NCBI GenBank assembly: GCA_020852255.1
Contig: JADZBD010000005.1
Span: 1-64,000 of the forward strand
Reading direction: 5' to 3'
Source of the DNA: Bacteroidia bacterium
Lineage (GTDB): Bacteria > Bacteroidota > Bacteroidia > JADZBD01
DNA: 64,000 bases
Within the stretch, counting starts at the first letter, position 1; each line of letters starts with the position of its first letter. The notes beneath the pieces are model-generated. The model saw nothing but the letters and a program-made list of their open reading frames with translations, searched no databases and was not told the origin of the DNA. The position numbers were made by a program, and so were the translations under genes. Below, one piece after another: positions 1 through 64,000 of this stretch.

Positions 1-130
1 ACTTTGCCCTTTTCTTTCGGGGGTTGACTCGTTTCCGTTTCTTGACATCGTCTATCATCTCTGTCAGAGTTTTGTTACCATCTCAAAGAACTTTATCTTT
101 ATACCCTGTGGTAACGCAGGACACACGGCA
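1..130. other. tail of an upstream gene cassette, no gene recognised
   Basis: No convincing reading frame or motif is visible here. Because an attC-type site follows immediately, this is best read as the 3' part of a cassette whose gene lies outside the window. If so, that cassette should begin with GTTAGGTGC, the complement of the GCACCTAAC that opens the next site. Confidence 0.3.
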
Positions 131-265
131 GCACCTAACAGGCGTTTGGCTCAATGGCGGGTGAAGTGGTTAATTGAACATTCTACCTCGTATCAACTTT
201 TGTGGTGTATTGACAGTTTTGTGCTCCGAAATCCGCCACTGCGCCAAGCGCCAAAACGTTATGCG
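131..265 (+). mobile_element. attC-type integron recombination site 1
   Basis: An imperfect inverted repeat with the layout of an integron attC site. The left end has the R''-type box ACCTAAC (133-139) followed by GGCGTTTGGCTCAATGGCGG. The right end has CCGCCACTGCGCCAAGCGCC, then AACGTTATGCG, with the GTT of the R' core at 258-260. The reverse complement of the right end aligns with the left end over about 30 bases, with a variable centre of roughly 75 bases between. The predicted crossover lies between G258 and T259. The length (about 135 bp) is near that of Vibrio VCR-type sites. The orientation implies cassettes reading left to right and an integrase, if any, beyond the left edge. Confidence 0.75.
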
Positions 266-362
266 TAATAATTGTTGACCGACAATTATCACTTTCTCTT
301 ATGACATTTATCATTATTCACTTGAATGATATCACCGATTTTTGATAAAAAATAAAATCAAC

Positions 363-848
363 ATGGATCAGACACATATTCACTTACTGATAACCCACCT
401 TCCAATTTTCGGTTCTATTTTGGGCGCACTTGTTTTAGCGCACGGACTTTGGACAAAAAGCAATCCAACAATAATTGCCGCTTACAATCTTTTCATAATT
501 TCTGCAATTGGTGCAGGTATTGCCTACCTGACGGGTGAAGGAGCGGAAGAGGCGGTTGAAAAAATTCAAGGTGTTGCAGAAAACATGATTGAACAACACG
601 AGGACTTTGCACTATTTGCCATAGTGTCGTTAATTATTTTAGGTGCTGCTTCTATTGGAGGATTACTCCTGACTATTAAAAAATCGAGGTTGACAAATAC
701 TATTGCCATTGTAATTCTGTTTATATCGCTGATTAGTTTCGGACTTGTTGCCCGGACAGGTTATTTGGGCGGACAAATAAGACACACCGAAATAAACAGC
801 ACAGCAACCACAACACAGGGACAGAATGAAGAGGGAGAGGATGATTAA
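363..848 (+). CDS. DUF2231-like small integral membrane protein
   Basis: A 161-residue protein with four predicted transmembrane helices (about residues 8-28, 35-55, 85-105 and 112-132). The N-terminal HLLITHLPIF resembles the histidine-proline start of DUF2231-type membrane proteins, whose function is not settled. The ATG at 363 is preferred to an upstream TTG at 342 because it begins directly with that motif and has an A-rich leader. It is the first gene of the cassette bounded by attC sites 1 and 2, followed after 28 bp by a lipoprotein gene and then a bestrophin gene on the same strand, so the three probably form one transcript. Base composition is AT-rich, unlike the genes beyond 7180. 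Confidence 0.6.
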   Translation: MDQTHIHLLITHLPIFGSILGALVLAHGLWTKSNPTIIAAYNLFIISAIGAGIAYLTGEGAEEAVEKIQGVAENMIEQHEDFALFAIVSLIILGAASIGGLLLTIKKSRLTNTIAIVILFISLISFGLVARTGYLGGQIRHTEINSTATTTQGQNEEGEDD

Positions 849-876
849 ATAATCACAATCTAATAATAACATCAAC

Positions 877-1089
877 ATGAAAAAAACACTTTTTTTATTT
901 GGTTTAGCATTAACATTGTTAATTGCTTGCAAAAACACCACGAATCAACCCGAAAACCAAAATACAGAAACTGCACCAATCCAGGATACCGCTGTGAACA
1001 AACAGACAGGTAATCTGACAGACACTGCTCAAACAACAAAGGAGCAAGGGGAAAAGGAAGAGAAAGAAGAAAAGGATAAAGACGATTAG
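877..1089 (+). CDS. small acidic/charged lipoprotein
   Basis: A 70-residue protein with a clear lipoprotein signal: MKK, a hydrophobic core and the lipobox LIAC with the cysteine at residue 18. The mature part is low-complexity, rich in Thr, Gln and Asn, and ends in a run of Glu/Lys/Asp. No domain is recognised. It lies 28 bp after the DUF2231-like gene and 11 bp before the bestrophin gene in the same cassette. A role as a periplasmic or outer-membrane-anchored partner of those two membrane proteins is inference from position only. Confidence 0.6.
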   Translation: MKKTLFLFGLALTLLIACKNTTNQPENQNTETAPIQDTAVNKQTGNLTDTAQTTKEQGEKEEKEEKDKDD

Positions 1090-1100
1090 TTCCGAAAAAC

Positions 1101-2036
1101 ATGAATATTCCAACAGAAAGAATAGGTTTTAAAAAATTGCTTGGAATAGCATTTCTGCCTTTTGCATTTTGCTTCTTATATTCTCTCGCTGTCTTTACTT
1201 TGGAGGAATCGTTTGGTGACCACTTTTATTCCATTTCACCTCAAACAGGAAGCGTATTAGGAATTGCTGTTGCTTTCTTTTTAGGTTTCAGAATGAATTC
1301 TGCCTACGACAGATGGTGGGAAGCAAGAAAAAATATTGGCGAATTAACCTACAATAGCAGGACTTTTGCAGGTAAAGTGTGCACATATTTTTGCAATAAG
1401 GAAAATTTAAACAGTGAATTTAAAACTCAGAACTATATTATTGGCAAAACACTTTTAGAATTATTGTGTTTATATATTGTTCAGCTCAGAAAACAACTAC
1501 ACAATCTTTCCGATATTGACTCCAAAAGTATTGATATAGACAATAATTTATCTTTTATATCAACTGTAAAAAATAAACCTAATCATATTTTACAAACAAT
1601 GAGCCAGAAGATTGAGAATTCAATTGGCAAAGAATGCTCAATGGAAAAATATGATTTGATGGTTCTGCTAAATAAATTCTATGAAATTCAAGGCAAATCA
1701 GAAAGAACAAAGAATACACCTTTCTTGAATATTTATAAAGCGTTTACTCGGTTAATAGTCATTTCTTATGTTTTACTTCTTCCTTTCTTTATGGGCGATA
1801 TAGATTTAGGTGGAGAAAATAGTTATTGGGAATTATTGGCAATTCCGGTAACAACATTAATCGGCACAATATTTCTCACAATTAATAAATTATCAAATTT
1901 ATTTGGTGATCCTTTCAGCCAAGCAGCTACTTCTTTCCCGTTGACAACGATTACCGAAAATATTTCAACAGAGGTCAATGATGTTATTAATTACTTCGAC
2001 TTTCTGGCAACGGAAAATAAAGCAACAAACAAATAA
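1101..2036 (+). CDS. bestrophin-family (UPF0187) anion channel-like protein
   Basis: A 311-residue membrane protein with the family signature FRMNSAYDRWWEARK at about residues 63-77, just after the second hydrophobic helix, and further hydrophobic segments near residues 220-240 and 245-265. Bacterial bestrophin homologues (the RFP-TM/UPF0187 family) form pentameric anion or cation channels in the inner membrane. The length is typical, so the gene looks intact. It is the last gene of the first complete cassette; its TAA stop lies 4 bp before the R'' end of attC site 2, a compact arrangement expected of a cassette. Transported ion and physiological role cannot be told from sequence. Confidence 0.85.
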   Translation: MNIPTERIGFKKLLGIAFLPFAFCFLYSLAVFTLEESFGDHFYSISPQTGSVLGIAVAFFLGFRMNSAYDRWWEARKNIGELTYNSRTFAGKVCTYFCNKENLNSEFKTQNYIIGKTLLELLCLYIVQLRKQLHNLSDIDSKSIDIDNNLSFISTVKNKPNHILQTMSQKIENSIGKECSMEKYDLMVLLNKFYEIQGKSERTKNTPFLNIYKAFTRLIVISYVLLLPFFMGDIDLGGENSYWELLAIPVTTLIGTIFLTINKLSNLFGDPFSQAATSFPLTTITENISTEVNDVINYFDFLATENKATNK

Positions 2037-2040
2037 TTAC

Positions 2041-2176
2041 TACGCATAACAGCAAGTTTGCGCTATGCGGGCAAAATCGTAAATTTGGTGTGCGGATTTT
2101 CTACGAGCATTTGTCTTGGCAGACAAATCCTTCTCCGAAACCCCGCACTTCGCAAGCCCGCGGAACGTTAGTGCTT
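2041..2176 (+). mobile_element. attC-type integron recombination site 2
   Basis: Left end TACGCATAAC (2041-2050) followed by GTTTGCGCTATGCGGGC; right end CCCGCACTTCGCAAGC, then GGAACGTTAGTGC with GTT at 2167-2169. The two ends pair as an imperfect stem. The left box is the exact 10-base reverse complement of GTTATGCGTA, the core that opens this cassette at 258-267. That is the rule for integron cassettes, where R'' matches the cassette's own R' half-site. The centre contains a short perfect hairpin ATTTGTCT-tggc-AGACAAAT. Confidence 0.78.
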
Positions 2177-2203
2177 ATGCCGTTCTAACGGCTCCCTGAA
2201 ATT

Positions 2204-2470
2204 CTAAGGAAATAATTTATAGATATCCTTTCTATTCGCGATTCGTGCAAACTGAACTACGTTTCCGTCCACAAAAATGCCAATCCGATAGTCTCCGATC
2301 CTTATTCGGTATGCATTCTTAAATCCGGCAAGTTTTTTTACTCCTGAAATTTCTGAAAGGGTAGAGGAAGATTCAACTTTTTCAATGGTCTTGGCGACCG
2401 AATCTTTAACATGTTTGACCTTAAGCTTGTCGAGATCTTTACTGAACCTCTCCAAAAACTCGACCTTCAT
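2204..2470 (-). CDS. RelE/ParE-family toxin
   Basis: An 88-residue protein typical in size and pattern for type II toxins of the RelE/ParE fold: an N-terminal VEFLERFSKDLDKL helix, then GVKKLAGFKNAYRIRIGDYRIG and the C-terminal strand with ARIANRKDIYKLFP. RelE members cut mRNA on the ribosome and ParE members poison gyrase; sequence alone does not decide between them. The start codon overlaps the antitoxin stop by one base (TAATG on the minus strand), so the pair is translationally coupled with the antitoxin first. The pair lies in the cassette between attC sites 2 and 3, inverted relative to the cassette direction, as is common for self-promoted toxin-antitoxin cassettes. Confidence 0.85.
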   Translation of the reverse strand: MKVEFLERFSKDLDKLKVKHVKDSVAKTIEKVESSSTLSEISGVKKLAGFKNAYRIRIGDYRIGIFVDGNVVQFARIANRKDIYKLFP

Positions 2471-2667
2471 TAGGACTTAAGCTTTTTCATAATAGAATCT
2501 CTGGACACCTTTTTGCTACGATCGGTCTGCTTCATTAGCATCGACATTCCAGCATCCTCAATTTGCTCTTTTTCCATGACGGTAGAGCTAAATCCAAGCT
2601 TTTTAAGAAGATCTGCCAGAAACCGAATTTCTGCTTGATTTTTTGGTGTAATAACGAGGGCTTTCAT
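2470..2667 (-). CDS. antitoxin of the RelE/ParE pair
   Basis: A 65-residue protein beginning MKALVITPKNQAEIRFLADLLKKLG and ending in a basic helix (RSKKVSRDSIMKKLKS). It resembles the short Bacteroidota antitoxins paired with ParE/RelE toxins. The N-terminal strand-helix pattern could be a small DNA-binding dimerisation unit and the C-terminal part the toxin-wrapping segment; both are inferences. It is encoded directly upstream of the toxin with a one-base overlap, the standard order for type II modules, and presumably represses its own promoter. Confidence 0.75.
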   Translation of the reverse strand: MKALVITPKNQAEIRFLADLLKKLGFSSTVMEKEQIEDAGMSMLMKQTDRSKKVSRDSIMKKLKS

Positions 2668-2707
2668 GGTTCTCTTGATGTACTACAAAGATAAGGAATT
2701 CCGGCAC

Positions 2708-2829
2708 AAGCACTAACAGCGGTTTGGCTCCAGACCTTTTTTTGATTAATTTTAATGGCCCGGTCCACCTTCGCTAAAGCTTCGGTGGACGCGGTCGGCA
2801 CGGCGCCAAACCGCAGAACGTTATAGGGC
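2708..2829 (+). mobile_element. attC-type integron recombination site 3
   Basis: Left end AAGCACTAAC (2708-2717) then AGCGGTTTGGCTC; right end GGCGCCAAACCGCAGAACG followed by TTATAGGGC, with the GTT core at 2820-2822. The arms AGCGGTTTGGC and GCCAAACCGC pair almost perfectly. The left box is the exact 10-base reverse complement of GTTAGTGCTT (2167-2176), the core that opens this cassette. The centre holds another hairpin, GGTCCACC...GGTGGACG. Length is about 122 bp. Confidence 0.78.
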
Positions 2830-3080
2830 ATTGTTAGACGACCGACAAACCATCGAAATATCGACAGACAAAATGAAAGACAGCCGACCCTTCGCAAAAT
2901 TAAAAGAGGTGCTTTGCCAGCACACAAGCCGCCACAAAAGCACCACATTTAATTTTGCCCGACCGCTCCAAAAGCCCACCCACCACCCGACATGCAGACC
3001 GTTGACAATTTGACTGCAACTTTCAAGACAAAAACGGTTTAAAAACTTAACTTTACGACCTTAACGAATTGACAATATAA
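2830..3080. other. leader of a fourth, broken cassette
   Basis: Begins directly after the third attC core. No gene is recognised before the methylase fragment at 3081. The cassette opens with GTTATAGGGC, so an intact partner attC further right should start GCCCTATAAC; I do not find one in the window. The stretch presumably contains the promoter of the methylase fragment. Confidence 0.3.
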
Positions 3081-3648
3081 ATGGCACATAGAGATTTATC
3101 AAAAGCTAAAAACGGAAAGAACGATGAGTTTTATACGCAATACCACGACATAGAAAAAGAAATGACCGCGTATAGAGACTTTAATCCAAATGTATTTCGT
3201 GGCAAAACCGTCTTGTTACCTTGTGACGACCCTGAGTGGAGTAATTTTACAAAGTTTTTTGCTCAAAATTTTGAACGATTTAAACTTAAAAAGTTAATCA
3301 GCACAAGCTATGCTGTGGAAAGCAAAAATTACAAAAGCAATTACCAACCAACACTTTTTGAAGTAAATGATCCTCAATATGACGAAAAAAAGACCAGGAT
3401 AAATGGTAAAATATTTACATTGACAAGAGATAAGTCAGGAGACGGAAAAATTGATGTGAATGATTTAGAATGGACTTATTTAAAAGGTGACGGTGATTTT
3501 AGAAGTGAAGAAATAAAAAAGCTAAGAGATGAATCTGATATTATAGTTACCAATCCACCATTTTCATTATTTAGAGAATTTTTAGCGTGGATAATTGAGG
3601 CCAAGAAAAATTTCGTTATTATCGGAAACATGAATGCTATAACAATCG
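3081..3648 (+). pseudogene. truncated EcoRI-type adenine-specific DNA methyltransferase
   Basis: The reading frame starts MAHRDLSKAKNGKNDEFYTQ and contains the N6-adenine methylase motif IV, NPPFSLFREF, at about residues 158-167, followed by the strand FVIIGNMNAIT. This is the pattern of the EcoRI methylase family, which transfers methyl groups from AdoMet to adenine in double-stranded DNA and normally exceeds 300 residues. Here homology stops after NMNAIT (about 3645). The frame then runs through unrelated sequence, which is the complement of another gene, to a stop at 3723-3725. The 3' half is therefore missing and the product is unlikely to be active. No cognate restriction enzyme is visible in the window. 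Confidence 0.7.
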
Positions 3649-3649
3649 G

Positions 3650-3893
3650 GCAGTATAAACCATACAGGATGGCCGTGAGAGGATGGCATGCCGACACAAG
3701 TTTTCTTTTCCGCAACCTTTTCTGACTCATCCCATTCTCTGGCGGCCACGTTCCAACGGATTCCTATGCATTCGTTCCCATCCCATAACAGTTTTGCCAC
3801 CGAAAAGGAATCCTCGCCACCATCAAATAGGACCGCTACCATTTCGACGTAATCCTTTGGGCTGGTTACATCTCTTGGATTACAATATATCAT
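3650..3893 (-). pseudogene. small hypothetical protein, 3' end lost at the methylase junction
   Basis: On the minus strand a frame starts at 3893 with MIYCNPRDVTSPKDYVEMV and proceeds through LFDGGEDSFSVAKLLWDG, IGIRWN and CVGMPSSHGHPVWFILPD. The GMPSS-x5-WFILP pattern is one I associate with short Bacteroidota proteins of unknown function near mobile regions. After ILPD (about 3650) the frame enters the complement of the methylase fragment and runs on to 3582. The two genes are thus fused tail-to-tail, both missing their natural 3' ends. Function unknown. Confidence 0.5.
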
Positions 3894-3967
3894 GACATTT
3901 ATTTTTGATTGACAGGTTTAAGCGACCACCTAGATGACCACGGCGAGTGGCATAAAGGCGACCCGGC

Positions 3968-4645
3968 TTATCTTCTAATCTGGTATACTTCTATCTCGAT
4001 TGCCGGAATATCGCCCGTGACGACGCTTGGTATGGCAACGTGTCTGATTATGAAAATCTCGGGGGTCAAATCCCCCATCACGTCGTAAAGGAAAAAATCG
4101 GCAAGTTCCCTTTCGCCGGCGACTTTCATTTTAACCGTGTCCCCGTTTGAAATAACGCTTAGGAAAGTCTCCCATTTGGAGGCAATATAAGTTGTGGAAA
4201 CAGAAACGCCATCGTGTTCCCTCGTCTTGACAACGCCTTCGCCCTGCGCCGCGCCAGGGTTATCTGCTCTGTCGTCGTAAGTGTAGTTGAAGGTTTCCAA
4301 GGTGTCAAAACAATTGAAGTGCTGTCCTTTTTCTAAATATGCTTTTTTAATGCTTTGAAGCGTCATTGCACTATCGGAAATTAGAGACAACAGGGTATCC
4401 TGGCCAACGCTATAATGCTTCCAATAAAACAATGAATCTGCCTGTAATTCTACGTGATTCTTGAAAGCGGTGAAGATAATCATGTCGCCCTTCGCGAGGC
4501 ATACGCTTGCTCTGGTGTCCAGCAATTCCGAAGCCACAAGCCGAATTTGCATTTCTTTCGTTCGAGAGGGGGCCGAACATCCGAACCATACCGCACACAG
4601 GACCACAGGCGATAGAAAAAGAATCCGTGATTTTTCCCTGTTCAT
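3968..4645 (-). CDS. hypothetical lipoprotein
   Basis: A 225-residue protein with a signal peptide and a lipobox-like AVWFGC (cysteine at residue 23). The mature part is mixed and soluble in appearance, with no recognised domain. The start ATG overlaps the stop of the upstream gene by four bases (ATGA), so it is co-translated with the 356-residue protein and the two likely work together. The C-terminal DLTPEIFIIRHVAIP region gives no further clue. Confidence 0.6.
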   Translation of the reverse strand: MNREKSRILFLSPVVLCAVWFGCSAPSRTKEMQIRLVASELLDTRASVCLAKGDMIIFTAFKNHVELQADSLFYWKHYSVGQDTLLSLISDSAMTLQSIKKAYLEKGQHFNCFDTLETFNYTYDDRADNPGAAQGEGVVKTREHDGVSVSTTYIASKWETFLSVISNGDTVKMKVAGERELADFFLYDVMGDLTPEIFIIRHVAIPSVVTGDIPAIEIEVYQIRR

Positions 4646-5712
4646 TTTTTCTTGCCCTTAGCCTTCCAATCATACAACGGAACATCGTCGGGAAGCTTGT
4701 TCTTTTTATAGTACTCCACGATATTTTTCTCGTTAAAAATGAACGTTGTTTGCTTTCCAGCTTCCAACCTGACAACATATGGTGGGTTTTTCACTTTCCC
4801 TTCCTGCTGCAGCCAGAAATAAGCCCTAGCCATCTTCCATGTGGCGTCCTTTTTGGCCGCAGCTGATAGCTGATTCAAGTCGCCCCAGTATCCCTGACGA
4901 AGAAAACCAGGATATGGATTTACCGTTGAGGTCGTTTCATCATGGCCGTTTTGATTTTCTATGATGTTTTCAAGTGTTTGCGCGCTGCTTTCCGAGAATG
5001 AGTCCAAGACACATTCGGAACGCTTCCTCATTTCCTCAAAATGGCGATAGCTCCGAATGCTTATAAACGTCTTTTCTCCAGGTAAAAGCGAAAACGTTTT
5101 TACCGTTTTTCCAGCGCCGTAATCGCCAAGGAAAGAACAGGTTTTATAGTGCAAGACCAATACGATGGTCGGTTTCGGGGTTTTGGGGCGGGGCATGAAA
5201 TGTATGACCGGCCTCCCCCATAAATTTCTTCGAATAATGGGCCTCTTGCCCTTTACCGACTGGTTTACTATTTCAGACAGGTTAATGTCCGATATAGTCG
5301 CGTCTTCATTTTCCTTCACCGAGGTCCTGAGCGTATCGCCTCTAACTTCCGATTTAGTAGCAATAGAACTTATAACCGGTTGTTGGGACAGATAAAAACT
5401 ATTAACGAATAGCGGATTAGGGGAGCCTCCTAGCAGGGCATCGTTGACCAACTGCGTTATCTGGCTTGCAGGAAGTTCGCTTAGCACATCGAACAAATTT
5501 CCCACAGGAGGGTTATTTGTCTCCGGCTTGAAGCAAGCGGGATTTACGTTCAACTTGATGTATCCGGACGAGTCAAAACACGTGGAATCGGGAAGCTTAT
5601 AGTTCAGGATTGAAGCCTGGCCGTCAGGGTCAAGCTTGATAAACGGTTCTTTGTCAATACAGCTTGACGGGTTAGGGTCCGGAACCGGAAGCGGAAGAGG
5701 AGTGACTGCCAT
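4642..5712 (-). CDS. hypothetical protein with an LLPGEKT motif
   Basis: A 356-residue protein without signal peptide or membrane segment. The N-terminus is proline-rich (MAVTPLPLPVPDPNPSS). Around residues 205-245 it contains SLLPGEKTFISIRSYR followed by SECVLDSFSESSAQTLENII, a combination I recall only from uncharacterised Bacteroidota proteins. The C-terminus is very basic (KAKGKKK). First gene of a two-gene operon with the lipoprotein at 3968-4645. Function unknown; it may belong to a secreted or cell-surface assembly, but that is guesswork. Confidence 0.55.
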   Translation of the reverse strand: MAVTPLPLPVPDPNPSSCIDKEPFIKLDPDGQASILNYKLPDSTCFDSSGYIKLNVNPACFKPETNNPPVGNLFDVLSELPASQITQLVNDALLGGSPNPLFVNSFYLSQQPVISSIATKSEVRGDTLRTSVKENEDATISDINLSEIVNQSVKGKRPIIRRNLWGRPVIHFMPRPKTPKPTIVLVLHYKTCSFLGDYGAGKTVKTFSLLPGEKTFISIRSYRHFEEMRKRSECVLDSFSESSAQTLENIIENQNGHDETTSTVNPYPGFLRQGYWGDLNQLSAAAKKDATWKMARAYFWLQQEGKVKNPPYVVRLEAGKQTTFIFNEKNIVEYYKKNKLPDDVPLYDWKAKGKKK

Positions 5713-5961
5713 GGAAAAGATTTTAGCAGTAAATTTTTATTGGAAGAAAAAGGGGAAACAAGGCACGAAAACCTTGCATTCCCCCAACGCAACAAATGTA
5801 TAATTTGTTTCCAAGGAGCCAAATTTTCCACGGTAAAAGTTTTAAACAGTTTGCTGCGGAGGTTCGACCCTAAATTTGGAAGTAATAATTTCATATGGCG
5901 GATGTTCCGTTCATCGATGATGCCACCTAATCATACATGTAACAAAGAATATACAACTAAT
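5713..5961. other. divergent intergenic region
   Basis: Separates the minus-strand 356-residue gene from the plus-strand membrane protein at 5962. No RNA gene or repeat was recognised; it presumably carries both promoters. Confidence 0.3.
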
Positions 5962-6567
5962 ATGAATAGAAAAATTGGTATTTACAGTTCACTTATTAAT
6001 GTTTCAAGTGTAGCTGCCTTTTCATTGTGTATGATTATTGATTCATACTACTATTCATTTCTGGTGTGTATGTTCATCGCATTTAGTTTCATCCCTATAA
6101 TTTGTGCCTTTAGCCATTATTGCAATAGTGATAAGAAGGTGGCGGGTAATATTGCAATTGCATTCGCTAGTATATATGCGGTGATCATTTTTATTGTTTA
6201 TTACGCACAAGTAACTACTGTTGCATTCGGAAATTTAGATGATCAGGTCTCTCAAATAATTGATTATTCAAAGTTTGGATTATTTTTTAATTATGATTTG
6301 TTCGGTTATGGAATCATGTCTCTTGCTACTTTTTTTGCGGGGTTAACCATCAATATAAGGTCGAATGCAGATATATGGTTAAAATGGCTTTTAATTATAC
6401 ATGGTGCTTTCTTTGTGGGTTGCTTTATTATGCCAATGCTTGGTTTGTTTGGCCCAAATACGCAAGGAGCAGACTGGATCGGGTTTGTAGTTTTGGAATT
6501 TTGGTGTATTTATTTTATTCCTATTGGCGTTCTATCATTTATACATTTTAAAAAGAAGACTGAGTAA
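5962..6567 (+). CDS. multi-spanning membrane protein of unknown function
   Basis: A 201-residue, strongly hydrophobic protein with six or seven predicted helices. The start at MNRKIGIYSSLINVSSVAAF (5962) is chosen because the open frame upstream to 5740 is poor in coding character while this ATG opens directly into the first helix. The pattern (helix pairs, a central YAQVTTV, and a GLFFNYDLFGYGIMSLATFF segment) resembles uncharacterised Bacteroidota membrane proteins. Base composition is low-GC, as in the rest of the left accessory region. No enzyme motif seen. Confidence 0.55.
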   Translation: MNRKIGIYSSLINVSSVAAFSLCMIIDSYYYSFLVCMFIAFSFIPIICAFSHYCNSDKKVAGNIAIAFASIYAVIIFIVYYAQVTTVAFGNLDDQVSQIIDYSKFGLFFNYDLFGYGIMSLATFFAGLTINIRSNADIWLKWLLIIHGAFFVGCFIMPMLGLFGPNTQGADWIGFVVLEFWCIYFIPIGVLSFIHFKKKTE

Positions 6568-6572
6568 ATTAG

Positions 6573-6727
6573 CAAATTGGATATGTTTTATTGTTTTTAA
6601 GCGGTGTTTTTGATATTTGTGGATTAATTGATACAACTAAAGGTATAGGAGCAATTTTTTATGCGCCTGGTGGACTATGGGAATTAATAATTTTTCCAGC
6701 ATGGCTTTTTATAAAAGGATTTAATTG
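6573..6727 (+). pseudogene. C-terminal fragment of a membrane protein, abutting the tmRNA 3' end
   Basis: An open frame without its own ATG reads FLSGVFDICGLIDTTKGIG, then AIFYAPGGLWELIIFPAWL and IKGFN, after which it runs into the tmRNA gene. This looks like the last two helices of a membrane protein whose N-terminal part is absent. It starts 6 bp after the previous gene's stop and ends exactly at the conserved 3' end of ssrA, so its own stop codon may have been replaced. It is probably a relic left by integration or deletion at that site. Confidence 0.45.
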
Positions 6728-7091
6728 TGGAGCCGGGCGGAATCGAACCGCCGTCCAATCAGGGAAGAGATAAGCCTTCTACATGCTTAGCGCATTTTGA
6801 TTGTAGGGAAAGGTCCGTCAAATACGCCAACCTAACCTCTCCTTAGTCCCTGATATTGCACAACTACGGAACACTCATTGCACAAACCCCGATTTTATGG
6901 AGCTCCTGATCGGGACGCTACAGGGTGGCGCTTCCCGGGGAGCTAAGGCTAGCTAATACCTGGTATTAGGCAGCCATGGCGTAGTTTGTCTCGCCATTTA
7001 GAGTTGTGAGAATTGATATTAACGTGCTGCACTCCCAACGCACGACATGCTTACTTACCTTTTCATCCTGCTGTCAAAACCGGTCGGCCCC
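6728..7091 (-). ncRNA. ssrA: transfer-messenger RNA (tmRNA)
   Basis: Read on the minus strand, the RNA begins GGGGCCGACCGGTTTTGACA and ends GGTTCGATTCCGCCCGGCTC plus CA. This gives a paired acceptor stem (GGGGCC with GGCUCC) and a canonical T-arm loop. An internal frame reads AAT GGC GAG ACA AAC TAC GCC ATG GCT GCC TAA, i.e. the proteolysis tag NGETNYAMAA following the charged alanine, with the A-A end typical of ClpXP-type tags. Length about 364 nt, one-piece form. tmRNA rescues stalled ribosomes together with SmpB. Its 3' end faces the AT-rich accessory region, and ssrA 3' ends are well-known integration sites. Confidence 0.95.
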
Positions 7092-7123
7092 AATAGTGTA
7101 GGATGTTTTCAAAGAACTTCCTT

Positions 7124-7131
7124 CAAAGATA
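7124..7131 (-). promoter_or_regulatory. candidate -7 box for ssrA
   Basis: TATCTTTG on the minus strand matches the Bacteroidota -7 consensus TAnnTTTG and lies about 33 bases upstream of the mature tmRNA 5' end, leaving a short leader for RNase P. No clear -33 TTG is seen, so this is tentative. Confidence 0.4.
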
Positions 7132-7182
7132 CAAAAATCGTACCTTCGGGCTCCTGCCTGACAGGCTGACACTCATTGAGAT

Positions 7183-8385
7183 ATGAAAATCGCCGTTTTA
7201 AGAGAAGGTAAAATGCCCCGCGACCGCAGAGTGCCGTTCACCCCGGAACAATGTGCCGCCATTCCGGCCATCTTCCCGGGTACCACCGTTTGTATCCAGC
7301 CCAGCGAATGGCGCTGCTTTCCGGACCAGGAATACAAGGATGCCGGAGTGGATGTACGGGAAGATATCAGCGCCTGCGATGTGTTCATGGGCATCAAAGA
7401 AGTACCTAAACAGGACCTCCTCCCGGAAAAAACCTATTTCTTCTTTTCCCATACCATTAAAAAACAACCGCATAATAAAACACTCATGCAGGAACTGCTC
7501 AAAAAAAAGATCCGCATGATTGATTATGAAACCCTCACCGATCCGGATTTGAACCGTATCCTCGGCTTTGGACATTATGCCGGACTCGTGGGCGCCTACA
7601 ACGGAATAAGGGGATACGGATTGCGTTACAATCTCTTTTACCTGAAACCCGCAAACCAGTGCCACGACCGCCGGGAAATGGAAAAGGAACTGAAAAAAAT
7701 CCGGCTCCCGAATATCAAAATTGTAATCACCGGAAACGGACGCGTTGCCAACGGAGCCATCGAATTGCTGGGAATGCTGAAAATCCGCCGCATTACTCCC
7801 TACGAATTCACGCAGTTCTCCTTCCGCGAGGCAACTTATACGCAGCTGCATTCCTACAATTACAACGAAACGAAAGACGGATCGCCCTGGGATACGCAGC
7901 ACTTTTATTCTCATCCGGAAGATTTCCGCTCCACCTTTGGAAAATATACTCCGCACTGCGATCTTCTGGTACACTGCTCCTTTTGGGATCCGCGTGCACC
8001 CCGGCTTTTCAGCAAAGAGGATATGCGCTCCCCCGGCTTCCGCATAAGTGTGATCGCCGACGTAACCTGCGATATCGACGGCTCCATCCCCTCTACCACC
8101 AAGCCTTCTTCTATTCAGGAACCGTTCTATGGCTACGATCCGGTAACCGAACGAACGGGAGAACCGTTCGCCAATCAAAGCATAACCGTAATGGCCGTGG
8201 ATAATCTTCCCTGCGAATTGCCCAGAGACGCGTCGGAAGGCTTCGGCAAAGAACTGATCGAAAAAGTACTTCCCGCACTCACCGGAAAAGATGAACCCGG
8301 CCTGCTGGCCCGTGCTACCATTTGCCAAAATGGAAAACTAACGCCGCGCTTTGAATATTTGACCGATTACACTCAACCTGTTTAG
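7183..8385 (+). CDS. saccharopine dehydrogenase-like (Lys1/AlaDH-PNT fold) oxidoreductase
   Basis: A 400-residue protein starting MKIAVLREGKMPRDRRVPFT, the N-terminal signature of the alanine dehydrogenase/PNT fold. A nucleotide-binding segment follows around residues 177-195 (IKIVITGNGRVANGAIELLG), and near residue 340 is the AVDNLPCELPRDAS element characteristic of lysine-forming saccharopine dehydrogenases and lysine-ketoglutarate reductases. These interconvert saccharopine with lysine/2-oxoglutarate or glutamate using NAD(P). It is followed 26 bp later by tryptophan 2,3-dioxygenase, so the pair may be an amino-acid catabolic operon. The exact substrate and direction are inferred, not shown. 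Confidence 0.75.
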   Translation: MKIAVLREGKMPRDRRVPFTPEQCAAIPAIFPGTTVCIQPSEWRCFPDQEYKDAGVDVREDISACDVFMGIKEVPKQDLLPEKTYFFFSHTIKKQPHNKTLMQELLKKKIRMIDYETLTDPDLNRILGFGHYAGLVGAYNGIRGYGLRYNLFYLKPANQCHDRREMEKELKKIRLPNIKIVITGNGRVANGAIELLGMLKIRRITPYEFTQFSFREATYTQLHSYNYNETKDGSPWDTQHFYSHPEDFRSTFGKYTPHCDLLVHCSFWDPRAPRLFSKEDMRSPGFRISVIADVTCDIDGSIPSTTKPSSIQEPFYGYDPVTERTGEPFANQSITVMAVDNLPCELPRDASEGFGKELIEKVLPALTGKDEPGLLARATICQNGKLTPRFEYLTDYTQPV

Positions 8386-8411
8386 CCTCTCCGTTTCTCA
8401 ATATCCCTTCT

Positions 8412-9440
8412 ATGTCCGTCCACTACTCCGACTACCTGCAACTCGATAAAATCCTGAAATCCCAGGATCCGGAAAGCGATAAAACAGGCGTTGAAGCCCA
8501 TGATGAAATGCTCTTCATCATCATTCACCAGGCCTATGAACTCTGGTTCAAGCAAATCCTCTTTGAAATTGATTCCGTAGGGAAAATCATGAACAAGCCC
8601 GCGGTGAACGACAACAGCAATGAATTGCAAACGGTTGTTCACCGTACAGACCGCCTGATCACCATTCTTAAAGTTCTTGTACATCAGATTGACATCATGG
8701 AGAGCATGACGCCAATGGATTTCCTGGACTTCCGTGATCTTTTACGGCCGGCATCGGGCTTCCAGAGCTGGCAGTTCAAGATCACCGAGGCGAAACTGGG
8801 ATTGAAATTTCAGCACCGGCACGGACAGGAATATTATATCTCCCAGCTTCGCAAGGAACATGTAGAAATGATACGCGAAGTGGAATCGCGGCCCACCCTG
8901 CTTGAACTGGTGAATGCCTGGCTGGAACGCATGCCCTTTTTTGATGATCATACGAACTGGGACGGATTCCCCGCACCCGACGGAAAAATGCATTCGTTTT
9001 GGCGTACGTACAGGGAACTTTATGAAAAGAGCCTCGCCGAAGGCGAAAAACAGAACCTGAAATGGTTCGACACGGTATTCTTTTCGGAGGAAAAGGAACC
9101 GGAAAGAGGACTTTCCGCAAAAGCCTGCCGCGCCGCCCTGTTCATTATGCTTTACAGAGGCTACCCCCTGCTTCACCAGCCCTTTCGCCTGCTTCAGAAC
9201 CTGTTGGAAATAGATGAGCAGCTCAGCACCTGGAGATTCCGGCATATGAATATGGTGCACCGTATCATCGGGATGCGAACCGGCACGGGAGGAAGCACCG
9301 GAAAGGAATACCTGAAAGGTGCCCTGGAAAAACATTATATCTACAAAAACCTGGCAGCCCTTACCTCCTTTCTGATCGAACGGAGAAAACTGCCGAATCT
9401 TCCCAGAGAAGTGGAAAAACGACTCGGATTTTCGCTCTGA
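8412..9440 (+). CDS. kynA: tryptophan 2,3-dioxygenase
   Basis: A 342-residue protein with the hallmarks of the haem enzyme that opens the indole ring of tryptophan to N-formylkynurenine, the first step of the kynurenine pathway. Visible features: VHYSDYLQLDKIL near the N-terminus, the substrate-pocket segment IIIHQAYELWFKQ, FRDLLRPASGFQSWQFK, and the C-terminal RHMNMVHRIIGMRTGTGGST, which carries the haem-ligand histidine and the carboxylate-binding RxGTGGSTG loop. No other kynurenine-pathway gene is in the window. It lies 26 bp after the saccharopine dehydrogenase-like gene. Confidence 0.95.
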   Translation: MSVHYSDYLQLDKILKSQDPESDKTGVEAHDEMLFIIIHQAYELWFKQILFEIDSVGKIMNKPAVNDNSNELQTVVHRTDRLITILKVLVHQIDIMESMTPMDFLDFRDLLRPASGFQSWQFKITEAKLGLKFQHRHGQEYYISQLRKEHVEMIREVESRPTLLELVNAWLERMPFFDDHTNWDGFPAPDGKMHSFWRTYRELYEKSLAEGEKQNLKWFDTVFFSEEKEPERGLSAKACRAALFIMLYRGYPLLHQPFRLLQNLLEIDEQLSTWRFRHMNMVHRIIGMRTGTGGSTGKEYLKGALEKHYIYKNLAALTSFLIERRKLPNLPREVEKRLGFSL

Positions 9441-9490
9441 AATGCAACGATCCGCTTAGTTTCTACATCTTTACCTCAAACCCCTCAAAA

Positions 9491-10279
9491 ATGAAAAAAC
9501 TGCTCTTCCTTCTTTTTTCCGCTTTCTTTCTTAACGCTGCCGCCGGAGAGGATCTTTTTCTCCGCGCACTGAAAGGAAAAAAATCTTCCGGCGGAAATAC
9601 GTACATCGTTATTGGCGCACGGGGCGGACCCATGGCCACCTGGTTTTTCAATAAAAATGTGATTGACGATGACGGAATACAGCAAAAATTTTCCGGAGGA
9701 GCTTACGGAGGCGGAATGCTGGGACTGCATCTGACAGAAATGGTAGCCATCAACGGAGAATTCCTCTTTGCTTCGTATAACCGCAAATGGGCCAGCGGAA
9801 TTGATACGCTCAGCTGGACATCCAGAACCAACCTGAAGTATATGGAGATCCCTGTGCTGCTGCACCTGGATTTTGAAGGATTTAAATACCTTGAACTTGG
9901 AATCAAATTCGGTATCCTGAATTCTGCCAAAGAAAGTTTTGACTCGGACTATCTTTCCTATTCCAACGAAGATGTGAAAAAGTACTTTTCCGGTAACAGC
10001 AAAGCACTCGTTTTCGGCTGGGGAACCGGCCTGTTTGGATCCGGCGGACTCCTGCTCAGCACAGGAGTTCGGCTTACCTACGGACTGGATGATATTATCA
10101 GCGACGAAGGCGGACGCGGTGACGAATATTATCCCATGGCAGACCCCACAAAACCTAAATCGTACCAGAAAACCAACCTTATTACTGCCGCCTTTCATCT
10201 CTCCCTGGACTTCGATCTGGGATGGGTAGTAAAATCAAGTTGCGGAAGGAATTATAAGTTCACGCTTTTCCAGCATTGA
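9491..10279 (+). CDS. outer-membrane beta-barrel protein (PorT-like family)
   Basis: A 262-residue protein with a signal peptide (MKKLLFLLFSAFFLNAAAGE) and alternating hydrophobic/polar beta-strands separated by Gly/Asp turns. Examples are GAYGGGMLGLHLTEMVAING and the strands around FKYLELGIKFGIL. This matches the small barrels of the outer_membrane_beta-barrel (PorT-like) group in Bacteroidota. It ends atypically with NYKFTLFQH rather than an aromatic-terminated strand, and a short frame with a better strand end overlaps its stop codon. A frameshift near 10279 is therefore possible. Confidence 0.6.
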   Translation: MKKLLFLLFSAFFLNAAAGEDLFLRALKGKKSSGGNTYIVIGARGGPMATWFFNKNVIDDDGIQQKFSGGAYGGGMLGLHLTEMVAINGEFLFASYNRKWASGIDTLSWTSRTNLKYMEIPVLLHLDFEGFKYLELGIKFGILNSAKESFDSDYLSYSNEDVKKYFSGNSKALVFGWGTGLFGSGGLLLSTGVRLTYGLDDIISDEGGRGDEYYPMADPTKPKSYQKTNLITAAFHLSLDFDLGWVVKSSCGRNYKFTLFQH

Positions 10280-10422
10280 TGTATGCCTTCTCGAGTATAT
10301 ACTATGACAGAAATAATATATACCACAACGTTGCGAAAAACCTTACCCAGTGGTATGGATATAATCTTCGCCTGCTGAACCGGGTTGAGATCAATGCCAG
10401 CATAGGTTTCCTGTTATACTGA
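10279..10422 (+). CDS. short ORF with beta-barrel-like C-terminal strands
   Basis: ATG at 10279 overlaps the stop of the preceding gene (ATGA type) and the frame encodes 47 residues ending LLNRVEINASIGFLLY. The end looks like the last two strands of an outer-membrane barrel with a terminal aromatic residue. No signal peptide is present. It could be the displaced C-terminus of the 9491-10279 protein after a frameshift, the relic of a paralogue, or chance. It ends 2 bp before the next gene. Confidence 0.3.
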   Translation: MYAFSSIYYDRNNIYHNVAKNLTQWYGYNLRLLNRVEINASIGFLLY

Positions 10423-10424
10423 AC

Positions 10425-12197
10425 ATGCGGAAAACAAAACTTCTATTCCGGCTCTTTTGCGTCAGTTGGTTCCTTCAGGGAGCGGTACTTTCTCAATCCA
10501 TTCACCAGGAACAGTCGGAACTGTACCGGGCCTTTAACCTTACTGCGGAATCTCAATGGGATTCCCTTCGCGCACAGCATGCTTCTTCTCCTGTACAGCC
10601 TGCCCCGTACTCCCCTTCTCCCCGCTCCGCCTGTACCTTACAAAAACGTGTTTTCGGATGGCACCCCTACTGGATGGGAAGTACGTATAACAACTATAAC
10701 TGGTCGCTGATCTCCGACCTCTCGTACTTTTCCTACGAAGTAGACGCCGCCACAGGCAACGCCGTTACCACCCATAACTGGAGTACCGCCGCAGTGGTTA
10801 CCGCCGCCCAGGCCAACGGAGTACGGGTCAATCTCTGCGCCACTCTTTTCTCCTCCCACGCCACGTTCCTCACCAACTCCACAGCAAAACAAAACTTCAT
10901 CAGCACAATCATTGCTCTGGTTCAGCAAAGAAATGCCAACGGATGCAATATCGACTTTGAAGGCGTGCCTTCATCCCAAAGTGCCAACTTCACCGCCTTC
11001 ATGATCAGCCTCTGTAACCAGATGCATGCCGCCATTCCCGGTTCCGAAATATCTATCGCCCTGCCGGCTGTAGACTGGAGCAACGTGTACGACGTAGGGG
11101 CGATGGTGGGATATGTTGACCTTTTTATTATCATGGGCTACGACTACTACTGGAGCGGCAGCACCACAGCCGGCCCTACCGATCCTTTGTATAATTTTGA
11201 GACTTCGTATAATTATACTCAGCCGAAATCCATTACGTATTATCTGAACGACGGAGTTCCGCCCAGCCAGCTGCTGCTCGGAGTGCCCTACTACGGACGT
11301 GAATGGCCTACCTCTCTTCAAACAATTCCCTCCCCGACAACTGCCAGCGGCACAGCCAGAATTTACAGCTACGTTCGCAACAATCCGGGCACCTACAGTG
11401 CAGCGCTCTGGGATCCCAACAGCTTCACTCCCTACTACTCCTTTTACACCACCCAATGGAACCAGTGCTTCATCAACAGTTACTATTCACTCGGTAAAAG
11501 ATACGATGCAGTAAACCAGCTCGGGATCGGCGGCATCGGCATCTGGGCACTCGGATATGATGACGGATTTTCCGAACTCTGGAATACGATTGAACAAAAA
11601 TTTACTGACTGCCGGATTATACCCTGCACTGATACCATTTATGATACCGGAGGCCCGAACCGGAATTATTACGACAAAGAGGATTACACCTTCACCCTTT
11701 CTCCCACCAACACTGCCTCCTTTACCGTGCAGTTCAGCAGCTTCAGCACCGAAGTAAATTACGATACACTCTGGATATGGGACGGACCCGGTACCAACTC
11801 TCCGCTTATTGGATTCTATCACGGTACTTTTTCTCCCGGTACCTTTTCCTCCTCCGGACCCTCGCTCACCTTCCGCTTTAAGTCGGATCCGGGTATCGTG
11901 CAGTCCGGCTATTTATTTACCTACCAATGTTCCATGGTTGGAACTGAATCAGCAGAAGTATCCATGGCTCCTGCGCCATGGCCAAATCCCCTCGCAGCCG
12001 GTGAGGAACTCTTCCTGGGAACCCCCGACGGAACTCCCTGCCGCCTCATTAATCCGGCCGGGCAAACCCTGTTTTGGGGCATCACTTTTCAAGGAAAATT
12101 CCGAATTCCAGGTAATATGGCGGAAGGAATATATTATATTGATTATCAATACAATGACAATATTTCAATGCATAAATTGATGATCCTGAGCAGATGA
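10425..12197 (+). CDS. secreted GH18-like glycosidase with CUB domain and T9SS sorting domain
   Basis: A 590-residue secreted protein. Order: signal peptide (to about residue 23); GH18 TIM-barrel from about residue 70 to 395, starting VFGWHPYWMG and with the catalytic region NGCNIDFEG near residues 172-180; MGYDYYWSGS and ALGYDDGFSELW near the barrel end; a CUB-like beta-sandwich from about 400 to 500 (CTDTIYDTGG and YDTLWIWDGP); and a C-terminal T9SS-type domain ending in GIYYIDYQY and MILSR. GH18 enzymes hydrolyse chitin or related N-acetylglucosamine glycans. The usual DGxDxDxE reads NGCNIDFE here: the proton-donor Glu and the last Asp are kept but the first two Asp are Asn. Activity is probable but not certain. 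Confidence 0.8.
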   Translation: MRKTKLLFRLFCVSWFLQGAVLSQSIHQEQSELYRAFNLTAESQWDSLRAQHASSPVQPAPYSPSPRSACTLQKRVFGWHPYWMGSTYNNYNWSLISDLSYFSYEVDAATGNAVTTHNWSTAAVVTAAQANGVRVNLCATLFSSHATFLTNSTAKQNFISTIIALVQQRNANGCNIDFEGVPSSQSANFTAFMISLCNQMHAAIPGSEISIALPAVDWSNVYDVGAMVGYVDLFIIMGYDYYWSGSTTAGPTDPLYNFETSYNYTQPKSITYYLNDGVPPSQLLLGVPYYGREWPTSLQTIPSPTTASGTARIYSYVRNNPGTYSAALWDPNSFTPYYSFYTTQWNQCFINSYYSLGKRYDAVNQLGIGGIGIWALGYDDGFSELWNTIEQKFTDCRIIPCTDTIYDTGGPNRNYYDKEDYTFTLSPTNTASFTVQFSSFSTEVNYDTLWIWDGPGTNSPLIGFYHGTFSPGTFSSSGPSLTFRFKSDPGIVQSGYLFTYQCSMVGTESAEVSMAPAPWPNPLAAGEELFLGTPDGTPCRLINPAGQTLFWGITFQGKFRIPGNMAEGIYYIDYQYNDNISMHKLMILSR

Positions 12198-12240
12198 TAT
12201 GTTGATAAATATCATAGTGCATTATGATGTTCGTCATAAT
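12194..12240 (+). terminator. two adjacent inverted repeats after the GH18 gene
   Basis: ATGATAT-N8-ATATCAT (12194-12215) overlaps the stop codon and ATTATGA-TGTTCG-TCATAAT (12221-12240) follows. Neither has a T-run, so they could be a weak terminator or mRNA-stabilising hairpins. Confidence 0.3.
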
Positions 12241-12291
12241 AACAGAAGCATTGAAAAAGGATTTTTGGCCATAACCTGAAAAGATCCTGCC

Positions 12292-12603
12292 ATGAACAAC
12301 AAGCCAGAATTCGCCCCGGACACTGCTTCACACACAGCCACAGCACTCTCTTATTGGGAAGAGATGGAACAGCAACGGTTCGGACTGGTTCCGGTCATTT
12401 TGCTTATCATCGGTTGCCTGGGAGGAGTGGCCGCCGGATTTGCCAATGATGCCGGAGTATTGCCATTGCTTCTTGTTTTACTTCCAACCATGGTTGCCAT
12501 GTGCATCATACTGGCGGTAATGAAAATGAAGTTTATTGTTCAGTCCTCTTCGGTAGCGGTTCTGATTGATCTGGCCATTATACTTCTCTACGCATTTTCC
12601 TGA
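12292..12603 (+). CDS. small membrane protein
   Basis: A 103-residue protein: a polar N-terminus of about 35 residues, then three predicted helices (roughly residues 36-53, 56-76 and 81-102) ending almost at the C-terminus. No motif is recognised. It is separated from both neighbours and probably has its own promoter. Function unknown. Confidence 0.55.
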   Translation: MNNKPEFAPDTASHTATALSYWEEMEQQRFGLVPVILLIIGCLGGVAAGFANDAGVLPLLLVLLPTMVAMCIILAVMKMKFIVQSSSVAVLIDLAIILLYAFS

Positions 12604-12635
12604 ATAACAAGGGAGTAAACACGCAGTTTTCTTAT

Positions 12636-12643
12636 TAAATTTG
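12636..12643 (+). promoter_or_regulatory. candidate -7 box before the LRR gene
   Basis: TAAATTTG fits TAnnTTTG but lies only 5 bases before the ATG at 12649, implying a leaderless or nearly leaderless message. No matching -33 TTG is seen. Confidence 0.3.
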
Positions 12644-12648
12644 GAAGG

Positions 12649-13521
12649 ATGAGACCACTCATCCTTCTTTTTTTTATTCCGTTCGCTTTACAGGCCCAGG
12701 AGGTGATGAAAGCCCCGTTCACCCTGCTTGGCCCCATCGGTTCACCCGTGTATTACGATCTGAAATCAGCACTGCGTGATGCAGACCAGTGCTACAAACT
12801 CGATCTCGGAAAAGTTGCGATTGATACCGTGAAACAGTTTCCCCGTATCGGAGAACTGAAAAATTTGCAGGTGCTGTCACTTGAATATAATCAGCTCACC
12901 CGTCTGCCGGATGAATTTTCGAAACTTAGCGCCCTGCTGTATTTCTCTACAAGAAACAACGCGCTGAAGTCGCTCCCGCGCGGCTTTGGAGATCTTTACT
13001 CTCTCATGTATCTCGATCTGCAGAACACGGCACTTGACTCTCTGCCTGCCGAGCTGGGTTATCTTAGCCGGCTGAAGATCCTGCATGTTCACAACAATGT
13101 TACAGATACATTGCACCTTGCTTCCTCTCTTGGTCACCTGCCCGCTTTGCAGGATCTGCTTATTTATAACTGTCTGATTGATACACTCCCCCCTGATATC
13201 AGAAATCTGAATAGCTTAAAAAGACTCACGCTGGTTAAATGCGGAATGGATTATATTCCTGCGGAGGTAGGAAAAATCAGGGAACTGCAGATCCTCATTC
13301 TCGAACATAACAAGATCACGCACTTTCCAAAAGAACTTTGCTACCTTGATAAACTTGAATTCCTTTCCTTGCGAAACAATCACCTGAACAAGTTGCCCGA
13401 TGAGATCTGTTTTCTTACCAGCCTGGGAGTGCTGGATCTGCGGGGAAACAATTTTACAGATCACCAGATAGAAGTATTACGCATCCTACTTCCCAAAGGC
13501 TGCCAGATTATTACTAAGTAA
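12649..13521 (+). CDS. secreted leucine-rich-repeat protein
   Basis: A 290-residue protein with a signal peptide ending near ALQAQ (residue 16) and about nine 23-residue leucine-rich repeats from about residue 65 to the end. Each has the LxxLxxLxLxxNxLxxLPxE pattern typical of bacterial LRR proteins (for example LQVLSLEYNQLTRLPDEF). Such solenoids bind proteins and act in adhesion or as structural scaffolds. The TAA stop is followed at once by the ATG of the PorP/SprF gene (zero-base spacing), so the two are co-translated. No T9SS sorting domain is present. Confidence 0.8.
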   Translation: MRPLILLFFIPFALQAQEVMKAPFTLLGPIGSPVYYDLKSALRDADQCYKLDLGKVAIDTVKQFPRIGELKNLQVLSLEYNQLTRLPDEFSKLSALLYFSTRNNALKSLPRGFGDLYSLMYLDLQNTALDSLPAELGYLSRLKILHVHNNVTDTLHLASSLGHLPALQDLLIYNCLIDTLPPDIRNLNSLKRLTLVKCGMDYIPAEVGKIRELQILILEHNKITHFPKELCYLDKLEFLSLRNNHLNKLPDEICFLTSLGVLDLRGNNFTDHQIEVLRILLPKGCQIITK

Positions 13522-14436
13522 ATGCCGCTCATGAGATCTTTCACTTGTTCACTAACACTTTTATTCACCTGCCTTTCTCTTTTTTCTCAGGATCCCCGGT
13601 TCTCCCATCCCTACAATGCCCCCCTGTACCTGAATCCGGCGCTGGCGGGTTCCACGGGGGCCGGGCGTTTTGCATCATTGTTTCGTGATCAGTGGCCGGG
13701 GTTAACCTATGATTATAAAGTACTCTATCTTTCCTACGACCACATGCTCAATTCCTACAACTCAGGATTGGGGATGTATTTCATGCGCGACGATGCGGGC
13801 ACGCTGAAAAACAACCTGCTTGGATTTGCCTACAGCTATAAACTGGAGTTGGCGGATAAAAAACTGAGGATAAATCCGGGTCTTGATTTCAACCTGCTCA
13901 CCTCGCTCCTGGATACATCGAACCTGACATTACCGGGAGAAGAACTCTACACCCAGAAGAATAACTTTGACATGGGTTTCGGTATGCAGGCCACTACCGC
14001 AAGGATAAATGCAGGGGCCGTTGTGAGGCATCTGCTGCAACCAAATGTCAGTTTCACTAAAGGCGGATCAGCCAGGCTGGGACTGAAATACACCGGGATC
14101 TTTGATTACACGCTGGGAGATATCAAAGAGAACAAAGCCTTCAAGATCAACCTGGGATTGTTTTACGAAATGCAATACGGCTTTGAACACTACACCGGTA
14201 CCCTGGTTGCCGCCTGGCGCAAATTCAGGCTGGGCGCAGGGTACAGCAGCGGCGATGTGCTTATCCTGAAGGCTGCCTGGGAAGGAACTATTTTCCGGCT
14301 CCGTTACAGTTATGATATTTATACCGGCTCCTTCCTGAGTAATTCGGGCGGGTCGCACGAAGTAAGCACGCTTTTTAATCTCTTCAGAAAGAAAAAGAAA
14401 GATGATTTTCTAGAAATGAATAATTTTCACTTTTAA
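13522..14436 (+). CDS. PorP/SprF-family type IX secretion outer-membrane protein
   Basis: A 304-residue outer-membrane barrel with signal peptide. Just after cleavage comes the family hallmark: DPRFSHPYNAPLYLNPALAG, followed by GRFASLFRDQWPG. PorP/SprF proteins partner with T9SS secretion and anchor gliding-type adhesins; SprF is needed for SprB export in Flavobacterium johnsoniae. This copy sits between an LRR protein and a double-AAA+ ATPase rather than beside an adhesin, which is unusual. It ends with a charged tail (FRKKKKDDFLEMNNFHF) that would face the periplasm. The next gene starts 11 bp later. Confidence 0.85.
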   Translation: MPLMRSFTCSLTLLFTCLSLFSQDPRFSHPYNAPLYLNPALAGSTGAGRFASLFRDQWPGLTYDYKVLYLSYDHMLNSYNSGLGMYFMRDDAGTLKNNLLGFAYSYKLELADKKLRINPGLDFNLLTSLLDTSNLTLPGEELYTQKNNFDMGFGMQATTARINAGAVVRHLLQPNVSFTKGGSARLGLKYTGIFDYTLGDIKENKAFKINLGLFYEMQYGFEHYTGTLVAAWRKFRLGAGYSSGDVLILKAAWEGTIFRLRYSYDIYTGSFLSNSGGSHEVSTLFNLFRKKKKDDFLEMNNFHF

Positions 14437-14447
14437 TACCTTAAGTT

Positions 14448-17126
14448 ATGTTTTTCGGAAAAGACAAAGACGACAAGAAAACGGACAAAAAGGAATTCAA
14501 GCCTTATAAGTTCAAAGACATCAAGGTCTATTCATCCGATGAATGGATGGCTGAAAGCACCAAAAAGTACCGGACCGTTTTCGACCGGATGGAAACGGAT
14601 TACATCCGCGTGGAATTCTCCTTTTACAATAAGCTCTTTGATGAAGAAGAATGGGAAGGCACTGTAACACTCAAAGCGTATTCGCTCGACGGCGACAACC
14701 GGAAGGAACTTTGCAACCTGGAGACAAAACGCCCGGTGAAGACGGATGAGAATATTGTATACGTACGCGATGGATGGGGTAATGCCACTCCCGGGGCCTT
14801 CTGGTTCCGCGGCGATTACATCTGGGAAGCATGGATCAACGGCGAACTCATCGGCTCAAGAAAGTTTTTCGTGGAGGATATAGGAAAGGTAACGCGCGAC
14901 TCCAACCTGTATTTTGAGATAGAAAGTCTGAAAATGTATGAAGGCGGGGATTCTGAAAACACAAACGTCTCCAAAAAATACCTGAAAGAATTTTCCAAGA
15001 AAGATTCCCGGTATATCTGGACGGAACTGAACCTGAAGGTGACCACCCCCTCCGATTTCAACTGCGAGATCTTTTTTAACTTCTTTGACGATGCCGGGCA
15101 ACCGAAGGGACAGGATCAGCGCATGCAGTTCGTAAAGAAAGATTCTACCGGAAAGATCATCACCTTTCATGCCGGATGGGGGCGTTCTACGCCCGGGATA
15201 TGGACGGATGACAAGTACACCATGGAAATCGTGTTCATGGATACGCTCATCGCCGCGGTACCCTTCAAAATGCATCCGGATACAGCCACGGAAGGCGAGG
15301 TAACCATACTTCACTCCATTGAAGAAACACTTTCCACCGACGGCGGCACTGCGAAGAAGAAAACCGCTGAAACACAGGAACCGGCCAACCTGGAAGAGGT
15401 GATGAAGGAACTGGATGAACTGGTAGGCCTGGAGGAGATCAAAGCGGAGATCCGTAAAAACATCAACTACCTGCACTTCGTTAAACTACGCAAGGAAAAG
15501 GGGTTTGAAGATTCAGGAAATCTGGCCCTGCACAGTGTATTCACCGGAAACCCCGGTACAGGTAAAACAACGGTGGTACGACTGCTGGGTAAGATCTACA
15601 AGCAGATGGGGCTACTGAGTAAAGGCCATGTGAAGGAAGTTGACCGCGCCGATCTCGTTGCGCAGTACATAGGACAAACGGCTCCAAAGGTTAAGAAAGC
15701 GATTGATGAGGCGCGCGGGGGAATTCTGTTCGTGGATGAAGCGTACGCTCTTTCCCGCGCAGGGAGCGATTCCAATGATTTCGGACCTGAGGTGATTGAA
15801 ATTCTGCTCAAGGAAATGAGCGATGGGAAGGGTGATATTGCCATCATGTTCGCAGGCTATCCCAAGGAGATGGGTGGCTTCCTGGAAATGAACCCGGGCT
15901 TGCGCTCCCGCATCAATTATCATTACAACTTCCCCGATTATCTGCCGGAAGAGCTGATGAAGATCTGCGAAAGCTCTGCAAAGAAAAACAATGTTACCCT
16001 CACGGCTGATGCGCTCAACCAACTCACCGAATACATTACAGATGCCTACCGCTCCCGTGATGAAAGCTTCGGTAATGCACGTTTCGCAAACTCCATCATT
16101 ACAGAAGCAAAAATGAACATGGGCATCCGCCTCATGAATCATCCCGACATCAAAAACCTGAGCAACGAAATTCTTTCCACCATTGAGGCCGACGATATCC
16201 ACAAGGTATTCGAAGGACGCACAAGGAAAAAGCTTAAGCTCAGCGTGGATGAGAAATTGCTGAAAGAGGCGCTGGACGAACTCAACGGGATGATCGGCAT
16301 GCGAAACATCAAAGAGGAGGTGAATGAACTGGTGAAGCTCGTACGCTTTTATCAGGAAACCGGCCGGGATGTGCTCGGAAAATTCTCGCTTCACAGCGTT
16401 TTCACCGGAAACCCGGGCACAGGTAAAACCACCGTGGCAAGAATCATCGGAAAAATTTACAAAGGACTGGGAGTGCTGGAGCGCGGTCATGTGGTGGAAT
16501 GCGACCGGGAAGGACTCGTGGCAGGCTATGTTGGTCAAACAGCCACAAAAACAGCTGAAAAGGTGAATCAGTCAATGGGAGGAATACTTTTCATTGATGA
16601 AGCCTACGCATTAGTAGACCAGCGCGGCGATTCACACGGCTTTGGTGGAGAAGCCATTGCCACTATTCTGAAACGTATGGAAGATCACCGGGGACAGTTC
16701 GGCGTGATTGTGGCCGGATACCCGGGTAATATGAAAGAATTTATTGAAACGAATCCGGGTCTGAAATCGCGCTTCGATAAAACCTACCATTTTGAAGATT
16801 ACTCGGCGGAGGAACTGATGGAGATCTGCCTGATGCTGTTAAAAAAGGAAAAACTGCATCCGACCCCTGAAGCGCTGGCGCATCTGCAAAAATACTTCAC
16901 CCATCTTCACGCAGGCCGCGACAAACATTTCGGGAATGCCCGCACTGTCCGCAATGCCGTTGGAGAATGCATTAAAAACCAGCACCTGCGAATGTCCGGT
17001 ATCCCCTCCGCACAGCGTACACGCGAAATGCTCGAAATTCTGACGCTGGAGGATGTCAGGGAGTTTGAAGCGCCGGAAGTACGATCGCAGGGAAGCAGTT
17101 TGGGGTTTAAGTATGGGAAAGGGTAG
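14448..17126 (+). CDS. double AAA+ ATPase of CbxX/CfxQ type with duplicated N-terminal beta domains
   Basis: An 892-residue cytoplasmic protein. The N-terminal 290 residues contain two related beta-rich domains (about 35-145 and 175-285), both with a GWG-x2-TPG turn (DGWGNATPGAFWF and GWGRSTPGIW). Two CbxX/CfxQ AAA+ modules follow: Walker A GNPGTGKTT near residues 366 and 651, Walker B GGILFVDEAYAL near 424 and GGILFIDEAYAL near 710, sensor regions AGYPKEM and AGYPGNM. CbxX-type ATPases include Rubisco activase CbbX, SpoVK and the EccA ATPase of type VII secretion, all remodelling protein complexes. Its position after PorP/SprF suggests a role in assembly or export, which is inference. Confidence 0.85.
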   Translation: MFFGKDKDDKKTDKKEFKPYKFKDIKVYSSDEWMAESTKKYRTVFDRMETDYIRVEFSFYNKLFDEEEWEGTVTLKAYSLDGDNRKELCNLETKRPVKTDENIVYVRDGWGNATPGAFWFRGDYIWEAWINGELIGSRKFFVEDIGKVTRDSNLYFEIESLKMYEGGDSENTNVSKKYLKEFSKKDSRYIWTELNLKVTTPSDFNCEIFFNFFDDAGQPKGQDQRMQFVKKDSTGKIITFHAGWGRSTPGIWTDDKYTMEIVFMDTLIAAVPFKMHPDTATEGEVTILHSIEETLSTDGGTAKKKTAETQEPANLEEVMKELDELVGLEEIKAEIRKNINYLHFVKLRKEKGFEDSGNLALHSVFTGNPGTGKTTVVRLLGKIYKQMGLLSKGHVKEVDRADLVAQYIGQTAPKVKKAIDEARGGILFVDEAYALSRAGSDSNDFGPEVIEILLKEMSDGKGDIAIMFAGYPKEMGGFLEMNPGLRSRINYHYNFPDYLPEELMKICESSAKKNNVTLTADALNQLTEYITDAYRSRDESFGNARFANSIITEAKMNMGIRLMNHPDIKNLSNEILSTIEADDIHKVFEGRTRKKLKLSVDEKLLKEALDELNGMIGMRNIKEEVNELVKLVRFYQETGRDVLGKFSLHSVFTGNPGTGKTTVARIIGKIYKGLGVLERGHVVECDREGLVAGYVGQTATKTAEKVNQSMGGILFIDEAYALVDQRGDSHGFGGEAIATILKRMEDHRGQFGVIVAGYPGNMKEFIETNPGLKSRFDKTYHFEDYSAEELMEICLMLLKKEKLHPTPEALAHLQKYFTHLHAGRDKHFGNARTVRNAVGECIKNQHLRMSGIPSAQRTREMLEILTLEDVREFEAPEVRSQGSSLGFKYGKG

Positions 17127-17272
17127 TTAAAGATTGTCGTTACCTCTCCCCCGCGCAGGCTTCTCAATGGGTGGAAGGGTACAATGCAGCCGGAAAACCG
17201 CTCGGATTTTATATTCAAAATCCTCAATAGTTTCAAACTTCATACTCCAAACCTACCTCCCCCAGACTACCA

Positions 17273-18034
17273 CTAAAACTCCATCCCCAGGCAAATTGTC
17301 AGCGCCGGATCGCGGAAATAGACACTGTTCGAAAAATTATTTCCTGTGTAACGGATGCGGGAGAGATTATGCCGGTAATACGCTTCGAGATAAATGGCCT
17401 TTTTGTAATCAGTGGATACTTTATGTTCCAGACCCATCCCTCCCATCATGATCCCTCCTCCTCCGTCAAAAAGTGCGTTGTGTTCAACAGACATATCTGA
17501 ATAGCCCTTCCACACGATTTGTCCTGTTGCATTATCACTCACTTTTGTGGAAGACCCGAACAAAGCCCGGAATGCCCATCCGCCGGAGATGTAAAATATA
17601 TTTAACTGGTTGTCTTCATTTCCGAACGACTGCTTGAAGAGAAAAGGGAACTGCAGCTGGTGTATCCATAACTGATGCGTATAATCGAACTGTTTATCGA
17701 ATATCTGCGGCGTTGTGGTAAAATAGTAACTATCAAAGGTCATACGCTGGCCCAGATAGTCCACTCCCATCAGGAATTTCAATCGTGCCCCCCGCTTGAA
17801 ATTAAATTCTCCGTGCCATGAAAGTCCCAGGCCTCGTCCGGGCCGCGTATTATCGGTAACATCCGGATTATTGCGGTAAAAAATAAGGGAGGGCATAATT
17901 CCCCACCGGTTTTTAATCACGGCGTCTTTCGGCTTATTCTCTACTTTGCCGCCCAGATCATCCTTTTGGGAAAGGAGCGGGCCGGAACACAGGAGCGCAA
18001 GAAAAAATAAAATTTTATTTCCGGTCCCGCGCAT
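17273..18034 (-). CDS. hypothetical outer-membrane beta-barrel protein
   Basis: A 253-residue protein with signal peptide (MRGTGNKILFFLALLCSGPL) and amphipathic strands: WGIMPSLIFYR, LGLSWHGEFNFKRGARLKF, LWIHQLQFPFLFKQSF. It ends with an aromatic-terminated strand (LTICLGMEF), as is usual for outer-membrane barrels. The ATG at 18034 is preferred to an upstream TTG at 18040. The start lies inside the 3' end of the amidohydrolase gene (20-base overlap), so the two form an operon. Substrate or partner unknown. Confidence 0.65.
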   Translation of the reverse strand: MRGTGNKILFFLALLCSGPLLSQKDDLGGKVENKPKDAVIKNRWGIMPSLIFYRNNPDVTDNTRPGRGLGLSWHGEFNFKRGARLKFLMGVDYLGQRMTFDSYYFTTTPQIFDKQFDYTHQLWIHQLQFPFLFKQSFGNEDNQLNIFYISGGWAFRALFGSSTKVSDNATGQIVWKGYSDMSVEHNALFDGGGGIMMGGMGLEHKVSTDYKKAIYLEAYYRHNLSRIRYTGNNFSNSVYFRDPALTICLGMEF

Positions 18035-19646
18035 ATACAATCTCTCCGTTTACAATGGTAAAAAGTATTGGAATACCGGTGATGCTTTCTTCCGGCTCCT
18101 TCATCAGGTCTCTTTCCAGCACTACCAGGTCGGCGAATTTTCCGGTTTCGATACTTCCCTTCTCCTGTTCCTCAAAATTGGCATAAGCAGCCCAGATGGT
18201 CATTCCTTTCAGTGCATTTTCTCGGGAAAGAGCGTTTCCGGACTGGAACCCTCCTTCGGGCCATCCCTTTTTATCTTTCCGGACCACCGCGGCATAGAAC
18301 GTTTCGAGGGGATAGATATTCTCAATAGGAAAATCTGTTCCCAGTGCCACTTTTCCGAATGACTTCAGGAGATCATTATACGCATAAGCAAATTTCACAC
18401 GTTCCGGTCCCAGCCGGTCGCCTGCCCAGTACATATCCGATGTAGCATGTGTAGGCTGAATGGAGGGAATGACCCCGAAGGAGCCGAACCGGGCGAAATC
18501 GCTCCCATTCACAACCTGACAATGTTCGATACGGAAACGTGCCGTTTTGTTTCCGCCCAGCACATGATTATAGAGATCCAGGATCATACGGTTAGCAGAA
18601 TCTCCGATGCAGTGCGTGTTCACCTGGAATCCTTTTTCCAGCAATTGGTGCGCATACATATCATAATGCTCATACGTGCGGAGGATGAAACCATGATGGC
18701 CGGTAAGATCTGAATACGGATGCAGCAAACAAGCCCCGCGGGAACCCAGGGCGCCGTCGCCGTAAAATTTAAACGATCGGATATTCAGTCGCTCCGTTTT
18801 ATACGGACCCGTTTTTAAAAAGTGTTCGTAATTCACGGATGAATCAGACATCATCGCATAAACGCGCATCTTCAGCGTTCCGTTCTTGTGCATGGCATCA
18901 ATCAGGTCCGTCTCGTCTTTCATCAGTCCTGCATCATCCACGGTTGTAAGTCCGGCGGCGAAACAATTGCTCTGTGCGTCGAGCAGGGCTTTCCGGAGCT
19001 GTTCCGCTCCCGGAGGAGGGATGAACTTCTCTACCAGATCCATGGCATTATCGGTGAGCACGCCTCCTTTCAGAATTTCACCACCTGCAACCTTCGTGTT
19101 CTCAGTAATCCCTCCCGCTTCCAGGGCTTTTTTGTTCGCCAGGGCGGCATGCCCGTCGATGCGGCGGATAAAAACCGGGCGGTCAGGAAATAGAATATTC
19201 AACGTATCGTTCACCGGAAATTCTTTCACTTCCCAGTCGTTCTGATCCCAGCCCCTCCCGAGCAACCATCCGTTGGGGTGTGTTTTAGCAAACTCCACTA
19301 CCCGGGCGATGACTTCGTTAAAAGAAGCGGTGCCTTTCAGATCCACGCGTTGCAGACTCAGGCCATAATTCAGAAAATGGCAATGTGCGTCAATAAAGCC
19401 CGGGTATACGGCCGCGCCGTTCAGGTCTTTCTCCGTAAATGATTCAAAGTTATCCAGTATCTCCTCGTTGCTTCCGCTGGCTATGATTTTCCCTCCCATA
19501 ATAGCCACTGCCTCGTGAACAGAGAATGCAGAATCCACCGTATAAATCACACCGTGATGAAGGATAAGATCAGCCGGCTTTTTGCTGCTGCAGGAGGCCA
19601 GAAGGATTCCAAGCACTCCGGCGAACAGAACGTATCGCATTTTCAT
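18015..19646 (-). CDS. amidohydrolase-family lipoprotein (YtcJ-like)
   Basis: A 543-residue metal-dependent hydrolase. The N-terminus is a lipoprotein signal with LLASC (cysteine about residue 19), placing it on the periplasmic side of a membrane. The metal-binding pair is DAHCH at residues 86-90 after the YPGFI strand. Later elements include GDGALGSRGACLLHPYSD, VNTHCIGDSANRMILDLY, RIEHCQVV and ALGTDFPIE, matching the YtcJ/N-substituted formamide deformylase subgroup. Members remove formyl or amide groups from small molecules; the real substrate is not predictable. The gene overlaps the downstream barrel gene. Confidence 0.85.
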   Translation of the reverse strand: MKMRYVLFAGVLGILLASCSSKKPADLILHHGVIYTVDSAFSVHEAVAIMGGKIIASGSNEEILDNFESFTEKDLNGAAVYPGFIDAHCHFLNYGLSLQRVDLKGTASFNEVIARVVEFAKTHPNGWLLGRGWDQNDWEVKEFPVNDTLNILFPDRPVFIRRIDGHAALANKKALEAGGITENTKVAGGEILKGGVLTDNAMDLVEKFIPPPGAEQLRKALLDAQSNCFAAGLTTVDDAGLMKDETDLIDAMHKNGTLKMRVYAMMSDSSVNYEHFLKTGPYKTERLNIRSFKFYGDGALGSRGACLLHPYSDLTGHHGFILRTYEHYDMYAHQLLEKGFQVNTHCIGDSANRMILDLYNHVLGGNKTARFRIEHCQVVNGSDFARFGSFGVIPSIQPTHATSDMYWAGDRLGPERVKFAYAYNDLLKSFGKVALGTDFPIENIYPLETFYAAVVRKDKKGWPEGGFQSGNALSRENALKGMTIWAAYANFEEQEKGSIETGKFADLVVLERDLMKEPEESITGIPILFTIVNGEIVYARDRK

Positions 19647-19698
19647 AGCGTTTAAATTAGATCAAAAATACGACAAAAGAGGGGAACCCCTGAAGCGG

Positions 19699-20457
19699 TC
19701 ACTTCCGCACCACCGTAGTTGAATTCGCCTGCGCCGCGGGCGTCATCACCACATCCAGAATATTTACATGCGCGGGGCGGGAAGCCACCCACCACGCTGT
19801 TTCCGCAATATCCTCTGCGGTCAGAGGTTGTATCCCCTTGTACACTGCCCCGGCTCTTTCCGCATCGCCTTTAAAACGCACGAGGGCGAATTCCGTTTCG
19901 GCTAAACCCGGACAAATGCCCGTTACCTTGATATGATGCTGAACCATGTCAATGCGCATGGCTTTATTCAGCGCATCTACGGCATGCTTTGTAGCACAAT
20001 AAATATTTCCATTGGCATATACTTCCTTCCCCGCTATTGAACCGATATTGATGATATGACCCGATTTCCTTTCGATCATTCCGGGTGCAACCGCACGCGT
20101 GATGTAGAGCAGACCTTTAATGTTCGTGTCAATCATACGTTCCCAGTCATCAACGATTCCCTCCTGCAGCGAACTCAGTCCCACTGCCAGTCCTGCATTG
20201 TTCACCAGAACATCCACTTTCTCCCATCCGTTCTTCAGGCTCTGCACGGCATCCTTCACCGCCTCCTGCTGCCTTATGTCGAAACTCAGGGCAAGTGCTT
20301 TGCTTCCTGTGCTTTCAATTTCCGCTTTTACCTCTTCCAGCTTCTCTTTTCGTCTCCCGCAAATAATCACATCATAACCGTTGCGGGCGAATATATTTGC
20401 GATGGCTCTTCCGAAACCGGCAGTTGCTCCCGTAACTAACACCCTTTTCTCTGCCAT
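19699..20457 (-). CDS. short-chain dehydrogenase/reductase (YdfG-like)
   Basis: A 252-residue classical SDR with the cofactor motif TGATAGFG (residues 9-16), NNAG (86-89) and the catalytic Ser140, Tyr153 and Lys157 (IGSIAG, YCATK). The layout and the PG-LAETEF loop resemble YdfG-type enzymes, which oxidise 3-hydroxy acids such as L-allo-threonine or serine, or reduce malonic semialdehyde, with NADP. Arg residues after the first strand (CGRRKEK) favour NADP over NAD. It follows the permease gene by 5 bp, so it may act on an imported amino acid; that link is inference. Confidence 0.85.
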   Translation of the reverse strand: MAEKRVLVTGATAGFGRAIANIFARNGYDVIICGRRKEKLEEVKAEIESTGSKALALSFDIRQQEAVKDAVQSLKNGWEKVDVLVNNAGLAVGLSSLQEGIVDDWERMIDTNIKGLLYITRAVAPGMIERKSGHIINIGSIAGKEVYANGNIYCATKHAVDALNKAMRIDMVQHHIKVTGICPGLAETEFALVRFKGDAERAGAVYKGIQPLTAEDIAETAWWVASRPAHVNILDVVMTPAAQANSTTVVRK

Positions 20458-20462
20458 ACTTA

Positions 20463-22124
20463 CTACTTACTGCCTGCAGCCAATTTACTTTTTCTGTAAC
20501 CGTATAAAATATATACTACAAAACCAATCGCAAACCAGATGAAGAACCACTTCCATGCCGCACCTCCTATACCGGTCATGAGATAGCAACAGGACAAGAG
20601 TCCGAGAACCGGAATGAGGGAATAATTTTTAACAACCGAAAGGCCGGTCATCAGCAACATCAGTGCAAAAAAGAATAAGGTGCAGCCGTTAGACACTGCT
20701 GTATCACCGGAAAAATCAGTGAGTGAATACAGGTATTCTCTTTCCGCGCTGAACAACCAGGCGGCCACACCTCCGGTGATCAGGGGCATAAAATACTTCG
20801 CGTTGAAATACGGAATCCTGAATTTCCCTCTGGGCATACCCTCCTCATGGGCGGGAAGAAGAAGCACGCCGCCGCAGACCAGCACAAAAGCGAAAAGGGT
20901 ACCAACAGATGTAAAATCCAGGATAAAACTTTCGTTCGTAAAGAGGAGCGGAACTCCCACTACCAGTCCGGTTACGATGGTAGAGAACCCCGGCGTTTTG
21001 AAGCGGGGATGAATCCGGGAAAATCGTGCGGGAAGAAGTCCGTCACGACTCATACTCATCCAGATTCTCGGCTGCCCCATTTGGAAAACGAGCAATACAC
21101 TGGTCATGGCTACCACAGCGGCAATAGAAATGATGAATAACATCCACTTGACTTCCCGCAACTGGAATACTTCAGCGAGCGGATCCGACACGCCCAGCAG
21201 TTCATAAGTTACCATACCGGTGAGCACCAGAGAAAGAATGATATAAAGAATGGTACAAATGATGAGTGAATAGATCATACCTCTGGGAAGGTCACGCTGT
21301 GGATCTTTGGCTTCTTCCGCGAGTGTGGATACGGCATCAAAGCCGATATATGCAAAGAAAACCGAAGCCACACCTCCCATGACGCCTTTAAATCCCTCCG
21401 GCATGAAGGGCGTCCAGTTCCCGATATCAACATAAAAGAAGCCCACGATAATCACCAGAATCACGATGGCCAGCTTGATGATCACCATCAGATTGCTGAG
21501 GTTTCTTGATTCTTTTACGCCCACGTACACCAGCGCTGTAATGAAAACATTGATCATGAACGCGGGCATATCAAAAATAATCCGCAGTCCTGCAATCTGA
21601 GGTGCGTTGTTCCAGGCGGTGAGTCCCTCCCCGGTGGTATTGGAGAGGAAAGCTTCCTTAGCCGACAGGTAGTTGATGGTGAGCCATTCCGGGAAATGTA
21701 TTCCCATGCCGTCCAGAAGGGAGGTAAAATATCCGCTCCAGGAGAATGCGACATAGATATTACCGATAGAATATTCCATCAGCAGGGCCCATCCGATGAT
21801 CCATGCCATCACTTCGCCGAAGGAAACATAGGCATACGTATACGCCGAGCCGGAGACCGGCACACGCGAAGCGAATTCCGCATAACACATGGCGGTGAAT
21901 CCGCAGGCGACAGCACAAATAATAAAAAGAAGAATAACCGCCGGGCCACCGGAAGCGCAGGCGCTGCCGATGCTGGAGAAACTACCTGCACCGATGATGG
22001 CTGCTATTCCGAAAAATGTAAGATCACGAACCGAGAGTACTTTATGGAGGGAACCATGCCCTTCCTCATCACCGGTGGTGACGGCATTCACGGATTTACG
22101 TCTGAAAAAACCGTTGGATGACAT
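20463..22124 (-). CDS. APC-family amino acid permease
   Basis: A 553-residue inner-membrane transporter with 12 or more helices. The APC signature appears in the first helix (FFGIAAIIGAGSFSSIG) and in the segment FFAYIGFDAVSTLAEEAKDP that is typical of the cationic amino acid transporter branch. The start at ATG 22124 (MSSNGFFRRKSVNAV) is chosen because the longer frame would overlap the upstream gene and has no membrane-protein character; it leaves 19 bp to that gene. The C-terminal helices are extended relative to the 10-12 helix core. Co-transcribed with the SDR downstream. Substrate not certain. Confidence 0.85.
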   Translation of the reverse strand: MSSNGFFRRKSVNAVTTGDEEGHGSLHKVLSVRDLTFFGIAAIIGAGSFSSIGSACASGGPAVILLFIICAVACGFTAMCYAEFASRVPVSGSAYTYAYVSFGEVMAWIIGWALLMEYSIGNIYVAFSWSGYFTSLLDGMGIHFPEWLTINYLSAKEAFLSNTTGEGLTAWNNAPQIAGLRIIFDMPAFMINVFITALVYVGVKESRNLSNLMVIIKLAIVILVIIVGFFYVDIGNWTPFMPEGFKGVMGGVASVFFAYIGFDAVSTLAEEAKDPQRDLPRGMIYSLIICTILYIILSLVLTGMVTYELLGVSDPLAEVFQLREVKWMLFIISIAAVVAMTSVLLVFQMGQPRIWMSMSRDGLLPARFSRIHPRFKTPGFSTIVTGLVVGVPLLFTNESFILDFTSVGTLFAFVLVCGGVLLLPAHEEGMPRGKFRIPYFNAKYFMPLITGGVAAWLFSAEREYLYSLTDFSGDTAVSNGCTLFFFALMLLMTGLSVVKNYSLIPVLGLLSCCYLMTGIGGAAWKWFFIWFAIGFVVYILYGYRKSKLAAGSK

Positions 22125-22143
22125 GCTTCTTGGTGCCGGCAAT

Positions 22144-23649
22144 TTACATTTTATTCCTGAGTATGCGGGATCCAAAATGCAGGAACAAGGCGCCCTGAGC
22201 AATGAGGAACGGAAGCAAAGGGGTTTTGTAGCGGACAATGGCCCCTGTAACCGGGGTGGTGAGTCCGATCAGCAGTGCCAGGCTGAGGAAAAAGAAAAAG
22301 CAGAAAAAGAAAAGACTATTGACCGGACGGGCGTACGCCGGCACATCACGGTTCCGGCCGGCGCGGATCGCATAAATCAGGAAAAGAAAAACCGTCAGGT
22401 TTTCCAGCATCGCAATTCCCGAAAGAAAACCCGAATATTCCCAGGGCAAGGGCCGGGCCAGAACACTGAAAAGCGCGCCGGGTGCATGCAGGAAGAAGGA
22501 GGTCCATTCCGGCTCGAGCCGCGAAGTGCCGATTCTGCTTCCGGTATACGTCAGGCGAAGCAGTTCATGGTACTGCCGCTGCGGAAAACAAGTGACCACT
22601 GCCCCTTCCCTTTTATTTTTCCAGAGAAAAGCAGAAACCGGAGAAAGCGGAGAAGAAGTACTGTCGCCGTTCTTCCGGAAGGGAACCAGTTTTTCACCGT
22701 CGAGAGGAATATATAACGTGTCGGAAGTTTCCAAATCTACCACGTACGCTCCCCCGCGTGCCAGGAGCCAGAAATCGTTTTGCTTTTCACTTATCACTAC
22801 CAGAGGATCCCGTTCTGTACCTGCTTTGATTGCAAAATACCCCGTGGAGATCAGCAGAAGGTAAACCACCGGAAATTTCCACACCGCTCCCCTGCCCTGC
22901 GGTCCTGTCCACCACAAAGCAAGCACCGCCGGAAGCAGGCAAAAAAGCACATACACTTTCACAGAGATCAGCAGCAGAAGGAACAGCAGCATCACCAGAA
23001 CATCCCACAGCCGCATTTTTCCGAATAAGGGCTTCACGGAATAATAAAGGAAACCTCCCAGAGCGAACATCAGCAATCCTTCTTTGAGCACGCCGGAACT
23101 CCAGAAGAGCACAGACGGAATCAGGAAAATGCCGGAAAATATCCATCCCGACGGACCGGTGAAGGCGTGGAAGAAACGATACAGGTAAGTAAGTCCGCTC
23201 AAAGAGAGGAAACACATAACCACGGTGTGAATGTGAAAATTACCGGAGGATAGCAGAAACAGCAGCGCATTGAAACGCGTGATGGTTCTGTTATCATTAT
23301 AAAAATTATACAGTTTCCCCAGGTTCCAGTTCGACATTTGGTGGTAGTACGCCGATAAATGCGGTGCATCCGCACCAATGCCGGTGAGCATGCGCAGGTA
23401 ATCCGCCGGAGATTCTTTCAATGCAGAATACATCACCTTCGCATCATCGAAATAACGGAAGATGTCGCTCACAGAGCGGTCCGTGTAGTGCATGGTATAG
23501 ATCAGGTACAGAACAAAACCCGTGAGTACCTTGAGCCAGAATAAGAGAAGAAACAAAACCGGGCTGGTTCCTTCCACTCTGAAAATGCGCATTCGGAGTA
23601 CCAGAATACTTCCCAGAACGACTGCTACACAAAGGCCTGCTATATTCAT
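22144..23649 (-). CDS. multi-spanning membrane protein, possibly envelope polysaccharide-related
   Basis: A 501-residue protein with about ten predicted helices and one large soluble loop (about residues 270-360: SEKQNDFWLLARGGAYVVDL and following). The segment LIPSVLFWSSGVLKEGLLMF resembles a motif seen in EpsG/Wzy-like and other polymer-handling membrane proteins of Bacteroidota. That similarity is weak and the function should be taken as unknown. ATG at 23649 is preferred to TTG at 23664. It is divergent from purL and lies 19 bp upstream of the permease gene. Confidence 0.55.
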   Translation of the reverse strand: MNIAGLCVAVVLGSILVLRMRIFRVEGTSPVLFLLLFWLKVLTGFVLYLIYTMHYTDRSVSDIFRYFDDAKVMYSALKESPADYLRMLTGIGADAPHLSAYYHQMSNWNLGKLYNFYNDNRTITRFNALLFLLSSGNFHIHTVVMCFLSLSGLTYLYRFFHAFTGPSGWIFSGIFLIPSVLFWSSGVLKEGLLMFALGGFLYYSVKPLFGKMRLWDVLVMLLFLLLLISVKVYVLFCLLPAVLALWWTGPQGRGAVWKFPVVYLLLISTGYFAIKAGTERDPLVVISEKQNDFWLLARGGAYVVDLETSDTLYIPLDGEKLVPFRKNGDSTSSPLSPVSAFLWKNKREGAVVTCFPQRQYHELLRLTYTGSRIGTSRLEPEWTSFFLHAPGALFSVLARPLPWEYSGFLSGIAMLENLTVFLFLIYAIRAGRNRDVPAYARPVNSLFFFCFFFFLSLALLIGLTTPVTGAIVRYKTPLLPFLIAQGALFLHFGSRILRNKM

Positions 23650-23727
23650 GCTTAAGAGGCTCAAATATAGTTATTTAGGTGTTGAAAAGTTATCTATTTC
23701 GCAATCTTCCTTACCGGGAGGTATCGT

Positions 23728-23735
23728 TACATTTG
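23728..23735 (+). promoter_or_regulatory. candidate -7 box for purL-dlt
   Basis: TACATTTG fits TAnnTTTG and lies 20 bases upstream of the purL ATG at 23756. The -33 element is not clear. If used, it would drive purL and the overlapping dlt genes. Confidence 0.4.
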
Positions 23736-23755
23736 TTTTCCTCAAAAAAGAAGCA

Positions 23756-25987
23756 ATGGCAGACCTGATAAAAGAAGCGCTTCCCACAGCAGAAACCGCA
23801 AAGAAGTTAGGACTTCTGCCTGAAGAATATGAAAAGATCACCGCCCTGCTTGGGCGCCGCCCCAACTTCACCGAACTGAGTATCTATTCAGTGATGTGGA
23901 GTGAGCACTGTTCCTATAAAAACAGCATCACCTGGCTGAAGACCCTGCCAAAAGATGGGCCGCACATGCTGGCGAAGGCCGGAGAAGAAAATGCAGGGCT
24001 GGTGGACATAGGCAACGGGCTGGCCTGCGCATTTAAAATTGAATCGCACAATCATCCATCGGCACTGGAACCTTACCAGGGTGCGGCCACAGGAGTTGGC
24101 GGCATCAACCGCGATATATTTACCATGGGAGCCCGGCCGGTGGCCCAGTTAAACTCGCTTCGTTTCGGCGATCCGAACCTGGCAAAAACAAAATGGCTGA
24201 TCCGGGGAGTGGTGAAAGGGATTGGTGATTACGGAAACGCATTCGGGATACCTACCGTAGGCGGAGAAGTTTTCTTTGACGAAAGCTTCAACGTTAATCC
24301 ACTTGTTAACGCCATGAGTGTAGGAATAATGAAAGCGGGCGGAACGGTTTCCGCGATCTCTTACGGAGAAGGTAACCCGGTATTTATTGTAGGAAGTGCT
24401 ACCGGAAAAGACGGCATACACGGCGCCGCCTTCGCCTCGAAGGATATCACTGAAGATTCCGCGAAGGATCTGCCGGCTGTTCAGGTGGGTGACCCATTTC
24501 AGGAAAAACTTCTGCTGGAAGCCAGTCTGGAAGTGATTGCAACCGGAGCTGTTATCGGTATGCAGGACATGGGTGCGGCGGGAATAACCTGTTCCACGTC
24601 CGAAATGAGTGCAAAAGGAGAACACGGCATGAATGTGTGGCTGGACAAGGTACCTACCCGGCAGGCGAACATGAAAGATTGGGAGATTCTGTTATCCGAG
24701 TCGCAGGAGCGCATGCTGGTAGTTGTGCAGAAAGGCCGGGAAAAAGAAGTGCAGCGTGTTTTTTCCAAATGGGATCTGAACTGCGTTCAGATAGGGGAAG
24801 TGACCACGGGCGACAGGCTGAAATATTTTATGCACGGAGAACTGGTGGCCGATGTGCCGGCCGGTTCACTGGTGCTGGGTGGCGGGGCTCCGGTATACAC
24901 GCGCGAATACAAAGAGCCGGCATATTTTGCCGAATCAAAAAAGTTCAGAACAGACGATGTACCCGAGGCAAAAGATCTGCGGGCCGTAGCAGTGCATCTG
25001 CTCTCCCATCCCAACATCGCATCCAAACGATGGATTTATGAGCAATACGACAGCATGGTGGGAACCGTGAATATGAGTACCAATCAGCCATCCGATGCTG
25101 CGGTGGTGAATCTCAAGGACACACCTGCGGCGCTGGTGATGAAAGTAGATTGTAATTCACGCTACGTGAATGCCGATCCCGAGACAGGATGCGCCATTGC
25201 GGTTTCCGAATGCGCGCGGAACATTGTATGTACGGGTGGCGAGCCCAGCGCAGTAACCAATTGCCTGAACTTCGGAAATCCTTACAATCCGGAAGTATAC
25301 TGGCAATTTGTGGGAAGCATAAAAGGGATGAGTGCCGCCTGCAGTAAATTCAAAACTCCCGTTACCGGCGGCAATGTGAGTTTCTATAACCAGAGCAGTT
25401 ATGAAGGTCCTGTATTTCCCACCCCTACGATCGGCATGATCGGAGTGATGAAGGACAAGGAAAACCGCATGACGCTGGATTTTAAAAATGAGGGAGACCT
25501 GATTTATCTGATCGGCGAATCGAAGAACGACCTGGCCTCTTCCGAATATCTTTATTCATTTGTGGGCATAAAGAATACGCCCGCACCCTGTTTTGATCTG
25601 GAGGAGGAGTTTGCCGTTCAGGAAACGGTGAAACAATGTATCCGGGAACGGCTGGTTCAGAGCGCACACGATGTGAGCGACGGAGGGTTGCTCACGGCGC
25701 TGGCGGAATCTTCGTTTCCGCGCGACCTGGGCTTTGAGATTTTCAGCGACGGCAAGGTCCGTAAAGACGCTTTTCTTTTCGGTGAATCGCAATCGCGCGT
25801 AGTAGTTTCCGTACGTAAAGAAGACGAAACACGGCTGGTACGGCTGCTGAAAAACAATGGTACCGCATTCAGCAAAATCGGATTTGTGAAAGGAAAAGAG
25901 ATGATGGCAGACGGAGAGCTGATCATGGCTACGCAGGAGGCGAAGGGGCTGTATACGAATTCCCTCGGCAATCTGATCAGCTCATGA
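23756..25987 (+). CDS. purL: phosphoribosylformylglycinamidine synthase subunit PurL
   Basis: A 743-residue protein of the short (Bacillus-type) PurL class, which makes formylglycinamidine ribonucleotide from FGAR and ATP using ammonia delivered by PurQ with PurS, the fourth step of purine synthesis. Recognisable blocks: YSVMWSEHCSYKNS, the ATP/metal loop FKIESHNHPSALEPYQGAAT, GGINRDIFTMGARP, and in the second half VTGGNVSFYNQS and SAHDVSDGGLLTALAE. The start at 23756 gives the canonical N-terminus; the open frame further upstream is in the intergenic region. The TGA stop overlaps the ATG of the next gene, dltC, tying purine synthesis and the dlt genes into one transcript. Confidence 0.95.
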   Translation: MADLIKEALPTAETAKKLGLLPEEYEKITALLGRRPNFTELSIYSVMWSEHCSYKNSITWLKTLPKDGPHMLAKAGEENAGLVDIGNGLACAFKIESHNHPSALEPYQGAATGVGGINRDIFTMGARPVAQLNSLRFGDPNLAKTKWLIRGVVKGIGDYGNAFGIPTVGGEVFFDESFNVNPLVNAMSVGIMKAGGTVSAISYGEGNPVFIVGSATGKDGIHGAAFASKDITEDSAKDLPAVQVGDPFQEKLLLEASLEVIATGAVIGMQDMGAAGITCSTSEMSAKGEHGMNVWLDKVPTRQANMKDWEILLSESQERMLVVVQKGREKEVQRVFSKWDLNCVQIGEVTTGDRLKYFMHGELVADVPAGSLVLGGGAPVYTREYKEPAYFAESKKFRTDDVPEAKDLRAVAVHLLSHPNIASKRWIYEQYDSMVGTVNMSTNQPSDAAVVNLKDTPAALVMKVDCNSRYVNADPETGCAIAVSECARNIVCTGGEPSAVTNCLNFGNPYNPEVYWQFVGSIKGMSAACSKFKTPVTGGNVSFYNQSSYEGPVFPTPTIGMIGVMKDKENRMTLDFKNEGDLIYLIGESKNDLASSEYLYSFVGIKNTPAPCFDLEEEFAVQETVKQCIRERLVQSAHDVSDGGLLTALAESSFPRDLGFEIFSDGKVRKDAFLFGESQSRVVVSVRKEDETRLVRLLKNNGTAFSKIGFVKGKEMMADGELIMATQEAKGLYTNSLGNLISS

Positions 25988-26217
25988 ACCGTGATGAATT
26001 ACAACAATTTATTGCCGCTGAAGTACAGAAACTGGCCTTTCGCAAGGTAAGCATACATGAACCCCTGGTTAGTTCAAGGGTGCTGGATTCGATTTCTGTT
26101 ATCGACCTGATCGTGCTGATTGAAGAAAAGATGAATAAAAAAATTCCGCAGGATCAGATCCGGGAAGAAAATTTGGATACGGTTGAAAAAATCACAGAAA
26201 CGGTTCTTAAAGCCTGA
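25984..26217 (+). CDS. dltC: D-alanyl carrier protein (acyl-carrier fold)
   Basis: A 77-residue carrier protein with the phosphopantetheine attachment serine in VLDSISVIDLIVLIEE (Ser36). The DSI context rather than DSL is compatible with DltC-type carriers. In the dlt pathway DltA loads D-alanine onto the carrier arm and DltB passes it across the membrane. The ATG overlaps the purL stop by four bases. It is followed 3 bp later by dltD, and its identity as DltC rather than a general acyl carrier rests on the following dltD-dltX-dltB-dltA genes. Confidence 0.85.
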   Translation: MNRDELQQFIAAEVQKLAFRKVSIHEPLVSSRVLDSISVIDLIVLIEEKMNKKIPQDQIREENLDTVEKITETVLKA

Positions 26218-26220
26218 CGC

Positions 26221-27381
26221 ATGTTCCGATTCCTGTTCCTCATCTTAGCTCCACTTCTTTGCATAGGTGCTGTTCTTTTATTTTTTCAACCACTTCTTGC
26301 CACGTGGATCTTTCATGAAACGGCATCCCAGGGTTTGCTCTCATACGGCCGGTTGATTACTGATCTGAGAGATCCGGCCACCGATCAGTTATTCTTTGAC
26401 CGGGATCCGGATAAGGTGTACGTGCTCGGCTCGTCGGAGCTAAGCGGAACATGGCCGGGAGCATCTCACAATTTTTTCAATAACCGGTATGGCATTTCCG
26501 TTCTGGCAGTTGGAAATGAAGGCAATCAGTCCCTTTCTGTTTTTACACAGTTGTTGTCGCGGTACGATCAGCTGAAGGGCAAAAAAATTCTGATTCTGCT
26601 CTCTCCGACCTGGTTTGAGTCAAAACCAGCTTTCGGAACCAGTGCTGAGGTGTTTCTCCGGTATAATCCCGGCAGGCAGCTACGGAAAATACTAAATACA
26701 CCCCCTGGCCGTTTCAGGGAATACCTCGCCTATCGGGTAGCAGAACTGATGGACGAAATCAATGCCCCTTCACAAGAGCTTCGTCTCCTGAACCTGGAAT
26801 ACCTGTCGGGCCGCAGCCCTGCACATCGCTTTTTTATTTACCCCTTAATTAAAGCAGAAAATTTAATTCACATACCACCGGATTACGCTTTCCACGAACT
26901 TCCAGTGCAGCCGATGCCGCGGGACAATGAAATTCCCGACTGGGATTCGATTGTCTCTGATGCGGGTAACCGGGCCACGCGGCTCGGTGCCGGTAATTTG
27001 TATGGAATGGATCAAGAACTGTTCCTCCGGCATTACCAAAACAGGAGAGGAAATATTCAACCGGTTCCGGAAGGTGACAATACAGAGTTAGGTGATCTGA
27101 AAATGCTCCTGGAGTTAATAGAAGAAGGAGAAGCGCATGCATCCCTCGTGCTGCTTCCTCTGCACAGCCTGTATTTTAAAAACCCCGACGCTCTCACGCC
27201 GGTACTCACCCGAATCCGGGAAGAAATCCTAAAGAAAAATTTTCCCTTACTTGACCTTTACACAGAACAGCCGGAGCAGTTTGACAAGCGGATGTTGTCC
27301 GACGCCATGCATCCCAGCGAATACGGCTGGTTGCTGGTGAACAGATTTCTTTACGAGACTTATTGTCAAAAACAACAATGA
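26221..27381 (+). CDS. dltD: DltD, D-alanine transfer protein
   Basis: A 386-residue protein with one N-terminal membrane anchor (about residues 3-24) and a large extracytoplasmic SGNH-hydrolase-like domain. The nucleophile motif is VYVLGSSELSG (serine near residue 71) and the Asp/His pair lies in DAMHPSEYGW (Asp361, His364), as in DltD of Gram-positive bacteria, where it completes D-alanine transfer to teichoic acid. Here no teichoic acid is expected, so the acceptor must be another envelope polymer. The ATGA overlap with the next small gene shows tight coupling. Confidence 0.9.
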   Translation: MFRFLFLILAPLLCIGAVLLFFQPLLATWIFHETASQGLLSYGRLITDLRDPATDQLFFDRDPDKVYVLGSSELSGTWPGASHNFFNNRYGISVLAVGNEGNQSLSVFTQLLSRYDQLKGKKILILLSPTWFESKPAFGTSAEVFLRYNPGRQLRKILNTPPGRFREYLAYRVAELMDEINAPSQELRLLNLEYLSGRSPAHRFFIYPLIKAENLIHIPPDYAFHELPVQPMPRDNEIPDWDSIVSDAGNRATRLGAGNLYGMDQELFLRHYQNRRGNIQPVPEGDNTELGDLKMLLELIEEGEAHASLVLLPLHSLYFKNPDALTPVLTRIREEILKKNFPLLDLYTEQPEQFDKRMLSDAMHPSEYGWLLVNRFLYETYCQKQQ

Positions 27382-27527
27382 ATCGAAAACTTATTTATCT
27401 ATTCCTGAGAAATCTGGCGATCGGCACCTTACTCATGCTGGTCCTGTTCTGGCTATATCATCCCCGAAATACACATCCGTATAACCAGCCGTCCTCCAGC
27501 ATTCAATTTGTTTACCAACAATTCTGA
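27378..27527 (+). CDS. dltX: DltX-like microprotein with C-terminal FVYQQF
   Basis: A 49-residue ORF easily missed in annotation. ATG at 27378 overlaps the dltD stop, and its TGA overlaps the dltB ATG at 27527, so it is locked between them. It has a single N-terminal helix (about residues 5-27), a short polar linker and the C-terminus IQFVYQQF. DltX proteins of Gram-positive dlt operons are about 50 residues, single-pass, and end in FIYNEF; the general pattern FxYxxF matches here (Phe44, Tyr46, Phe49). In Gram-positives that terminal tyrosine is reported to carry D-alanine from DltB to DltD. Size, topology, position and motif together support the call. Confidence 0.85.
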   Translation: MNRKLIYLFLRNLAIGTLLMLVLFWLYHPRNTHPYNQPSSSIQFVYQQF

Positions 27528-28687
27528 TGCTTCCCTTCTCCTCGGCCGATTTTTTCATTTGGATGGCCGCAATGGTGCTTTTGGTTCAACTCACAGGTCG
27601 GTTGCTCCCAAAGGAAGGATACATGTATCTGATCGCTGGTTGCAATCTTTTATTCGTCGTCCTTTTCTTTCCCGATCCTCTCCTCCTTTCCGGATTCATT
27701 GCCTATACTTACCTGATTCTGCACTTCATTATTCCCATGCTAAATTTCCGGCTCAGGATTTGGGGAATTCTTATTCTTCTTGTACCGATGATCCTGGTAA
27801 AACTTGACATTAGATTTCATGTATACCCCTTTGAACTGAATCGTGTACTCTCCTTTGCAGGCTTATCTTACGCTTCCTTTCGCGTGGTGGGATATTACAT
27901 GGATCAGAAACCGGGGGACCCGGCAGCCCACCCTGTTTCGTGGCTCAATTTTTTATGTTTTACACCCACTCTTCTGATTGGACCAATCGACAGGTACCGG
28001 AATTATTTCCGGAATGAAGCGGAAGGGAAAAGTGCCCTGTCGTGGGAAAACCTGGAAAAAGGAATGGAAAGGCTGCTCATAGGTGTTTTCTTTAAATTCA
28101 TTTGTGCTGAGCTGATTTCACGATACTGGCTAAATGCTTTCCCATCTGAAAGCAGGCAGATCAGCCATCTCGTAAGCGGCATGAGTGCCTACTATCTGTA
28201 CCTCTTTTTTGATTTCGCCGGATATTCCTGGATGGCACTTGGAACAGGGAAAATGCTGGGAATGACAGTTCCCGTGAATTTTACAAATCCTTTTCTGAGT
28301 CTGAACCCTCCTGATTTCTGGAGGCGCTTTCATGTCAGTTTGGGCGAATGGCTCAAAGATTACTTTTTCAGTCCTCTCTATTACTTTCTCACCAAAAAAG
28401 AACGACTTAGACCCTTCCCTCTTTTGAGGCAGAACACAGCGATTTTTCTCACTTTCCTGTTGATGGGAGCATGGAACGGGTTTTCGCTGCATTTTATTCT
28501 CAGCGGGGCGCTCTTCGGTTTGTATTCTGTTATTCATAACATCTACCTCCATCGGTGCCGGAAAAAAGGAAAAGATGTATTGTTCGGTAACCTGCCTCCT
28601 GCTGGTGTCAGAATTCTGAGCAGAATTATAATGTTTGTAGCCGTAAGCTTTTCTCTTTATATCTTTAGTGGAAAATTCCCCTGGTAA
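27527..28687 (+). CDS. dltB: DltB, MBOAT-family D-alanyl transferase
   Basis: A 386-residue membrane-bound O-acyltransferase with about ten helices. The MBOAT signature runs from PPDFWRRFHVSLGEWLKDYF (about residues 260-280) to the catalytic histidine in WNGFSLHFILSGALFG (His near 321). DltB passes D-alanine from carrier DltC across the inner membrane to DltX. The start overlaps the dltX stop (TGATG). The preceding PIDRYRNYFRNE element also matches DltB. Confidence 0.92.
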   Translation: MLPFSSADFFIWMAAMVLLVQLTGRLLPKEGYMYLIAGCNLLFVVLFFPDPLLLSGFIAYTYLILHFIIPMLNFRLRIWGILILLVPMILVKLDIRFHVYPFELNRVLSFAGLSYASFRVVGYYMDQKPGDPAAHPVSWLNFLCFTPTLLIGPIDRYRNYFRNEAEGKSALSWENLEKGMERLLIGVFFKFICAELISRYWLNAFPSESRQISHLVSGMSAYYLYLFFDFAGYSWMALGTGKMLGMTVPVNFTNPFLSLNPPDFWRRFHVSLGEWLKDYFFSPLYYFLTKKERLRPFPLLRQNTAIFLTFLLMGAWNGFSLHFILSGALFGLYSVIHNIYLHRCRKKGKDVLFGNLPPAGVRILSRIIMFVAVSFSLYIFSGKFPW

Positions 28688-28688
28688 G

Positions 28689-30188
28689 ATGCATTATGAT
28701 TTTGAAGCCCGGCAGTTTATGGATGCCGGAACAGCATCCGGTAAGTGCGCCATCGCCGGCACAGACGGGGATATTAATTGGCAGGAACTGGCGGATGCAG
28801 TGCACAAATTATCTGACCGGCTCCTCACAGTATGCCATTCGCCTGAGGATATTGTGCTGATATACGGACATAAGGAAAAGTACTATCCGGTTGCAATTCT
28901 TGCCTGTATTCATTCCGGCATTACTTACGTACCTCTGGATAAAATCTATCCCGAGAGCCGGCTTCAAAGCGTGTTGAATCAAACGAAGGCCTGTGCTGTG
29001 ATAAACTGCACCACCGAACAGGTTCCCGGAGTATTCAGCCATATCGCCTCGATAGGTCCTGATCACCCGACTGAACCAACAGCTGCCGTCCGCCATGATC
29101 CGGCAGGAGACCCTGTTCAGTATATCATGTTCACATCGGGAACCACCGGCGAACCGAAAGGGGTAATGATCCGAAGGAGTTCAGCGCTGTTATTCATCCG
29201 GTGGGCACTCCGGGATTTTGGTTTCATGGCCAGTGATGTTTTTATGAACCAGGCACCTTTTACTTTTGATGTTTCACTCTGTGATTTGTTTTGCTCCCTG
29301 GCGCTTGGCAGCACGCTGGTGCTGAACAGTGCTTCACAGATGAAAGAACAGGACGCTTTCATTGAAAGGATCCGTAAATATGGTTGCTCCGTTTGGACGT
29401 CCACACCCTCCTTTGTGTATCTTTTTCTGCGTCATCCGTCATTTAATGCCGAACACCTGCCACGAATGAGATCCATGCTTTTCATAGGCGAGGAACTACC
29501 CACGCGCACCTGTGCCGGACTGTTCAGTTCCTTCCCGGAAATGCACCTTGCAAATGCATACGGACCCACTGAAGCAACTATTGTAACCACGCATATTTTT
29601 ATAACCGAAGCAATGATCCGTTCCTCTCCGAATGTACCAATCGGAAGAGCCATGCCTGGTGCACAACTGCTCATTCAGAAAACCGGCGAGGACCCGGCTG
29701 AGGGAGAATTGCTGATTTGCGGGAATCACGTATCTGCAGGGTATCTGGGCAAACCGGAACTTTCCGGAGAGAAGTTTCCGGTTCTCTCAGGGAGCAGGTG
29801 CTATATAACCGGCGATATGGTGCGAAAAGAAGATGACATCTACTACTTCCTCGGAAGAAATGACAATCAGGTTAAGCTCAATGGTTATCGGATCGAACTG
29901 GATGAAATCAGTACCGTACTGGCGAACCATCCCCGTGTTATCGATGCAGTAGCCGTTCCTCTTAAACAAGGGAATAATGTGCGGAAGATTATAGCCTTCA
30001 TCATTCCCGAAGATGTTAACGATGCTGCTGGACTGCAGGCAGAGCTCCGGGAAAAACTCCAGCATAAGCTTCCGTATTATATGATCCCCTCAGACCTGGT
30101 TTTCATCTGCAAATTTCCGTACAACACGAGTCATAAGCTGGATAAAAAGCTCCTGATCGAACGGTTTATTAACGGGGAATTCAACTAA
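28689..30188 (+). CDS. dltA: DltA, D-alanine carrier-protein ligase
   Basis: A 499-residue adenylation enzyme. Core motifs: the phosphate loop MFTSGTTGEPKGVMI (A3, about residue 147), NAYGPTEAT (A5, about 290), YITGDMV (A7) and GRNDNQVKLNGYRIE (A8, about 390-405), and the C-terminal catalytic lysine region HKLDKKLLIERF (A10). It activates D-alanine with ATP and loads DltC. ATG 28689, one base after the dltB stop, is preferred over an in-frame ATG at 28668 inside dltB. Gene order here is C-D-X-B-A, differing from the usual Gram-positive dltX-A-B-C-D. Confidence 0.92.
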   Translation: MHYDFEARQFMDAGTASGKCAIAGTDGDINWQELADAVHKLSDRLLTVCHSPEDIVLIYGHKEKYYPVAILACIHSGITYVPLDKIYPESRLQSVLNQTKACAVINCTTEQVPGVFSHIASIGPDHPTEPTAAVRHDPAGDPVQYIMFTSGTTGEPKGVMIRRSSALLFIRWALRDFGFMASDVFMNQAPFTFDVSLCDLFCSLALGSTLVLNSASQMKEQDAFIERIRKYGCSVWTSTPSFVYLFLRHPSFNAEHLPRMRSMLFIGEELPTRTCAGLFSSFPEMHLANAYGPTEATIVTTHIFITEAMIRSSPNVPIGRAMPGAQLLIQKTGEDPAEGELLICGNHVSAGYLGKPELSGEKFPVLSGSRCYITGDMVRKEDDIYYFLGRNDNQVKLNGYRIELDEISTVLANHPRVIDAVAVPLKQGNNVRKIIAFIIPEDVNDAAGLQAELREKLQHKLPYYMIPSDLVFICKFPYNTSHKLDKKLLIERFINGEFN

Positions 30189-30233
30189 CAGGAAAACCCC
30201 GCTCCTGAAATAGTGCTATCTTAGTAAGCTCTC

Positions 30234-31733
30234 ATGAACAAGAAACTCTTTCTGATTCTTGCAATTGTTCCATCGCTCGTTTTTGCAGGAACCATCCCGC
30301 CTGCTAAACAGCGCATCCTGGATTCGCTGAAACTTGTGCTCCAAAAAGCCGCACAGGACACCCAACGTGTAAATGCACTGAATAAAATGGGCATGGAAAT
30401 GAAATCTTTCCAGCCCGACTCAGCCATCGTTTTTATTCAGCAGGCACTGGCACTGGCACTGAAAATCGGGTATCCCAACGGCCAGGTTGCCGCCTTGAAT
30501 CAACTGGGTATTATCTATAAAAATAAAGCCGAACACCAGAAAGCCGCCGCCTTTCTCAACGAAGGCATCCGGCTGGCCGACTCGGCCGGACTCTCGGAGC
30601 TGAGCGCTAAAATGAGCGTGAACCTCGGAAATATCTACCAGCGGCTGGGTGATTACCAGAAGGCCCTTGATCTCTTTTTCACTTCACTGAAATTCTTCGA
30701 AACAAAAGGAAATGCGAAAATATACGGGGGCATCCTCAGTAATATCGGCGTTGTTTACTCCCTGATGGAAGAGCATGATCGCTCGATGGAGTATTACAGA
30801 AAAGCCCTCAGGGCAAGAGACTCTGTGAATGACCGCATGGGCATCTGCAACGACCTTGGGAACATGGCCATCACCTACTCCAAACTCTGGAACCTGAAAA
30901 AAAACGATGCCTACCGCGACAGCGCACAGGTGCTCTACGAAAAAGTAATCCGTATGGGCCGTGAACTGGGAGACCTTCAGAGTGTAGCGCATATGCTGAA
31001 TAACATGGCGGAAATTTTTATCGAGAATGGACGCCGGGGCAATTCTGCTTCACTGCTGAAAGCGGAAACCCACCTGCTGGAAGCCCTTCTTCTGAACGAA
31101 CAGATCGGCGACCGCAGCGGAATCGCCGTAAATTACAACTCGCTGGCACAGGTATACGAACTCAAGGGCGACCGGAAAAAAAATGAAGAATACCGCAAGA
31201 AAGCCTATCACCTGACGGTAGAACTGGGCGAAATTGAACTGTCGAGAGAGATGGCCTATGGTTTGTATCAGATGTATAGTCAACAGCATCAGTACCAGGA
31301 GGCGTTGGAATTTCACCTGCTCTATACACAGTGGAAAGATTCGATACTGAACGAAAAGAACCAGGAGTCCATCCGGAAACTGGAAACCGAATATGAAACG
31401 GAGAAAAAGCAACGCGAGATTGAACTGCTCACCAAGCAGAATGAAGTGGACCGCCTCTCCCTTCAGCAAAGCAGGTACTTTGTTTGGGGATTGTCCATTG
31501 CCGGAATTCTGGTACTCGCCCTGCTGGTGCTTTACATTAACCGTTTTATTTCCAAAAAGAAAACTACGTTGATTCTTGCCCGTCAGAACGCTGAAATCCA
31601 GGAACAGAAAGCGATCATTGAAGAAAAGAACAAAGACATATTGGACAGCATTCACTATGCCCGTAAGATCCAAAGATCTCAGCTCCCCTCTGAAAAGTAT
31701 ATCGAACGATCCCTGAGAGGGCTAAATCACTGA
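30234..31733 (+). CDS. TPR protein with membrane helix and C-terminal coiled coil, lacking an output domain
   Basis: A 499-residue protein: signal peptide, six or more tetratricopeptide repeats (about 60-390; for example LGNIYQRLGDYQKALDLFF), a coiled coil, one membrane helix near residues 415-435 (YFVWGLSIAGILVLALLVLY), then a cytoplasmic coiled coil ending DILDSIHYARKIQRSQLPSEKYI. In Bacteroidota that last element normally leads straight into a SpoIIE/PP2C phosphatase domain. Here the protein stops about 12 residues later. It is paralogous to the protein at 36967-38466, which stops at the same place. It may work as a sensor that lends its coiled coil to another protein. Confidence 0.8.
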   Translation: MNKKLFLILAIVPSLVFAGTIPPAKQRILDSLKLVLQKAAQDTQRVNALNKMGMEMKSFQPDSAIVFIQQALALALKIGYPNGQVAALNQLGIIYKNKAEHQKAAAFLNEGIRLADSAGLSELSAKMSVNLGNIYQRLGDYQKALDLFFTSLKFFETKGNAKIYGGILSNIGVVYSLMEEHDRSMEYYRKALRARDSVNDRMGICNDLGNMAITYSKLWNLKKNDAYRDSAQVLYEKVIRMGRELGDLQSVAHMLNNMAEIFIENGRRGNSASLLKAETHLLEALLLNEQIGDRSGIAVNYNSLAQVYELKGDRKKNEEYRKKAYHLTVELGEIELSREMAYGLYQMYSQQHQYQEALEFHLLYTQWKDSILNEKNQESIRKLETEYETEKKQREIELLTKQNEVDRLSLQQSRYFVWGLSIAGILVLALLVLYINRFISKKKTTLILARQNAEIQEQKAIIEEKNKDILDSIHYARKIQRSQLPSEKYIERSLRGLNH

Positions 31734-31800
31734 GGGCCAGACCCTGATTAAAGTCATTTTTCACCCCTTTGGGACTCTCTACCTTTTAAGTCTCAAAATC

Positions 31801-31849
31801 CGGCGCGGACCGGGGTATATATCTGTTGCCGCGCCGCCAATCTTTTTTT
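31801..31849 (+). terminator. terminator- or attenuator-like hairpin directly before nifJ
   Basis: CGGCGCGG (31801-31808) pairs perfectly with CCGCGCCG (31829-31836) across a 20-base loop, followed by CCAATC and seven T residues ending one base before the nifJ ATG. It is either the terminator of the TPR gene or an attenuator in the nifJ leader. Confidence 0.55.
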
Positions 31850-34800
31850 ATGAAAAGCAGCCACAAGAAGGTGAAATATCCGGGCAAACGGGTAACCACA
31901 AACGGCAACGGACTGGTTTCAGCCACGGAACAACTGATAGCCGATGCCGGTGTATTTTATCCTATTACTCCGTCTACAGAAATGGGCGAGTTGTTTCAGA
32001 ATGCTTATGCGAAGGGACAGCTCAACGCCTGGGGTAAACCGCTGGTGGCAGTTGAAACAGAAGGAGAACATGCGGCACAGGGCGGAGCGATCGCCATGTC
32101 GGTTACAGGAAAACGAACCGTTAATTTTACTTCCGGGCAGGGAGTGGTATACGGCATGGAACAGTATTTTCATGCCCCCGGTAAATTAAGCACAATGGTG
32201 ATTGAGGTTGGTGCCAGAGCACTCACCAAGCATGCACTGAATGTGCATTGCGGGCACGATGATTTATACGCGGCTCTCGACACCGGATGGCTTGTAACTT
32301 TCGGAAAAGATGCGCAGCAGGCAGCCGACCAGGCCATCATTCTCCGCAGGGTAACTGAACTTTCGCTCAACCCCGGCATTAATGCCCAGGACGGATTTCT
32401 GACCACCCACCTCGAGCGCACGTTCTCGAAACCGGAAGCCGCACTTATCCGTGAATTTCTCGGCGATCCGGAAGACATGATTGACACTCCCACCGAAGCA
32501 CAAAAAATACTTTTCGGCCCGAAACGCCGCCGGATTCCTGCGGGGATAGACCTGAAAAATCCCCTGCTGCTTGGTCCGGTTCAGAATCAGGAACATTACA
32601 TGAACGGAGTGGCGGCCAGACGAAATAATTTCTCGGAGCAGATCCTTCCTTTCTTTGAAAAAGCTTACAGTGATTTCGCTGCACTCACCGGAAGATCCTA
32701 CGGACTGATCTCTTCCTACAACTGCGAAAAAGCGGAAACAGTTTTTGTGGCCCTGGGAAGCGCAGCAGAGAATATTGAAGCAGCCGTTGATTACCTGCGC
32801 CAGACACGGAAGGTGGAAGTGGGCGTTATTCACGTGAACGTGATACGGCCCTTCCCGGAAAAAGCCATTGCCGAAGCACTGAAAGGAAAAAAGAGAGTGA
32901 TCATCCTGGAACGGACAGACGAACCGCTTTCCGGCGACAACCCCCTCACCAGTGATATCCGCAATACACTTGCAAAATCTGTCGCCAACCACCGGAGCAA
33001 AGCGTATCCTCACCTGCCGGCAATCAACCCGGAATCAGAAATGCCCGAACTATTCTCCGGTTCCTACGGACTGGGGTCAAGGGATTTCCGTCCGGAGGGT
33101 ATTATCGGTGCATTTGATTTCGCCGAAGGAAGAACAGCAAGAACCGACGGAAAAAAAGCCGCTGATGGCGCACGCTTCTTTTTCATTGGTATTGATCACC
33201 CCTACGCCGTCATTTCGCCGGAAAACCCTTCCTGCCTGCCCAAAGACTCCATTGCCGTACGCTTTCACTCCATCGGAGGATGGGGAATGATCACTACAGG
33301 AAAAAACCTTGGTGAAGCGCTGGGAGAATTTTCCAATTACATTTCTGAACGCGACGGACTGAAGGATGAAGACGGCAGTCTGAAAGAAGTGATTCACATC
33401 AGTGCCAATCCAAAATATGGATCGGAGAAAAAAGGCGCGCCGACCAATTACTTCCTGGTAGCGGCCCCGGAGCGCGTGCGCGTAAACTGCGACCTTCAGC
33501 ACGTACGTACCGTTCTTTGCTGCGATCCGAAAATATTCCTGCACACCAACCCGCTGGAAGGACTGGAAGAAGGTGGAGCATTCGTGTGGGAATCGGCAGA
33601 ACCCTCCGCCGATAAAGCCTGGGAACGCATCCCCAAAAAATACAGGGAAGAGATCATCAGGAAAAAGATAAAACTCTATGCCCTTGACGGCTTCGCCATC
33701 GCCAGGGAGAATACAGACCGTGAGGACCTTCAGACCCGGATGCAGGGAAACTCCTTCCTTGGGGCCTTCTTCAGAGTATCGCCCTTCCTTGTTACATTCA
33801 ACATTCCGGAAGCGGAATTCCAGAGCATCATACGCCGTCAGTACGAAAAAAAATTCGGTCGTTTCGGAGAAGCAGTAGTTGAGTCGAATATGAAAGTGAT
33901 GCAGGCAGGATTCGACCGCGTGAAAGAAATTCCATACGGCAAGCTGGACGCACCGGATACCTCCCGGTTCATGGGAAACATTCTTTCCTGTAGCCTGAAC
34001 CTGACCGATTCCCTGGATTGTACCGACAAGGTTCCCATGTTCCGCCGATCCACCTTTGATTCAGAATTCCGGAGCGGTCTGGGTTACCATCAGCCCTCGA
34101 GTCCACTGGCTTCCGTAGGCCTTGTGGCGGCCGCCACCGGAGGCACGAACAGCAAATATGTTTCCAGGAGGCAAATTCCGCGGTGGATACCGGAGAATTG
34201 CACACAGTGCATGGAGTGCATTGTGGTTTGCCCGGATACGGCTTTGCCCAATACCGCACAGGACATCTCATCCGTACTGAATACGGCCATACGTCATTAC
34301 ATTTCCAATACACCGGACCGTGAAAAGGCGCTATCGCTGGTTACTGCCACCACAGAATCGCTTCGCAAGGAGATGATGACATTTGCCACTGCAAAGGAGC
34401 AGGCCGGGGCACCGGATTTTGCTGCGCTCACGATGAAACATTTCCGCGCCGCAGGCGGAGAAACACTTCCGGGCGGCACGCTGAAACAGCTGGAGTCGGT
34501 ACTGCAGATCATGCCGGTAGCCTATCTCAACACCCGCGGTATTTTCAGCGGCAGAGAGAAAAAAGAGTCAGGCGCCGGCGGTTTGTTCTCCATCGTGGTC
34601 CGTGACCTATGCAAAGGCTGCGCAGCCTGCGTAGAAGCCTGCGGGGAGCACGATGCGCTGAAGATGGTGGATGAAAACGAACAGCACCATGCCGATAATG
34701 AATCGGCCTGGGAATTTCTTCAGCTGCTCAGCGATACGCCTAAAAAATACCTCGGCATTTTTGATCCGGACAGTGCGGAAGATTCAAAAGCCGCGGCGCT

Positions 34801-36499
34801 GAAGTTTCATCTCATGATACAATCGAAGTACAACGCCTTCCTTTCCGGTGACGGCGCTTGTGCCGGCTGCGGGGAAAAATCGGTACTGAGATCGGTGACC
34901 ACCCTCACAGAAACCCTGATGAGGCCGGTGTTTCATAAGAAAGCAGAGCGACTGACAGCACTTGCCGCGCGGCTTGAAAAAGAAGGAGAGAAAAAGCTTG
35001 CAGAATGGAAAAAATCCGACGAAAAGAGTTATCTCATTTTCCGGCGCACTGTTTTGCAGGTACTGATGGGATTCGGGGCCGAGGACACGAAAGAAACAGA
35101 AAAAAGAATTGCAGCGGAATTTAAGGGTTCAGATGCCGAGCTGATCCGGGCCCTTTGTACGGTTCTGAAAACAGATGCGCACAATCATTCCGGGCTTCGC
35201 GCCATAGAAGGCTTTGCACCCAACGGAATGGCTGCCATGGCCATGACCGCACACACCGGATGCAATACCGTATTCGGAAGCACCCCACCCAACAATCCGC
35301 ACCCCTACCCCTGGATGAATTCCCTTTTCCAGGACGGCGCCACCATTGGCTGGCTCGTGGGAGAAAGCTTTATCCGGGATCATTCACAGCGCTCTGTTCT
35401 GCCGGAACGCTTCGGAAATTTTATTCTGCAGGGCGTTTCCTTTTCGGAGTCCGATTATTTCCGCTGCACGCATTTTTCAGACACCTATATGACCGATCGG
35501 GAGATCATGGAACTGCCAAAAGTATGGGTGATCGGCGGCGACGGAGGAATGGGCGACATCGGTTTTCAGAATGTTTCAAAGGTGGTACTGCAGAACCGCC
35601 CGAACGTAAAGCTGCTCCTTCTCGATACACAGGTCTACTCTAATACCGGCGGTCAAAATTCAGATTCATCCTTTATGGCAGGAGGCTTTGACATGAACCA
35701 GGCGGGTCCGGCCACCGAGGGGAAGCTCACGGAGAAAAAATGGATCGCGGAATCGTTCCTCGGAGGTCACGGATCGCCCTTTGTTGCGTCCGTTTCACTT
35801 GCCAACAGCGGTGCCCTTTACAAAGCGCTGATAGATGGGATATGTTACAGAGGAACTGCTTTTTACCAGGCGTATACAACCTGTCAGCCGGAGCACGGGG
35901 TTCCGGATCACGCCAGCCAGGATCAGGCGGTACGCGCACGCGACAGCCGCGGTATTCCTGAATTTGTTTTTGACCCGACACGGGGAGAGTCCTTTCCGGA
36001 ATGCCTGAACATAAAAGGCAATCCGAATTATTCGAACGACTGGTACACGGCCTCAGCGCCTGTAACGAAAAAAGGCTATACCTACACGGTGGCGCACTGG
36101 GCCTTTACAGAGGCACGTTTCCGCCTCCATCACCGGCCGGCCAGGCAGGATGAACTGGAAGGTAAAATCCGGCTGGAGGATATGCTGAAACTGATTACAC
36201 AGGACGACGTAGTACACCGTCGTTTCCTGGATCCCTCGCACCGCTCCTTCATACCTGATTTCGGGGTTTACACACTGGAATACAGAGAAGACGGAAGCAC
36301 CCGCGGCCAACTGCTCTCACGCCAGATGGTGTTATTCTGTGTAGAGCGAAGAAAATCATGGCGCTTACTTCAGAGCAGGGCAGGCATAGAAAACAAAGAT
36401 TACACGGAGCAAAAGGAATTGTTGCGCAGGATGGACTCAGGCGAACTGAGCCGTCAGGAGTTCCTGCAGCCCAAAACAGAAAAAAACACTATTTCATGA
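31850..36499 (+). CDS. nifJ: pyruvate:ferredoxin oxidoreductase, unusually long form
   Basis: A 1549-residue single-chain 2-oxoacid:ferredoxin oxidoreductase; usual NifJ/PFOR proteins are near 1170-1200. Order: pyrimidine-binding domain (TTNGNGLVSATEQLIADAGV onward), central transketolase-like domain, gamma domain (from FFFIGIDHPYAV, about residue 440), a two-cluster ferredoxin domain (CTQCMECIVVCP about 785, CKGCAACVEACG about 920), then the TPP domain with GDGACAGCGEKS (about 1003) and GGDGGMGDIGFQN (about 1230). Extra sequence lies between the two clusters and between the two TPP motifs. It converts pyruvate and CoA to acetyl-CoA, CO2 and reduced ferredoxin. ATG 31850 follows a T-run. Confidence 0.9.
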   Translation: MKSSHKKVKYPGKRVTTNGNGLVSATEQLIADAGVFYPITPSTEMGELFQNAYAKGQLNAWGKPLVAVETEGEHAAQGGAIAMSVTGKRTVNFTSGQGVVYGMEQYFHAPGKLSTMVIEVGARALTKHALNVHCGHDDLYAALDTGWLVTFGKDAQQAADQAIILRRVTELSLNPGINAQDGFLTTHLERTFSKPEAALIREFLGDPEDMIDTPTEAQKILFGPKRRRIPAGIDLKNPLLLGPVQNQEHYMNGVAARRNNFSEQILPFFEKAYSDFAALTGRSYGLISSYNCEKAETVFVALGSAAENIEAAVDYLRQTRKVEVGVIHVNVIRPFPEKAIAEALKGKKRVIILERTDEPLSGDNPLTSDIRNTLAKSVANHRSKAYPHLPAINPESEMPELFSGSYGLGSRDFRPEGIIGAFDFAEGRTARTDGKKAADGARFFFIGIDHPYAVISPENPSCLPKDSIAVRFHSIGGWGMITTGKNLGEALGEFSNYISERDGLKDEDGSLKEVIHISANPKYGSEKKGAPTNYFLVAAPERVRVNCDLQHVRTVLCCDPKIFLHTNPLEGLEEGGAFVWESAEPSADKAWERIPKKYREEIIRKKIKLYALDGFAIARENTDREDLQTRMQGNSFLGAFFRVSPFLVTFNIPEAEFQSIIRRQYEKKFGRFGEAVVESNMKVMQAGFDRVKEIPYGKLDAPDTSRFMGNILSCSLNLTDSLDCTDKVPMFRRSTFDSEFRSGLGYHQPSSPLASVGLVAAATGGTNSKYVSRRQIPRWIPENCTQCMECIVVCPDTALPNTAQDISSVLNTAIRHYISNTPDREKALSLVTATTESLRKEMMTFATAKEQAGAPDFAALTMKHFRAAGGETLPGGTLKQLESVLQIMPVAYLNTRGIFSGREKKESGAGGLFSIVVRDLCKGCAACVEACGEHDALKMVDENEQHHADNESAWEFLQLLSDTPKKYLGIFDPDSAEDSKAAALKFHLMIQSKYNAFLSGDGACAGCGEKSVLRSVTTLTETLMRPVFHKKAERLTALAARLEKEGEKKLAEWKKSDEKSYLIFRRTVLQVLMGFGAEDTKETEKRIAAEFKGSDAELIRALCTVLKTDAHNHSGLRAIEGFAPNGMAAMAMTAHTGCNTVFGSTPPNNPHPYPWMNSLFQDGATIGWLVGESFIRDHSQRSVLPERFGNFILQGVSFSESDYFRCTHFSDTYMTDREIMELPKVWVIGGDGGMGDIGFQNVSKVVLQNRPNVKLLLLDTQVYSNTGGQNSDSSFMAGGFDMNQAGPATEGKLTEKKWIAESFLGGHGSPFVASVSLANSGALYKALIDGICYRGTAFYQAYTTCQPEHGVPDHASQDQAVRARDSRGIPEFVFDPTRGESFPECLNIKGNPNYSNDWYTASAPVTKKGYTYTVAHWAFTEARFRLHHRPARQDELEGKIRLEDMLKLITQDDVVHRRFLDPSHRSFIPDFGVYTLEYREDGSTRGQLLSRQMVLFCVERRKSWRLLQSRAGIENKDYTEQKELLRRMDSGELSRQEFLQPKTEKNTIS

Positions 36500-36891
36500 G
36501 CGATCTCAACGCCTACTGGCTGCTTCAACGGGCCACTACCCATCTGGATAACGCCAATTCGGAACTCAACCGGCCTTCCCAGGACATTGTCGCATTCTCC
36601 GTGTGTCAGCAGAGCAAAGGAATTATTGCAGATTTCATGCGCTCATTTCTATTGCTTCATGGAAAACACGTAATCAATGTGAGTGATCTGGAAAGTCTGC
36701 GGCAGCAATGCGGGCAGATTGATCCCCGTTTTACGAAACTGGATCTGGGCTGCATGAGTTGTCATCCTGCACGAGCAGAAGGAGACAGCAAATATTGCTT
36801 AGACATAGAGCGTGTAAAGAGCTGTGCAAACATTGCAGACCAGGTAAAGGATCTGGTGGATGATTCCTTCCGGAAAAAGGAGAACCGGTAA
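36496..36891 (+). CDS. small helical protein co-translated with nifJ (HEPN-like)
   Basis: A 131-residue, mostly helical protein starting MSDLNAYWLLQRATTHLDNA. Its ATG overlaps the nifJ stop (ATGA). The pattern of an N-terminal helix pair, then AFSVCQQSKGIIADFMRSFLLLHGK, resembles HEPN-domain proteins, but the R-x4-6-H nuclease motif is not evident. Six cysteines are present, including LDLGCMSCHPARA and DSKYCLDIERVKSC, raising the possibility of metal binding. A role in PFOR maturation or regulation is suggested only by the overlap. Confidence 0.6.
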   Translation: MSDLNAYWLLQRATTHLDNANSELNRPSQDIVAFSVCQQSKGIIADFMRSFLLLHGKHVINVSDLESLRQQCGQIDPRFTKLDLGCMSCHPARAEGDSKYCLDIERVKSCANIADQVKDLVDDSFRKKENR

Positions 36892-36966
36892 CAGCTCCCC
36901 TGAGAACATTCACTATTGGCCGGAACAGTAACCTGACAGCCGAAAACTTACCCTTTGCTGATTGCT

Positions 36967-38466
36967 TTAACGATCACGCAATTTATTTATCGACTTATTA
37001 ATATAGGAATCGGTGGGAAGTAAGCTTCGCTGTATTCTGCGTGCGTAATGAATACTGTCCAATATCTCCTTTTGCTTTTCTTCCACAAGATTCTTTTGCC
37101 TCTCCACCTCCCCTTTCTGAGCCGCAATAACATTTCTTTGCCTCCTTGTTGTCCTCAAGGTACGGTATATAAAAAAGCTAAAGCCTCCAAGGAATAGGGC
37201 AATTCCAATCACCCCAATAAGTATGTTCCGGCTTCTCTTTATGTCCTGCTCTACCATAAAATCTTTTCTCAGCTGGTCCTCCTTCGCCTGTTCCATTTGC
37301 CTTTCAAACTCAAATCTCTCCTGTTGCCTTATCGTCATACGCTGACTTTCCCGATTCGATATACTATCCTGATACAGAGATTGCAACTTAAAAAAGCTCA
37401 GCGACTGCTTCATATCTCCCGCTTCTTCATAGATGGCACTAAGGAGTAATGCACCCGTTCGCATATCCTCCAGCAATTCATGCTCACATGCCAGGCGGTA
37501 AGAAGCCTCTGCATAATATTTTGCACTGTCGAGGCTTGAACGGTTCCCCTGCTTATGGTACAGGATGAGAAACAGCTCGCCTATATTTTTCGCTACCACA
37601 ATTTCTCCCTGATAAACTGAACCCGCACGGTCAAGAACAAGAGCGCGGTGATAGAGAAGAATGGCGTCTGCTTCTTTACCCTGCTTCGAGTATATCGAGG
37701 CCAGGTTATTCAGAGACTGGGCTATGCCAGGATGAAATTTCAGGCGCTCATTCATTTCCAAAGAAGCTTTGAAACAATGCAGTGCCGAATCCGGACGACC
37801 GATATTACTCCATGCCAATCCGATATTATTCAGCGAATAGGCCATTCCCAGGGTGTCGCCGCTATTCCGGCGCAGCTGGAACGCCCTTTGATGGAGCTTC
37901 AGCGCATCCTGATAAAGTTTCTGGAGTTCATAAATATGAGCGATGTTATTCATTGAATAACCCATGCCTTCACTATCACCTGCCTTTTCCTGTAACTTCA
38001 GTGCATTGGAATAATACTCCAGTGCTTTAACGTATTGACCCATTCCGTCAAACAAGTATCCAAGATTAACAAAAACCATTGCCAGGCCCATTGTATCCTT
38101 TGCGAGAATACAGTTTTGCTGTGCCATTGAAAAGTACTTCAGCGCATCTCTGTTCTTCCCAGAAAAAGTGAGAGACAAACCCACGTTACAATAAGCCCGT
38201 CCTCTGAGCTGAAAGACCACTTTTGAATTCGGGCAGTTTTCCAGAATTAATCCCGCCTTTTGGCAATAATGCAGAAGAGAATCATGACTGATTCCGTACA
38301 GGAGTTCCCCCAGTTCAATATACAAGCGTGCCCGAGCGGTGTCGGTCACTTCCTGCGTAATGCGCAGTTTCAGCGAATCTGCCTGTTCAGTTTGAGCGAA
38401 GACGTTGGGAGAACCTATTGAACTGAGTCCGAACAGCAGGGATAGAAACGACTTTCTCACTTTCAT
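36967..38466 (-). CDS. TPR protein with membrane helix and C-terminal coiled coil (paralogue of 30234-31733)
   Basis: A 499-residue protein: signal peptide (MKVRKSFLSLLFGLSS), about seven tetratricopeptide repeats (for example MNNIAHIYELQKLYQDALKL), one membrane helix (NILIGVIGIALFLGGFSFFIYR), then the coiled coil EVERQKNLVEEKQKEILDSI and HYARRIQRSLLPTDSYINKS, ending after NKLRDR. As in its paralogue, the SpoIIE-type phosphatase that usually follows is absent. The ATG at 38466 is preferred over the longer frame because it gives a proper signal peptide. The two paralogues flank the nifJ genes on opposite strands. Confidence 0.8.
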   Translation of the reverse strand: MKVRKSFLSLLFGLSSIGSPNVFAQTEQADSLKLRITQEVTDTARARLYIELGELLYGISHDSLLHYCQKAGLILENCPNSKVVFQLRGRAYCNVGLSLTFSGKNRDALKYFSMAQQNCILAKDTMGLAMVFVNLGYLFDGMGQYVKALEYYSNALKLQEKAGDSEGMGYSMNNIAHIYELQKLYQDALKLHQRAFQLRRNSGDTLGMAYSLNNIGLAWSNIGRPDSALHCFKASLEMNERLKFHPGIAQSLNNLASIYSKQGKEADAILLYHRALVLDRAGSVYQGEIVVAKNIGELFLILYHKQGNRSSLDSAKYYAEASYRLACEHELLEDMRTGALLLSAIYEEAGDMKQSLSFFKLQSLYQDSISNRESQRMTIRQQERFEFERQMEQAKEDQLRKDFMVEQDIKRSRNILIGVIGIALFLGGFSFFIYRTLRTTRRQRNVIAAQKGEVERQKNLVEEKQKEILDSIHYARRIQRSLLPTDSYINKSINKLRDR

Positions 38467-38658
38467 AAAGCAAAGGAAGCAATAAATCGCAAAGTTGATA
38501 CTCTCCCCTTTTGCGGAAATCACTACACAACATCCCTTTTCAGTTAATTCAGATAATTTGCAAAAATTTGCTAATTTTAAACGGTTGAACAATCAGAAAA
38601 CTTACAGCATGCCGGTTGGTAATATATTCCATGAAATTCATAAAGTTTTAAACGTATT

Positions 38659-40722
38659 ATGACCCTTCGTTTGTTCCTACTGTTCCTTTTTTCCTATGCC
38701 GTATCCTGCGCACAAACTTATTATGTAGCACCGGGAGGTAGTATGAGCCTTTCCACAAGTATCGTGACTCCGGGTGATATTACCTTTGCCTTTGCCAATG
38801 CCCCTTCCTCCTCCACTGTTTATATGAAGGCAGGAAATTATGGAGCGGTGAATCTGGTTGTCGGGAACGACAGCACCACTTTTATCGGTTATACCCAAAC
38901 ACCCGGCGATCTGGATGCATCAGACATGCCGGATTCATTACCCAATTACCTCACAGGAAATTATGCACTTACATTTCCCACGATAGATAAAAATGATAAG
39001 GCCAACGGAGGGGTTGCGATTACGGCTTATCAAAATAAAGTGCATATCAGTGGCATTTATATCAGGAACTATTACATGGCGATCAGTCAGGCCGGTCTCT
39101 ACGCCCATTTCGAAAATATCATCATGGACGGCTTTGGCGACAACAGTTTATCCTATTCCGGATTCGGCTTAACCTGTTTTGGAAGTAATAATCTGGTAGA
39201 AGAATGCTTTTTATTGAACGCTGCGGCAGAAGGATTCACCATAAAAGGCAACAACAATATTGTCAGGCATTCCCAATGCTATGCCAACGACAATACCGGG
39301 TATGCCTCCACCGACTATTACTTTATACTTACTTTTAACTCCGGCTACGGCATTGGCCGCGACAATTTAATTGAAGATTGTTTTGCCGAACGGGTAGGAA
39401 ATTTGAATCATGGCGGACATGGTTTTTGTACCGTTGGGTTTTACATACATCAGGCATGCAGTCCCGGATATTGCTACGATCCGGGGTATCGCTACGATTC
39501 TGTGATCTATAATACAACGCGGAATTGTTCCACAAGAAATATCAGAGAAGTGGTACTGCTTCGGGGCACTAATACCTGTTACAATCAGTTCATCAATGTG
39601 CGCGGCCTCGGGGGCGGTGCACTAACGCCCACCTGGGGCTGCAAGTACAACGACTTTATTAATTGTGTAGTGAATAATTCCGATGCAGGAGTTCATTATG
39701 CTGCCTCCACCTTTGGTGACACCACTGACCAAAATGTATCCTACAATGCCCAAAACGCATATCCCTGGGAATTAAACGTATGTGCAGAAGGAAATCGCTT
39801 TTTCAACTGCTTATTCAATCAGGTGAGATATGGCATCATACATAACAGTTATTCGGAACAAATTAATTTACAGGATTCCACTTTTATGGACAGAACTCGA
39901 AGAAAAATCGTGAAGAGCAATCAATATGTGAATTGCACCTTTATTGCTATGGACACTTCGGTTATCAGCGCCATGTTTTATGCTATGCGCGGTGATACGC
40001 TCAACCGAATGATCAATTGTGCTATATATGGTTTCGACAACTTTGAAACACGTTATTTCTCCTACTCCACCACGCCCATCGTTCTGAATTATCACGGAAT
40101 CGTTCCTACCAAATACATATACGACCACTGTAACTTTTACAACAATTCCTTCAACGGGCAGGTTATATCAAACGGTTATATTCCCCCTCAGCCTTACGGG
40201 TACGTTCCCGGAATAAATAATTCTTTGGCAGGAACATTTATTGATTGCAATACGCTTGATCCCGGTTTTATAAATCCGGCCACGCAGAATTTTCATTTAA
40301 GTCCGATCCCGTTTTCCGGAACTATTGATAAAGGAAGAAGCAATACAGATATGCAGAATATGGGATACGGATTTCTCAATTTTGATCTCGACAGTTTAAC
40401 CCGCCCCTGCAGTACCTGGTATGATATAGGAGCCTACGAATACTTTTGTAATATGGGAGAAACGGAGTTATCAGGTTCAACCAATGATATTTTGATTTAT
40501 CCTAATCCATGCAGCGGGAAATTCCAGCTTCTGAACACCTCATCACCTCAGGTAAAAATTACCCTGTTCACGTCTGACGGGCGACAGGTCATGCATACCA
40601 TTTATTTTAAAGGCGGAACGGTATTCCTGGCGGATATTCCCAACGGAATTTACTTCTGCAGGATAGTTGAAGCAGATGGAGGCACGATCTTTAAGCCTCT
40701 GTTAGTCCAAGGATCGAATTAA
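38659..40722 (+). CDS. T9SS-secreted right-handed beta-helix protein
   Basis: A 687-residue secreted protein: signal peptide to about residue 18 (SYAVSCAQ), then a parallel beta-helix with repeated short strands and Asn ladders (for example FGSNNLVEECFLL, IKGNNNIVRHSQCY, GRDNLIEDCF). Such folds are common in pectate lyases and polysaccharide-binding proteins. A Type A sorting domain follows from about residue 612: ILIYPNPCSGKFQLLNTSS to GIYFCRIVEADG. No pectate-lyase catalytic residues were recognised, so the activity is open. It would be exported across the outer membrane by T9SS and anchored or released. Confidence 0.8.
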   Translation: MTLRLFLLFLFSYAVSCAQTYYVAPGGSMSLSTSIVTPGDITFAFANAPSSSTVYMKAGNYGAVNLVVGNDSTTFIGYTQTPGDLDASDMPDSLPNYLTGNYALTFPTIDKNDKANGGVAITAYQNKVHISGIYIRNYYMAISQAGLYAHFENIIMDGFGDNSLSYSGFGLTCFGSNNLVEECFLLNAAAEGFTIKGNNNIVRHSQCYANDNTGYASTDYYFILTFNSGYGIGRDNLIEDCFAERVGNLNHGGHGFCTVGFYIHQACSPGYCYDPGYRYDSVIYNTTRNCSTRNIREVVLLRGTNTCYNQFINVRGLGGGALTPTWGCKYNDFINCVVNNSDAGVHYAASTFGDTTDQNVSYNAQNAYPWELNVCAEGNRFFNCLFNQVRYGIIHNSYSEQINLQDSTFMDRTRRKIVKSNQYVNCTFIAMDTSVISAMFYAMRGDTLNRMINCAIYGFDNFETRYFSYSTTPIVLNYHGIVPTKYIYDHCNFYNNSFNGQVISNGYIPPQPYGYVPGINNSLAGTFIDCNTLDPGFINPATQNFHLSPIPFSGTIDKGRSNTDMQNMGYGFLNFDLDSLTRPCSTWYDIGAYEYFCNMGETELSGSTNDILIYPNPCSGKFQLLNTSSPQVKITLFTSDGRQVMHTIYFKGGTVFLADIPNGIYFCRIVEADGGTIFKPLLVQGSN

Positions 40723-40732
40723 TTAACCCTGA

Positions 40733-40756
40733 AATACCTTTATCAGGTATTCGGTT
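40733..40756 (+). terminator. weak terminator-like hairpin
   Basis: AATACCT (40733-40739) and AGGTATT (40745-40751) form a 7-bp stem with a 5-base loop, 10 bp after the beta-helix gene, followed by a T-containing but not T-rich stretch. Confidence 0.35.
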
Positions 40757-40954
40757 ACTTTCCGATACAGAATTGAAGTTAAATCTAATTGGCTGATCAT
40801 TAAGTCCTTACTGGCTATTCTTTCTATTTGGGCTACAAAAAGGCTACAAAACTATAGCTGAATTCCCGCCTCAAGTCGCTTACTCCATCGAACCGTATGT
40901 CCATTATTTACAAGAAAATGGACACAAGAAGTAGGGGCTACCAGAAAATGAACA
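40757..40954. other. intergenic region before the Fic gene
   Basis: Contains the short direct repeat GGCTACAAAA (twice around 40830-40850) and TCCATTATTTACAAGAAAATGGA, a small inverted repeat. No gene is recognised. Confidence 0.25.
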
Positions 40955-40962
40955 TATATTTG
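40955..40962 (+). promoter_or_regulatory. candidate -7 box for the Fic gene
   Basis: TATATTTG followed by C matches TAnnTTTG and lies 25 bases upstream of the ATG at 40988. No -33 TTG at the expected distance. Confidence 0.4.
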
Positions 40963-40987
40963 CAATGCGTCCAATAAATAGAAATAA

Positions 40988-42115
40988 ATGAACATAAAAA
41001 AAAGCCCCCGATATGACAGGACTGTTCCATATAATCTATTGCCTTTACTTCCGCCCCCAGTGAATGTAATAGACAACGAAGTGCTTTTAAAATGGGGGGT
41101 CGCTAGCCGTGGTCTTGCTGAGCTAAACAAAAACATACTAAGGCTTCCCAACCCAAGCATGCTCGTAAATACTATTAGCATTCAGGAGGCAAAAAGTTCT
41201 TCGGAAATTGAAAATATTTTCACTACGGAGGATGAACTCTACAAAGCAATCTCTGACTCCGTAAAAGAAGCAGCTGCTAATCCAAATACTAAAGAAGTGT
41301 TAAGATATAGAGAGGCTTTATGGAAAGGGTATCGCGATATGCGAGCAAAAGGAAAAATAAATCTAAGCTCTATAATCGCAATATACCAACAAGTAAAAAA
41401 TACTAAGGAAGTTCTAAGATCACCTCAATCGCAAGTAGTAATAAAAAGAGGAAACAGCGAATTAAGACCCGGAGAAATCATTTACACTCCTCCAAGAGGA
41501 AAAGGCGTCATTGAAAAAAAAATGAAGAACCTTATTCAATATCTGACTGATAGTAAAAATGACAAAACGGACCCCTTGCTTAAAATGGCTATAGCCCATT
41601 ACCAATTCGAAGCCATTCATCCATTTAGTGATGGAAATGGAAGAACCGGAAGAATATTAAATTTACTTTACCTCGTGAATCAGGAATTAATATCCCATCC
41701 TGTTTTGTATCTAAGTAAATACATCATTGAGAATAAAGACGAGTATTATCATCACCTTGGAGCCGTTACGCAAAGAAACTCATGGAAAGGCTGGATCATT
41801 TATATGCTTACCGCAGTGGAACAAACGTCCAGATATACAAATCGGTTAATAGATGAGATCATAAATCAGATGCAGTCAACATTGGACTACGGCAAGAAAG
41901 AATTAAAATGGTATAACAAAGAAATAAATGAAGCCTTGTTTACCCAACCCTATATAAAGCCTAAGGTGATAGGCAACATATTAGGAAGAACAAGCAGGAC
42001 AACACTAACTAAATATATGTCTGAATTGACGAGATTGAAGATCCTTACGGCTAAAGAAGATGGCAAAGAAGTATTTTACATTAACCATGATTTAATAAGG
42101 ATTCTCGAAGATTAA
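40988..42115 (+). CDS. Fic-family AMP-transferase with N-terminal inhibitory motif (class II)
   Basis: A 375-residue protein with the Fic active site HPFSDGNGRTGR at about residues 212-223, where the histidine catalyses transfer of AMP (or a related group) to target hydroxyls. Upstream, SSSEIENIF (about 70-78) fits the (S/T)xxxE(G/N) inhibitory helix of class II Fic proteins, whose glutamate blocks the ATP site. The C-terminal 80 residues look like a winged-helix domain (KVIGNILGRTSRTTLTKYMS). All key residues are present, so the enzyme should be regulated and active. No antitoxin gene is adjacent, as expected with built-in inhibition. Composition is AT-rich compared with the core. Confidence 0.9.
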   Translation: MNIKKSPRYDRTVPYNLLPLLPPPVNVIDNEVLLKWGVASRGLAELNKNILRLPNPSMLVNTISIQEAKSSSEIENIFTTEDELYKAISDSVKEAAANPNTKEVLRYREALWKGYRDMRAKGKINLSSIIAIYQQVKNTKEVLRSPQSQVVIKRGNSELRPGEIIYTPPRGKGVIEKKMKNLIQYLTDSKNDKTDPLLKMAIAHYQFEAIHPFSDGNGRTGRILNLLYLVNQELISHPVLYLSKYIIENKDEYYHHLGAVTQRNSWKGWIIYMLTAVEQTSRYTNRLIDEIINQMQSTLDYGKKELKWYNKEINEALFTQPYIKPKVIGNILGRTSRTTLTKYMSELTRLKILTAKEDGKEVFYINHDLIRILED

Positions 42116-42160
42116 AGAAAAATGAAATCTCTTTCACAAATACTTATTCTCGTGTCAATT

Positions 42161-43093
42161 TTATTGGACTAAAATAAGTCGCTTTGAAATTACTCCCTTA
42201 TCCGAGTGAACTTTGAGCAAATACAACCCGTCCGGCTGTCCAGAAAGATCAAGCTCATAATCTGAAGCTCCAACATCCGTTTTACCGAAGATTAATCTTC
42301 CCTGCATATCAAAGACCTCCATCGATTCTATGTCAATGGATGAGTAGCAATTGAATACTCCAACTGAGGGATTGGGATAAACATCGATAAAGCCCACAGA
42401 GGTTTCTTCCTCCACTCCTGACCACCCACAATCCGTAACCACAACGTCATCGATAAACAAATAGCTTAGCGGATCAGTGGAGTAAATACACGAAGTGTCC
42501 GTACCTATGTCATCCCTGAAATTCCCAATAACTATAAAACATTCACCGCCGCTAGCAATAAACGTGTCAGAGATTAATACCCAATTTGTGGTGTCAGAGA
42601 TACAATTTCCAAGCGTGTTTTCTATCTGCGGAACATATGGCAAGTTCAACCAACCAGTAGCCTGCACCGTATCCGTGGCAAAAAATGCCCCAATAGCATC
42701 TATTCCATATCCAGAATAACTATCCGCAAACGAAATATAAAACTGAACGCAATACAACTTCCCGGCAATCAGGGAATCTAAAAGTTGAACTTCCAGGTAC
42801 TCTCTGTAACTACCTCCCCCATGAACCCCAATTCCGGCGTACCCCATGCCCGTATTGGGATTTTGATACCCCAATCCATTTGCTGGAACGGTACAGCAAC
42901 TATTTGTAAAACATTGATGGAAATTATCGGGAGTGCCGTCAGTTGGTTTGAACCAAGGAGTACAATTTAATACATTAACCGTAGCAGAACAGTTGCTGAC
43001 GCTTTCAAAACCCGGATTTGGCACAAAATTAGACTGCGCCGTTGAGACAAACCCTAACAGAAAAAGACAAACAAACAGATGGATACGTATCAT
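42161..43093 (-). CDS. T9SS-secreted protein, VPNPGFE family (copy 1)
   Basis: A 310-residue secreted protein: signal peptide, then NFVPNPGFESVSNCSATVNV and LNCTPWFKPTDGTPDNFHQC, a pattern seen in Bacteroidota surface proteins with a carbohydrate-binding-like beta-sandwich, cysteine-rich (CFTNSCCTVP). The C-terminal Type A sorting domain begins about residue 236 (IDVYPNPSVGVFNC) and ends with GLYLLKVHS and ISKRLILVQ. The neighbouring gene at 43136 is a close paralogue in the same orientation, so this is a tandem duplication. Ligand unknown. Confidence 0.75.
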   Translation of the reverse strand: MIRIHLFVCLFLLGFVSTAQSNFVPNPGFESVSNCSATVNVLNCTPWFKPTDGTPDNFHQCFTNSCCTVPANGLGYQNPNTGMGYAGIGVHGGGSYREYLEVQLLDSLIAGKLYCVQFYISFADSYSGYGIDAIGAFFATDTVQATGWLNLPYVPQIENTLGNCISDTTNWVLISDTFIASGGECFIVIGNFRDDIGTDTSCIYSTDPLSYLFIDDVVVTDCGWSGVEEETSVGFIDVYPNPSVGVFNCYSSIDIESMEVFDMQGRLIFGKTDVGASDYELDLSGQPDGLYLLKVHSDKGVISKRLILVQ

Positions 43094-43135
43094 GAAAAGG
43101 GTATTCTCGTATGTTAAATATGTAAAACATTATCC

Positions 43136-44080
43136 CTACTCTGCAATCACAACCTTTTCTTTCCAGATGATTTCCCCCGAGGCGATTATCCTGTACATGT
43201 AAATCCCAGGATTCAACCCCTCCAGATTAAGCTTGTGAAGATTAGTGTTTTTCTTCAGGATCGCTGACAACACTTTCTGTCCTGCAACATTCACAATTTC
43301 AAAAGTGGTTTCATAAGGAATACTTGAATTAAACTCCAGTGTAATTTCACCCTGCGCAGGATTTGGAAATACACTCACGTTAAAATCATTTGTGCTTTCA
43401 TCTAGTCCAGACCAGCCACAGTCAATAACCGAAACGTCGTCGATGTAGAAATATGTTGCAGGAGGCCAAGAGGCTATAAAGCATGAAGTATCAGTACCGA
43501 CATCATTGCTAAAATTACCTATTGTAATATATCGCTCCCCTCCGGCCGCTACAAAACTTCCTGAAATCAGGACCCAATTAGAAGTGTCACCGATACAGCT
43601 TCCTTGTAAATGCGAGACTTGTGGTAAATATGGCAGATTATTAAAACCTGTGGTGAGAATTGTGTCGTTTGAAAAATAAGCCCCAATCAGATCAATCCCA
43701 TGTCCTGAAATGTTCGCGGTCGACACATAAAACTGCACACAGTAAACCTTGCCAGCAATTAGTGTATCAAGCAATGAGGTTTCAATATACTCCCTTGAAT
43801 CATTTCCACCATGGACGATGATCCCCGCGTAGCCCATTCCTGATCTAGGGTACTGGTAACCGAAACCATTACTGGGTACAGTGCAACAAGAGTTAGTAAA
43901 ACATTGATGAAAATTATCGGGAGTCCCGTCAGTTGCTTTGATCCAAGGAGGACAGTTAAGGTTATTAACAACAGCCGAACAACTCATTACAGTCTCAAAA
44001 CCCGGGTTAGGTACAAAGTTTTGTCCCCAAGCACAGGTTGAGAAAATCAAAAGCATATATAGACCCCGAGCAAATATCAA
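43136..44080 (-). CDS. T9SS-secreted protein, VPNPGFE family (copy 2)
   Basis: A 314-residue paralogue of the downstream gene: NFVPNPGFETVMSCSAVVNN, PPWIKATDGTPDNFHQCFTN and the same SCCTVPSNGFGYQ region, but a different sorting domain (VSVFPNPAQGEITLEFNSSI to WKEKVVIAE). A TTG start at 44080 gives a full signal peptide (IFARGLYMLLIFSTCAWGQ); the first ATG, at 44056, would give a very short one. The paralogues differ most in the sorting domain, showing that bodies and sorting tails evolve separately in this array. Confidence 0.7.
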   Translation of the reverse strand: MIFARGLYMLLIFSTCAWGQNFVPNPGFETVMSCSAVVNNLNCPPWIKATDGTPDNFHQCFTNSCCTVPSNGFGYQYPRSGMGYAGIIVHGGNDSREYIETSLLDTLIAGKVYCVQFYVSTANISGHGIDLIGAYFSNDTILTTGFNNLPYLPQVSHLQGSCIGDTSNWVLISGSFVAAGGERYITIGNFSNDVGTDTSCFIASWPPATYFYIDDVSVIDCGWSGLDESTNDFNVSVFPNPAQGEITLEFNSSIPYETTFEIVNVAGQKVLSAILKKNTNLHKLNLEGLNPGIYMYRIIASGEIIWKEKVVIAE

Positions 44081-44135
44081 GCGTACGTTCCTTTACAGTA
44101 AATATACGAAAATGCTCCTAGACTTGCTTTGCCCT

Positions 44136-45856
44136 CTATTCTACAATAATGATTTTGTCCGTTACAATGACTTCTTCAGCTGATATTACCTTATAGAGAT
44201 AAACTCCCGGGCTAATACCTCCCAGATCAAGTTGGTGAAATGCTTCGTTTTCTCCAAGGCTAATTGAGAGAATCCTTTGCCCAGTAATGGAGAAAATTTC
44301 CAGCGATGCATGAATCCCTTCTTCGACGACAAATTCCAATTGAGTTTTCCCGGTTGTTGGGTTAGGATAAATCCTTCCATTGCCTTTGTCATCCTGAGCG
44401 AATGTGACCTGCTGCATTCTTGCATTAAAAGGAACTGGCTCGATCAGCAACCTAAGCATAGCCCTTGCGCTATAAACGGCATCTCCACCTATTACAGGGT
44501 CTAGGTAAGCAATGTTATACAGCATGGCTGAATCCGCTACACTGAAATGTTCTACTCCTAATGCCCAAGTTGACAGATAAATCCGGTTGACTTCCTTCCT
44601 GTTCAACTCGGCACTGTAATTTGGATTAACTGTTGAACTCATATTACTTGCTGAATTAAAATCTTCAATCTCGATCAGGTCCGTTACTTGCTGCAAGGCT
44701 CCAACATTGCCCGCCTGATGTAGTAAGAAGAAGTTCTGGTATGTGCTATCGTCTGGAGCACCAAGAATCAGCATACTTGGATTATTTTTGAAAAACCTGT
44801 AAGCCTTTTTCCATCCCCACAATTTATTCTCTGGATCATTTTGCGGGAAAGAAAATTGATTTCTTACAATTTGACCGAAATCATTCTCACGCTGAATAAT
44901 TGAAGGTGGGCCAACAGCATCACAAGCTGTTTGGTTAAAACTAGGATTGGGGGTTAAATTTGCGGTATTACTTGTTAGATTGAACAAGGGAATAGGTCTG
45001 AAATACCATTGAATAGGAGTAGGGAATATAGTCCCGGTCAAGTCAAATCCGCTTCCAGGGGCAGTCAGGTAGAGGTTATCATTGGGATTGGATGGTATGT
45101 ACTGGTCACCAATCTCCGAGCCACCACTTCCGAATCCGAAATTGAATGGATACCAGTTGCTTGTGAAATTGTTACAGGTGAGTTTGCTACCGGCATTATT
45201 TATATCCATCACCACCCCATTCCCCATTCTAGTGAAAGTATTGTTACTCACTGTGGACTGAATGCAGTTCTCCACATAAGCCCCAAAGTATCGGGTGTAA
45301 GTAGCGCCGGTAGGAGCACCGCCTACCTTTGTGACAGTGTTCACATCAATAAAAACATTGTCGCTCATCCGGGCAATGATCCCATAACGGGGAGAAAAGA
45401 CTGTGGCCGGGAAATTAATGATATTGTAGCGGGCCTCCGGTCTGAATGTAAGGGTGGTGAGATTATTCATATAGACACCCACCTTGAACATGTTGATCGT
45501 ATTCTGACCGATCTTTACGTCAATCGGAAGCATGGTGGCATTTTCCACTCGTACACCCATTGCAGTATTGAAAGGCGGCGAGGGTGCCGTGAGCGTGTTG
45601 AGTTTAATGGTAAGATCAGCACCACCATTGTCAAGGCAATAGATCCCTGCAATTGTGGTAGCATTTATTATGTTATTATTAATGTTGTGAGTCTGCGCCT
45701 GACCGAACTGAAGGAAAACACCTGCATTTCGTGCTGAAATGTTGTTGTTCAGCACATTCAGTACCACACGGTTGGTGGCATTGATCCCTACAATGTTTCT
45801 CAGAAAAATGTTCGGCTCATTGGGATTAAACCCGCCAACTGTTTTTTATTAGAATA
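44136..45856 (-). pseudogene. 5'-truncated T9SS beta-helix protein
   Basis: A long frame of more than 540 codons with beta-helix repeats at its start (VLNVLNNNISARNAGVFLQF, IYCLDNGGADLTIKLNTL), a helical middle (LWGWKKAYRFFKNNPSMLIL) and a T9SS sorting domain (GRIYPNPTTGKTQLEFVVEE to VTDKIIIVE). The frame has no ATG at its start; a GTG at 45767 lies within the repeats. It stays open with coding-like repeats (GGFNPNEPNIFLRNIVGINA) up to about 45850, 10 bp after the stop of the previous gene. Signal peptide and N-terminal part are therefore missing. Export is not expected. Confidence 0.7.
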
Positions 45857-45864
45857 GTGGGCAA

Positions 45865-46905
45865 TCAGCGTGCTAAAACGATCCTCTTATAAGTAATACC
45901 TCCACCTGTATGAATTCTGAGAAAATACAGCCCGTCGTCTTGACCGGTAAGATCAAGGACATAATCAGGTGAACTAATATTCGCACTACTGAGGATCACC
46001 CTACCCTGCATATCAACAACCTCCAGCAATCGTATGTCCGAAGATCCGTGAAGGTTAAATACACCAGCAGATGGGTTGGGATAGATCGAGATGAAATTAT
46101 TTTCAAACTCAGGAATGGATACAGAAAAAAGCACGTCGACAAAGACATCCTGCATACAGTACCCGATCTGATAATACACATTGCTAATTCTCCTGTATTC
46201 CGTCACCTGAATAGCATAGCTGTAATGCTGTGGATAATCGTATGGCGGTTGCGGGGCAGGTTGAGGGCTGTTCCATAACAGATCCCCCGTAAGGGGATTG
46301 ACCGATGTTCCCGGAGGAAAAAAGTATCCGGTCGTATTTAGACAGGGGATCATGGTAAAGGCCAGACTGTCTCCGTCAATAGGATCGGTACATCCCATAG
46401 TATACTGGAACGGCTGGTACAAGACCCCCGTATCAATAGGAAGCGAACTGAAATCCGGTGAGTTATTAACCCCAAAGAAGGAACTAATAATAAGGTAAGC
46501 ACTAAAATCAACCGGAGTATTGATTGGATTACTCATATTCACAATTGGGTTGTTCCTGGTCGGAATACTGGTTGTAATTAGGTAATTCCCATTTCCCGGA
46601 TAAGTATGCTGAACGTAATAAATATTAACCTTAATATGGCCGCTTATCCATACGCCATCTTTTGCCGGAAGACCACAGTTGAGTGAAGGGCCGTTTAACC
46701 TCGGGACCATAGCGCTATCACCGTCACCAAAAAATAAAAGTATTTCGCAATTATCCCCACTTGGATAGACAGTATCGGAAAAAGCAGTTACTTTTATTTC
46801 ATAAGTGGTCCCTGACATATGCTTATACGTAATGTCTCCTGACAAAATGAGTTGGGCAGAACTATTCAAGGATACCAACAAAAAAAGAATGGCGAGGGCC
46901 CTCAT
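45865..46905 (-). CDS. T9SS-secreted protein with putative Ig-like domain (array gene A)
   Basis: A 346-residue secreted protein: signal peptide (MRALAILFLLVSLNSSAQ), a region reading ILSGDITYKHMSGTTYEIKV, and a segment with DGDSLAFTMIPCLN and NPLTGDLLWNSPQPAP like the Ig/cadherin-like domains of Bacteroidota gliding-associated proteins. It ends in a Type A sorting domain (ISIYPNPSAGVFNLHGSSDI to ITYKRIVLAR). Its sorting-domain DNA is nearly identical to that of the gene at 47880. The start follows the stop of the truncated gene upstream by 6 bp. Confidence 0.75.
   Translation of the reverse strand: MRALAILFLLVSLNSSAQLILSGDITYKHMSGTTYEIKVTAFSDTVYPSGDNCEILLFFGDGDSAMVPRLNGPSLNCGLPAKDGVWISGHIKVNIYYVQHTYPGNGNYLITTSIPTRNNPIVNMSNPINTPVDFSAYLIISSFFGVNNSPDFSSLPIDTGVLYQPFQYTMGCTDPIDGDSLAFTMIPCLNTTGYFFPPGTSVNPLTGDLLWNSPQPAPQPPYDYPQHYSYAIQVTEYRRISNVYYQIGYCMQDVFVDVLFSVSIPEFENNFISIYPNPSAGVFNLHGSSDIRLLEVVDMQGRVILSSANISSPDYVLDLTGQDDGLYFLRIHTGGGITYKRIVLAR
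45998..46085 (-). repeat. 88-bp sorting-domain repeat, copy 1
   Basis: Matches 48013-48100 with a single mismatch over 88 bases (46030 against 48045). Both copies encode the YPNPSAGVFNLHGSSDI and LLEVVDMQGRV part of a T9SS sorting domain, while the flanking bodies of the two genes are unrelated. Confidence 0.9.
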
Positions 46906-46911
46906 CACTTC

Positions 46912-47874
46912 CTACTGTTTAATTATTTTTTTCGAGATCGATCTTTCATCAAAACTGACATTAACAACGTAAATACCCGGTGCAAAATCCTTTAAGGAAA
47001 CACTCATATTAACTATTCCTGACCTACTTTCGCAATCGTCTGAATGTACGACTTGGCCAACACCATTTAAGATTGATATTCTGACATTTTTTCCACCCTC
47101 CAAATTTACAACAATATTGACGAAATCACCAGCGGGATTGGGAAACACTGAAAAGTCCAGTTCTCCAGGATCAGAAGGGTTGTGAACGGAGGCCAGTATT
47201 ACCTGTTGTAAATCGAACTCAGAAATGAAGCCGTTAAACCCGCTCGATGTGTTCTGATTATAAGCTCCCGGAAAAATTACCAAAGGGAAATTGGTATTGT
47301 CGCTATTTGTTCCTCCTACCATAAACAGTGTTGTGGGAGCTACGGCAATAGCATATGGATTTTCAGTTCCCAAATAACTACCACCGTAATAGGTTCCCCA
47401 AATGTAGTGATGGTAATAGGTGTTGAATGTTGCTAAAAAAGCTTCCTCGTTCGCAGTGTACGAAGCATTGTATCCATTTATTAAATTTGGAGAGGGGGCC
47501 GCAAGTCCATTATAATCTGTTTTGCATAATACATAAAGATTATCAAAACCGTCAATGGCCAAATCTACTGCAAACTCAACCCCACTATCACCCATATAAC
47601 TGCTCCACCAGACGCTACCACTCGAACTCAACCATGACATGAAGCAATCTCGCTGTCCGCCAAATGTACCATCGTAATAATCATAGCTACCCGAAGGATC
47701 AAGCAATGGGAAACCAGAACTGCTTTCCGTGGCACCAACAGCATAAACATGCCCATAAGAATCATACTCAACATCGTGGATAACATCCATTTGCGTTCCA
47801 CCATAATAAGTTGACCACTCCAAAGAGTTTACAGGGCCACTTGTAAACTTTGTTAAAAATCCATCAATTACAAA
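46912..47874 (-). pseudogene. 5'-truncated T9SS SBBP/beta-propeller protein
   Basis: The frame reads WSTYYGGTQMDVIHDVEYDS, GHVYAVGATESSSGFPLLDP, GTYYGGSYLGTENPYAIAVA: the SBBP-type repeats of secreted beta-propellers. It ends with a sorting domain (FSVFPNPAGDFVNIVVNLEG to ISKKIIKQ). There is no signal peptide; coding sequence continues without a stop upstream through ITFVIDGFLTKFTSGPVNSL to within a few bases of the stop of the gene at 47880. The 5' part has been lost, as in the remnant at 44136. Confidence 0.7.
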
Positions 47875-47879
47875 TGTAA

Positions 47880-49238
47880 TCAGCGGGCTAAAACGATCCT
47901 TCTGGAAGCAATACCAGCATCCGTATGGATTTTGAGAAAATAGAGCCCGTCGGCTTGCCCTGTAAGATCAAGGATATAATCAGGAGATCCGATATTCGTG
48001 ATACTCATAACCACCCTACCCTGCATATCAACAACCTCCAGCAACCGTATGTCCGAAGATCCGTGAAGGTTAAATACACCAGCAGATGGGTTGGGATAGA
48101 CTGTGATGTCGCTTTCTGAAATAATTTCGCTTATTCCGGTTGTGTTGGCGCATGTGTCAACAAAATTACCCCCTGTCCATTTTGCAACAAAAATAACAGT
48201 ATCAGGTGTGAGGTAATAAAAACCACCACTAATATATAGCTCATTGTTCATTAAAGTCATAGCACTTACAGGGTTGTTCAATCCTCCATATCCACACCAG
48301 TTCGTTCCGTCCCATGAGGCCAAATAATTCACGGTTATTCCTCCAGCGGTAATAAAGTCACCACAGACAAATAATTTATTATTAAATACGACAGCATCCT
48401 TTATTTGCCCATCAACTGGGGTCGTTCCGGCCACTCCTCCTCCAACATCCTCCCAATATGTTCCGTTCCATTTAGCAATATAATTACTCGGGCCCGGATA
48501 GGTAAATGCCCCCACAGCATATAACTCGTTATTATATTCTATGAGTTCTACGACGTCACCAAATCCTCCTGTAAATCCATTTCCTACCTGAATCCACGAT
48601 GAGCCATTCCATTTGGCAACTCTATTGAAACCATTATTCGTGAACATCCCGCCAATATAAAGTTCTCCGTTAAAAACCAGAGCCGTAATAACCGAACCGT
48701 TCCAAACCATTGTGTTTCCCGGTAGACCACTCCAAGCTATTCCGTTCCACAGAGCAATACTATTTGCAGGAACGCCATCAATGGAAGAAAACTGTCCCGT
48801 CACCATCAAATCGTTACCATAAGAAACAAGATTACTTAGAGAGCCCGGTCCCATCGCACGTCCGATTGAATCCCAAGTCAGTCCGTTCCATTTGGCAACA
48901 TAGTATTTATTATTCCAGACTATTGGACAAGAATAAATTTCATTGTTCCATCTCAAAAAGGAATTAGAGGATGAAGAAATCTCCGTTCCTAAAGGAGTCC
49001 AGTTAATTCCATCCCATTTTGCACGATTATTAAAGGGGGCACTCCCATAAAAAGTAAAAGAGCCACTAGCATAGATATTGTCAGAGAACGTGTCAGCGTA
49101 TAATCTGGTTGGTCCATAATTGAACGTATCAATTCCAATCTGCTGCCAATTCTGCCCATTAAGTGAGGATGCTAAAAACCCCGTCTGCAAAATAACTGCA
49201 AACAGGGTTTTCCTTTTTATGTCTGGCACTACCTTCAT
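47880..49238 (-). CDS. T9SS-secreted beta-propeller-like protein (array gene C)
   Basis: A 452-residue secreted protein: signal peptide, then seven or so repeats of the form (V)AKWNGxxWxxVG with intervening NNELYAVGAF-type strands, a kelch/propeller-like pattern of Bacteroidota surface proteins. The sorting domain (ITVYPNPSAGVFNLHGSSDI to IASRRIVLAR) is almost identical to that of the gene at 45865. The ATG overlaps the stop of an upstream truncated remnant (ATGA). Confidence 0.75.
   Translation of the reverse strand: MKVVPDIKRKTLFAVILQTGFLASSLNGQNWQQIGIDTFNYGPTRLYADTFSDNIYASGSFTFYGSAPFNNRAKWDGINWTPLGTEISSSSNSFLRWNNEIYSCPIVWNNKYYVAKWNGLTWDSIGRAMGPGSLSNLVSYGNDLMVTGQFSSIDGVPANSIALWNGIAWSGLPGNTMVWNGSVITALVFNGELYIGGMFTNNGFNRVAKWNGSSWIQVGNGFTGGFGDVVELIEYNNELYAVGAFTYPGPSNYIAKWNGTYWEDVGGGVAGTTPVDGQIKDAVVFNNKLFVCGDFITAGGITVNYLASWDGTNWCGYGGLNNPVSAMTLMNNELYISGGFYYLTPDTVIFVAKWTGGNFVDTCANTTGISEIISESDITVYPNPSAGVFNLHGSSDIRLLEVVDMQGRVVMSITNIGSPDYILDLTGQADGLYFLKIHTDAGIASRRIVLAR
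48013..48100 (-). repeat. 88-bp sorting-domain repeat, copy 2
   Basis: Second copy of the repeat at 45998-46085, one mismatch. Similarity resumes at the gene ends (both read ..GATCGTTTTAGC-CGC-TGATT on the minus strand, with one difference) and stops two bases after the stop codons. Confidence 0.9.
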
Positions 49239-49320
49239 TTCTCAATAATAATTTTTGCTGAAAGAACTTGATCCTCAATAATCGCTGTTACAATATAAAT
49301 GCCATTAATAGATGTCAAGA
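49235..49320 (-). pseudogene. terminal fragment of a T9SS sorting domain
   Basis: On the minus strand the frame reads LTSINGIYIVTAIIEDQVLS then AKIIIEK and a stop that overlaps the ATG of the gene at 47880. This is the end of a Type A sorting domain (x-GIY-x-V-x8-K-I-I-I-x-K). Nothing of the body remains upstream. It is the third 5'-truncated relic in this array. Confidence 0.6.
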
Positions 49321-49545
49321 TACAGAGAATTCTTCGCACCGGTTTTCCTCTTGATAAGTGTTACTCTCATAGTGTTATGATATTTGAAGTTCAAAATCTG
49401 TTGCACTGCAACAAGAAAAAACGGTGACTGCAACAGGTCTGCAACAAATGTAGAGCAGGAATAGGAAGTAGTGTGATAAATACTATCAACAGTAAGTGTT
49501 GATATGCAATGAAGAGAAGTGTCAGGTCAACAAAAAGTCAGGAAC
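49321..49545. other. intergenic region between the T9SS array and mnmE
   Basis: AT-rich, with a small repeat of CTGCAACA/GCAACA words around 49393-49448. No gene or terminator is recognised. Confidence 0.3.
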
Positions 49546-50946
49546 TTACTTCCCGATACAGAACTTACCAAAAATATTATCCAGTAGTTCCTCCGTGCTT
49601 ACTTCGCCGGTGATAAGACCGAGCTGGTGAAGTGCCGTGCGGATGTCGGAGGCAAGCAATTCTCCGCTCCGCTGCTGATTCAATCCTTCACTCACTTTAT
49701 GCAGCGACTCGCCCGCTGCCCTCAAAGCCTGAACGTGACGCACATTTGTAACCACCGTCTCCGGTACCTGCAGCGCCCTGGTGTCAAACACATTCACTAA
49801 ATGCATTTTTAATTCGTCCAGCCCTGACTTCTCCCTTGCACTGATGAACACTATGCCCGGAAACATTTCGTATTCCTTCCGCACCCGCTCCTCGTCCGCA
49901 AGGTCCATCTTGTTTCCCACCAACAACACATGCCCCTTCTTGGTGTGATCATTGATCTCCTCCATGATCTGTTTCAACTCCTCTGCCTTCACCTCCCGTA
50001 CATCAAATAAGTAGATCACAATCGTGCTGCGCTCCATCTGCGCAAAGGTGCGCTGAACGCCCAACCGCTCAATCTCATCCTCCGACTCCCGTATGCCGGC
50101 CGTATCCATAAAACGGAATACCACCCCGTCAATAATCATCTCGTCTTCGATCACATCCCTGGTGGTGCCGGGTAACTCACTCACAATCGCCTTCTCCTCC
50201 TCCAACAGGGCGTTCAATAATGTACTCTTCCCGGCATTGGGCTTTCCTACAATCACCACCGGAATGCCGTTCTTGATCACATTTCCCATCTCAAAACTGT
50301 CGGCCAGCTTCTGAATGATCCGGATGATGCTCTCCACCAGATTCTTTAAATCACCCCGGTCCGCAAATTCTACATCCTCCTCCGAAAAATCCAACTCCAA
50401 TTCCACCAGCGAAGCAAAATTCACGAGGTTCTCGCGCAACACCGAAATCTTCTGCGAAAACCCTCCCCGCACCTGCGACATCGCTACCTGGTGCGACGTG
50501 GCGGAATGGCTCGCAATCAGGTCGGCTACAGCCTCAGCCTGACTCAGGTCGAACTTCCCGTTCATGAAACCCCGAAAAGTGAATTCTCCGGGCTCTGCCA
50601 ATCGTGCGCCTTGCTCCGTGAATAGCATGAGCAACTCCTGCTGTATGTACAAACTGCCATGACAGAAAATTTCCACCACGTCCTCCCCGGTGTACGACTT
50701 CGGCTCTTTATATACAGCCAGCATCACCTCATCCAGCAAAATCTCCCCGGTCCATATTTCTCCGTAATGGATCGTGTTGGGATAGAAAACCGATACATCC
50801 ACCGGCTTTTTCCCCGGTAATTTGAATACCTCCGTGCAGTAATACAAGGCGTCCTGGCCGCTTAAGCGCAACATGGCTACCGCCCCTTGTCCGTGAGGAG
50901 TGGCAATGGCTATAATTGTGTCGTTCTTGAGGCTGTAGTGCGACAT
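49546..50946 (-). CDS. mnmE: tRNA modification GTPase MnmE
   Basis: A 466-residue protein of full family length. N-terminal tetrahydrofolate-binding domain (DTIIAIATPHGQGAVAMLRL; SYTGEDVVEIFCHG), helical domain, G domain inserted around residues 220-380 with G1 VGKPNAGKST, G2/G3 PGTTRD and DTAGIRE, G4 NKMD, and the C-terminal FCIGK with the conserved cysteine. With MnmG it adds the aminomethyl or carboxymethylaminomethyl group at wobble uridine 34 of certain tRNAs. Single housekeeping gene, not obviously in an operon. Confidence 0.95.
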   Translation of the reverse strand: MSHYSLKNDTIIAIATPHGQGAVAMLRLSGQDALYYCTEVFKLPGKKPVDVSVFYPNTIHYGEIWTGEILLDEVMLAVYKEPKSYTGEDVVEIFCHGSLYIQQELLMLFTEQGARLAEPGEFTFRGFMNGKFDLSQAEAVADLIASHSATSHQVAMSQVRGGFSQKISVLRENLVNFASLVELELDFSEEDVEFADRGDLKNLVESIIRIIQKLADSFEMGNVIKNGIPVVIVGKPNAGKSTLLNALLEEEKAIVSELPGTTRDVIEDEMIIDGVVFRFMDTAGIRESEDEIERLGVQRTFAQMERSTIVIYLFDVREVKAEELKQIMEEINDHTKKGHVLLVGNKMDLADEERVRKEYEMFPGIVFISAREKSGLDELKMHLVNVFDTRALQVPETVVTNVRHVQALRAAGESLHKVSEGLNQQRSGELLASDIRTALHQLGLITGEVSTEELLDNIFGKFCIGK

Positions 50947-51032
50947 GTAGAGTTAAAGATATAAATAACAGAGGAATAGTGGGTTGTGGGTAGTGGTTTT
51001 AAAGATTATGAAAACCGGATCATGAGGACGAA

Positions 51033-51040
51033 TATATTTG
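51033..51040 (+). promoter_or_regulatory. candidate -7 box for the four-helix-bundle gene
   Basis: TATATTTG fits TAnnTTTG, 4 bases before the ATG at 51045, implying a leaderless transcript if used. Confidence 0.3.
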
Positions 51041-51044
51041 AAAA

Positions 51045-51422
51045 ATGAAAAATAAAGATTTCAGAACCCTTGTTGCCTATCAGAAAGCTTTCGAACTGGC
51101 CGTAAGTATCCATCAGATAACACAAGGCTTTCCAAAAGAAGAAAAGTATTCACTAACAGACCAAATTCGGAGATCGAGCAGATCTGTATGTGCTAACATC
51201 GCTGAATCGTATAGAAAAAGAAGATATGTAAAACACTTTGTATCAAAACTAACCGACGCTGATTCGGAAGCAGCTGAATCTATCGTTTGGCTTGATCTCT
51301 CCCTCCGATTTGGATATATAAACGAATCCGTACATTCCGAACTTTCAGGCAATTATGAAGATATAGGACGACTCCTTAACTACATGATGTCTCATCCCGC
51401 CAAATTCTCCTCCCAACCTTAA
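51045..51422 (+). CDS. four-helix-bundle protein (S23 / 23S rRNA intervening-sequence family)
   Basis: A 125-residue helical protein with the family pattern: FRTLVAYQKAFELAVSIHQI near the N-terminus, FPKEEKYSLTDQIRRSSRSV and CANIAESYRKR (about residues 26-60). Members are small homopentameric bundles; some are encoded in intervening sequences of 23S rRNA genes, but in Bacteroidota many are free-standing and of unknown function. Directly after its stop lies the tandem repeat at 51442-51711, an association worth noting. A role in nucleic-acid or recombination processes is speculation. Confidence 0.85.
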   Translation: MKNKDFRTLVAYQKAFELAVSIHQITQGFPKEEKYSLTDQIRRSSRSVCANIAESYRKRRYVKHFVSKLTDADSEAAESIVWLDLSLRFGYINESVHSELSGNYEDIGRLLNYMMSHPAKFSSQP

Positions 51423-51441
51423 TCCCTATATCTGACAGCCT

Positions 51442-51711
51442 ACTGCCAACTTATTTACTGCCAACTTATTTACTGCCCACTTATTTACTGCCCACTTTTT
51501 TACTGCTCACTTTTTTACTGCCCACTTTTTTACTGCCCACTTTTTTACTGCCCACTTTTTTACTGCCCACTTTTTTACTGCTCACTTTTTTACTGCCCAC
51601 TCCCTTACTGCCAACTTATTTACTGCCAACTTATTTACTGCCAACTCCCTTACTGCCCACTTTTTTACTGCCAACTCCCTTACTGCCCACTTTTTTACTG
51701 CCAACTGCCCA
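51442..51711. repeat. 15-bp tandem repeat, about 18 copies
   Basis: Head-to-tail 15-base units, consensus ACTGCCCACTTTTTT, with variants ACTGCCAACTTATTT, ACTGCTCACTTTTTT and ACTGCCAACTCCCTT. Units run without interruption from 51442; the last is irregular. Variant units are grouped (AACTTATTT at both ends, CACTTTTTT in the middle), suggesting expansion by block duplication. The minus strand stays open through the repeats (VGSKK-type pentapeptide), which follows from the unit being a multiple of three and need not mean coding. Confidence 0.95.
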
Positions 51712-51747
51712 GTTTTTTACTACTTTAGTCCTCCTAAAATCCTCCCT

Positions 51748-52740
51748 ATGAGCGTATTGGTCAACAAAAAATCGAAGGTTATTGTACAAGGCTTTACCGG
51801 TTCTGAAGGCACCTTCCATGCAGGACAGATGATTGAATACGGAACGAATGTGGTGGGTGGCGTTACCCCCGGAAAGGGCGGTTCCACTCACCTGGGAAAG
51901 CCGGTTTTTAATACAGTAGCTGAAGCGGTAGAAAAGGCCAGAGCCGACGTCTCCATCATCTTTGTCCCCCCCGCATTCGCAGCCGACGCCATCATGGAAT
52001 CCGCCGCTGCGGGAATCAAAGTGATCGTTTGTATTACAGAGGGAATTCCCACCAAAGACATGATCCAGGTGAAAGAATACCTGAAGGATAAGAATTGTCG
52101 TCTCATCGGTCCCAATTGTCCCGGTGTGATCTCCGCCGGAGAAGCCAAAGTGGGAATTATGCCCGGATTCGTTTTTAAGAAGGGAAAAATCGGAATCGTT
52201 TCCAAATCGGGGACCTTAACCTATGAGGCAGCCGATCAGATCGTAAAAGCGGGAATGGGAATCTCTACTGCTATAGGTATCGGAGGCGACCCCATCATCG
52301 GCACCACCACCAAAGAAGCCGTGGAACTCTTTATGAACGATCCCGGTACCGACGCCATTGTGATGATCGGAGAAATCGGCGGAGGAATGGAAGCGGAAGC
52401 GGCACGGTGGATCAAAAAGAATGGTAAAAAACCTGTGGTGGGATTTATCGCCGGTCAAACGGCACCGGCCGGACGAAGGATGGGCCATGCAGGAGCCATC
52501 GTTGGTGGTAAAGATGATACGGCTGCGGCTAAAATGGCCATCATGAGAAGCTGCGGTATTAGAGTATGCGACTCTCCCGCTGTAATCGGAAAAACAATGG
52601 CGGCACTGCTGGAGAGCAAAAAGAAACCGAAAACAAAAGCAGGAAAGTCTCCCAAAAAGAAAAAAAACTCCCCCAAAAAAGCGGCCAAAAAATCTCCCGC
52701 GAAAAAATCACACAAGCCGGTAAAAAAGCGCAGAAAGTAA
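51748..52740 (+). CDS. sucD: succinyl-CoA synthetase alpha subunit with lysine-rich tail
   Basis: A 330-residue protein. Residues 1-290 are a normal alpha subunit: CoA-binding Rossmann domain ([29 protein letters not shown]), the ITEGIP and IGPNCPG segments, and the phospho-histidine in [11 protein letters not shown] (about residue 246). With SucC it makes succinate, CoA and ATP/GTP from succinyl-CoA in the citric acid cycle. The last 40 residues, beyond the usual end at MAALLESK, are almost only Lys, Pro, Ser and Ala with SPKK and SPAKK motifs like histone H1 tails. The tail is encoded partly by A-runs, but only this frame gives the regular pattern. A strong terminator follows; sucC is not in the window. 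Confidence 0.95.
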
Positions 52741-52762
52741 TACGCACACACCTTCCCCGGTT

Positions 52763-52792
52763 AACCCTTCTTTGCAAACGAAGGGTTTTTTT
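52763..52792 (+). terminator. rho-independent terminator of sucD
   Basis: AACCCTTC and GAAGGGTT form an 8-bp stem with a 9-base loop (TTTGCAAAC), followed by a T-run. It lies 22 bp after the stop. Confidence 0.85.
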
Positions 52793-52797
52793 ATGTC

Positions 52798-52906
52798 TGT
52801 AGCTGTGTTACTACATGCCTGTAGCTGCCTTACTACATCGCTTGTAGTTGTTTTACTACATGATTTGTAGTATTATTGCTACATGGTTTGTAGTTGTTTT
52901 ACTACA
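52798..52906. promoter_or_regulatory. array of five TGTAG-N8-CTACA palindromes
   Basis: Five 18-bp palindromes TGTAG-N8-CTACA start at 52798, 52820, 52843, 52866 and 52889, i.e. 22, 23, 23 and 23 bases apart. The N8 spacers (CTGTGTTA, CTGCCTTA, TTGTTTTA, TATTATTG, TTGTTTTA) vary while the arms do not. The array ends 59 bases upstream of a -7-like box and about 96 bases before the start of the large T9SS gene, a position typical for an activator. The same palindrome occurs at 58469-58486 beside a NarL-type regulator. Confidence 0.8.
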
Positions 52907-52965
52907 ATTCGTCTCCCTTACAGGCTCTCCCGTCTAATAAATTCGGCCGGGCAGGATCGCTTGTT

Positions 52966-52973
52966 TATGTTTG
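52966..52973 (+). promoter_or_regulatory. candidate -7 box for the large T9SS gene
   Basis: TATGTTTG fits TAnnTTTG, 29 bases before the ATG at 53003. No good -33 TTG (TTCGG instead), consistent with a promoter needing an activator. Confidence 0.45.
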
Positions 52974-53002
52974 TATTACAGGTAATTACACCATTTAAAG
53001 GC

Positions 53003-56000
53003 ATGCGATTTCTTCCGTTCTTTCTCCTGTTGTTCGCCTGCCTGAACAGCCAGCCTCAATCCATAGCCAATTACAGCAATACACGGTCTACCGGCACGGG
53101 CTATTCTTCCATTTTTTCCACGGCCTTCGCCTTCCCTGCCTGGAGGAACACGGCAACTTATTCTCAGGATGATAACCGATCCTACCCGGTAGAAATAGGT
53201 TTCGATTTCTGGTATAACGGCACCCGCTACACCCAACTATGCGTTTCCACCAATGGGTTCATTGATTTTTCCTCTTCCACCGCCAACGGTACCGGTACAG
53301 GAGCATATGGTTACATAAATTCAGCCTTCACGGGCAACGGTTCCGGCACATGGAACAGCATCGCTCCCGTATACGACGATCTCACCGCGCAGGGCGGAAC
53401 CGATCCGCTGGGTAACAGCATCCGCTACCTGCTCAGCGGAACAGCCCCCAACAGGGTATTCACCATCGAATGGGTGAATATGGCGGTGTACCTGAATACC
53501 TCGCCATCGCTCAACTTTCAGTTAAAACTTTACGAGACCAGCGGAATCATAGAAATGAACTACGGAACCATGACACCCGGTTCCGCCAACTGGAGCTATA
53601 CCTGCGGTATTAATGCCGCCACGCTGAGCAACACCCCAAATGTGAATCAATTAAAAAGCCAGCAAAGTCCGAATTCCAACACCTTCACCAACGGAGAATC
53701 GAATAATCTCACGCCCCTTCCGGTTTCCAATTCACGGATCACTTTCACACCTCCTGTGCCCGCCCCACCCTCCGGTGCACTTTCATTCAGCAGCGTTACT
53801 TCTTCCGGAATGACGCTGAACTGGACCAACTGGGCAGTGAACGAAGTGGGTTACGCGATCTATAAATCAACCAACGGCACCGATTACTTTTTTGTGCAGC
53901 AAACAGCGGCCAACGCCACATCGGCGGCAGTAAGCGGCCTTCTTTCCTCCACCACCTATTACTGGAAAGTAATGGCCGTAACCGAAGGCGCCGTGAGCAA
54001 TGCGCTCAGCGGTACGCAGGCCACCATTTCCGGAGGCATAAAGATCTCGGCACAAACCGGCAACTGGCAGCAGGGAACTACGTGGTCGCCTCCGGGAATT
54101 CCGCAACCGGGAGATGATGTGATCATTAACAACGGACATACTGTAACCGTTAATCAGAGTGTAGATTGCAACAGTCTAACCGTAGGACAAGGAACTTCCG
54201 GCACACTGCAGATCGGAAATAATAATACGGTACGCGTGATGGAAGTAAACGGAAATCTCACGGTGAATTCCGGCGCCTCTCTGATCATCAATTCCGCTTC
54301 GAATACTACGCATCGCATGTTGTTACAAGGCAACCTCACCAACAACGGAACCATTGACCTGAACCGTGATGCCAACAGCAAATGTGATCTCCACCTCATC
54401 GGTACAGGAACACTTACATTCAGCGGAAGCGGAACGGTAAATGATTATAACCGCATCATTGTAAATATGGGAACTTCCATGGCAAACATCATGGAAATGA
54501 CCTGCAGCAGTTTCAGCGCGATCAATGGTTTTCTTTCTCTGAAGAACGGCACGCTGAAAGTTTCCATCCCCTCCTCTGTCACAATGGTTCCCTGGGCGAA
54601 CGGTGGTACCGACACGGTTTACACCAATGGTAAATTCTGGATGAATTCATCTACGGTAACAGCCAATGCCCTCAATACACTGGGATTACTTGGCGCCATC
54701 CGGATAAGTAACGGAATGCTGAATATCGGTGACGGCGCCAATGAAAACCTGATGGTGGTTGGGGGAAGCGTTCAGATCGAGAACGGCAATGTAAATGTTG
54801 CCGGGAGGTATTTTACGAGCGGCATCAATAATATCGCCAATTTCAATATGTCGGGCGGCACACTCACCCTCCCATCGGTAAGTTCTACCTCGAACATAGA
54901 TGCTCCGTTCCAGATCACCGGGGTGGGAAGTAATTTCCAGATGTCGGGCGGAACCATTCTGATTCCGAGGGAAGGCGGAACCGGTTCGGCGAATCTGGGG
55001 TTTGTGAATACAGGATCTTCCGGCGGATCTGTAACGGGCGGTACACTACAGATTGGGAACAGCACTACTCCTCTTTCGCAAACTATTTATATCAACAGCA
55101 GTTTTCCTGTCGGTAATCTGCTTGTGAACTCCGCTAACGCTTCGGCGGTGCTGATCACCAACGCGCTCACCGTTATCCAGAATGTGAACATTGCTGCTGG
55201 AATTTTAAACGCCAACAGCCGCAATATTTCTCTTGGTGGGAACTGGAGTGATGCCGGAACTTTTACCCCCGGTACCGACACTGTATTTTTCAATGGAACT
55301 TCCGGCACCCAGCTTATCATCAACGCATCCGGGGAAACCTTCGACCAGCTTCAGTTCAGCGGAGGCGCTTTGAAAGTGCTGAATTGTGCTGTCAGCACCG
55401 GACGCGACCTGATTATCGGCAGCGGTTGTACGCTGGATGTGAGTGCATCCAACCACTCCCTCTTTGTGAAGGGCAGCTGGATAAACAACGGCACCTTTAT
55501 GGCGCGGGGCGGAACGGTAGAAATGAATGGAACCACTGCCTCCATCCTGGGTGGTAGCACACAAACCACTTTCCGGAACCTTACCATCAGCAACGGCGCC
55601 GGAGCTGCGCTCTCCCAATCCCAGAAACTGGAAGGCACCCTGCTGCTGAACAACGGCACTTTTACCACCACCGGATTTAACTTCACCCTGCTCTCAACAG
55701 CCGCACGCACCGCCCGTATCGGCACTATTACCGGAGGGGATATCGTGGGAAATATCATTATGCAACGCTATGTGCCGAATGCACCAAACGACTGGCGTTT
55801 TATTGCCTCGGCAGTTACCGGCACGCATACCCTGGCAGAATGGTCAGATGATTTCATCATGGCCGGGTTCCCCGGATCTCAGTATCCGAATGACCCGGTG
55901 CCCAGTGTGTGGACCTATGACGAAACGGTGCCCGGCCATAAGGACAGTGGTTTTGTGGCCGCCACAAATATTACCAACCCGGTGGTTAACGGCAAAGGCT

Positions 56001-57817
56001 ACTGGGTATACATGGGACCCACCCCGCTCACAGTAGATATTACAGGGCCTCCCGGAAAATTCAATCACAGTTTCCCCCTGACCTTTACACTTACTGACAT
56101 TAATGATTACGACGGATGGAATCACATAGCGAATCCCTATCCCTCCTCCATTGACTGGGATTCACCCAACTGGAGCCTCACGAATGTGGATAATGAAATT
56201 TCCATATGGAATCCGAACACTCAAACCTATGCCCAGTATTCAGGAGGCGTTCCCATCAACGGAGGAAGCAATATCATTCCCAGCTCGCAGGGATTTTGGG
56301 TTCATGCCAACGCGGCGAATCCGCAACTTATTGTCTCCGAAAACTGTAAGTCTGCTACGGATACAGATTTTATTAAAATCAGTTCCCAGCAATTCACCAC
56401 CACTTACAACAACATACTTCGCCTGACATTAAGCGGTAATAATTACTACGATGAAACCGCGATACGCTTTACGCCCTCTGCTACGGATACCTTTGATGCT
56501 TCGTATGATGCCCATAAATTCTGGAGCCTGAGTTATGATGTTCCGCAGCTATGCACGAACCGGGGCGGACTGGAGTACGGAATTAACGCCCTGCCTGTTC
56601 CCACCCAGCAGATCAGCCTGCCGCTGGGAACCTATATCGGCTGGGGCTACAGCGGCACGTACACCCTGCGCAGAGACAGCACATGGAATCTTCCCAACAG
56701 TATGTGCGTAATTCTGGAAGACCTTCTTACAGGCACCATGACGGACCTGAGAAGCACAATCGGTTACACCACCACGATGTATGATACCATGACGGTTCCC
56801 CGTTTCATTTTACACATCGGGCCGCCCATCCGCAAAGAACGCATACATGTAAACTGCCCGGGCGGAACAAACGGAATGGCCGTTGCAGAAGGCCTGGGAA
56901 GCGGCCCCTGGGATTATACATGGAAGGATGGGAATAACATTGTGCTGCGTCAGGTGAACGCCATAAGCGGACCGGATACACTTCAGAATATCGGCGCCGG
57001 TATTTACACGGTGGAGATCAATGGCAATTCCGGTATCTGCGGTTTTCTGAGTGATACAATACAGGTAGAAGGTCCCCTGGCAATGAATATACTTAGCCAG
57101 GTTACGCATGAAAGCTGCAGCGGAACCGGTGACGGAAGCATACAGATTCTGCAGACGCTGGGAGGAACAGCGCCATATACTTTCCTCTGGTCGAATGCAC
57201 AAAGCAGCCAGAGCATTCAGAACCTGGCAGCCGGAAATTATACCCTTACTGTCACCGATGCCAACGGATGCACACAGAGCTTTTCCTTTACCCTGAACAG
57301 TAACGGCACCGTTGCCTCTGTGTTCAGCATTGCTTCCGACACACTCATACTTGGAAATGCACAGGCTGTATTTTCCAATTACTCCTCCGGTTTTAGTTCC
57401 TTCATCTGGGACTTCGGCGACGGATATCAAAACACCGTTCAGCTGAATCCCGTTCACACCTACACCCAGGCGGGCGTGTACACCGTTAGTCTTACTGTAA
57501 ATACCGTTCTCTGCAGCAGCAGCAGTACGGCCACAGTTATTGTATTGCCGGCCAATATAGGAACCGGCGAAATCGGGGCGTCCGGATTTATCATAAAATC
57601 CATTGATGCCGGAATGTGGGAAATCATTCTGCCTCAGGGACTGGAAGTAAACGCCTGTATGATCACTGATGTACTGGGAAGAACCCTCAGTGCGAATCAG
57701 CTGGAGTGGGTGGGAGTGAAAATAAAAGCAGACCTGCGGAATAGCGCCGCAGGCCTGTACTTCATCCGGCTCCTGACACCGGACGGAGAACGCACCATCC
57801 CCATAGTGCGTGAATAA
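53003..57817 (+). CDS. giant T9SS-secreted multidomain adhesin-like protein
   Basis: A 1604-residue protein. Signal peptide (MRFLPFFLLLFACLNSQPQS); N-terminal beta domain to about 245; fibronectin type III about 250-345 (GMTLNWTNW, VSGLLSSTTYYWKVMAV); a long beta-helix/autotransporter-like region about 360-930 with many Gly-Thr-Leu and Asn-Gly repeats; a region with ANPYPSSIDWDSPNWSLTNV (about 1045); a SprB repeat about 1365-1430 (ESCSGTGDGSIQI, GTAPYTFLWSNAQS, LTVTDANGCTQSF); a PKD domain about 1455-1515 (WDFGDGYQNTVQLNPVHTYT); and a divergent sorting domain at the end. The ATG at 53003 gives the signal peptide. Probably a surface adhesin or matrix protein exported by T9SS. Confidence 0.85.
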   Translation: MRFLPFFLLLFACLNSQPQSIANYSNTRSTGTGYSSIFSTAFAFPAWRNTATYSQDDNRSYPVEIGFDFWYNGTRYTQLCVSTNGFIDFSSSTANGTGTGAYGYINSAFTGNGSGTWNSIAPVYDDLTAQGGTDPLGNSIRYLLSGTAPNRVFTIEWVNMAVYLNTSPSLNFQLKLYETSGIIEMNYGTMTPGSANWSYTCGINAATLSNTPNVNQLKSQQSPNSNTFTNGESNNLTPLPVSNSRITFTPPVPAPPSGALSFSSVTSSGMTLNWTNWAVNEVGYAIYKSTNGTDYFFVQQTAANATSAAVSGLLSSTTYYWKVMAVTEGAVSNALSGTQATISGGIKISAQTGNWQQGTTWSPPGIPQPGDDVIINNGHTVTVNQSVDCNSLTVGQGTSGTLQIGNNNTVRVMEVNGNLTVNSGASLIINSASNTTHRMLLQGNLTNNGTIDLNRDANSKCDLHLIGTGTLTFSGSGTVNDYNRIIVNMGTSMANIMEMTCSSFSAINGFLSLKNGTLKVSIPSSVTMVPWANGGTDTVYTNGKFWMNSSTVTANALNTLGLLGAIRISNGMLNIGDGANENLMVVGGSVQIENGNVNVAGRYFTSGINNIANFNMSGGTLTLPSVSSTSNIDAPFQITGVGSNFQMSGGTILIPREGGTGSANLGFVNTGSSGGSVTGGTLQIGNSTTPLSQTIYINSSFPVGNLLVNSANASAVLITNALTVIQNVNIAAGILNANSRNISLGGNWSDAGTFTPGTDTVFFNGTSGTQLIINASGETFDQLQFSGGALKVLNCAVSTGRDLIIGSGCTLDVSASNHSLFVKGSWINNGTFMARGGTVEMNGTTASILGGSTQTTFRNLTISNGAGAALSQSQKLEGTLLLNNGTFTTTGFNFTLLSTAARTARIGTITGGDIVGNIIMQRYVPNAPNDWRFIASAVTGTHTLAEWSDDFIMAGFPGSQYPNDPVPSVWTYDETVPGHKDSGFVAATNITNPVVNGKGYWVYMGPTPLTVDITGPPGKFNHSFPLTFTLTDINDYDGWNHIANPYPSSIDWDSPNWSLTNVDNEISIWNPNTQTYAQYSGGVPINGGSNIIPSSQGFWVHANAANPQLIVSENCKSATDTDFIKISSQQFTTTYNNILRLTLSGNNYYDETAIRFTPSATDTFDASYDAHKFWSLSYDVPQLCTNRGGLEYGINALPVPTQQISLPLGTYIGWGYSGTYTLRRDSTWNLPNSMCVILEDLLTGTMTDLRSTIGYTTTMYDTMTVPRFILHIGPPIRKERIHVNCPGGTNGMAVAEGLGSGPWDYTWKDGNNIVLRQVNAISGPDTLQNIGAGIYTVEINGNSGICGFLSDTIQVEGPLAMNILSQVTHESCSGTGDGSIQILQTLGGTAPYTFLWSNAQSSQSIQNLAAGNYTLTVTDANGCTQSFSFTLNSNGTVASVFSIASDTLILGNAQAVFSNYSSGFSSFIWDFGDGYQNTVQLNPVHTYTQAGVYTVSLTVNTVLCSSSSTATVIVLPANIGTGEIGASGFIIKSIDAGMWEIILPQGLEVNACMITDVLGRTLSANQLEWVGVKIKADLRNSAAGLYFIRLLTPDGERTIPIVRE

Positions 57818-57823
57818 ACCAGA

Positions 57824-58357
57824 TTATTTAACAGCAGTAGTAACCGGAACGGTGGGTTCAGCCTGGGCAACAAAATTGAGTTGAGCCATGCGAACAAAAG
57901 CCGCATAATCCATATCGTGAGAAAAGAGGCGTGATGCTTCGTTGAAGGCGATCTTTTCATCAGGCATGGAAACCGACTGCGGGTCGTAGGTAACCACATC
58001 GGGAACAAGCTCCACCTGTTTCAGGAGCTGGTAGGCCATTTTCTGACTTACAGAAGCAGGCATCCATGTACTCACACTGAATTTACGGACATGGAAACCC
58101 TCGCTGCTTACAACAATGGTATAGTCCTTATCGCGCTGCAGCCAGAACCGGAAAAAATAGAAGTACTCGGGCTTCTCGGACGAGTACACGCAGGTTCTTC
58201 CATCATAGACTTCCACTTTCGTACCCTTGGGGGTTTTTTTGCCGTAAGTGATGTGAAGGGATACTTCCAGGCATCCGGCATTATTTATGGCATTGTCGCC
58301 GGCCTGGGAGGTTACAGTTCCGATAAGGATGAGTGCAGTAAGGAGAAGCGTTTTCAT
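57824..58357 (-). CDS. small secreted protein of unknown function
   Basis: A 177-residue protein with signal peptide (MKTLLLTALILIGTVTSQAG). The mature start, LEVSLHITYGKKTPKGTKVE then VYDGRTCVY, resembles the small carboxypeptidase-regulatory-like beta domains of Bacteroidota envelope proteins. The rest (PEYFYFFRFWLQRDKDYTIV) continues the beta pattern and ends in a helical tail. It converges with the giant T9SS gene (stops 6 bp apart) and its upstream region carries the same palindrome as that gene, so the two may be co-regulated. Confidence 0.6.
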   Translation of the reverse strand: MKTLLLTALILIGTVTSQAGDNAINNAGCLEVSLHITYGKKTPKGTKVEVYDGRTCVYSSEKPEYFYFFRFWLQRDKDYTIVVSSEGFHVRKFSVSTWMPASVSQKMAYQLLKQVELVPDVVTYDPQSVSMPDEKIAFNEASRLFSHDMDYAAFVRMAQLNFVAQAEPTVPVTTAVK

Positions 58358-58446
58358 GGTATGTTGTTTTTAGGTTTACGATGTGTTTGACAACACAAAG
58401 CAACAACATCCCGTTCCCGTATAAAATAGTAAACCCACAAAAATCA

Positions 58447-58486
58447 TGTAGTAATTTCCCCTCCCTCTTGTAGTAAAATTACTACA
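58447..58486. promoter_or_regulatory. TGTAG-N8-CTACA palindrome plus half-site
   Basis: TTGTAGTAAAATTACTACAA (58468-58487) is a perfect 20-bp palindrome containing TGTAG-N8-CTACA. A second TGTAG half-site begins at 58447, 22 bases to the left, the same spacing as in the array at 52798. It lies about 112 bases upstream of the gene at 57824-58357 and immediately after the response regulator stop. Confidence 0.75.
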
Positions 58487-58487
58487 A

Positions 58488-59117
58488 TCAGATCAGTTTA
58501 TGATCCACCGCGTAATGGGTCATGTCCGCAATCGTCTTGAGTCCTGTTTTCTCCATCACCCTGGCTTTGAAGGTGCTGATAGTGGAAACGCTGAGTGACA
58601 GGTTTTCTGCAATTTCCGAAAGGCTGCAGCCTTTGGCCAGCTGCATCATGGTTTCCAGTTCGCGGGGACTCAGTCCTTCGTGCGGCGCTATTTCCTCGGG
58701 GTTTTCGAGCATCTCCACCAGCTTTTCCGCCAGCTCTGCCGTTATGTATTTTCTTCCGCCCAGGAGGGTCCGGATCGCGTTCATCAGTTCCTTTTCAGAG
58801 GCCGATTTAGAAACATATCCCGAAGCGCCCTGCCGAAGTGATTTCACGGCCACCAGTTCCTCGGGGTGCATACTGTACATAAGGACAGGTACATTTTTAT
58901 CTTCACGTCTGATCTCAGACAGTACCTCCATACCTCCCCGGCCCGGCATATTTACATCCAGGATGATAAGATTCCATTTCCCATTTTGAAAAAGGCGGAG
59001 CGCTTCAGCAGAATCCTCCGCCTCCCTGATGGTAATATCACCCAGCTCATCGGTTAGCAATAGTTTAAGACCCCTGCGGATCGCAGAATGATCATCACAT
59101 ATCAACACTTTCTTCAT
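58488..59117 (-). CDS. NarL/FixJ-family response regulator
   Basis: A 209-residue regulator: receiver domain with acidic pair DD (8-9), phospho-acceptor Asp54 in IILDVNMPGRGG and the switch region ending YVSKSASEKEL; then a LuxR-type helix-turn-helix (LSPRELETMMQLAKGCSLSE, IAENLSLSVSTISTFKARVM). All phosphorylation residues are present. The gene overlaps the upstream histidine kinase by four bases (ATGA). A TGTAG-N8-CTACA palindrome follows the stop and five more precede the large T9SS gene, so it is the obvious candidate to bind them; that is inference. Confidence 0.93.
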   Translation of the reverse strand: MKKVLICDDHSAIRRGLKLLLTDELGDITIREAEDSAEALRLFQNGKWNLIILDVNMPGRGGMEVLSEIRREDKNVPVLMYSMHPEELVAVKSLRQGASGYVSKSASEKELMNAIRTLLGGRKYITAELAEKLVEMLENPEEIAPHEGLSPRELETMMQLAKGCSLSEIAENLSLSVSTISTFKARVMEKTGLKTIADMTHYAVDHKLI

Positions 59118-60562
59118 GCCGCCTGTATTAATGGAACCTTAACAATAAGCAGAGTACCTTCACCCGGAGCAGACTCCACATTAAACTCTCCGTCTATCCC
59201 GGAAGCCCGCTCTTTCATGCCCATCAGTCCGGTGCTGAATTCGTTTTGCAAAACACCCGGTGTGAATCCCCTCCCATTATCGCCGATCACGAGTGAAAGA
59301 TCATTCTCTTCTCTGAATAAAATAAGTTCCATTGCCGTGCAGTCTGAATGTTTAACCGCATTATTCATGGCTTCCTGGCAAATCCGGAAAAGTTCAATGG
59401 AAATTCTCTTATCCACCTTCGCATCCTTCATATTCGTTTCATATTTGATGGGAATACCGGTTTTCCTCCGGAATTCTTCGGCCAGCCAGCCGATGGAGGC
59501 AGACAATCCGAGTGTATCCAGCACACCGGGCCGGAGGTCAGTAGCCACCTTTCTTACACTTTGCATCATCCGGTCCGTTTCCCCGATCAGTTCCTGCACG
59601 GTATCAAGCGCTGCGGAGGCCGTCGCCGGCAGGTGGTTCCTGAGTGAGAAGAGCGAAAGCCGTAACCCGGTTACCTGCTGCCCCAGTTCATCATGGATTT
59701 CGCGTGCCAGCCGGGCCCTTTCCTCTTCCACCACTTTGTTGAGGTGTTTGGAAAAATTCCGTATCCGTATCTCCGCTTCCGTGCTGGCGGTAACATCCAT
59801 GATGCTGCCGACCCTGACCGTATGCCCATCCGTGTCTATATGAAAGGTGGAATCATCCCGCAGCCACTTTTCTGAGCCATCTATCCACCGCACCCTGAAT
59901 CGGTGGCAAAGAAACCTCCCTTCTACATCTGCTTTCCTGTAGGTTTCGAGAAGAACGGGGAGGTCGTCGCGGTGGATGCGGGAAAAGAGAAGGGTATGAT
60001 CTCTGAGCAGCTCCTCCGGTGCGAATCCCCAGATAAAATGTGCATTGTCAGAAATAAAGTCGTACCGCACCTTACCCTGCGGGTTCCGGAGATAACGGTA
60101 CACGAGTCCGGGAATGGAGGAGGTAACTTCTTTCAATATTTGTTTTTCCCTTCTTAGTTCTTCCAAGGCTTCGTTCCTGGACCTCCTGCTTGCGGCCTCG
60201 GCCAGCACCCGGCGGATGATAAAAGGAATTTTAGCCAGGTGATCCGACAGGATATAATCCGTAGCCCCTTCACGTAAGATTTCTGCGGCGTCGCCCTCTC
60301 CGTTTTTATTCACGATGAAAATAACCGGTGTTTCCGGGCAGAAAAAAAGACTCATCTGAAGAATCAGTTTGCCCGAAAATTCTCCCCTCTGGTACTGGGA
60401 AATCACCAGTGCCGGCTCCTGTTCCTCAAGAGCTTGGCGGAACCCTACCAGAGAATCCGCTACCATTATTTCATATCCATGGAACGATTCCCTTAAAATG
60501 GGAACGATCTGTTCCGGCAGTGCCGGGTCCGTAAAAAATACAAGAAAATGCTTCCCCTTCAT
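59114..60562 (-). CDS. hybrid-like sensor histidine kinase (pseudo-receiver, PAS, HisKA_3, HATPase)
   Basis: A 482-residue soluble kinase of the NarX type. Order: an N-terminal receiver-like domain (about 1-125) in which the phospho-acceptor position reads ISQYQRG instead of an Asp and the switch lysine is lost (YILSDHL); a PAS domain (about 150-265, VYRYLRNPQGKVRYDFISDN; FRVRWIDGSEKWLRDD); the dimerisation helix with EERARLAREIHDELGQQVTG (His near 290); and the ATPase domain (EAMNNAVKHSD, GDNGRGF, GLMGMKERA). It has no membrane segment, so it senses a cytoplasmic signal or the state of the receiver proteins upstream. Confidence 0.92.
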   Translation of the reverse strand: MKGKHFLVFFTDPALPEQIVPILRESFHGYEIMVADSLVGFRQALEEQEPALVISQYQRGEFSGKLILQMSLFFCPETPVIFIVNKNGEGDAAEILREGATDYILSDHLAKIPFIIRRVLAEAASRRSRNEALEELRREKQILKEVTSSIPGLVYRYLRNPQGKVRYDFISDNAHFIWGFAPEELLRDHTLLFSRIHRDDLPVLLETYRKADVEGRFLCHRFRVRWIDGSEKWLRDDSTFHIDTDGHTVRVGSIMDVTASTEAEIRIRNFSKHLNKVVEEERARLAREIHDELGQQVTGLRLSLFSLRNHLPATASAALDTVQELIGETDRMMQSVRKVATDLRPGVLDTLGLSASIGWLAEEFRRKTGIPIKYETNMKDAKVDKRISIELFRICQEAMNNAVKHSDCTAMELILFREENDLSLVIGDNGRGFTPGVLQNEFSTGLMGMKERASGIDGEFNVESAPGEGTLLIVKVPLIQAA

Positions 60563-60569
60563 CCCTGCT

Positions 60570-60968
60570 TCATTTTACGGTGTGGCAACGAATTCCCAAT
60601 GCGTCATACAGCGTTTCCTTCTGAATGGGAGACTCCAATACCTTGCTCACACCTGCGGTGAGCAATGCAGGGTGGGAAATTTCTATAGGAGCCGGGGCAT
60701 AACCGATCACCGGCGTACCATTTGGCAGGGCAGAGCGTCCTGAGCGGATCAGTTCGCAGATCTGGCATTTAGGCAATGCAAGATTCAGAAGAAGGAGACA
60801 AACATGAGAGAGATCCGAGCCCATGAAGAATTCAGACAACTCGATGCCGTTCCTAAGGTGTTTGATAAGACAATGAGGTTGGGATGCACGCATCATTTCT
60901 ATCAGACGGGAGGCCTCGCGGGCATCCGGTTCTGCGACCAGGATCAGATGCGATGCATGTTGCTTCAT
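60570..60968 (-). CDS. degenerate receiver-domain protein
   Basis: A 132-residue single-domain protein with the receiver fold: SHLILVAEPDAREASRLIEM, then LLLLNLALPK where the phospho-acceptor Asp is replaced by Asn, PVIGYAPAP, and VLESPIQKETL where the conserved Lys is Ser. It therefore cannot be phosphorylated in the usual way and may act as a constitutive or phosphorylation-independent partner of the kinase 7 bp downstream. Confidence 0.75.
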   Translation of the reverse strand: MKQHASHLILVAEPDAREASRLIEMMRASQPHCLIKHLRNGIELSEFFMGSDLSHVCLLLLNLALPKCQICELIRSGRSALPNGTPVIGYAPAPIEISHPALLTAGVSKVLESPIQKETLYDALGIRCHTVK

Positions 60969-61116
60969 AATGAAAGAACTACCAACATCAATAACACACT
61001 CCAGGCCATAATGACCACACTGGTAAGCATGGGCACCTGTGGCCGTTTGCAGGGTTTACGATATAAATCGGTTTTTTGTTTCATTTAAGGCATCCTAACT
61101 AATGTTACAACAATCG

Positions 61117-61197
61117 TCAGCTTAACATGTAAAGCACGATACAGAGTGTAATCCCTATGAGGACCAGTATGATATCTGTAATAACCTCGCGTTTCAT
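61117..61197 (-). CDS. 26-residue single-helix membrane peptide
   Basis: ATG at 61197 directly follows the TGA stop at 61200-61198. The frame encodes MKREVITDIILVLIGITLCI then VLYMLS: a charged start and one membrane-spanning helix. Translational coupling to the receiver gene is likely. Small size makes chance possible. Confidence 0.35.
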   Translation of the reverse strand: MKREVITDIILVLIGITLCIVLYMLS

Positions 61198-61584
61198 TCA
61201 ATTGAGCTGGAAATTATAGGTAAGAGATTTCAGTTCCCTCACATTAAGGGGGTGGGAGATACTACCTTTAAAGAGGGGCAATTCCTCAACTTCCATTTCA
61301 GCGCGGCTGGGAGTATTTCCCTTTTTGAGGATCACCACTTTAAGTCCGAGGGTTTTGCGGAACGGAAGGTTTTTGAGCCATTCCAGGAAATGCATTACGG
61401 AGGCGGAGCGGGTATTTGCGTCAAGAATTACGAGATCGGGGCGATGAGAACCTATAAAGTTCCGCACCGCCCCCTCCCTGGTGGTCTCAACCTCTATATC
61501 ATCCCCAAAGAGCAGCGAACGGCAGATGTCGTACCGGTACTCATTGAGCCGGATCTCATCTGATCCAAGCATGAGGATTTTCAT
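61198..61584 (-). CDS. receiver-like domain protein
   Basis: A 128-residue protein with receiver layout: KILMLGSDEIRLNEYRYDIC, DLVILDANTRSAS (the Asp is present here), LKVVILKKGN and SISHPLNVREL, where the conserved Lys is His. Partly degenerate. Together with the receiver-like protein at 60570 and the kinase's N-terminal domain it makes three non-canonical receivers in one cluster. Confidence 0.65.
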   Translation of the reverse strand: MKILMLGSDEIRLNEYRYDICRSLLFGDDIEVETTREGAVRNFIGSHRPDLVILDANTRSASVMHFLEWLKNLPFRKTLGLKVVILKKGNTPSRAEMEVEELPLFKGSISHPLNVRELKSLTYNFQLN

Positions 61585-61596
61585 AGGGGTTAGTAT

Positions 61597-61860
61597 TTAA
61601 TTCATTCCATCATCTACATGCCCGATAATCTGATCGCCGCCAACCAAAACTGTTGTGTGATAAGGGTTCGATGTATCACAAAGTCTGGATCCGTCCTGAT
61701 ACACTTGAAGTACAACGACATTCGTATAGCCATTGTTAGTCAAGTACGAAATGCAATCTCTATTAGTCACAATGACCGCCGAGGAGGTGTTTGACTTGGC
61801 AGATGTAAAAAGTAACGTTCCCACCAGGAACGCACCAATAAGTATCAACTTGCTTTTCAT
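61597..61860 (-). CDS. small secreted protein
   Basis: An 87-residue protein with signal peptide (MKSKLILIGAFLVGTLLFTS, cleavage near SAK). The mature part, RDCISYLTNNGYTNVVVLQV to IIGHVDDGMN, has two cysteines that could form a disulphide. ATG at 61860 is preferred to the longer frame since it gives a signal peptide. Function unknown. It is divergent from the 503-residue gene. Confidence 0.55.
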   Translation of the reverse strand: MKSKLILIGAFLVGTLLFTSAKSNTSSAVIVTNRDCISYLTNNGYTNVVVLQVYQDGSRLCDTSNPYHTTVLVGGDQIIGHVDDGMN

Positions 61861-61894
61861 GTTTGAATTTTTTCTCAAATCAAGCCACTTAGCG

Positions 61895-61925
61895 TTTTGA
61901 TACCAAGCAGAAAGACGTATATTTG
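61895..61925 (+). promoter_or_regulatory. Bacteroidota-type promoter for the gene at 62001
   Basis: TTTTG (61895-61899), 18 bases, then TATATTTG (61918-61925): a close fit to the -33 TTTG / -7 TAnnTTTG promoter of this phylum, and the best in the window. Predicted start near 61932, leader about 70 bases. Confidence 0.6.
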
Positions 61926-62000
61926 TTACGTCATATTCATCATCATAATATTCTATAATTCTGTATTTCAAGTATTTATATAGTTTAACTGTTACATCAT

Positions 62001-63512
62001 ATGAATGAGCTGGCAAGCATTATAGAAATCCTACCAGAAGGCTTAATTTCTTACGTACGTAATCAATTACCATCTAACACTTCCCGGAGCTCTGGCCGCT
62101 CGAAATACCTTCAATTATTCGACCTAATACGACGTTATGGACAACAAAACGACAAGTTCTATTCCGCTAAGCTTTACAAAGACGGAATTCATTCCGAATA
62201 TCGTGTTCTGAAACATAGATTAAAAAACAAAATCTTACAAGTTCTTTTGCAAGAGGAAGCCACCACACGTGTAAGCAGCTTTGACAGGATTGATTTAGAA
62301 ATGATGGAATCAATTAGACAACTCTATGCAATCCGCATTCTTTTACGACTAAGAGGTAATACTCAGTTAATCTTTAATCTTCTTACAGAAGTGGAAAACA
62401 AAACAAAAAAGAATGAACATTATGGGTTGCTTCTTGAATGCCTACATCTTAAAAAATATAATCTAGCGTATATTAAATCAGTCGATGAATTTGCTCTCAT
62501 TAATTCCGAAATTGAGAAAATCCACACCTACTATAAACTTGTAAATAAAGCGAATGATTCATATCACCACTTTATACTCCTGAAACAAATACGTCACACT
62601 AATTCTTCTGAGAAAGAAAACTCTAAACAACTAAGAAACAGCATTAATGAGCTTAGAAAGGACATAGAATACACTAAATCTCCACTAGCGCTATATTTTG
62701 TATTAATGCTAGAAATGGAATATCATGAAGTAAATCGCAATTTTGAAGCTGGCAGAGAAACGAGCGAAGCCATATGCAATCATGTAGTTTCTCATCCAAG
62801 TGTTATGAAATCACAACGTTTAGGCAGCGCTTTCATCAATGCGGCCTTCTTTAATGCTAAACTTAAAAACTACTCGACAGCTTCTTTGCAAGCCGAAAAA
62901 GCTCTAGAGCACACGTTAGCGCACGCAACAAATACTGTTATCTATACTATTGTTCTTATCAAACTTAATATTTACCAAGATAATTTGATGAAGGCAGAAC
63001 AACTACTAACACGCGCTAAGCAAATTGCCTACAATATTAAAAGTGACGCCCTCCTTGCTCAGTTGGAATTTCTAAAACTTATAATACTAATTAAAGAGAA
63101 CAAACTTCGTCATGCTTCCAAAATTGCTTTGATTAACACACACTTAGATCAAGACAAATATGGCTATGGAATTTATCAAAGATTATTTGCTGTTTATACT
63201 CTTGGATTGTTAGGAAAAACCGAAGGGGCTGACTCCATACTCACTATGCTAATGAGGAAACGTTCAGAATATTGTGGAAAAAATCAAAATGTTCGATTAT
63301 TTTACCTCATAGAATTACTTGCAAAATGGAGCAAGCATGGATACAATATAAATTTATTTAGCGATAAAGAATTCATTGAATTACGACACAAACTCAATTC
63401 GTCGATTCCCCAATTGGCCTGGTCTCCTCTAGATCATGAGGTAATATCCCTGAGTGAACTGTTCTTTCGCACGGTTTCCAAAAGAAAACCACAAGATTTA
63501 ACGATTGTCTAA
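62001..63512 (+). CDS. helical-repeat protein of unknown function
   Basis: A 503-residue, almost all-helical protein without signal peptide. It starts MNELASIIEILPEGLISYVR, followed by SKYLQLFDLIRRYGQQ. The middle and C-terminal parts have TPR-like helix pairs (INAAFFNAKLKNYSTASLQA, EKALEHTLAH, IVLIKLNIYQDNLMKAEQLL). Composition is AT-rich with many Lys and Asn. I have seen such proteins as orphans in Bacteroidota but know no function. Confidence 0.6.
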   Translation: MNELASIIEILPEGLISYVRNQLPSNTSRSSGRSKYLQLFDLIRRYGQQNDKFYSAKLYKDGIHSEYRVLKHRLKNKILQVLLQEEATTRVSSFDRIDLEMMESIRQLYAIRILLRLRGNTQLIFNLLTEVENKTKKNEHYGLLLECLHLKKYNLAYIKSVDEFALINSEIEKIHTYYKLVNKANDSYHHFILLKQIRHTNSSEKENSKQLRNSINELRKDIEYTKSPLALYFVLMLEMEYHEVNRNFEAGRETSEAICNHVVSHPSVMKSQRLGSAFINAAFFNAKLKNYSTASLQAEKALEHTLAHATNTVIYTIVLIKLNIYQDNLMKAEQLLTRAKQIAYNIKSDALLAQLEFLKLIILIKENKLRHASKIALINTHLDQDKYGYGIYQRLFAVYTLGLLGKTEGADSILTMLMRKRSEYCGKNQNVRLFYLIELLAKWSKHGYNINLFSDKEFIELRHKLNSSIPQLAWSPLDHEVISLSELFFRTVSKRKPQDLTIV

Positions 63513-63544
63513 CAAAATTTATTCGTAATTCACCAATAGAATAA

Positions 63545-63784
63545 ATGCAAGATCTAGTCGACCTTATTCAGTCATTACGACCAACGGAAACAAGAAAACT
63601 TAAACAACTCCTAAATGGAGGAGGAAAGCGCTCTGAATCCGGAACAATGCAACTTCTTAGAATATTAGAAAAAGATTCCACTCATACTAAAAGTGCAACT
63701 TTAGGGAGTAGTTATGGGTCTATATGTAAGCGGGTACGACGGTATCCGTTACAGTACATTATTAACTTAATCTATTCTATTTGA
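63545..63784 (+). CDS. short protein resembling the N-terminus of the upstream gene product
   Basis: A 79-residue protein: MQDLVDLIQSLRPTETRKLK and QLLNGGGKRSESGTMQLLRI. The layout (short helix, then a loop with S-G, then QLLRI) parallels the first 60 residues of the 503-residue protein at 62001, suggesting a truncated relative. It starts 32 bp after that gene. The C-terminus (RYPLQYIINLIYSI) may be out of frame with the original. Function unknown. Confidence 0.4.
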   Translation: MQDLVDLIQSLRPTETRKLKQLLNGGGKRSESGTMQLLRILEKDSTHTKSATLGSSYGSICKRVRRYPLQYIINLIYSI

Positions 63785-63868
63785 ATGAGGTTTGAAATAA
63801 CCGAGGGGATGATTCGGGAGCTATCAGTGCTCGGAGTTGTAATCATCATCCTGATTTGGAGTCTGTAA
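63785..63868 (+). CDS. 27-residue single-helix membrane peptide
   Basis: ATG immediately follows the TGA of the gene at 63545-63784 (no gap). The peptide reads MRFEITEGMIRELSVLGVVI then IILIWSL: a charged start and one terminal hydrophobic helix. It has the same junction and design as the peptide at 61117-61197. Plausible but short. Confidence 0.35.
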   Translation: MRFEITEGMIRELSVLGVVIIILIWSL

Positions 63869-63961
63869 AAAGGCACTGAATCAACCGATTAAGAGTGGGA
63901 AGCGTAATCCCCACCTTTGAGAATGGTAAACTTACTTCGTGAAAACGAGCCGTACTAGATG

Positions 63962-63995
63962 AATCCCAGTGAACGAAAACACTGGGATTCCGTAT
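63962..63995 (+). terminator. strong hairpin, probable terminator
   Basis: AATCCCAGTG (63962-63971) and CACTGGGATT (63980-63989) form a perfect 10-bp stem with an 8-base loop, followed by CCGTATTTATA. Confidence 0.6.
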
Positions 63996-64000
63996 TTATA

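Follow-up and report, generated by a model that had tools for sequence, protein, structure and literature searches.

The nearest known system is GacA/UvrY (BarA-UvrY / GacS-GacA), which the locus described here resembles without being a member. The E. coli UvrY box is TGTAAG-N6-CTTACA, with G at base 6. A half-site lies 5 bp after the 18-bp repeat in csrB and 16 bp before it in csrC; UvrY makes contacts near -35 in vivo and activates from such sites (PMC4682653). By our own count, the half-site spacings are 23 (csrB) and 22 (csrC). The targets of GacA/UvrY are small RNAs that bind and sequester CsrA. NarL/FixJ regulators more generally, with NarL, VraR and EvgA as solved relatives, combine a receiver with a GerE DNA-binding domain, as does the regulator considered here. 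In Bacteroidota, PorXY-SigP of Porphyromonas gingivalis provides two-component control connected with type IX secretion (PMC4800418).

The window analyzed here is a 64,000-nucleotide stretch from a Bacteroidia bacterium (contig JADZBD010000005.1). It contains a giant surface-protein gene and a convergent small secreted gene, each preceded by TGTAG-N8-CTACA palindromes, together with a kinase-regulator operon (Table 1). A sequence-only reading had described five palindromes at 22-23-base spacing ahead of the giant gene, and a complete site with a half-site at the same spacing ahead of the small one. Both descriptions are exact: the five sites follow one another at 22/23/23/23, and the half-site keeps phase at 22 bp from its full site. 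The latter full site occupies the gap between the regulator gene and the small secreted gene.

Like the UvrY box, these sites are 18-bp palindromes with TGTA...TACA ends. The adjacent regulator is of the NarL type and is 33% identical to UvrY over the full length, and the 22-23-bp phase is that of the UvrY half-sites. Unlike the UvrY box, the sites read TGTAG[TC]-N6, with T or C rather than G at base 6. In GacA/UvrY the recognition helix opens with PKT; here it starts with Ser, not Lys. In further contrast, the kinase is of the HisKA_3 type and shares an operon with the regulator, there are five full sites rather than one, the -7 box is that of Bacteroidota, and both promoters point to protein genes (ATG 30-39 nt past the -7 box), apparently rather than to CsrA-binding sRNAs. 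NarL/FixJ regulators in general differ in their operator, and the fixed layout with a half-site in the -33 slot that is seen here is not described in the papers searched. PorXY-SigP reportedly uses an ECF sigma factor to control the secretion machinery, whereas the NarL-type regulator here would act at single cargo genes.

Table 1. Features of the locus, with positions in the window
Feature	Position	Strand	Remarks
Operator 1 of 5, TGTAGCTGTGTTACTACA	52798-52815	.	Exact pattern match
Operator 2, TGTAGCTGCCTTACTACA	52820-52837	.	22 bp from operator 1; exact match
Operator 3, TGTAGTTGTTTTACTACA	52843-52860	.	+23 bp; exact match
Operator 4, TGTAGTATTATTGCTACA	52866-52883	.	+23 bp; exact match
Operator 5, TGTAGTTGTTTTACTACA	52889-52906	.	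+23 bp; exact match
Possible half-site TTACA	52918-52922	+	52 bp before TTTG of the giant-gene -7 box; weak
-7 box TATGTTTG of giant gene	52966-52973	+	No TTG -33 box; fits TAnnTTTG consensus
Giant surface-protein gene	53003-57817	+	1604 aa from 53003; G8-like, fn3, SprB and PKD domains; T9SS-type C-terminal tail
Small secreted protein gene	57824-58357	-	177 aa; signal peptide; ATG 58357; convergent with giant gene; putative first target
-7 box TTGCTTTG of small gene	58396-58403	-	Conserved layout
ACTATTT element in -33 slot	58424-58430	-	CTAT exactly 30 bp before TTTG; 22-bp phase with operators
Operator half-site CTACA, TGTAGTAA	58447-58451	-	22 bp from full site 58469-58486
Full operator TGTAGTAATTTTACTACA (minus strand)	58469-58486	.	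Starts 5 bp past last sense codon of regulator gene
NarL/LuxR-type response regulator, proposed binder	58488-59117	-	209 aa; receiver + GerE; recognition helix begins SVSTISTFK
Histidine kinase	59114-60562	-	REC-like N-terminus, PAS_3, HisKA_3, HATPase_c; operon with regulator

Pattern searches indicate that the operator is confined to this locus. Across the 3,284,239 bp of the genome (28 contigs), the exact N8 pattern is present in six copies, every one of them here; the N9 form has three copies, none at this locus. Dinucleotide shuffles of the window yield a mean of 0.02 exact sites and a maximum of 1. When up to two mismatches are allowed in the 12-letter form, the genome gives 60 matches against 164 for the reversed-pattern control; the six locus sites rank at the top, and the remaining 54 resemble background. 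The earlier reading would have been undone had the palindrome been scattered genome-wide at gene ends, and the genome scan it proposed finds no such scatter. As all six copies sit at one locus, a dispersed repeat is excluded, and the many gene-end copies typical of a REP-like element are absent. A CRISPR array was considered and rejected: 18-bp repeats with 4-5-bp gaps do not match the ~23-47-bp repeats of such arrays, whose spacers are of similar length. Positions 51441-51706, just ahead of a sucD-like gene (51748), hold 17.7 tandem copies of the 15-bp unit TACTGCCCACTTTTT with 88% matches.

Domain matches above cut-off (PF00072, 9e-29; PF00196, 2e-11) assign the regulator to the NarL/LuxR type and, with those of the kinase, confirm the pair previously recognized beside the palindromes. 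The two genes overlap by 4 bp. Autoregulation at this locus was rejected, as no site with up to one mismatch precedes the kinase gene; two relatives (G059 and G215) differ in having sites before the kinase-regulator operon. Two short receiver-like open reading frames lie upstream of the kinase (60570-60968 and 61198-61584), neither with a Pfam match and the former apparently lacking the phospho-acceptor Asp; they may be part of the same signaling operon. This genome contains 15 matches to NarL-type regulators by receiver or full length, and some relatives contain more than 100 candidates.

The start of the giant gene is most plausibly 53003, which is followed by a signal peptide (MRFLPFFLLLFACLNS), rather than the longest-frame start at 52883, which falls within the operator array. 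The sequence-only reading called this a T9SS gene. A T9SS-type tail is indeed present, but the sorting domain scores just under the curated cut-offs (22 versus 23 bits in NCBIfam; 20.7 versus 27 in Pfam), and the product is for this reason only a probable T9SS protein. The small secreted protein has no Pfam match in a profile search, and a homology search among the genes of the relatives' loci gave only one weak match.

The association of site and regulator extends to relatives. Fifty-three regulator orthologues were collected in 43 genomes of the class; those outside this genome show 36-54% identity. An exact TGTAG-N8/9-CTACA lies no more than 250 bp 3' of the gene in 17 of them, and a site with at most one mismatch in 24. 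The 13.2 kb just 3' of the regulator contain 17 exact N8/N9 sites, and the rest of these loci, 742 kb in all, also contains 17; in this comparison some sequence is counted twice, since a few loci hold two regulators. Several of the 17 sites elsewhere precede kinase genes. In a second set of 69 loci, from 14 genomes within a single order of the class and from genomes drawn phylum-wide, a palindrome with at most one mismatch is found just 3' of the regulator gene in 22. No palindrome adjoins any of 36 other receiver/NarL genes, which include 14 paralogues from this genome. Roughly half of the orthologue loci, or more, lack a recognizable site, and the regulator was not found in one other genome of the same family that was examined. 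Genome-wide site frequency is 44 in genomes with the regulator and 16 in those without (reversed-pattern controls, 81 and 50); as this difference is modest, it is not the main evidence. The combination of regulator, site and spacing is found again across the phylum Bacteroidota.

Covariation between protein and operator bears on the identity of the binder. The sample contains 46 regulators with a nearby site, and the residue compared is the first of the recognition helix, which precedes the T[IV]ST motif. Where this residue is Lys, operator base 6 is G in 16 of 17 cases (TGTAGG-N6-CCTACA); where it is not, base 6 is other than G in 28 of 29, mostly T (Fisher p 3e-10; 1e-5 after thinning to <60% identity). 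On the tree, about two (two or three) residue switches can be placed, and the operator moves along in nearly all pairings; with so few independent switches, a phylogenetic test of the rule is not meaningful. The UvrY helix has Lys at this position (SPKT, compared to SVST here), and UvrY, from outside the phylum, agrees with the Lys/G rule. The earlier proposal that the adjacent regulator is the candidate binder is strengthened by the linkage in relatives, the absence of the palindrome beside the 36 other receiver/NarL genes and this covariation.

The promoter layout adds to the earlier account. In relatives, reading from the site toward the next gene, a half-site CTACA stands at +22/23, a CTAT (usually within ACTATTT or ACTAT) at +22/23 or +44-46, and then, exactly 30 bp past CTAT, the TTTG of a -7 box resembling TnnCTTTG. 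Of 38 sequences, 18 have TTTG precisely 30 bp after CTA[TC], compared to a mean of 0.22 and a maximum of 3 in within-sequence shuffles. Counted from the operator CTACA, TTTG stands at +53 in 11 cases and at +74 to +76 in 9. Here, the small gene displays the entire layout, from the full site through the half-site at the 22-23-bp step and the ACTATTT element occupying the -33 slot to the -7 box. It also provides the only match in the genome to CTACA-N17/18-CTAT-N26-TTTG.

The giant gene has the richest row of sites and yet departs from this layout. The -7 box fits the flavobacterial sigma-A consensus TAnnTTTG (PMC9723704); its reported distance of 59 bases from the last palindrome and the lack of a -33 box are both correct. 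Its TTTG is at +68 from the last CTACA, compared to the conserved +53 or +74-76. The TTACA at 52918 would weakly suit a half-site that precedes a degenerate -33 slot by one step.

In relatives, the genes that immediately follow a site are those of single-domain receivers (PF00072), of the kinase-regulator operon (G059, G215), and of small secreted and T9SS proteins. Single-domain receivers with an FFDKS-EFEKIP-like end stand directly behind regulator and operator in many relatives (L142:7237-7635, with matching genes in L180, L182, L186 and L195), which suggests a conserved feedback or branch partner. In the cultured Flavobacterium terrigena DSM 17934 (NZ_FNYA01000002.1, 184001-200000), paired N8 sites with 22-bp spacing precede a kinase gene to which a related regulator (34%) is convergent. 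Such pairs also lie beside two surface-protein genes, one of 1284 aa with a clear T9SS tail and the other of at least 810 aa. Two candidate -7 boxes there read TATATTTG and lie ~40 bp from the proximal CTAC, so that more than one promoter geometry may be used.

A scan for paired sites across 84,980 species independently recovered the F. terrigena locus and two regulator-linked loci (L009, L089) among 88, most of which are unrelated to this system: mycobacteria and Sphingobacterium with other spacings, and dispersed repeats in several MAGs. In many mycobacteria, paired TGTAGTCANNTGACTACA-like palindromes at 24-25-bp spacing (L015, L016, L018 and others) are probably operators of an unrelated regulator. 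Eight contigs of Chitinophagaceae MAG-381 (L011, L057, L059, L072, L075, L082, L085, L086) carry rows of the related palindrome TGTAGAGAAATCTCTACA spaced at 21-22 bp, which in that genome look like a dispersed repeat or a large regulon. Paired near-perfect palindromes (such as TGTAGTAATTTTACTACA or TGTAGGATAAATCCTACA) at 22-bp spacing occur on several contigs, also outside Bacteroidota: Wallbacteria STB_16 (L027, L050, L069), Desulfobacterota AH_259 (L008, L076) and Loclat_bin-03441 (L007, L083).

Taken in aggregate, the linkage, covariation and layout argue that the palindromes are very probably binding sites of the adjacent response regulator, which would activate upon phosphorylation by the kinase. 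If so, the phosphorylated regulator would bind TGTAGT-N6-ACTACA as a dimer, and at each 22-23-bp step a further dimer could sit on the same side of the DNA, presumably cooperatively. At the small gene, the row would end in the ACTATTT half-site, standing in for the missing -33 box. Because this half-site replaces the -33 box, bound regulator is predicted to recruit RNA polymerase to the -7 box, whose TTTG is 30 bp further on. At the giant gene, the longer row of five full sites would probably give a steeper or stronger response. The activator claim of the sequence-only reading is thus supported by an operator-like half-site in the -33 slot at a fixed distance from the -7 box, but not by the giant gene, whose -7 box lies off the conserved distance.

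The sign of regulation is where a different reading carries most weight. The regulator could instead bind as a repressor, the giant-gene row blocking expression until the kinase removes phosphate; nothing in the sequence fixes the sign, and that row ends well upstream of its -7 box, off activator geometry. This is unlikely: both in relatives and at the small gene, a half-site takes the place of the -33 box, with TTTG at a constant distance of 30 bp, which is the layout of an activator-dependent promoter. UvrY, the analogue that has been studied best, likewise acts as an activator at sites of this kind (PMC4682653). Nor does linkage alone name the binder, and another transcription factor co-inherited with the kinase-regulator pair might own the sites. 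That is quite improbable: the site sequence tracks the recognition helix of the regulator phylum-wide, the UvrY box agrees, and a listing of gene neighborhoods finds no other DNA-binding gene common to the loci. The least credible reading is that of a generic intergenic palindrome (a REP-like element, a transcription terminator or an RNA hairpin) placed here by chance. Dispersed arrays of related palindromes do exist, as in MAG-381 and Wallbacteria STB_16, and the stretch folds strongly as RNA; the folding is uninformative, since any row of palindromes folds well. Against it stand the six genome copies at one locus, arm-internal bases left unpaired in most copies, the conserved geometry upstream of a -7 box, and a separate terminator-like hairpin at 52763-52787 after the sucD-like gene.

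Regulator-dependent activation thus remains the favored reading. A broader proposal, held tentatively and with slightly less than even expectation, is a promoter class spanning Bacteroidota. In such promoters, NarL-type dimers would line up at 22-23-bp phase, each row finishing with a half-site that substitutes for the -33 box at a distance of 30 bp from TTTG; base 6 would follow the Lys-to-G (others mostly T) rule, and row length would set how switch-like each surface or secreted gene is. In the literature searched, which for the most part was open access, neither an operator for this NarL-type group in Bacteroidota nor such a promoter layout was found, numerous as NarL-type regulators are in the phylum. 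The recurrence of regulator, site and spacing makes an uncharacterized bacterial switch testable. With a defined operator, a template for the promoter, a probable binder and a rule linking residue to base, all supplied by the locus and its relatives, regulons for surface adhesins and secreted proteins could be predicted and tested, in a cultured species as well.
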